From the NCBI GenBank assembly GCA_003598085.1, contig QZKU01000046.1, positions 1 to 20,916 of the forward strand: DNA of 20,916 nucleotides. The letters are read 5' to 3'. A model generated the notes under the pieces. It ran no database searches, was not told where the DNA came from, and saw only the letters and a program-made list of their open reading frames with translations. This document shows, one piece after another, positions 1 to 20,916 of the stretch. The translations under genes were made by a program, and so were the position numbers. Source of the stretch: Candidatus Abyssobacteria bacterium SURF_5. Its GTDB lineage: Bacteria; Abyssobacteria; SURF-5. Every line of letters begins with the position of its first letter. The first letter of the stretch is position 1.

Positions 1-397
1 CCGGCGGCAGCACGGCGCCCAGCGCGATCTCGTTCACGCGCACGCGCGGGGCGAGCGCCGGGCCGAGGACCATCCGGAGGCGCTGCTCCGGACGCTCAAG
101 CTGGAGCAGCTCCACCTGCGCGCCGGCAAGGGCCGGCCCCGATGGCATGATATCGAGCTGAGGCAGGATCTCGCGGAGAACAACCTGGTCGAAGGACGCC
201 CCTGAGATCAGAAACTCATACACCGTCGGCCGCTGCGCCTTGCGATCGATTCCGAATCCGCTGGTCGCGTTCGCCTGCGGATCGAGATCGATGAGGAGAG
301 TCTTCTTCTCGGCCGTTGCAAGACATGCCGCCAGATTCACCGACGTAGTCGTTTTTCCCACGCCGCCCTTTTGATTGGCGACGGCGATCAGCCTCAT
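1..397 (-). CDS. parA: ParA/Soj chromosome-partitioning ATPase, N-terminal part (cut by left window edge)
   Basis: This is a ParA-family ATPase that works with ParB and parS to segregate the chromosome origin. The 132 visible residues begin MRLIAVANQKGG. They contain the deviant Walker A motif KGGVGKTT (residues 10-17, with the signature lysine K10) and the Walker A' segment LLIDLDPQ (34-41), followed by the family's PSGPALAGAQVELL region (85-98). The ATG at 397 is preceded by a strong GGGAGGGTGA Shine-Dalgarno. rsmG lies immediately upstream, the order common near bacterial origins, and parB would be expected beyond the edge. One oddity: after the LRMVLGP segment (about 108-112), the usual Walker B region (YDxIxIDCPP) does not appear before the edge. 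Instead there are about 20 unusual residues, APRVRVNEIALGAVLPP. Other frames do not restore the motif, so this looks like an insertion rather than a simple frameshift. The family call is secure. Confidence 0.95.
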   Translation of the reverse strand, partial: MRLIAVANQKGGVGKTTTSVNLAACLATAEKKTLLIDLDPQANATSGFGIDRKAQRPTVYEFLISGASFDQVVLREILPQLDIMPSGPALAGAQVELLQLERPEQRLRMVLGPALAPRVRVNEIALGAVLPP

Positions 398-433
398 GCT
401 CACCCTCCCGGTTGAGAAAAATCTTATTTCCCG

Positions 434-462
434 ATTGTAGAGCCGGCCCATCCAAAAGTCAA
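434..462 (-). promoter_or_regulatory. Sigma70-type promoter for parA
   Basis: On the minus strand, TTGACT (457-462) and TACAAT (434-439) are separated by exactly 17 bp. Each box matches the consensus at five of six positions. The predicted start of transcription is near 427, about 30 nt upstream of the parA ATG. The -35 box lies 13 bp from the parS site, so ParB bound at parS could influence this promoter (inference). Confidence 0.7.
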
Positions 463-475
463 GCACAATCGGTAT

Positions 476-491
476 TGTTCCACGTGAAACA
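476..491. promoter_or_regulatory. parS: parS centromere site (ParB/Spo0J binding)
   Basis: The 16 bases TGTTCCACGTGAAACA match the near-universal bacterial chromosomal parS consensus (TGTTNCACGTGAAACA) at every position. The site lies between the rsmG stop (497) and the parA promoter. ParB dimers load at such sites and spread, and ParA then moves the complex. Its location beside parA is typical of origin-proximal parS sites. It also implies that a ParB using the standard recognition code is encoded in this genome. Confidence 0.95.
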
Positions 492-496
492 CCACT

Positions 497-1237
497 TCAG
501 GCGAGGGGGCGCCTTCGGATCGCATTCATTGAGCGCGGGTAAATTGCCGGGGTCGGGCAGGTCTTCTTTATCCTGAGGAGCAGCCGCCTGCGGGGCGAGC
601 AGGATAGATCATAAGACATTGTATCTTCTAAACTTGCGCCTGTTTCGCCGGCCGCTTTTGAGACCGATTCGATCTCGTCCGCCCCGAGCGCGCCCGCTTG
701 GAGGACCAGCATGCCGCCCACCCGGATGAACGGAGTCCCCAGCTCGATCGCCGCGGCCGGGCTCGCGACGGCGCGGCAGAACGCGAGGTCGAACCGCTCT
801 CTGAAGGCGCCCTCATGGGCGCACCGCTCCGCGCGCCCGGCGAGGATATCGACGTTGTCGAGGGACAGGGCACGGCGGAGCGTTTTAAGAAAACTAGTCT
901 TTTTTGTTATTGCCTCAATACAGGCAAGCGGCCGCTCCGGATGGAGCAGCTTGACCGCCATTCCCGGGAAACCGGCGCCCGCGCCGATGTCGATCATCCG
1001 CGGGACCCGGAGAAATTCGCCCGCGAACGACGAGGCGACAAACGAGTCGGCAAACAGCTCGCAGGCGGCCCTCCCGGGTTCGGTGCTGCCGACGAGGCGA
1101 AGGCGCGCGTTCCAGCGGGCGAGCAGCCGGTAATAGGCGGCGCAGGAGTCAAGAACCGGCTCAGGCAGTGGCAGGCGGAGGCGGGCCGCCTCCCGCGCGA
1201 GCGAGTCGCGAAAGAGGTCGATGTCGTCTGTGGCCAT
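497..1237 (-). CDS. rsmG: 16S rRNA (guanine-N7)-methyltransferase RsmG (GidB)
   Basis: RsmG methylates N7 of G527 (E. coli numbering) in 16S rRNA, using S-adenosylmethionine. The 246-residue product has the GidB glycine-rich SAM motif MIDIGAGAGFPGM (81-93), the following acidic CIEA segment (106-109), and the later FCRAVASPAAA motif that is well conserved in the family. The length is slightly above the usual 210-240. I chose the ATG at 1237 because GAGGAAGGA sits six bases upstream; an in-frame TTG at 1264 would add nine residues but overlaps that ribosome site. The stop lies five bases from parS, and parA follows on the same strand, the typical gidB-parA arrangement. No clear promoter was found immediately upstream, so it may be read from the poorly conserved repeat-rich region or further upstream. 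Confidence 0.95.
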   Translation of the reverse strand: MATDDIDLFRDSLAREAARLRLPLPEPVLDSCAAYYRLLARWNARLRLVGSTEPGRAACELFADSFVASSFAGEFLRVPRMIDIGAGAGFPGMAVKLLHPERPLACIEAITKKTSFLKTLRRALSLDNVDILAGRAERCAHEGAFRERFDLAFCRAVASPAAAIELGTPFIRVGGMLVLQAGALGADEIESVSKAAGETGASLEDTMSYDLSCSPRRRLLLRIKKTCPTPAIYPRSMNAIRRRPLA

Positions 1238-1331
1238 CGCTCTTCCTTCCTCAATTCTTGCCAAAAAGGTCAGAATTTCTCGTCTGGCTTTTGGAACAAG
1301 AAAGCAAGCAATCGCATTTGAAAACAGTATC

Positions 1332-1360
1332 TAACCGCAGAGGCGCGGAGGTCGCAAAGA
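1332..1360 (+). repeat. Dispersed AACCGCAGAGGCG-type repeat, copy 1
   Basis: The segment starts TAACCGCAGAGGCGCGGAGG and ends TCGCAAAGA. It resembles the copy at 1624-1653 and, inverted, the copy at 1695-1725. From general experience, motifs of this kind (alternating GCAGAG/GCAAAG steps after AACCGC) recur in intergenic regions of many environmental bacteria; their function is unknown. Confidence 0.6.
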
Positions 1361-1415
1361 TTTTTTTTGACGAATGCCTCGAACGAAGGGATTCAGGATA
1401 TCTCTTTTGCATTGC

Positions 1416-1452
1416 AAAATCTTGAATTTCTGTCGCTGCTGTCCAAGATAAA
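1416..1452 (-). repeat. TATCTTGGACRRC repeat, copy A
   Basis: On the minus strand this reads TTATCTTGGACAGCAGCGAC and then GAAATTCAAGATT. It matches copy B (1541-1577, same strand) and copy C (1816-1851, opposite strand) in the TATCTTGGAC core and in the trailing TTCAA segment. Confidence 0.6.
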
Positions 1453-1540
1453 CTGAGAACGACGTCTCAGAGGAGGTTAAAGCCCTACGATTTTTCAGGG
1501 TTCCCCCTGTCCGCCTGAAAATGAGGTTTCTTCGATGTAC

Positions 1541-1577
1541 AGATTCAAGAAGAAACGTCACCGTCGTCCAAGATAGC
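1541..1577 (-). repeat. TATCTTGGACRRC repeat, copy B
   Basis: On the minus strand this reads CTATCTTGGACGACGGTGAC followed by GTTTCTTCTTGAATCT. The core and the TTGAA tail match copy A about 125 bp away in the same orientation. Confidence 0.55.
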
Positions 1578-1623
1578 TTTCCCGTTTCGGAAAAAACTGT
1601 CAATGGATGCTGACAATTTCATT

Positions 1624-1653
1624 GAACCGCAAAGGCGGTAGAGGCCGCAAAGA
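1624..1653 (+). repeat. Dispersed AACCGCAGAGGCG-type repeat, copy 2
   Basis: GAACCGCAAAGGCGG followed by TAGAGGCCGCAAAGA shows the same layout as copy 1 with several substitutions. The spacing from copy 1 is about 290 bp, in the same orientation. Confidence 0.55.
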
Positions 1654-1694
1654 CGGGATAAAAGGAGAATTTAAGAGGTCCAGTTATGCACTGT

Positions 1695-1725
1695 CTTTCT
1701 CTGCGCTCTTCGCGTCTCCGCGGTG
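1695..1725 (-). repeat. Dispersed AACCGCAGAGGCG-type repeat, copy 3 (inverted)
   Basis: Read on the minus strand, this is TCACCGCGGAGACGCGAAG followed by AGCGCAGAGAAA. It belongs to the same repeat class as the copies at 1332 and 1624 but is inverted relative to them, so 1624-1725 could fold as an imperfect long hairpin. Confidence 0.55.
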
Positions 1726-1815
1726 AAGAAAGCTTTTATAAAGACAGCCTCAAATTAGTCACTCCAATCCGCCTTTTAAGATATGGGTTTTTGTGAATCA
1801 AAAGGCCATATTGGA

Positions 1816-1851
1816 ATTATCTTGGACAGCAGTGAAGAAAAGTTTCAAATC
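1816..1851 (+). repeat. TATCTTGGACRRC repeat, copy C (inverted)
   Basis: On the plus strand TTATCTTGGACAGCAGTGA is followed by AGAAAAGTTTCAAATCC. The first 16 bases are identical to copy A, in opposite orientation, so copies A and C bracket about 360 bp as an inverted pair. No transposase frame lies between them. Confidence 0.6.
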
Positions 1852-2011
1852 CCGCGCCGCGCGGGACCAACAGAGACAACGGAGGGAAAAGATATTCTTT
1901 GTGCTCCGTTTCCTCCGTTACCTCCTGTTGAGGAATCCTTTTCTTCTCCTTTTTGTGTATCTTTCATTGAACCCGCGTGACGCTCGATCGGTAATATTCG
2001 TTTCATGCGTT

Positions 2012-2025
2012 GAATGACGTCATTC
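2012..2025. repeat. 14-bp perfect palindrome GAATGACGTCATTC
   Basis: GAATGACGTCATTC is perfectly self-complementary. It sits about 46 bp beyond the stop codon of the GH57 gene. No T-run follows on either strand, so it is not a typical intrinsic terminator. It could be a binding site for a dimeric regulator or a chance palindrome. Confidence 0.4.
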
Positions 2026-2071
2026 GTGTTCCAGGAATTTGGTCGCGGTTACGCCGTGCGCCCGGCAGGTT

Positions 2072-4252
2072 TCAGGCCATCCACATGGTCGCTTCGTAAT
2101 CAGGCCCCGGCACCGAGAGCTCGAGATAGCCGGTGCGCGGCCAGCGCTCGACCTCGAGGTATCCCCTGCGCACTGAGACGTGAAACCTGGCGAGGTCTCC
2201 CTCCGCAAGCCCGAGCGAAGCGAGCCCGATCGACAGCTCGACGGTTTTCTCCGCGGCGAGCCGAACGGCCGCCTCGGCGGGGTTCCACTGCTCGCCGTCG
2301 GCGCTCTGCCAGACGGCGTGCTCGACGCGGCCGGAATCGGGAAAGCGGACCTCGATGCGGGTGCGGCAGCGGGCTTCGAGGTGAAGCTCGAGCGCGATCC
2401 CCCGGAGCTCCTCATCGCGCGGGGGCGAGGTCGTATCGATCCGGAAGAAGAGGCTTTCGAGGCTGCATCCCCAGCAGATGCGCGAGACGAGCGGCTGCGA
2501 GATGTTCATCGCGCCGCCGGAGCGCAGGATATCGAAGCTGCCGGCCGCGATCCATTCGTAGTAATGGGTGATCAGCCCGTCGATCGAGGGATTGAGCAGC
2601 CCGCTCGGCTGCTCGGTCGGCCGGGCGGCGCCCCGGTTGATGATCGGCTCGCCGAGCGCCGTCGGCGGCTGGACGTCCAACAGCCGGTAGGCTTCCTGCA
2701 GGTGCGCGCGGAAGAGGCGGTCGAATTCGCTGTCGTAGGCGGAGGTGAAGTCGTCGCCGTACCACCAGAACCAGTCGCTGCCCTCGGCCGCGTACAGGTG
2801 CTCCCAGGCGGCGCTCAGGGTTTGCGGCGCGAGATCGGGCCGGCGCGTCTGCTCGCGGAGGATGACGTCGCGCGTGCGTGCGAGCAGGTCCCAGGCGAGG
2901 TTGTCCTCTTTCCGTCCGATCCAGATATTGAAGCTTCGCCCGATCCATGAGCCGCTGAAGACGCGCCCGATCCTCATGCGCGGCGGGAAGCGCTCGAGGT
3001 AATCGCCGATGGTGACGGCGTCGATCGCGCTCGATTGCGAGATGAGCGAATACAGCTCGCGCAGAAAGACGCTGCCGCCGTCGGCGTAGTATTCCCACGG
3101 GTTCTCACCATCGAGGATGATGCTGACCAGGTGCTCGCCGGAGGACGGGCGCAGGTGGGCGTGGATGTTCTGCAGGTGGTTGCCAAGATCGCGCCCGCTC
3201 GCGGCGGGCGGATTCTTTGCGTACGTGAACCCGATGAGGTCCGAGAGGCCGCGGTCGCGGAACACGATGCTGAGACCCTTCTCGCCGAGCTGGAGCCGGT
3301 AGGGCGCGTAGATGATCTCGGCGCTCCGCTGGCGCCCGAGCGTGGCGAGCAGGATGTCCTCGTCGGTCGCGATCCATTCGATTCCGGCGCCGGCGATGAT
3401 CTCGGCGGCCTCGACGCTCACCGAGCCCTCCGACGGCCACATGCCGCGCGGGCGCCGGCCGAAGATGCGCTCTGCGGTCTCGACCGCGCGCTGGACGTGC
3501 CAGCGCGCGTCCTCCGGATGCCGGAACCGCTCCTTCGGCAGCCTGACGTCGGGCATCGCCTCGCGCGCCGACTCGTGGTCGCACAGGAGCGGCAGGATCG
3601 GGTGATAATACGGGCTGACCGATATCTCGATCCGGCCCTCCTCCTGCGCCTTTCGATACCGCGGCAGGAGCGAGCGGATCAGCTCGATCTGGCGGTCGAG
3701 CACGAAGTGTTTTTCCGTTTCGCTGAAGCCGCGGCGCCGGGCGATCAGCCCCCGCAGATCGGCGTCCTTTTCGCGGGCCGCGTAACCGAACCATGTCAGG
3801 TTGTACCAGACCTGAAGGTCCCGAATTTCGTCGTCGGCAAAAAGGGCCTGCCGCTCCTTCAGCTCCTCGGGCGCCGCGCGCAGCCCGCGCTTCTCGAGCA
3901 GCTCGCGGTAGCGCGGGTGGGGAAAGACCATGGTCTCCCAGTTGGCCGAGAAGAAATGCTCGAGGATGAACGCGCGCTCGGCGGGCTCGAGCTCGCCGGC
4001 CGGCTTGCGGGAGAGCTCAAGGAACGCGTCAGTGGCCGTTCCGGCGGCGTAATCCTCGAGCTGCACCAGGAGCGAGGGCGAGAAATTGAACGTCTGGCGC
4101 ACGCGCGGGAAGTCGTCGAGCACCGACAGCATGTCGTTGTATCCCTTGATCGCGTGCAGGCGCACCCAGGGAAGCGCATACGAGCCGCCGGCGGGTTCCT
4201 TGTAGAGCGGCTGGTGCATATGCCACAGGAACGCGACGTGAATCCTGTCCAT
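2072..4252 (-). CDS. Glycoside hydrolase family 57 protein (alpha-amylase/4-alpha-glucanotransferase-like)
   Basis: A 726-residue GH57 protein; this family acts on alpha-1,4/1,6-glucans with retention of configuration and is mostly intracellular. The family motifs appear in order: HMHQP (11-15, motif 1), SPYYHPILPLL (213-223, motif 2), MWPSEGSVS (271-279, with E275 the expected nucleophile) and TDEDI (296-300, with an acidic residue as probable general acid). The FRDRGLSDLIGF segment (331-342) and DGENPWEYY (381-389) fit the subgroup usually labelled alpha-amylase/alpha-mannosidase (COG1449). A C-terminal region from about 560 is probably a beta-rich domain. There is no signal peptide, so cytoplasmic glycogen or maltodextrin metabolism is likely (inference). 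AGGAAG lies just upstream of the ATG. It is transcribed divergently from the heme operon. Exact substrate is not deducible; amylase, branching enzyme and glucanotransferase remain possible. Confidence 0.88.
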   Translation of the reverse strand: MDRIHVAFLWHMHQPLYKEPAGGSYALPWVRLHAIKGYNDMLSVLDDFPRVRQTFNFSPSLLVQLEDYAAGTATDAFLELSRKPAGELEPAERAFILEHFFSANWETMVFPHPRYRELLEKRGLRAAPEELKERQALFADDEIRDLQVWYNLTWFGYAAREKDADLRGLIARRRGFSETEKHFVLDRQIELIRSLLPRYRKAQEEGRIEISVSPYYHPILPLLCDHESAREAMPDVRLPKERFRHPEDARWHVQRAVETAERIFGRRPRGMWPSEGSVSVEAAEIIAGAGIEWIATDEDILLATLGRQRSAEIIYAPYRLQLGEKGLSIVFRDRGLSDLIGFTYAKNPPAASGRDLGNHLQNIHAHLRPSSGEHLVSIILDGENPWEYYADGGSVFLRELYSLISQSSAIDAVTIGDYLERFPPRMRIGRVFSGSWIGRSFNIWIGRKEDNLAWDLLARTRDVILREQTRRPDLAPQTLSAAWEHLYAAEGSDWFWWYGDDFTSAYDSEFDRLFRAHLQEAYRLLDVQPPTALGEPIINRGAARPTEQPSGLLNPSIDGLITHYYEWIAAGSFDILRSGGAMNISQPLVSRICWGCSLESLFFRIDTTSPPRDEELRGIALELHLEARCRTRIEVRFPDSGRVEHAVWQSADGEQWNPAEAAVRLAAEKTVELSIGLASLGLAEGDLARFHVSVRRGYLEVERWPRTGYLELSVPGPDYEATMWMA

Positions 4253-4306
4253 CTCTTCCTGTTCCCTTAAGATAACTTTTTTGAATGACAGTTCAGATGC
4301 ATGCCT

Positions 4307-4323
4307 GCCGGAGGGGCTCCGGC
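4307..4323 (-). promoter_or_regulatory. Perfect hairpin near the 5' end of the GH57 transcript
   Basis: GCCGGAG and CTCCGGC form a perfect seven-base-pair stem with a three-base loop. Given the promoter at 4337-4365, the stem would occupy about +8 to +24 of the RNA, more than 50 nt upstream of the start codon. It may stabilise the transcript or be a regulatory structure. Confidence 0.5.
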
Positions 4324-4336
4324 CTCGACGCCTCGT

Positions 4337-4365
4337 ATTCTATTCCGGCCCGCGGGCATTGTCAA
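4337..4365 (-). promoter_or_regulatory. Sigma70-type promoter for the GH57 gene
   Basis: On the minus strand, a consensus TTGACA (4360-4365) is followed after exactly 17 bp by TAGAAT (4337-4342, five of six matches). The predicted start near 4330 leaves a leader of about 78 nt before the GH57 ATG at 4252. Confidence 0.8.
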
Positions 4366-4394
4366 TGAACGCCGCCGTTTTCGTACCGTTTTCG

Positions 4395-4424
4395 TTGACA
4401 TGAGCCGAAAATTAGTGCTAAAAT
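4395..4424 (+). promoter_or_regulatory. Sigma70-type promoter with extended -10 for the ahb heme operon
   Basis: A consensus TTGACA (4395-4400) is followed after 18 bp by TAAAAT (4419-4424), with an extended -10 TG at 4416-4417. The predicted start is near 4431, giving a leader of about 94 nt before ahbC. The divergent GH57 promoter begins only about 30 bp to the left, so the two -35 boxes face away from a shared central segment. Confidence 0.8.
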
Positions 4425-4433
4425 AACTCGGTG

Positions 4434-4471
4434 GCCGGTTGGCAATTCGCAGCGCTGGGTGCCAAGCCGGC
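4434..4471 (+). promoter_or_regulatory. 5' leader hairpin of the ahbC transcript
   Basis: GCCGGTTGGCA (4434-4444) pairs with TGCCAAGCCGGC (4460-4471) through 11 base pairs and one bulged G (4466), closing a 15-nt loop. The stem begins at about +4 of the predicted transcript. No T-run follows, so it is not an obvious attenuator. It could be an RNA-stability element or the binding site of a regulator; it does not match a riboswitch that I recognise. Confidence 0.5.
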
Positions 4472-4524
4472 TTTCAGTGTGATGGGTTCTTGCCGTTTGA
4501 TTTTTTTGGGGGATACGTACCACA

Positions 4525-5709
4525 ATGATAGGTTTCACGAAACTGCTCTGCGGCGTTGCCACGATCGGCGAGGCCCTTAATTACAGCCGCCGCGGCGACG
4601 CCGGCGTTCCCGCCCACATGCTGCAGTTCACGACGGCCGAGCGGCCGCTGGTGGCGTGGAACACGACGCGCCGCTGCAACCTGCGGTGCCTTCACTGCTA
4701 TCTCGATTCGGAGGATAAGGAATACGCGGGCGAATTGACGACCGATCAGGCGAAGGCGATGATCGACGACCTCGCCGAGATCGGGTCGCCCGTCCTGCTG
4801 TTTTCCGGCGGCGAGCCGCTCCTGCGCAAGGACATCTTCGAGCTCGGCGAGTACGCGATCGCGAAGGGCATTCGCGCCGTGATCTCCTCAAACGGGACGC
4901 TGATCGACGAGCGCGCGGCCGCGCGCATCGCCGAGGTCGGCTTCTCGTACGTCGGCATCAGCATCGACGGCGCTCCGGAGACACACGACCGGTTCCGCCG
5001 CAAGAAGGGGGCTTTCGAGGGGGCGATGCGCGGGATCGAGAACTGCACGCGCGCCGGAGTGAAGGCGGGCGTCCGGCTCACGATCAATCAGCATAATTAC
5101 GGCGACCTCGAGGCGGTTCTCGACATCGTCGAGCGGCACAAGATCCCGCGCTTCTGCATGTATCACCTCGTCTATTCCGGGCGCGGGCGCGAGCTGGCGA
5201 AGCAGGACCTTTCGCCCGAGCAGACGCGCCGCGTGGCCGAGAAGCTGATCGAGAAGACGTACGACTGGCATCGGCGCGGCGTCGAGACCGAGATCCTCAC
5301 CACCGACAACCACGCCGACGGCGTGATGCTCGAAAAACATATCCGCGACCTCAATCCGGACCGGGCGCTCGAGATAACCGAGCTGCAGAAGCGGCATGGC
5401 GGCTGCTCCGCCGGGCGCAAGTTCGCGAACGTCGACTGGAGAGGCGACGTGCACGCCTGCCAGTTCTGGAACCACGTCACGCTCGGCAACGTGAAGGAGC
5501 GCCGCTTCTCGGAGATATGGACCGACCCGAACAACGAGTTCCTGCAGAAACTCAAACACCTGCACGAGCACATCCGCGGCAAGCGGTGCGGCTCGTGCAA
5601 ATACAAGACCATTTGCGGCGGCTGCCGCATCCGGGCCGAGGCCACCTGCGGAGACATGTGGGGGGACGACCCGGCCTGCTACCTGTCCGACCGCGAGATC
5701 ATGGAATAA
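4525..5709 (+). CDS. ahbC: AhbC, 12,18-didecarboxysiroheme deacetylase (radical SAM/SPASM)
   Basis: AhbC removes the two acetate side chains of 12,18-didecarboxysiroheme to give Fe-coproporphyrin III in the siroheme-dependent heme pathway. The 394-residue protein starts [10 protein letters not shown], like AhbC/NirJ-family proteins. The radical SAM cluster motif is CNLRCLHC (C51, C55, C58), with GGEP at 95-98 and a [15 protein letters not shown]-like segment near 145-157. The C-terminal SPASM-like region has C294, C312, C355, C358, C364, C367, C375 and C385 for auxiliary Fe-S cluster(s). The ATG follows GGGGGA by about 11 nt. It is the first gene after the plus-strand promoter at 4395 and is followed by hemB and the remaining Ahb genes. 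The alternative is NirJ of heme d1 synthesis, but no cd1 nitrite reductase genes are nearby and ahbD and ahbA/B are, so AhbC is strongly preferred. Confidence 0.9.
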
Positions 5710-5807
5710 AAAGGACCCGCCTCTCGCGAACGCGCGCGCGGTCTGGCAAGAGATCTTATCAAAGGATAATGGGCGCCGGGGCTTCTGCCTCTGTGGGGGA
5801 AAAAGAA

Positions 5808-6791
5808 ATGAGATACCCGATCTACCGCCCGCGCAGGTTGAGGGCGAACGAGAACCTCAGGCGCATGATCCGGGAGACCCGCCTCTCGACGGACGACCTG
5901 ATCATGCCGCTGTTCGTGCGGCCGGGCAGGGGCGTTCGCAACAAGATATCGTCGATGCCGGGCATATTTCAGCTCTCGGTGGATGAAGCGGTGAAGGAGG
6001 CGCGCAAGGCGGCCGATCTCGGCGTTCCCGCGATCATCCTCTTCGGGATTCCCGAAGCGAAAGATGCGCGCGGGACGCACGGGTACAAGAAGGATAACAT
6101 CGTCGCGAAGGCGATCAGGGCGATCCGGGACAAGGTGGAGGATCTTGTCATCGTCACCGATGTCTGCCTGTGCGAGTACACCGACCACGGCCACTGCGGG
6201 GTGGTCAGGAAAGAGCGCGGCGGCGGATTTTCGGTCGATAACGACGCCACGCTCGAGCTGCTTGCGAAGATGGCGCTCTCGCACGTCCAGGCCGGCGCGC
6301 ACATGGTGGCGCCGAGCGACATGATGGACGGCCGCATCGGCGCGGTCAGGGCTTCGCTCGACGATAGCGGCTTCGAGCATATCCCCATCATGGCCTATGC
6401 GGCCAAATACGCCTCGGCCTTCTACGGGCCGTTCCGCGACGCGGCCGAGTCGCCGCCGCAGTTCGGCGACCGGCGCTCGTATCAGATGGACCCGCCGAAT
6501 TCGGATGAGGCGCTGAGAGAGGTCGCGCTCGATATCGAGGAGGGCGCCGACATCGTGATGGTGAAGCCGGCGCTGCCGTACCTCGACATCATCTATCGCG
6601 TGAAACAGGAATTTGGGTATCCGGTCGCGGCTTACAACGTGAGCGGCGAATACGCCATGATCAAGGCGGCCGCGGCGAAAGGCTGGGTCGACGAACAGAA
6701 GATCGTTCTGGAGATGCTCACCGGCATCAAGCGGGCGGGCGCCGACATCATTCTCACCTATTACGCGCTGGAAGCGGCGCGGTGGCTGTAA
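5808..6791 (+). CDS. hemB: Delta-aminolevulinic acid dehydratase (porphobilinogen synthase) HemB
   Basis: HemB condenses two molecules of 5-aminolevulinate to porphobilinogen, the second committed step of tetrapyrrole synthesis, in the cytoplasm. The 327-residue length is standard. Both active-site lysines are visible: K200 in [13 protein letters not shown] and the Schiff-base K253 in [10 protein letters not shown]. The metal site [14 protein letters not shown] carries C120, C122 and C130, which marks the zinc-dependent class. I chose the ATG at 5808 because the family's usual N-terminus (xYPxxRPRRLR) begins there and GGGGGA lies seven bases upstream; an in-frame ATG at 5769 would add 13 residues without homology. 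It lies 98 bp after ahbC on the same strand and is probably cotranscribed. Confidence 0.97.
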
Positions 6792-6974
6792 GAATTTTGG
6801 ATCCCGGATCGGAGTCCGGGACATGTTTTGGATTTGGATTCGCGTCGGAATCCGGCCCAGGTTCTGGATTCCGGGATAAGCACACCACCAAGACACAACG
6901 AGGCGTGACTTTTCGGTTTTCTTGGTGCCTTGGTGCCTCTGTGGTTAATTTCAAAACTTTGTATTTTATTCTTT
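6792..6974. repeat. Intergenic repeat patch between hemB and ahbD
   Basis: Two hairpins follow the hemB stop: CCCGGA/TCCGGG (6803-6820) and CGGAATCC/GGATTCCG (6846-6873), within a stretch rich in GGAT and GGAATCC words. Next comes a segment at 6881-6955 that, on the minus strand, reads ATTAACCACAGAGGCACC followed by AAGGCACCAAGAAAACC, with a degenerate inverted copy (CACACCACCAAGACACAA) at its left end. This type of repeat resembles the intergenic motifs at 1332-1725. No T-run follows either hairpin, so an intrinsic terminator is not evident. Confidence 0.6.
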
Positions 6975-8066
6975 ATGACCGTTGAACAAAAAAAACGACA
7001 CGCTCACGGCGGGCATCCGGGCGGGAAATCGGAGCTGCGGCTGGTCGCGTGGGAGATCACGCGCTCGTGCAATCTCGCCTGCATCCACTGCCGCGCGTCG
7101 GCCGAGCGGGGCCCGTATCCGAACGAGCTCTCGACCGGGGAATGCAAGAAGGTTCTCGACGAGATCCACTCGTTCAGCGACCCGATCATCATCTTCACCG
7201 GCGGCGAGCCGCTGCTGCGCACGGACATCTTCGAGATCCTTCGCTACGGGCAGTCTCTCGGGATGAAGATGACGATGGCGGTCAACGGTGTTCTGCTGGA
7301 TGAGCCGACTGCGCGCCGGCTGGTCGAGCACGGCATCCAGCGCATCAGCGTCAGCATCGACGGCTCGACCGCGGAGACGCACGACGCGTTCCGGAAGGTG
7401 CCGGGCGCGTTTGCGGGCGCGATGCGGGGGATCGAGGCGGCGAAGAAGGCCGGACTTCCGTTCCAGCTCAACACCACGATCACCAGGATCAACCTGCACG
7501 AGATCGGCGACATCCTGAAGCTGGCGGTCGATCTGGGGGCGGTCGCCCACCACATTTTTCTCCTGGTCCCGACGGGCCGCGGGAAAGATCTCGAGGAACA
7601 GGAAATCCCTCCCGAGGAATACGAGCGGACGCTGAACTGGTTCTATGAGCAGCGCGAGAAGACTCCGCTCCAGCTCAAGGCGACGTGCGCCCCGCATTTT
7701 TACCGCATTCTGCGCCAGCGGGCGGCGGCCGAGGGCAAAGAGGTGAGCTTCGAGACCTACGGGATGGACGCCGTGACGCGCGGCTGTCTCGGCGGCGTCG
7801 CTTTCTGTTTCATCTCGCACGTCGGCACGCTCTCGCCGTGCGGATACCTCGAGCTCGACTGCGGCAACGTGCGCGCGGAGGGCTTTCGCGCGGCGTGGGA
7901 GAACTCGAAGGTCTTCAACGAGCTGCGCGACTTCAGCCGCTACGAGGGCAAGTGCGGGAAGTGCCGCTACCTGAAAGTGTGCGGCGGCTGCAGGGCGCGC
8001 GCGTACGCGCGGACCGGCAATTACCTTGCGGAAGAGCCCTACTGCGTGTATCCGGGCTCCGGGTGA
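6975..8066 (+). CDS. ahbD: AhbD, heme synthase of the siroheme-dependent pathway (radical SAM/SPASM)
   Basis: AhbD oxidatively decarboxylates two propionates of Fe-coproporphyrin III to vinyl groups, giving heme b. The 363-residue protein begins with a His/Gly-rich segment (HAHGGHPGGKSE, 9-20) as in other AhbD proteins. It then has the radical SAM motif CNLACIHC (C32, C36, C39), GGEP at 76-79 and ISVSIDGSTAETHDAFR near 124-140. The C-terminal cysteines C238, C271, C278, C289, C296, C327, C330, C336, C339 and C357 fit the auxiliary cluster regions. It is about 30% shorter in its linker than some SPASM proteins but of normal AhbD length. The ATG at 6975 has no Shine-Dalgarno; the upstream sequence is AT-rich and abuts the repeat patch. 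ahbA/ahbB follow 41 bp downstream. Confidence 0.88.
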   Translation: MTVEQKKRHAHGGHPGGKSELRLVAWEITRSCNLACIHCRASAERGPYPNELSTGECKKVLDEIHSFSDPIIIFTGGEPLLRTDIFEILRYGQSLGMKMTMAVNGVLLDEPTARRLVEHGIQRISVSIDGSTAETHDAFRKVPGAFAGAMRGIEAAKKAGLPFQLNTTITRINLHEIGDILKLAVDLGAVAHHIFLLVPTGRGKDLEEQEIPPEEYERTLNWFYEQREKTPLQLKATCAPHFYRILRQRAAAEGKEVSFETYGMDAVTRGCLGGVAFCFISHVGTLSPCGYLELDCGNVRAEGFRAAWENSKVFNELRDFSRYEGKCGKCRYLKVCGGCRARAYARTGNYLAEEPYCVYPGSG

Positions 8067-8107
8067 GAAAGACTCGCTCGCGCGGCCTCTTGTCTCTCTA
8101 ACCAAAT

Positions 8108-8584
8108 ATGGACGGCATGACTGCATTCAAGAGAATCGAGCAGGAAGTCCTGAAGGTCATCCAGCAGGAATTCCCCATCTCGCCTCATCCCTACCGGGAG
8201 CTTGCCCGGCGGATCGGTTCGTCCGAGGACGACGTGTTTCATGCAGTCGAACACCTCCGCAAAACGGGGATCATCCGGCGCCTCGGCGGCAGCTTCGACT
8301 CGCGAAAGGTCGGCTACAAGAGCACCCTCGTCGCGCTCAGCGTCCCGAAGGAGCGCCTTTCCGAGGTCGTTTCGATCGTCAACGGCTACACCGGCGTGAC
8401 CCACAATTATGAGCGCGAGGGCGCCTACAACGTCTGGTTCACGCTGATCGAGCAGTCCGAGAAGAAGATAGAGGAGACGCTCGGCGAGATCGGGCGGCGG
8501 ACCGGCCTCAAGCCGCTCAACCTTCCCGCATCACACCTGTTCAAGATCAAGGTGGACTTCGATCTGGAGAACGACGGCGAATGA
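8108..8584 (+). CDS. ahbA: Siroheme decarboxylase subunit (AhbA-type, AsnC/Lrp-like fold)
   Basis: Siroheme decarboxylase removes two acetate carboxyls from siroheme to give 12,18-didecarboxysiroheme; it is a heterodimer of two related proteins with an Lrp/AsnC-like fold. This 158-residue subunit has an N-terminal AsnC-type helix-turn-helix region (about 22-58, PISPHPYRELARRIGS...RRLGG), then a C-terminal ligand domain with FDSRKVGYKSTLVAL (63-77) and VTHNYEREGAYNVWFTL (97-113), both typical of the Ahb/NirD class and not of true Lrp regulators. Its stop overlaps the next start by four bases (ATGA), so the two subunits are translationally coupled. The start has weak ribosome-site support; ATG at 8117 is possible. 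Which of the two is AhbA and which AhbB is assigned from gene order and is uncertain. Confidence 0.85.
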   Translation: MDGMTAFKRIEQEVLKVIQQEFPISPHPYRELARRIGSSEDDVFHAVEHLRKTGIIRRLGGSFDSRKVGYKSTLVALSVPKERLSEVVSIVNGYTGVTHNYEREGAYNVWFTLIEQSEKKIEETLGEIGRRTGLKPLNLPASHLFKIKVDFDLENDGE

Positions 8585-9048
8585 AACTCGACCCCCTCGA
8601 TCATAAAATCATCAATGCGCTTTCCGGCGACCTTCCGCACACCAGGGAGCCGTACCGGCAGATAGCCGAGGAACTGGGTGTCACCGAAGAAGAGCTGCTC
8701 GCGCGGGTCCGGGGATATCTTGAGAAGGGCCTGCTGAGGCGGATGGGCGCGATGATCGCGCACCGTGCGGCCGGGGTCGACGCCAACGGCATGATCGTGT
8801 GGGACGTGCCGGAGGATCGGATCGAGGAAGTCGGCCGAATGCTGGCGTCGGCGCCGGAGATCACGCACTGCTACGCGCGCCCCCGCTTTGCGGAGTGGCC
8901 CTACAACCTGTACACGATGGTTCACGGGCGCACGCGCGCCTTCTGCGAGAAGACCGCGAAACGTCTCGCGGCCGAGGTCGGCATCGACCGGTTCAAGCTC
9001 GTGTTCAGCACGCGCGAGTTCAAGAAAACCAGTCCGCGGTATTTTTAG
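8581..9048 (+). CDS. ahbB: Siroheme decarboxylase subunit (AhbB-type, AsnC/Lrp-like fold)
   Basis: This is the partner of the preceding subunit in siroheme decarboxylation. The 155-residue product has an N-terminal winged-helix-like region (about 5-56) and a ligand domain with LRRMGAMIAHRAAGVDANGM (52-71), THCYARPRFAEWPYN (95-109) and a C-terminal EFKKTSPRYF. The HCYxRP...WPYNL...MxHG motif marks the other paralogue class (NirG/H-like) compared with the VTHNY class upstream, as expected for a two-subunit enzyme. It starts within the upstream stop codon (ATGA overlap), and a GGAG lies a few bases before. A gap of 110 bp separates it from hemL. The alpha/beta naming is provisional. Confidence 0.85.
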   Translation: MKLDPLDHKIINALSGDLPHTREPYRQIAEELGVTEEELLARVRGYLEKGLLRRMGAMIAHRAAGVDANGMIVWDVPEDRIEEVGRMLASAPEITHCYARPRFAEWPYNLYTMVHGRTRAFCEKTAKRLAAEVGIDRFKLVFSTREFKKTSPRYF

Positions 9049-9158
9049 CCGATTCAGCGATCGCCGGCCGCTCTCCAATACCGCGACACAGCCTCAAATA
9101 TTTATCCCGGGGAGATGGGTACATGCTTCAGGAATTGAGCTAACGTCGGGGGGAATGC

Positions 9159-10454
9159 ATGGCTGCAAGAAAGATGACGAAGTCGAAGCAGTTGTGGAAG
9201 CAGGCGCAGCGGCTGATGCCGGGCGGCGTGAACAGCCCGGTGCGCGCGTTCAAAGGGGTCGGCGGCTCGCCGATATTTGTTGAAAGAGGCAAGGGAAGCC
9301 GCATCTGGGACGTCGACGGCAACGAGTATATCGACTACGTGTGCTCGTGGGGGCCGTTGATCCTCGGGCACGCCCATAAAGAGGTCGTTGCCCGATTGCG
9401 AAAGACGGCGGCCGAGGGAACCAGTTTCGGCATCCCGACCGAAAAGGAATCGCGGCTGGCGAAGATGATCATGCGCGCGTTTCCGTCGATCGAGCGCGTG
9501 CGCCTGGTAAACTCCGGCACCGAGGCGGTCATGAGCGCGATCCGGCTGGCGCGCGCGTGGACGGATCGGCCGCTGATCGTGAAGTTCGAGGGGTGCTACC
9601 ACGGGCACGCCGACGGCCTGCTGGTGAAGGCGGGCTCGGGCGCGATGACGCTCGGGGTGCCGACGAGTCCGGGCGTGCCGCCGCAGTATGCGGGCTGCAC
9701 CATCACGCTTCCGTATAATGATCTCGAAGCCGCCGCGGCCGCCTTCCGCGAGCACGGCAGCGAGATCGCCTGCCTGATCGTCGAGCCGATTGCGGGGAAC
9801 ATGGGGGTCGTGCCGCCGGAGGAGGGCTACCTCGAAGGCCTGCGCGAGCTGACGGCAAAGCACGGCGTCCTGCTGATCTTCGACGAGATCATCACCGGTT
9901 TTCGCGTCGCGTACGGCGGCGCCCAGAAGCTTTTCAAGGTGAAGCCCGACCTCACGACGCTCGGCAAGATCATCGGCGGCGGCCTACCCGTGGGCGCATA
10001 CGGCGGCAGGGCGGACATCATGGAGATGATGGCGCCGGCCGGTCCGGTCTACCAGGCGGGAACGCTTTCGGGCAACCCGCTGGCGGTCGAGGCCGGCATC
10101 GCAACGCTCGAGGTGCTCTCGCGGCCGGGCGCATACAAGAAGCTGGACCTGTTGGCGGAGCGGCTGGGCGAGGGCCTGATCGAGGCCGCTCGAATGGCCG
10201 GCATCCCATCGTATCATACCAGGATCGGTTCGATGCTGTGCATGTTCTTTTCCGAGCAGCCGGTGCGCAACCTCGCGGATGCGCTGAGGTGCGACACGCG
10301 CAGATACGCGAAGTATTTTCACGAGATGCTCGAGCGCGGCGTGTACCTGGCGCCGTCCCAGTTCGAGGCCGCATTCGTTTCGCTCGCGCATACGGAGAAG
10401 GACGTCGAGAGAACGGTTCGGGCCGCCGAGCAGTCTCTCCTGGAAATCGAATAG
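9159..10454 (+). CDS. hemL: Glutamate-1-semialdehyde 2,1-aminomutase HemL
   Basis: HemL is a PLP enzyme that converts glutamate-1-semialdehyde to 5-aminolevulinate, the entry metabolite of the C5 tetrapyrrole pathway. The 431-residue length is typical. Visible motifs are [11 protein letters not shown] (21-31), [15 protein letters not shown] (118-132), the [10 protein letters not shown] segment (241-250, whose aspartate contacts the PLP ring nitrogen), and the PLP-binding K270 in [17 protein letters not shown]. The ATG at 9159 follows a GGGGGGA by four bases; ATG at 9174 is a less supported alternative. It is the last gene of the heme block and feeds HemB. hemA (glutamyl-tRNA reductase), hemC, hemD and the siroheme synthase genes are not in the window. 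Confidence 0.97.
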
Positions 10455-10587
10455 AGGCCACCGGATAAAACGCTTTATTTTTTTGGCGCTTTCGGCTATA
10501 CTTTCCCTTTGACATCCGAACGCGATCAGGCTTCCTTTGAGGAGGAAAGCCGAGGGGAGGGGCCGGCGAGCGCATAAAGAGGATTGG
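10455..10587 (+). promoter_or_regulatory. Intergenic region before the antiporter, possible weak promoter
   Basis: A TATACT (10497-10502) is a good -10 candidate, but the box 17 bp upstream (TTTATT, 10474-10479) is a poor -35. An A/T-rich mini-hairpin (ATAAA/TTTAT) with a T-run near 10466-10484 could end heme-operon transcripts weakly. Both readings are tentative. Confidence 0.3.
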
Positions 10588-12282
10588 ATGCCGTCGGTTC
10601 CCGCAGGAGAAGTCAGGCTGATCGTTCACGTCGGCCTGATGCTGATTCTCGGACTTTTCTTTGGAGGGCTGGTCGCGCGGGTGCGCGTCCCGCGCGTCAC
10701 CGGCTACCTGGCGGCGGGCTTTCTGCTCGGCCCGTCGGTGAGCCGGATGGTCCAGTGGGACGAGCTGCGCAACTTCGATCTCATCGCGCAGCTGGCGCTG
10801 GGGCTGATCATGTTCAGCATCGGCGGCGAGTTCCGGGCCGACCACATCAGGCGCTTCGGCCGCAAGCTCTTTCTGGTGACGGCGGTACAGATGGTGCTGA
10901 CGTGGGCATTGGTCGGCGGTCTGCTGTGGCTGGTCAGCCGCAATTTCATTCTGGCTGTCGTGGTCGGCTTCATAGCGATGGAAACCGCCCCCGCCACCAC
11001 CCTTGTGGTAATCAAGGAATACGAGTCGGAAGGCTCGTTCACCTCGAACCTGATGGCGCTGGTGGGAATCAACAATTTCCTTTGTCTCATTTTATTTCCG
11101 TTCCTGCTCGTCCTCGTGATGCAGAACGAGCGGGGGCTGGCTTTTTCCGCGATGGAAGCTGGGCGCTCGATGCTGCTGGGGCTGGCCGGCGGGTTCGCGC
11201 TGAGCTTTTTGGAAGAGCGCGTATACACGCCCAAGCAGCAATTGCTGCTTGCGATTGCGGCGATAACCCTGGTCGTTGGGATGGCATACGCCTGGGGCGG
11301 GTCCGGTCCGCTGGCGACCCTGGTGCTTGGCGCTGCCAAGAGGAACACCTCGGCGCACGGCGCTTCGATGTTCCAGTTGATCGATGCGAGCGCCTATCCG
11401 TTTTATGTGATATTTTTTGTGATAGCAGGCGCGAATCTTCATCTTGAAACGCTGGTGCACGTAGGGCTGCTGGGGGCGGCCTACATTGGCGGCAGGACGC
11501 TGGCGAAGATAGCGGGTTCGGCGCTCGGGGCCTCGGCGGCCGGTCTCTCGGAGGAATGGCGGCGGTACCTCGGCCTCGCGATGCTCTCGCACGCGGGGGT
11601 GGCCATCGGACTGGCGATGGCCGTGGGCCAGTCCGGTCTGCAGGGCGCGCAGGCCATGCAGGCGATCGTGCTTGGCTCGATCGTTGTGTTTGAGGTCTTC
11701 GGGCCGCTATCGGTTCGGTTTTCGCTTGTCCGGTGCGGAGAGGTGAAGCTGGTGTCGCTCTTGCCGCACCTGCCGGGCAGATCGGTGTCCGACATTTTAG
11801 AGATGATGGCAAGCCGGGTCCGCGCATCGATTGGGTTGCCGCCTTCGGCTTTCCGCGGCCGCGGTATGGCTGGGCCTGCGGCAAAGCACGTTATGAGAAG
11901 AAACGTCGAGAGCGTGCTGGAGAACGCCGGTTTGGACGAATTGATGAAGATATTCTCCCACGCCCGGTATGACCTGCTTCCGGTGGTGACGAAAGAGGGG
12001 AGATATATCGGGAATATCTCGTTTGCGCGCATCCGCGACGTGATATTCGATGAGGCCGTGGCCGATCTGCTGATCGCACGGGACATGCTTGATGACGCTG
12101 TCGTGTACGTGACGCCGGGTGAGAGCGTGGACTCGATCCTTCAAAAGTTCAGCGAGATGAGCGAGGAGGTCGGCACCTTGCCCGTGATATCCGAAGGCGA
12201 AAGCCCGCGGGTCGTGGGCATGGTTCGGCAGCGAGACGCAGTTGACGCCTATTGGCGCGCTCAGCGGGCAAAGGCGGGCTGA
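10588..12282 (+). CDS. CPA2-family cation/proton antiporter with C-terminal CBS domain pair
   Basis: A 564-residue inner-membrane protein. Residues 1 to about 400 contain roughly 12 hydrophobic segments and resemble the Na+/H+ exchanger (CPA2/KefB) fold, with TGYLAAGFLLGPSV near 38-51, the GLIMFSIGGEF segment near 74-84 and SHAGVAIGLAMAVG near 333-346. The rest is cytoplasmic, with a CBS-like pair: HVMRRNVESVLENAGLDEL around 435-453, then RYDLLPVV, and a second repeat containing VVYVTPGESVDSILQKF and a GTLPVI motif. CBS pairs usually bind adenine nucleotides and gate transport. I chose the ATG at 10588, which follows GAGG by five bases. It is followed after 38 bp by a PTS EIIA protein, so PTS control of ion transport is plausible. 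The transported ion (Na+, K+) is not deducible. Confidence 0.85.
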   Translation: MPSVPAGEVRLIVHVGLMLILGLFFGGLVARVRVPRVTGYLAAGFLLGPSVSRMVQWDELRNFDLIAQLALGLIMFSIGGEFRADHIRRFGRKLFLVTAVQMVLTWALVGGLLWLVSRNFILAVVVGFIAMETAPATTLVVIKEYESEGSFTSNLMALVGINNFLCLILFPFLLVLVMQNERGLAFSAMEAGRSMLLGLAGGFALSFLEERVYTPKQQLLLAIAAITLVVGMAYAWGGSGPLATLVLGAAKRNTSAHGASMFQLIDASAYPFYVIFFVIAGANLHLETLVHVGLLGAAYIGGRTLAKIAGSALGASAAGLSEEWRRYLGLAMLSHAGVAIGLAMAVGQSGLQGAQAMQAIVLGSIVVFEVFGPLSVRFSLVRCGEVKLVSLLPHLPGRSVSDILEMMASRVRASIGLPPSAFRGRGMAGPAAKHVMRRNVESVLENAGLDELMKIFSHARYDLLPVVTKEGRYIGNISFARIRDVIFDEAVADLLIARDMLDDAVVYVTPGESVDSILQKFSEMSEEVGTLPVISEGESPRVVGMVRQRDAVDAYWRAQRAKAG

Positions 12283-12320
12283 GCGCACGAATGAAAGCAG
12301 AAAAGGGTGGTGATATCCCA

Positions 12321-12800
12321 ATGAGGCTCTCAGAGTTCCTCCGGCCCGAGCTCATCAAGGTGAGGCTGGAGGCGAAGGATAAGTGGGACTGCATCGCACA
12401 GCTGATCGATCTGGCGGTCGCGGCGAAAGAGCTGAAGCCGGAGACCCGGGACAAGGTCCTCGAGATCGTCTACGACCGGGAACGCTCGATGAGCACCGGC
12501 ATGGAGCGGGGCATCGCCATCCCGCACGCGAGCACCCACCTGGTCGATTCCATCGTCGGGGCTATCGGGATATCCAGAAGCGGGATACCGTTCGACTCGC
12601 TTGACGGCCAGCCCGCTCAACTCGTGGTTCTTTTGGTGATCCCCAAGGATAAATTTCAGCAGCACGTGCGAACGCTTGCCGGGATCGCCCGCCTCTTCAA
12701 ACACGATTTCATGACCACCGCTCTTCGAGATGCAAAATCGCCCGAAGAGGCGATGGATATCATCAGGAACGAGGAACGCAAGGACCTGTTTACGACCTGA
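12321..12800 (+). CDS. PTS EIIA (nitrogen/fructose-type) domain protein
   Basis: A 159-residue single-domain EIIA of the fructose/mannitol/Ntr class. The phosphorylatable histidine is H69 in GIAIPHAST, preceded by REREMSTGMERG-like sequence with the family's arginines and followed by VGAIGISRSGIPFDSLDGQPAQLVVLLV. No EIIB or EIIC is nearby, so it probably acts as a regulator rather than a sugar transporter component. It directly follows the antiporter gene, and stand-alone EIIA proteins are known to regulate K+ transport (EIIA-Ntr on TrkA and KdpD in proteobacteria). A matching role for this antiporter is inference. I chose the ATG at 12321, which has GGGTGGTG upstream and aligns with the family N-terminus; ATG at 12291 would add ten residues. 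Confidence 0.88.
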   Translation: MRLSEFLRPELIKVRLEAKDKWDCIAQLIDLAVAAKELKPETRDKVLEIVYDRERSMSTGMERGIAIPHASTHLVDSIVGAIGISRSGIPFDSLDGQPAQLVVLLVIPKDKFQQHVRTLAGIARLFKHDFMTTALRDAKSPEEAMDIIRNEERKDLFTT

Positions 12801-12801
12801 C

Positions 12802-12841
12802 ATGCCGGCATATTCGAGCAGCGGCCGATGCAACCGGCCGC
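12802..12841. repeat. Two small palindromes downstream of the EIIA gene
   Basis: ATGCCGGCAT (12802-12811) is a perfect palindrome, and GCGGCCG/CGGCCGC (12821-12841) forms a seven-base-pair stem with a seven-base loop. They lie within 40 bp of the EIIA stop. There is no T-run, so a classic intrinsic terminator is not supported, but a Rho-independent pause or RNA-processing site is possible. Confidence 0.35.
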
Positions 12842-12917
12842 GATCCGGAATCCCCGCCCGACCCACAAGAAGCAAGCCTCGCGATCTTTCATGTTGCAGA
12901 ATAGAAACAAACTTGCT

Positions 12918-13802
12918 ATGAACACCGCCGTCCAAACGCTGTTGCAGCGCGATTCGCTTTTTCTCGTGATCGAGCTTCGCGCGCTCTGGGTATCGATCGC
13001 TTTGCAGATGCTTGCGGCGATGGCGTATCTGCGCTGGCTGATCTCGCCGCGCGACAAGACCGGCAGGAGCGCCAGGCGCCTGCTCTTCACGGCGACGCTG
13101 ATCCTTTCCCTGATCATCCTGTGCAGGACGGTGCAGGCGGGGCGGCCGCCGTACCAGACGCTGTATGAGAGCCTGTTGTGGTTCTCGTGGAGCGCCCTGC
13201 TCGCGTACCTCGTCGTCGAGCGCAGCTTCGAGAGCATTCATGCCGCCGGGTTCCCGGTGGCCGTTATCGCCGCCGCCGCGTGCCTGTACGCCGTCCTCGG
13301 GCGCGATCCCGCGCTGGAGCCGCTGCCGCCCGCCCTGCAGAGCCAGTGGTTTCTGTGGCATGTGATCATCGCGTTCATCTCATATGCCGTCTTTGTGGTC
13401 GCCTTTGCGGTCGAGCTGGCGCACGTGTCGCTCGTGGGCCTGCTGCCGTACCGGATCCTCAAGCGGTATCGGATGGAAAGCGAGGCCGCGGCGCGTTTTC
13501 ACCGGTCGGCGCACCGGCTGGTGCTGTTCGGCTTCCCGCTGCTGACGTTCGGGATCGTGACGGGCGCGGCATGGGCGGAGCAGGCGTGGGGGCGCTATTG
13601 GTCGTGGGACCCGAAGGAAACGTGGTCGCTGATCACCTGGACGGTGTACGCCCTCTATCTGCATGCGATGACGATGGGCCGGTGGAGGGGCGGCCGCGCC
13701 TCGGCCTTGAATATCCTGGGCTTCGTATGCATGGTGATGACGTTTTTGGGCGTCAACTGGATCAGCCGGCTGCTCGGCATCCCGAGTCTGCACGCGTACT
13801 GA
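12918..13802 (+). CDS. ccsA: Cytochrome c assembly protein CcsA (system II heme handling)
   Basis: CcsA acts with ResB (CcsB) to export heme and attach it to CXXCH apocytochromes on the outer side of the membrane. The 294-residue protein has about eight hydrophobic segments and the hallmark tryptophan-rich (WWD) motif WGRYWSWDPKETWS (224-237), which presents heme. Histidines H148 (WHVII) and H249 (LYLHAM) are placed like the conserved heme-coordinating histidines in the family. I chose the ATG at 12918, which begins just before the first hydrophobic segment; in-frame ATGs at 12828 and 12891 lack ribosome sites, and the chosen one has only weak support. resB follows after 17 bp. CcmC and CcmF share the WWD motif, but the size and the adjacent resB favour CcsA. 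Confidence 0.9.
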   Translation: MNTAVQTLLQRDSLFLVIELRALWVSIALQMLAAMAYLRWLISPRDKTGRSARRLLFTATLILSLIILCRTVQAGRPPYQTLYESLLWFSWSALLAYLVVERSFESIHAAGFPVAVIAAAACLYAVLGRDPALEPLPPALQSQWFLWHVIIAFISYAVFVVAFAVELAHVSLVGLLPYRILKRYRMESEAAARFHRSAHRLVLFGFPLLTFGIVTGAAWAEQAWGRYWSWDPKETWSLITWTVYALYLHAMTMGRWRGGRASALNILGFVCMVMTFLGVNWISRLLGIPSLHAY

Positions 13803-13819
13803 ACCGGCATTGGAGGTAG

Positions 13820-15304
13820 ATGCGCGAAGCGGCGACAAAACAAAGGAATTCTTCCGGCGGCGGATTCTACCGCACTCTGGTCTCGGTCAAAACGACGCTG
13901 GTCTTCCTCGGGGTTTTCGCCGCGCTCTTTTTCCTTGGGACTATTTTCCCGCAGGACCCCGACCCGGCCGCAATCGAGCGGTATCGCGAGTCCGGCGGCA
14001 AGCTGGCGGGCCTGGTCGCCGCGCTGGACCTCCTCGACATATTTCATTCGTCGTATTTCTTGCTGCTCGCGTCCGCGTTCGCCGTTCACCTGCTCCTGTG
14101 CGGCATCCACAGGCTGAGCATCATCCGAAAACGCCCGAAGTACGGCCTCTTCAGCCGCGACGAGTTGCTGCAGCGCGAGCATTCGTTCTCGATCTCCTCC
14201 ACCGATGGAGAGGCCGGGCCCGACATCGAGCGCATGCTCGGCGCGTTCGGATTTCGGCGGATGAAATATTATTCCGAGAACGCGAATGTGAAGCGGGTCG
14301 TGGCCGAGAAGGGATTACCTTTCCGCTGGCTCTCCTGGACGTACCATCTTCTCATACTGATCACGATGGCGGGCTTCATCGTATCCTTCCTTTTTGCTTT
14401 CGAGGACTACGTCGAGGTGTCCGCGGGACAGAGGAAAACGATTTCGCTCGATGCCCGCACGAACTGGAGAAAGTTGGCCGATGTCCTCGGCCTGAGAAGC
14501 GAGGGCCGGTCGCGCCGGCTCGACATCGAGTTGGAGGATTTCTCGACAGCGTACGTCGAGAAGCCGCATCTCGAGTACCCGAAAAAGCCGGGCGCCCGCT
14601 TTGCCTCGCTCTGGGGAAAATCGCCCGCGCGCCCGCATTACGTCCTGCCTGCGAACTCGGTGACGCCGTCCGACTGGTACAGCACGCTGACCGTATATCT
14701 CGATGGGGGGCCGGTCAAGCAAAAGACGATCGAAGTGAACGATCCGCTTCGGTTCGGCGGCATGACGTTCTATCAGATCGGATACGAACACGCCTTCGAT
14801 CTTCAGGCAGGCGAAGAAATATTGGCCGATCTGACGGCGGAGGAGCCATTTTCCATTCCGCAGATGGAAGGCGAGTTTTTGCTCGAGACGCCGCGCGATG
14901 GCCCTCTGCAGACGTACGCCGGAGAGAAGAAGGAGCTGCGCCCGGCCGCGAGGCTGAAATACCGGCCGCCGTCGTCGACGCAAAAGCGGGCGTGGTCAGT
15001 TGTCGCCGAGCTGTATCCCGATGAGCCGGCAAAGGCAATGCGCACCCGTTTCGTCCTGTCGAACATGCGGGAAAGCAGCATCCTCAGTTACCGGTACGAT
15101 CCCGGGGTGCCCATTCTCTGGACGGCCGCCGGGCTGCTGATGCTGCTGATGGGGTTGCGCATCTACATGCCGTGGTATCAGGTGCATTGTCATGTGGACC
15201 GGATGAATGGGCGAACTCTGATCACCGTGAGCATCCGGATGGTCGGCCTGTTTGCGCGGCCGGAGCGCCTGAAACTGCGAATGAGCGACGCCCTCCGGAA
15301 GTAG
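13820..15304 (+). CDS. resB: ResB/CcsB-like cytochrome c biogenesis protein (system II)
   Basis: ResB is the partner of CcsA in system II cytochrome c maturation and keeps heme and apocytochrome cysteines reduced. The 494-residue protein has transmembrane segments at about 20-41, 78-97, 172-194 and near the C-terminus (about 430-450), with a large soluble domain between segments 3 and 4 that would lie outside the cytoplasm. Family features include the VSVKTTLVFLGVFAALFFLG start (21-40), the SWTYHLLILITMAGF segment and a GGMTFYQIGYEH-type segment late in the soluble domain. GGAGGT lies six bases before the ATG. The order ccsA then resB is the reverse of the more common resB-ccsA. The length is near that of Bacillus ResB. 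Confidence 0.9.
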   Translation: MREAATKQRNSSGGGFYRTLVSVKTTLVFLGVFAALFFLGTIFPQDPDPAAIERYRESGGKLAGLVAALDLLDIFHSSYFLLLASAFAVHLLLCGIHRLSIIRKRPKYGLFSRDELLQREHSFSISSTDGEAGPDIERMLGAFGFRRMKYYSENANVKRVVAEKGLPFRWLSWTYHLLILITMAGFIVSFLFAFEDYVEVSAGQRKTISLDARTNWRKLADVLGLRSEGRSRRLDIELEDFSTAYVEKPHLEYPKKPGARFASLWGKSPARPHYVLPANSVTPSDWYSTLTVYLDGGPVKQKTIEVNDPLRFGGMTFYQIGYEHAFDLQAGEEILADLTAEEPFSIPQMEGEFLLETPRDGPLQTYAGEKKELRPAARLKYRPPSSTQKRAWSVVAELYPDEPAKAMRTRFVLSNMRESSILSYRYDPGVPILWTAAGLLMLLMGLRIYMPWYQVHCHVDRMNGRTLITVSIRMVGLFARPERLKLRMSDALRK

Positions 15305-15370
15305 CATGCGCGCCGCGCCACGTTCATACTGAAACAGCATCTGCGGCATACCCATATCTCCCGAGCGAGC

Positions 15371-15400
15371 TTGAAAAGCATGCGGCGAATCATATATCAT
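15371..15400 (+). promoter_or_regulatory. Candidate sigma70-type promoter for the pgm/pmm operon
   Basis: TTGAAA (15371-15376) and TATCAT (15395-15400) are separated by 18 bp, each five of six matches to consensus. The predicted start is near 15407, about 80 nt before the chosen GTG start. Confidence 0.5.
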
Positions 15401-15486
15401 AGCGTCTCGCGACGCACCCGATGAATGCCTGCAGTCCGGAGTCCGAATCCCTGTGCGATCATTTACATGAGAAAGGAGCGAGCGCG

Positions 15487-16836
15487 GTGAATCCAGATAT
15501 CTTTCGTGAATATGACATACGAGGCGTGGCCGATCGAGACCTTGCAGACGAGGTCGTCGGGTGTATCGGGAAGGCCTTCGGCACGTATGCCCACAGTTTC
15601 GGCAAGAAGAATGTGGTTATCGGCCGCGACTGCCGCCTGAGCTCGCCGCGCCTGCACAAGGCGCTGCTTTCAGCAATGCTTTCCACCGGCCTGAACGTGG
15701 TCGATGTCGGCATCTGTCCGACGCCCGTTTTCTATTTCTCGCTTCACCACCTCGACAAAGAGGGCGGCATGCAGGTCACCGGCAGCCATAATCCTCCCGA
15801 CCAGAACGGATTCAAGGTATGCATCGGCAAGAGCACGATCTTCGGCGAGGAAATCCAGAAGATCAGAAAGGCGTGCGAGATCGGCCATTTCGTTTCCGGC
15901 AAGGGAAAAGTGGAGACATACGACATCGTTCCCGCTTACCAGAAACACGTCCGCGAGAACATCAAGCTCGACCGCCCGCTCCGGGTCATCATCGATGCCG
16001 GCAACGGGACGGCGGGTCCCGTGGCTCCGAAGCTGATCCGCGACCTGGGTTGCGAGGTCGAGGAGATGTACACCGAGATGGACGGACGGTTCCCGAATCA
16101 TCATCCCGACCCGACCGTGCCGAAGTATATCGCCGAGATCCGCGAGCGGGTGAAGAAGGAAGGATTCGACTGCGGCATCGCATACGACGGCGACGCCGAC
16201 CGCCTCGGCATTATAGATGATAAGGGCGACATCCTCTGGGGCGACCAGCTCTTGATCCTGTTCGGGCGCGAAATCCTCTCGCGCAAGCCGGGCGCCACGA
16301 TCATATCCGAGGTGAAAAGCTCGAAGACGCTGTTCGACGATATCGCCAAGCACGGCGGCAACCCGATCATGTGGAAGACCGGCCATTCCCTCATTAAAGA
16401 GAAGATGAGGGAGACCAAGGCGGCGGTCGCGGGCGAGATGAGCGGCCACGTCTTTTTCTCCGATCGCTATTTCGGGTTTGACGATGCCATTTATGCCTCG
16501 TGCCGGCTGCTCGAAATCCTCTCGAAATCGCGAAAGCCGCTGAGCGCGATGCTGGCGGACGTCCCGAAGATGTATTCGACTCCCGAGATCCGGTCGGAAT
16601 GTCCGGACGACAAGAAATTTCAGGTGGTCAAAGAACTGACCGACCGCTTTAAAAAGAAGAAGTACGACGTGGTTGATATCGACGGCGCGCGCGTGACGTT
16701 TGAGGACGGCTGGGGCCTGGTGCGCGCATCGAATACTCAGCCGGTGCTCGTCCTGCGATTCGAGGCAACAAGCGAGAAACGGCGCGACGAGATCAGGGCG
16801 CTGATCGAGGGCGAGCTGAAGAAAGTTCTGGGCTGA
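15487..16836 (+). CDS. Phosphomannomutase/phosphoglucomutase (alpha-D-phosphohexomutase)
   Basis: A 449-residue alpha-D-phosphohexomutase that interconverts hexose 1- and 6-phosphates through a bisphosphate intermediate. Visible motifs are the phosphoserine loop TGSHNPPDQNGFK (98-110, S100), the Mg2+ loop DGDADRLG (234-241), the sugar loop GEMSGHVFF (316-324) and the phosphate-binding RASNTQPVLVLRFEA near the end. This set is typical of AlgC/ManB-type PMM/PGM enzymes, which feed GDP-mannose and glucose-1-phosphate routes. I chose the GTG at 15487 because AAAGGAG lies eight bases before it and the family N-terminus (xPxIFREYDIRG) starts there. An in-frame ATG at 15421 would add 22 residues without homology. 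It is followed by a flavoprotein after 28 bp. Confidence 0.92.
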   Translation: MNPDIFREYDIRGVADRDLADEVVGCIGKAFGTYAHSFGKKNVVIGRDCRLSSPRLHKALLSAMLSTGLNVVDVGICPTPVFYFSLHHLDKEGGMQVTGSHNPPDQNGFKVCIGKSTIFGEEIQKIRKACEIGHFVSGKGKVETYDIVPAYQKHVRENIKLDRPLRVIIDAGNGTAGPVAPKLIRDLGCEVEEMYTEMDGRFPNHHPDPTVPKYIAEIRERVKKEGFDCGIAYDGDADRLGIIDDKGDILWGDQLLILFGREILSRKPGATIISEVKSSKTLFDDIAKHGGNPIMWKTGHSLIKEKMRETKAAVAGEMSGHVFFSDRYFGFDDAIYASCRLLEILSKSRKPLSAMLADVPKMYSTPEIRSECPDDKKFQVVKELTDRFKKKKYDVVDIDGARVTFEDGWGLVRASNTQPVLVLRFEATSEKRRDEIRALIEGELKKVLG

Positions 16837-16864
16837 CCCGAGAGAAAACAAAGAGGAGAAGGCA

Positions 16865-17836
16865 ATGTTCAAAACGCGCATAACCGAGATGCTTGGAATC
16901 GAATATCCGATCCTGTCGGGCGGCATGCAGTGGCTGAGCCGCGCCGAGCTGGCGACCGCGGTCTCGGAGGCCGGCGGGCTGGGCTTCATCACGGCCGCGT
17001 CGTTCGCCGATCCCGAGGAGCTGCGTGACGAGCTGAAAAAAGCGAAGGCGATGACGAAAAAACCGTTCGGCGTCAACGTGTCGATGCTGCCGGTTCTGCT
17101 CGAGGGCGACACCACCCGCCGGTATATCGAGGTTATCTGCGAAGAGAAGGTGCCCGTGGTCGAGACTTCCGGCCGCAATCCCGAGGCGTTTGTTCCCGCT
17201 CTCAAGGAGGCTGGAATAAAGCTGATCCACAAGGTGCCGGCGGTACGATTTGCGCGCAAGGCCGAATCGATCGGCGCGGATGCGGTCACCATCGTCGGGT
17301 TCGAATGCGGCGGGCATCCGGGAATGGACGACGTCACCTCGTTCGTTCTGATCCCGCGCGCATCCGAGAGCCTGAATATCCCGATCATAGCCGGCGGCGG
17401 AATCGCCGACGCCCGCGGGTTTCTGGCCGCTCTCGCGCTCGGGGCCGAGGGCGTTGTCATGGGCACGCGCTTCGTCGCCACGAAAGAATGTCCCGCCCAT
17501 CAGAATTTCAAGGACTGGATGGTGCAGGCGCAGGAGACGGACACGATGATGATCGAGCGCTCGATCCGAAACGCCGTTCGCGTCATGAAGAACGATGTCG
17601 CGCAGAAAGTGCTCGAGATGGAGAACAAGGGCGCGACGCTCGACGAGTTGATCGTTTACATCAGCGGCAAACTCGGCAAGGGCGCGTGGCTGAGCGGCGA
17701 CCTCGACAGCGCCACCATCGCGGCCGGCCAATGTGTCGGCCTGGTTCACGACGTGATCTCGGTCAAGGAGTTGATCGACGGCATCGTCAGAGACGCCCGC
17801 TTGATCATGAATCGCCTGAACGGCATCGTGCAGTAA
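16865..17836 (+). CDS. Nitronate monooxygenase/2-nitropropane dioxygenase family flavoprotein
   Basis: A 323-residue FMN-dependent TIM-barrel protein of the nitronate monooxygenase (NMO/2NPD)/FabK family. Features are the N-terminal YPILSGGMQWLSRAELATAV (14-33), the GFITAASF segment (40-47), the GGHPG motif with candidate catalytic H151, and the FMN phosphate motifs AGGGIADARG (176-185) and GTRFVATKE (200-208). GAGGAGAAGG lies just before the ATG. Members of this family oxidise nitronates, reduce enoyl-ACP, or have unknown roles; the sequence here does not decide between them. Its tight position between the phosphohexomutase and the ADP-ribosylglycohydrolase suggests cotranscription but not a shared pathway that I know. 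Confidence 0.85.
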   Translation: MFKTRITEMLGIEYPILSGGMQWLSRAELATAVSEAGGLGFITAASFADPEELRDELKKAKAMTKKPFGVNVSMLPVLLEGDTTRRYIEVICEEKVPVVETSGRNPEAFVPALKEAGIKLIHKVPAVRFARKAESIGADAVTIVGFECGGHPGMDDVTSFVLIPRASESLNIPIIAGGGIADARGFLAALALGAEGVVMGTRFVATKECPAHQNFKDWMVQAQETDTMMIERSIRNAVRVMKNDVAQKVLEMENKGATLDELIVYISGKLGKGAWLSGDLDSATIAAGQCVGLVHDVISVKELIDGIVRDARLIMNRLNGIVQ

Positions 17837-17847
17837 AGACCAGAACG

Positions 17848-19215
17848 ATGGCCGAGCAACTGCAGAACATGTTTCTCTGGCTCGCGTACGGCGACCTGAA
17901 CGTGGAACTGGCGCAGTTGCGCGATGAGGGCAAGCAGGTCACTCCGGCGCTCGAAGCCGAATTCGCCACCCTTCTCAAACTCGACCACGAGGAGCTGTTT
18001 TCGCCCGCGACTCAGAGAAAAGCGGGAACCCTCCTGGATGAGACGGCCGCGCTGCCGGTAAGCGATGATTTCCCGTACGATGAGCCGTCGGACCTGGAAT
18101 CCCTCCGCGACCGGCGGCCGGACGGCCCACGCGCCTATCGGCGGCCTCTTTCGGATCGATCGGTTTCAGAGCGCATCCATGGCGGGTGGCTGGGACGATG
18201 TATCGGCTGTTTTCTCGGCAAGGCTGCCGAAGGAGTGCGCACCGATCGCTTCTGGCCGTTTCTAAAGGATACCGGACAATGGCCGCTGAGCGGGTATATC
18301 CGGTACGGCGTCGACGGCAAGCTCGCGAGGAAATATCCGGACATCACGGCGCTCCGGTGGAGCGACCAGCTCGAGTACATGCCGGTCGATGACGATACCA
18401 ACTACACGACCGCAAGCCTTCTCATGCTGAGGAAATACGGCCCCGCTTTCAGCCCCGCCGACGTCGCTCAATTCTGGCTGGAGAACATTCCGACGCTCGC
18501 CGCGTTCACGGCGGAGCGCGTCGCGTATCGCAACTTCATGCTGCACGTTCAACCGCCGCACAGCGCGAGTTATCGGAACCCGTACCGCGAATGGATCGGG
18601 GCGCAGATACGCGCCGATGCGTACGGCTACGTCAATATCGGGAGTCCGGAGCGCGCCGCTGAATTCGCCTGGCGCGACGCCTGCATCAGCCATGTGAAGA
18701 ACGGGATTTACGGGGCGATGTTTATGGCCGCCCTCATTGCCGGCGCGCCCTACTGCGAAAACATTCCGGAGCTGATCGAAGCCGGCCTCGCCGAGATTCC
18801 GGCGCGCTGCCGCCTGGCGGCGCATTTAGGGGAGGCTCTCGAATGGTATCGGCAGGGGATCACGTATGACGAGGCTGTGGCGCGGATTCACGCGACATGG
18901 GACGAATACGATTTTCATCACTGGTGCCACACGATCCCGAATGCGGTCATCTGCATCACCGCCCTGTTGTGGGGCGGGAATGATTTCGGCTCGTCGATCT
19001 GCAAAGCAGTTCAGCCCGGATTCGATACCGATTGCAACGGAGCGACGGTGGGCTCGATCATGGGGATGCGGCTGGGGATTGCGGGAATCGCGCCCGCGTG
19101 GAGCGCCCGCTTGAACGACACGCTCCACACGAGCCTGGCGGGATTCAACGTCGTGAAGATCAGCCGGATCGCGGATGAAACGCTGGGATTGATGGAACAG
19201 AAGAGCGATTCCTGA
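17848..19215 (+). CDS. ADP-ribosylglycohydrolase (DraG/ARH) family protein
   Basis: A 455-residue protein of the ADP-ribosylglycohydrolase fold, a di-magnesium hydrolase family that removes ADP-ribose from proteins or related compounds. The N-terminal motif GGWLGRCIGCFLGKAAEG (112-129), the first metal-binding motif DDDTNYT (181-187) and the second DTDCNGATVGSIMG (393-406) are all present. The first ~105 residues are an unusual, partly charged N-terminal extension that I do not recognise. The usual family length is about 300-350. The ATG at 17848 is 11 bp after the NMO stop and has only a weak ribosome site (an in-frame upstream region exists but lies inside the NMO gene). Members include metabolic as well as protein-modifying enzymes, so the substrate is open. 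Confidence 0.85.
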   Translation: MAEQLQNMFLWLAYGDLNVELAQLRDEGKQVTPALEAEFATLLKLDHEELFSPATQRKAGTLLDETAALPVSDDFPYDEPSDLESLRDRRPDGPRAYRRPLSDRSVSERIHGGWLGRCIGCFLGKAAEGVRTDRFWPFLKDTGQWPLSGYIRYGVDGKLARKYPDITALRWSDQLEYMPVDDDTNYTTASLLMLRKYGPAFSPADVAQFWLENIPTLAAFTAERVAYRNFMLHVQPPHSASYRNPYREWIGAQIRADAYGYVNIGSPERAAEFAWRDACISHVKNGIYGAMFMAALIAGAPYCENIPELIEAGLAEIPARCRLAAHLGEALEWYRQGITYDEAVARIHATWDEYDFHHWCHTIPNAVICITALLWGGNDFGSSICKAVQPGFDTDCNGATVGSIMGMRLGIAGIAPAWSARLNDTLHTSLAGFNVVKISRIADETLGLMEQKSDS

Positions 19216-19603
19216 TTTTGCCTCATCGCATCTCAGTCAATTCTCCGAAGAATCTCTCTTTTCAACCGCCGATGGACGCCGAGGATATACCTTCAACTGT
19301 CATTCCTGCGGAAGCAGAATCCTTGCCTGGCTTCTTTTCTTCGGCAGCACAGGCGTCTCGCCTGTGAATCCGGAATACACGGTCGCAGCCGCGTCATTCT
19401 AACGTTTCTTTCTTGTCACCCTGAGCCTTGCTTCTTAGTCACGCTTCAGCGTGATCGAAGAATTTCTCTTCGTCTCCCTCTCCCGTTGGGGAGAGGATTA
19501 AGGTGAGGGAAAAATCTCTCCCCCGGATTGCGACCGGAACTTACGTTGCCTATTTGACTGTTTCGAGATATTATCTTCGGAACGGCAGAATTTGGTATGG
19601 CGG
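19216..19603. repeat. Mosaic of small palindromic intergenic repeats
   Basis: No gene is visible. The stretch strings together several short motifs. GTCATTCCTGCGGAAGCAGA at 19299 resembles the widespread GTCATTCCxGCGxAAGC type. Hairpins follow: CACAGGCG/CGCCTGTG (19348-19366), TCACGCT/AGCGTGA (19439-19454, after GTCACCCTGAGCC) and CCTCTCCC/GGGAGAGG (19477-19496, then AAGGTGAGGG). The first ~40 bases contain CGCCGATGGACGCC, another commonly seen intergenic word. GC content is lower than in the coding part of the window. Confidence 0.7.
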
Positions 19604-19792
19604 TTATTGGACTGGTTCTACACCGAGGTCTTTGCAGATCTTCTTCGCCAGGATGTCCGCTATCTCGGAGTGTCTCGGGATAGCGGAGCGTTTATTCAAA
19701 GCGGGATTGTGCCACCATGAATGTCTGCCGCCTTCCCTCAATAGCTCGCATCCTTGGGCTCGAAGATGCCGGAGCAGTTTGCTTCTCTTCAT
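19604..19792 (-). CDS. hicA: HicA-type toxin (mRNA interferase)
   Basis: A 62-residue HicA toxin; HicA proteins cleave mRNA and are neutralised by HicB. The double-stranded RNA-binding-like core is clear: MKRSKLLRHLRAQGCELLRE, then GGRHSWWHNP with the catalytic H24, and RSAIPRHSEI followed by AKKICKDLG. The start overlaps the hicB stop by four bases (ATGA), which gives translational coupling, with antitoxin first. No frameshift or missing residue is seen, so it may be active. Confidence 0.92.
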   Translation of the reverse strand: MKRSKLLRHLRAQGCELLREGGRHSWWHNPALNKRSAIPRHSEIADILAKKICKDLGVEPVQ

Positions 19793-20001
19793 ACGGCGAT
19801 TTTTTCTTCTGTGTATCCGCTTCCCGCCGCTTTCAACGCATCCTGACGATTGAATTCAAGGGCTTCCTTGAGCGTGACCTCGAGGGTCTCTTTCAATTCC
19901 TCATAGGTTCGTTCCTGGCAATTGACGCCGGGAATTTCTTCGATCCAACCTACCCACCAGTCGCCTTCCTGTTTTAGAACAGCCGTATATTCGCTTTTCA
20001 T
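19789..20001 (-). CDS. hicB: HicB-type antitoxin
   Basis: A 70-residue short HicB antitoxin that would bind and block HicA. It starts MKSEYTAVLKQEGDWWVGWI and contains EEIPGVNCQERTYEELKETL (33-52), the partial RNase H-like fold typical of the family. There is no helix-turn-helix or ribbon-helix-helix domain, so it belongs to the short class. I chose the ATG at 20001, which begins the conserved segment; an upstream in-frame start at 20037 (12 more residues) lacks family similarity. GGAG lies 11 bases before. A candidate promoter is at 20075-20104. Confidence 0.9.
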   Translation of the reverse strand: MKSEYTAVLKQEGDWWVGWIEEIPGVNCQERTYEELKETLEVTLKEALEFNRQDALKAAGSGYTEEKIAV

Positions 20002-20074
20002 CGTGTATGTCTCCAATCCTCGTTTACCGCCGCCCAAGCCAGTCCATCAATGCATGATCCAGCCTTCATTTAAC

Positions 20075-20104
20075 ACTATATAGCAGCTTACGGAAGGAAT
20101 GCAA
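20075..20104 (-). promoter_or_regulatory. Candidate promoter/operator for hicBA
   Basis: On the minus strand, TATAGT (20075-20080) lies 18 bp from TTGCAT (20099-20104, three of six matches). The -10 lies inside a CTATATAG palindrome (20076-20083), which could be an operator for autoregulation. This is a tentative call. Confidence 0.3.
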
Positions 20105-20489
20105 ACATGAAATAAAGGAGGAGAAGAAGGGGCCAGTTCAAGGTACGCATTTGTCAGACTTCCTCCTTCGTTGCCTGACTACTCCCAGTCGCCGCTGCCT
20201 TTATTTCCCTGCCTTCAAGCAACAGGAAGGATACTTCGATTGCTTCGCCTTCTTTCTTCCTTGCCACGTCGCCATTCATTCTCTCGCTGAACCGCGGATA
20301 TTCCGGAAATTTCCCGGTCTTGAATTTTCTCCGCGTGTTCTGCCCTTCCTGTGGACTTGCCTTGCTGTGGACTGTAAGCTGTGGTCTGTGGACTGCCTTC
20401 CTTCCAAAGGTCAGGCAAATCTTTCAGCGTCACGTGATGTTGTCTACACGCGACCCCCTCATCTCTCGCCGTAACGTCACCGTTTTCCG
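20105..20489. other. Gene-poor region with short TGTGGACT repeats
   Basis: No credible gene is present. A 72-codon frame at 20215-20433 (minus) and a shorter overlapping frame in another phase read through low-information sequence without recognisable motifs. Four imperfect copies of TGTGGACT/TGTGGTCT lie at 20350, 20366, 20380 and 20387. GC is below that of the main coding region. Confidence 0.6.
20350..20395 (+). repeat. Imperfect tandem TGTGGACTG repeat
   Basis: TGTGGACTT (20350), TGTGGACTG (20366), TGTGGTC (20380) and TGTGGACTG (20387) recur within 46 bp with irregular spacers of 7, 5 and 0 bases. It is a short degenerate repeat array. Confidence 0.6.
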
Positions 20490-20916
20490 TTAGGATTGTA
20501 GAATTGATCCCTTCTTGATTCCGAATGCCGCAAAGGCGTCTTTCAGAAAATCCCTGAAGGCTTTTCCAGTAAAATCGAAATCTTCCTTCATTCGGAAACG
20601 TACTCGGTCTGAAGAGGGATTTCGATTCTTTACGAATACAGAACTTGGCAATCCGAGTTTATCTCCGAGAGAACCTTCCACGTCGTAAGCCTCAACCCCA
20701 AGTCGCTCCGCGAGAACTTCTGTCTTAAATGATCCAGCTTTGACAATAAAATCCAGTACAAGAAATCTTGGCTTTGTGTTTATGCAAAGCCAGTTGTAAC
20801 CATTAACCGGATATGCTACGTAGTATTTCTGATTCCAGCGAGGGCCTTCGATTTCAAACTCCTCTTTCAGAATCTGATCTAATGTCAGCAGGATGTCCTT
20901 GGTTCTCTGGCTGCAT
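20490..20916 (-). CDS. Unrecognised protein, C-terminal 141 residues (N-terminus beyond right edge)
   Basis: The minus-strand frame is open from the window edge to a TAA at 20490-20492, so only the C-terminal 141 residues are visible and no start codon is present. It reads like a real protein, with balanced composition, aromatic-rich segments such as RWNQKYYVAYPVNGYNWLCI, then KPRFLVLDFIVKAGSFKTEV and, near the end, DRVRFRMKEDFDFTGKAFR. An internal GTG (20681) could be mistaken for a start but the frame continues well upstream with the same protein-like character. I do not recognise the family; the pattern of short beta strands followed by a FxFxxxAFxxFL end resembles C-terminal nuclease-associated or DUF-type domains only vaguely. 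It is convergent with nothing and lies upstream of hicBA on the same strand. Confidence 0.65.
   Translation of the reverse strand, partial: CSQRTKDILLTLDQILKEEFEIEGPRWNQKYYVAYPVNGYNWLCINTKPRFLVLDFIVKAGSFKTEVLAERLGVEAYDVEGSLGDKLGLPSSVFVKNRNPSSDRVRFRMKEDFDFTGKAFRDFLKDAFAAFGIKKGSILQS

Follow-up and report, generated by a model that had tools for sequence, protein, structure and literature searches.

Does the gene block at 4525–10454 of the 20,916-nucleotide stretch of DNA analyzed here (the window) equip SURF_5, an uncultured, anaerobic member of 'Ca. Abyssubacteria' from the deep subsurface, to make heme by way of siroheme without oxygen, and what kind of enzyme is encoded at its ahbC position? 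Using open reading frames together with curated profile models, we found the six genes ahbC-hemB-ahbD-ahbA-ahbB-hemL to be collinear on one strand, as had originally been predicted. The predicted sequence details were also recovered, including the radical SAM motifs CNLRCLHC (AhbC residues 51–58) and CNLACIHC (AhbD residues 32–39), the ATGA overlap of the decarboxylase pair (ahbA and ahbB share 8581–8584), the cysteine-type metal site of HemB and the LGKIIGGG lysine region of HemL. The start codon of hemB is the ATG at 5808 and that of ahbD is probably the ATG at 6975, and neither Rfam RNAs nor tRNAs were found in the window. As argued below, we consider it likely that the block is an operon for the late steps of siroheme-dependent heme synthesis, carrying a variant of AhbC with a second auxiliary cluster.

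Table 1. Features of the window, with positions counted from its first nucleotide.
Feature	Position	Strand	Evidence
Divergent sigma-70-like promoter facing GH57 gene	4365-4337	minus	consensus match only
Sigma-70-like promoter TTGACA-18-TAAAAT, 11/12, upstream of ahbC	4395..4424	+	consensus match only
AhbC-position radical SAM/SPASM enzyme, 394 aa	4525..5709	+	profile, alignment, motif
Codons C294 to C312 (C-X12-G-X4-C), candidate AuxI ligands	5404..5460	+	alignment, pattern match
Codons C355xxC358x5C364xxC367-X17-C385, predicted AuxII ligands and candidate AuxI ligand C367	5587..5679	+	alignment, pattern match
hemB, porphobilinogen synthase, cysteine-type metal site (14 protein letters, not shown)	5808..6791	+	profile + motif
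ahbD, heme b synthase, radical SAM, eight-cysteine SPASM	6975..8066	+	profile + motif
ahbA, siroheme decarboxylase alpha subunit, HNYER	8108..8584	+	profile + motif
ahbB, siroheme decarboxylase beta subunit, HCYAR	8581..9048	+	profile + motif
hemL, glutamate-1-semialdehyde 2,1-aminomutase	9159..10454	+	profile + motif
ccsB, cytochrome c assembly (system II)	12828..13802	+	TIGR03144 196 bits, cut-off 187.6
resB/ccs1, partner of ccsB	13820..15304	+	PF05140

HemB scored 518 bits (cut-off 297) and HemL 631 bits (cut-off 527), these being the entry enzymes common to all heme routes and by themselves no indication of the Ahb pathway. AhbD reached 567 bits against the curated cut-off of 500 (TIGR04545), AhbA 163 bits (cut-off 140) and AhbB 192 bits (cut-off 125). 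Both decarboxylase subunits contain the HXYXR active-site motif of siroheme decarboxylases (PMC4145669), at residue 99 in AhbA and residue 96 in AhbB, and AhbD matched in a motif search the full eight-cysteine SPASM motif described for AhbD of methanogens and sulfate reducers (PMC10452713). The assignment to the siroheme-dependent pathway was thereby mostly borne out, with AhbA/B, AhbC and AhbD encoded together and with neither a ferrochelatase (HemH) nor any HemE or HemN above cut-off in the three Abyssubacteria genomes, where the best HemE match was an MtaA/CmuA-type methyltransferase, far below, and the best HemN-like match was the chaperone HemW. This search for protoporphyrin and coproporphyrin routes covered HemE, HemN and HemH; with no ferrochelatase, HemF, HemG, HemY and HemQ would be moot.

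For the AhbC-position protein the top model was that of AhbC (TIGR04546), with 507 bits and thus under the cut-off of 650, followed by NirJ1 with 478 bits and NirJ with 407 bits, the latter not reaching its cut-off of 515. All three Abyssubacteria gave 504–514 bits with the AhbC model, compared with 763–772 for proteins of the Desulfovibrio type. The protein was the sole AhbC candidate in the genome, the next matches in the profile search being AhbD with 190 bits and then one of 93 bits. It shares 48–52% identity with AhbC and 31–34% with AhbD, and it carries both the CX3CX2C radical SAM motif (C51/C55/C58) and the C-terminal CX2CX5CX20-21C motif that characterize AhbC (PMC12505453). Further relatives of AhbC were absent from the viral contigs searched, and a plasmid search returned only NirJ1-, NirJ-, pseudo-SAM- and TIGR04053/mycofactocin-type matches.

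Should the enzyme instead be of NirJ/NirJ1 type, it would remove propionates in the heme d1 route and the block would serve a d1-like cofactor. The NirJ1 score lies only 29 bits below that of AhbC, NirJ and AhbC are alike in substrate and fold (PMC12505453), and the protein agrees with NirJ1 at four of nine decisive positions. We nevertheless regard this reading as very improbable, since 12 of the 18 positions diagnostic for AhbC versus NirJ were AhbC-type and two NirJ-type, grouping with NirJ was rejected in tree tests (p 0.016), AhbD of the same block passes its own cut-off, and the three genomes gave only fragmentary matches to cytochrome d1, at 19–28 bits and spread over large ORFs, with no real d1 domain. 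The nitrite reductase NirS was likewise not found in the SURF_5 genome. The AhbC label of the original prediction thus stood in that no NirJ-type model scored better, but the call is not clean, because the protein does not reach the equivalog cut-off and its cysteine set occurs in none of the AhbC and NirJ proteins compared. We call it AhbC provisionally, as the assignment suggested by best model and gene context, not by cut-off.

That cysteine set comprises seven residues in the SPASM region, arranged as C294-X12-G-X4-C312, C355xxC358x5C364xxC367 and C385. The 14 proteins compared (5 AhbC, 2 NirJ1, 5 NirJ and 2 halophile pseudo-SAM proteins, AhbC of Methanosarcina barkeri not being among them) each have just four of the seven, and C294/C312 were replaced by N/D or D/T in every one of the 14. 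Known AhbC and NirJ enzymes are without a second auxiliary cluster, their published motif holding a single one with a proposed role in electron donation (PMC12505453). With ligand assignments modelled on the AhbD motif (PMC10452713), C355, C358, C364 and C385 would be the AuxII ligands and C367 the third candidate ligand of AuxI, so that a second auxiliary [4Fe-4S] cluster (AuxI) should be held by C294, C312 and C367, as judged from the alignment. The Pfam SPASM model aligned with the Abyssubacterial proteins from its first position at 37–40 bits, whereas the canonical proteins gave 18–33 bits with alignments beginning at positions 5–10. A structure model of the protein (seven sequences) had a mean pLDDT of 58, mostly <50 in the SPASM region, and was not used for cluster geometry.

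It is unlikely, in our judgement, that the extra cysteines are non-ligand residues, or products of convergence or of exchange with the neighbouring ahbD, and have no functional meaning. Such an explanation would fit with the protein showing no obvious fourth AuxI cysteine, and with the outcome of masking the cysteine columns in the tree: with all columns the Abyssubacterial proteins fell outside AhbC, NirJ and NirJ1 with 98–99% support, and after masking the same placement was weaker (83/90), with AhbC monophyly not rejected (p 0.21). It is countered by C294, C312 and C367 being invariant across three Abyssubacteria genera with 87–89% protein identity, by their exact AhbD/SPASM spacing and by the adjoining one-residue deletion (CGG-CR) common with AhbD. 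Simple exchange, including a chimeric AhbC with its SPASM domain taken from the adjacent AhbD, was rejected on region-wise identity, the C-terminal 54 residues being 54% identical to AhbC and 35% to the organism's own AhbD. Returning to the cysteines as cluster ligands, a tentative scenario, to which we give somewhat less than even chances, is that the Abyssubacterial lineage, having an AhbC with three [4Fe-4S] clusters, split off before AhbC, NirJ1 and NirJ lost the first auxiliary cluster, the one-auxiliary enzymes thus descending from an AhbD-like ancestor with full SPASM domain.

Among known enzymes, one of the closest counterparts is the 12,18-didecarboxysiroheme deacetylase AhbC, as known from Methanosarcina barkeri and Desulfovibrio, which has the same radical SAM and CX2CX5CX20C motifs, operon position and best model. 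The window enzyme differs from it in falling below the family cut-off, in its three additional SPASM cysteines and in not having the inserted residue (GGNFR) that follows the CGG loop. Of the eight SPASM cysteines of AhbD, the window enzyme has seven, with matching spacing, together with the CGGCR loop (PMC10452713), but unlike AhbD it is AhbC-like overall and without the fourth AuxI cysteine. NirJ and NirJ1 share its fold, and NirJ also its substrate, but they have no equivalents of C294, C312 and C367.

The order of the block is kept in the two other Abyssubacteria as well as in Desulfovibrio-type (L015-L017) and Coriobacteriales (L018) loci, and is therefore not due to chance; in one Abyssubacteria relative (L013), each junction of hemB-ahbD-ahbA-ahbB is a 4-base overlap. 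The Desulfovibrio-type ahbC-hemB-ahbD-ahbA locus resembles the window in genes, order, strand and pathway logic, and differs in having a canonical AhbC with one auxiliary-cluster motif, in hemL not being seen beside the block and in protein identities to the window of 44–57%. The Coriobacteriales locus has the same ahbC-hemB-ahbD-ahbA order, but there sirC-hemA-hemC-cobA/hemD directly precede the block, whereas Abyssubacteria have two separate clusters.

The middle steps of the pathway had been expected elsewhere in the genome, an expectation that failed for the SURF_5 assembly (5.1 Mb, 145 contigs, 98.5% complete), in which family searches found no HemA, HemC or SUMT (cobA), and from which hemA, hemC, cobA/hemD and sirC are all missing. 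Searches for a CbiX or CbiK chelatase were negative, which would leave the insertion of iron to a protein of the SirC/CysG-N type. As both relatives hold the early genes in one cluster, sirC-hemX-hemA-hemC-cobA/hemD, the likeliest explanation is an assembly gap. Alternatively, the early genes could be truly absent, with an external tetrapyrrole such as siroheme being imported and only the late Ahb steps used, in line with the point syntenic to the early-step cluster of SURF_17 being intact in SURF_5 without these genes, its Rnf flank included. We find this quite improbable: HemL and HemB are kept but would serve no purpose in the absence of HemA and HemC, the full cluster is retained in two sister genera, and the linked genes are missing together, as a single assembly gap would give. 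The GC content of the window (60.8%, against ~55% in other stretches) raised the question of a contaminant contig, which found no support in view of a tetranucleotide correlation of 0.95 with its own genome and a gene order equal to that of SURF_17.

With an assembly gap as the preferred explanation, we infer the following flux. HemL and HemB would supply 5-aminolevulinate and porphobilinogen, and the HemA, HemC, HemD, SUMT and SirC steps would come from the second cluster held by the relatives and probably missing from the assembly. Siroheme would then be decarboxylated by AhbA/B at its C12 and C18 positions, and the resulting didecarboxysiroheme is predicted to lose its C2 and C7 acetates to the AhbC-position enzyme, giving iron-coproporphyrin III, in which AhbD would form both vinyl groups to yield heme b. 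In the AhbC-position enzyme, the predicted AuxI with its AhbD-like ligand spacing would sit beside the radical SAM cluster and the one auxiliary cluster of the family, most likely relaying an electron for quenching of the acetyl radical.

The pathway is already known and the host phylum alone is new, the operon thus extending it to another uncultured phylum; more can be learned from the AhbC-position enzyme. What the auxiliary clusters do in AhbC and NirJ has been stated as an open question (PMC12505453), and a natural variant predicted to have one more cluster with the same substrate would allow a direct test of their role, and may reveal which way the change between AhbD-like and NirJ-like enzymes ran. 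Because the cut-off of the AhbC model misses the Abyssubacterial lineage, the pathway may be recorded as incomplete in automated annotation. Downstream of the block, ccsB is a consumer of heme, in a neighbourhood kept in the relatives. Promoter-like sites, finally, numbered six between 4200 and 10700, compared with 1.3 expected from shuffling.

Family searches across the three Abyssubacteria (genome G000, to which the window belongs, and two relatives of the same family: G002, SURF_17, with heme locus L014, and G001, with locus L013, a MAG from groundwater that bears the label Poribacteria) returned no ferrochelatase. The best match to the HemE model in G000 reached 98 bits against a cut-off of 303 and scored higher as an MtaA/CmuA-type methyltransferase, while the best HemN-model match was HemW. 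With no ferrochelatase and no HemE or HemN match above cut-off, the protoporphyrin and coproporphyrin branches are both unavailable, and the predicted siroheme-dependent heme pathway thus largely stood, being ordinary at the pathway level. Matches to cytochrome d1 in the three genomes were scattered, at 19–28 bits and inside large ORFs, making heme d1 production unlikely. Because AhbA/B need siroheme and neither CbiX nor CbiK was found in G000, G001 or G002, iron insertion must rest on a SirC/CysG-N-type protein or an unknown enzyme.

All six genes of the ahbC-to-hemL block were found as ORFs on one strand, as originally predicted. AhbA and AhbB each matched one of the two chains in structure 4czd, a siroheme decarboxylase, both keeping the HXYXR motif that in this enzyme is directed toward the active-site cavity (PMC4145669), and the SPASM region of AhbD carried the exact eight-cysteine pattern reported from methanogens and sulfate reducers (PMC10452713).

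Genes of the heme block, with the outcome of family-model searches
Gene	Position	Strand	Assignment
ahbC	4525-5709	+	AhbC model best, under cut-off
hemB	5808-6791	+	above NCBIfam cut-off
ahbD	6975-8066	+	above NCBIfam cut-off
ahbA	8108-8584	+	above NCBIfam cut-off
ahbB	8581-9048	+	above NCBIfam cut-off
hemL	9159-10454	+	above NCBIfam cut-off

The order ahbC-hemB-ahbD-ahbA recurs at loci L015-L017 (Desulfomicrobiaceae, Desulfovibrio and an unclassified Proteobacteria MAG) and likewise in a Coriobacteriales locus (L018), where the early genes lie immediately upstream of the block; both the operon and the function inferred for it are thus already known. A promoter-like site with a good match lies 100 bases upstream of ahbC, and a single transcript is supported by four-base overlaps at each junction of hemB-ahbD-ahbA-ahbB in L013. 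Intergenic gaps are wider in the window, with 183 bases preceding ahbD. This gap (6792-6974) holds a stem-loop and a 'cttggtgccttggtgcct' stretch, which we take to resemble a dispersed repeat and whose core motif was absent from all other loci compared. As hemB and ahbD overlap in L013, the gap probably reflects an insertion.

The window is the entire contig C46 of G000 (5,103,455 bases, 145 contigs, 98.5% complete). Its GC content is 60.8% versus about 51–59% (~55%) in other stretches of the genome, with which its tetranucleotide profile correlates at 0.95, and it shares with SURF_17 the order ahbC-hemB-ahbD-ahbA-ahbB-hemL-CPA2-EIIA-ccsB-resB. Between the heme block and ccsB/resB (10537-12800) lie a CPA2-type antiporter with CBS domains and a PTS EIIA-type protein, a pair retained in SURF_17; L013 retains the EIIA gene only. 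The contig begins with parA and rsmG (gidB) and may thus be near the replication origin. The L013 contig (JACRIR010000202.1), labelled Candidatus Poribacteria, groups with Abyssubacteria by its heme locus (AhbC 89% identical), so its label is probably wrong.

HemA, HemC and SUMT were present in G001 and G002 and gave no match in G000. The early cluster of the two relatives comprises a LysM/YkuD protein, sirC, a CcsA/HemX-like protein, hemA, hemC and a SUMT-HemD fusion; sirC is of the CysG N-terminal type and doubles as the best candidate for the chelatase. A DNA search of G000 with this region located the Rnf genes that adjoin the cluster, on a contig of 120 kb, and none of the early-cluster genes, the sequence at the synteny point running on into a kinase and unrelated genes. 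Since HemL and HemB are retained, we infer that the cluster is missing through an assembly gap.

The point of interest is not the pathway but the enzyme variant at the AhbC position (394 aa), of a kind for which we found no description in the literature searched. It scored 507 bits with the AhbC model, and the relatives' proteins 514 and 504, all below the cut-off of 650; Desulfovibrio-type proteins scored 763–772, the Coriobacteriales protein 657 and that of genome G013 682. In the alignment, C294, C312 and C367 were shared by all three Abyssubacteria and AhbD. The same columns hold N, D and F in the five AhbC and both NirJ1 sequences; the five NirJ have N, D and T there, and the two pseudo-SAM proteins from haloarchaea D, T and S. 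A one-residue insertion beside the C367 site, found in all compared AhbC, NirJ1, NirJ and pseudo-SAM proteins, is lacking in Abyssubacteria. Together with C355, C358, C364 and C385 the three residues give a seven-cysteine SPASM set, C-X12-G-X4-C...CX2CX5CX2C-X17-C, in agreement with the Pfam SPASM model, which the Abyssubacterial proteins match from its first position (37–40 bits) and canonical proteins over a shorter stretch and more weakly. Except at the extra cysteine positions, the C-terminal region is AhbC-like, not AhbD-like. By analogy with the ligand assignment worked out for AhbD (PMC10452713), C294, C312 and C367 would correspond to three of the four ligands of the auxiliary cluster AuxI. 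One auxiliary [4Fe-4S] cluster has been shown in NirJ, and AhbC is thought to be alike (PMC12505453).

In trees rooted with AhbD as outgroup, the Abyssubacterial proteins branched outside AhbC, NirJ1, NirJ and pseudo-SAM combined (support 98/97 and 99/97), falling to 83/90 when the cysteine columns were masked. An AhbC clade including Abyssubacteria was not rejected after masking (p 0.21; p 0.06 with the cysteine columns), and a grouping with NirJ was rejected (p 0.016). Within this sampling, which lacks archaeal AhbC, parsimony on the SPASM cysteines tentatively favours their retention from an ancestor.

The enzyme most likely removes the acetate groups at C2 and C7 of didecarboxysiroheme, as it is the sole AhbC candidate in the genome, adjoins its partner genes and has AhbC-like diagnostic residues, which favoured AhbC over NirJ by 12 to 2 and over NirJ1 by only 5 to 4. 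Its structural model was of too low quality for use. The predicted extra cluster could plausibly help to supply the quenching electron, by analogy with the electron donation proposed for the existing auxiliary cluster (PMC12505453).

Finally, the Paenibacillus polymyxa plasmid pSb31l (L070, 6001-9208) carries a NirJ1-like gene together with another radical SAM gene; after these comes a long protein of AsnC type, possibly an AhbA-AhbB fusion.
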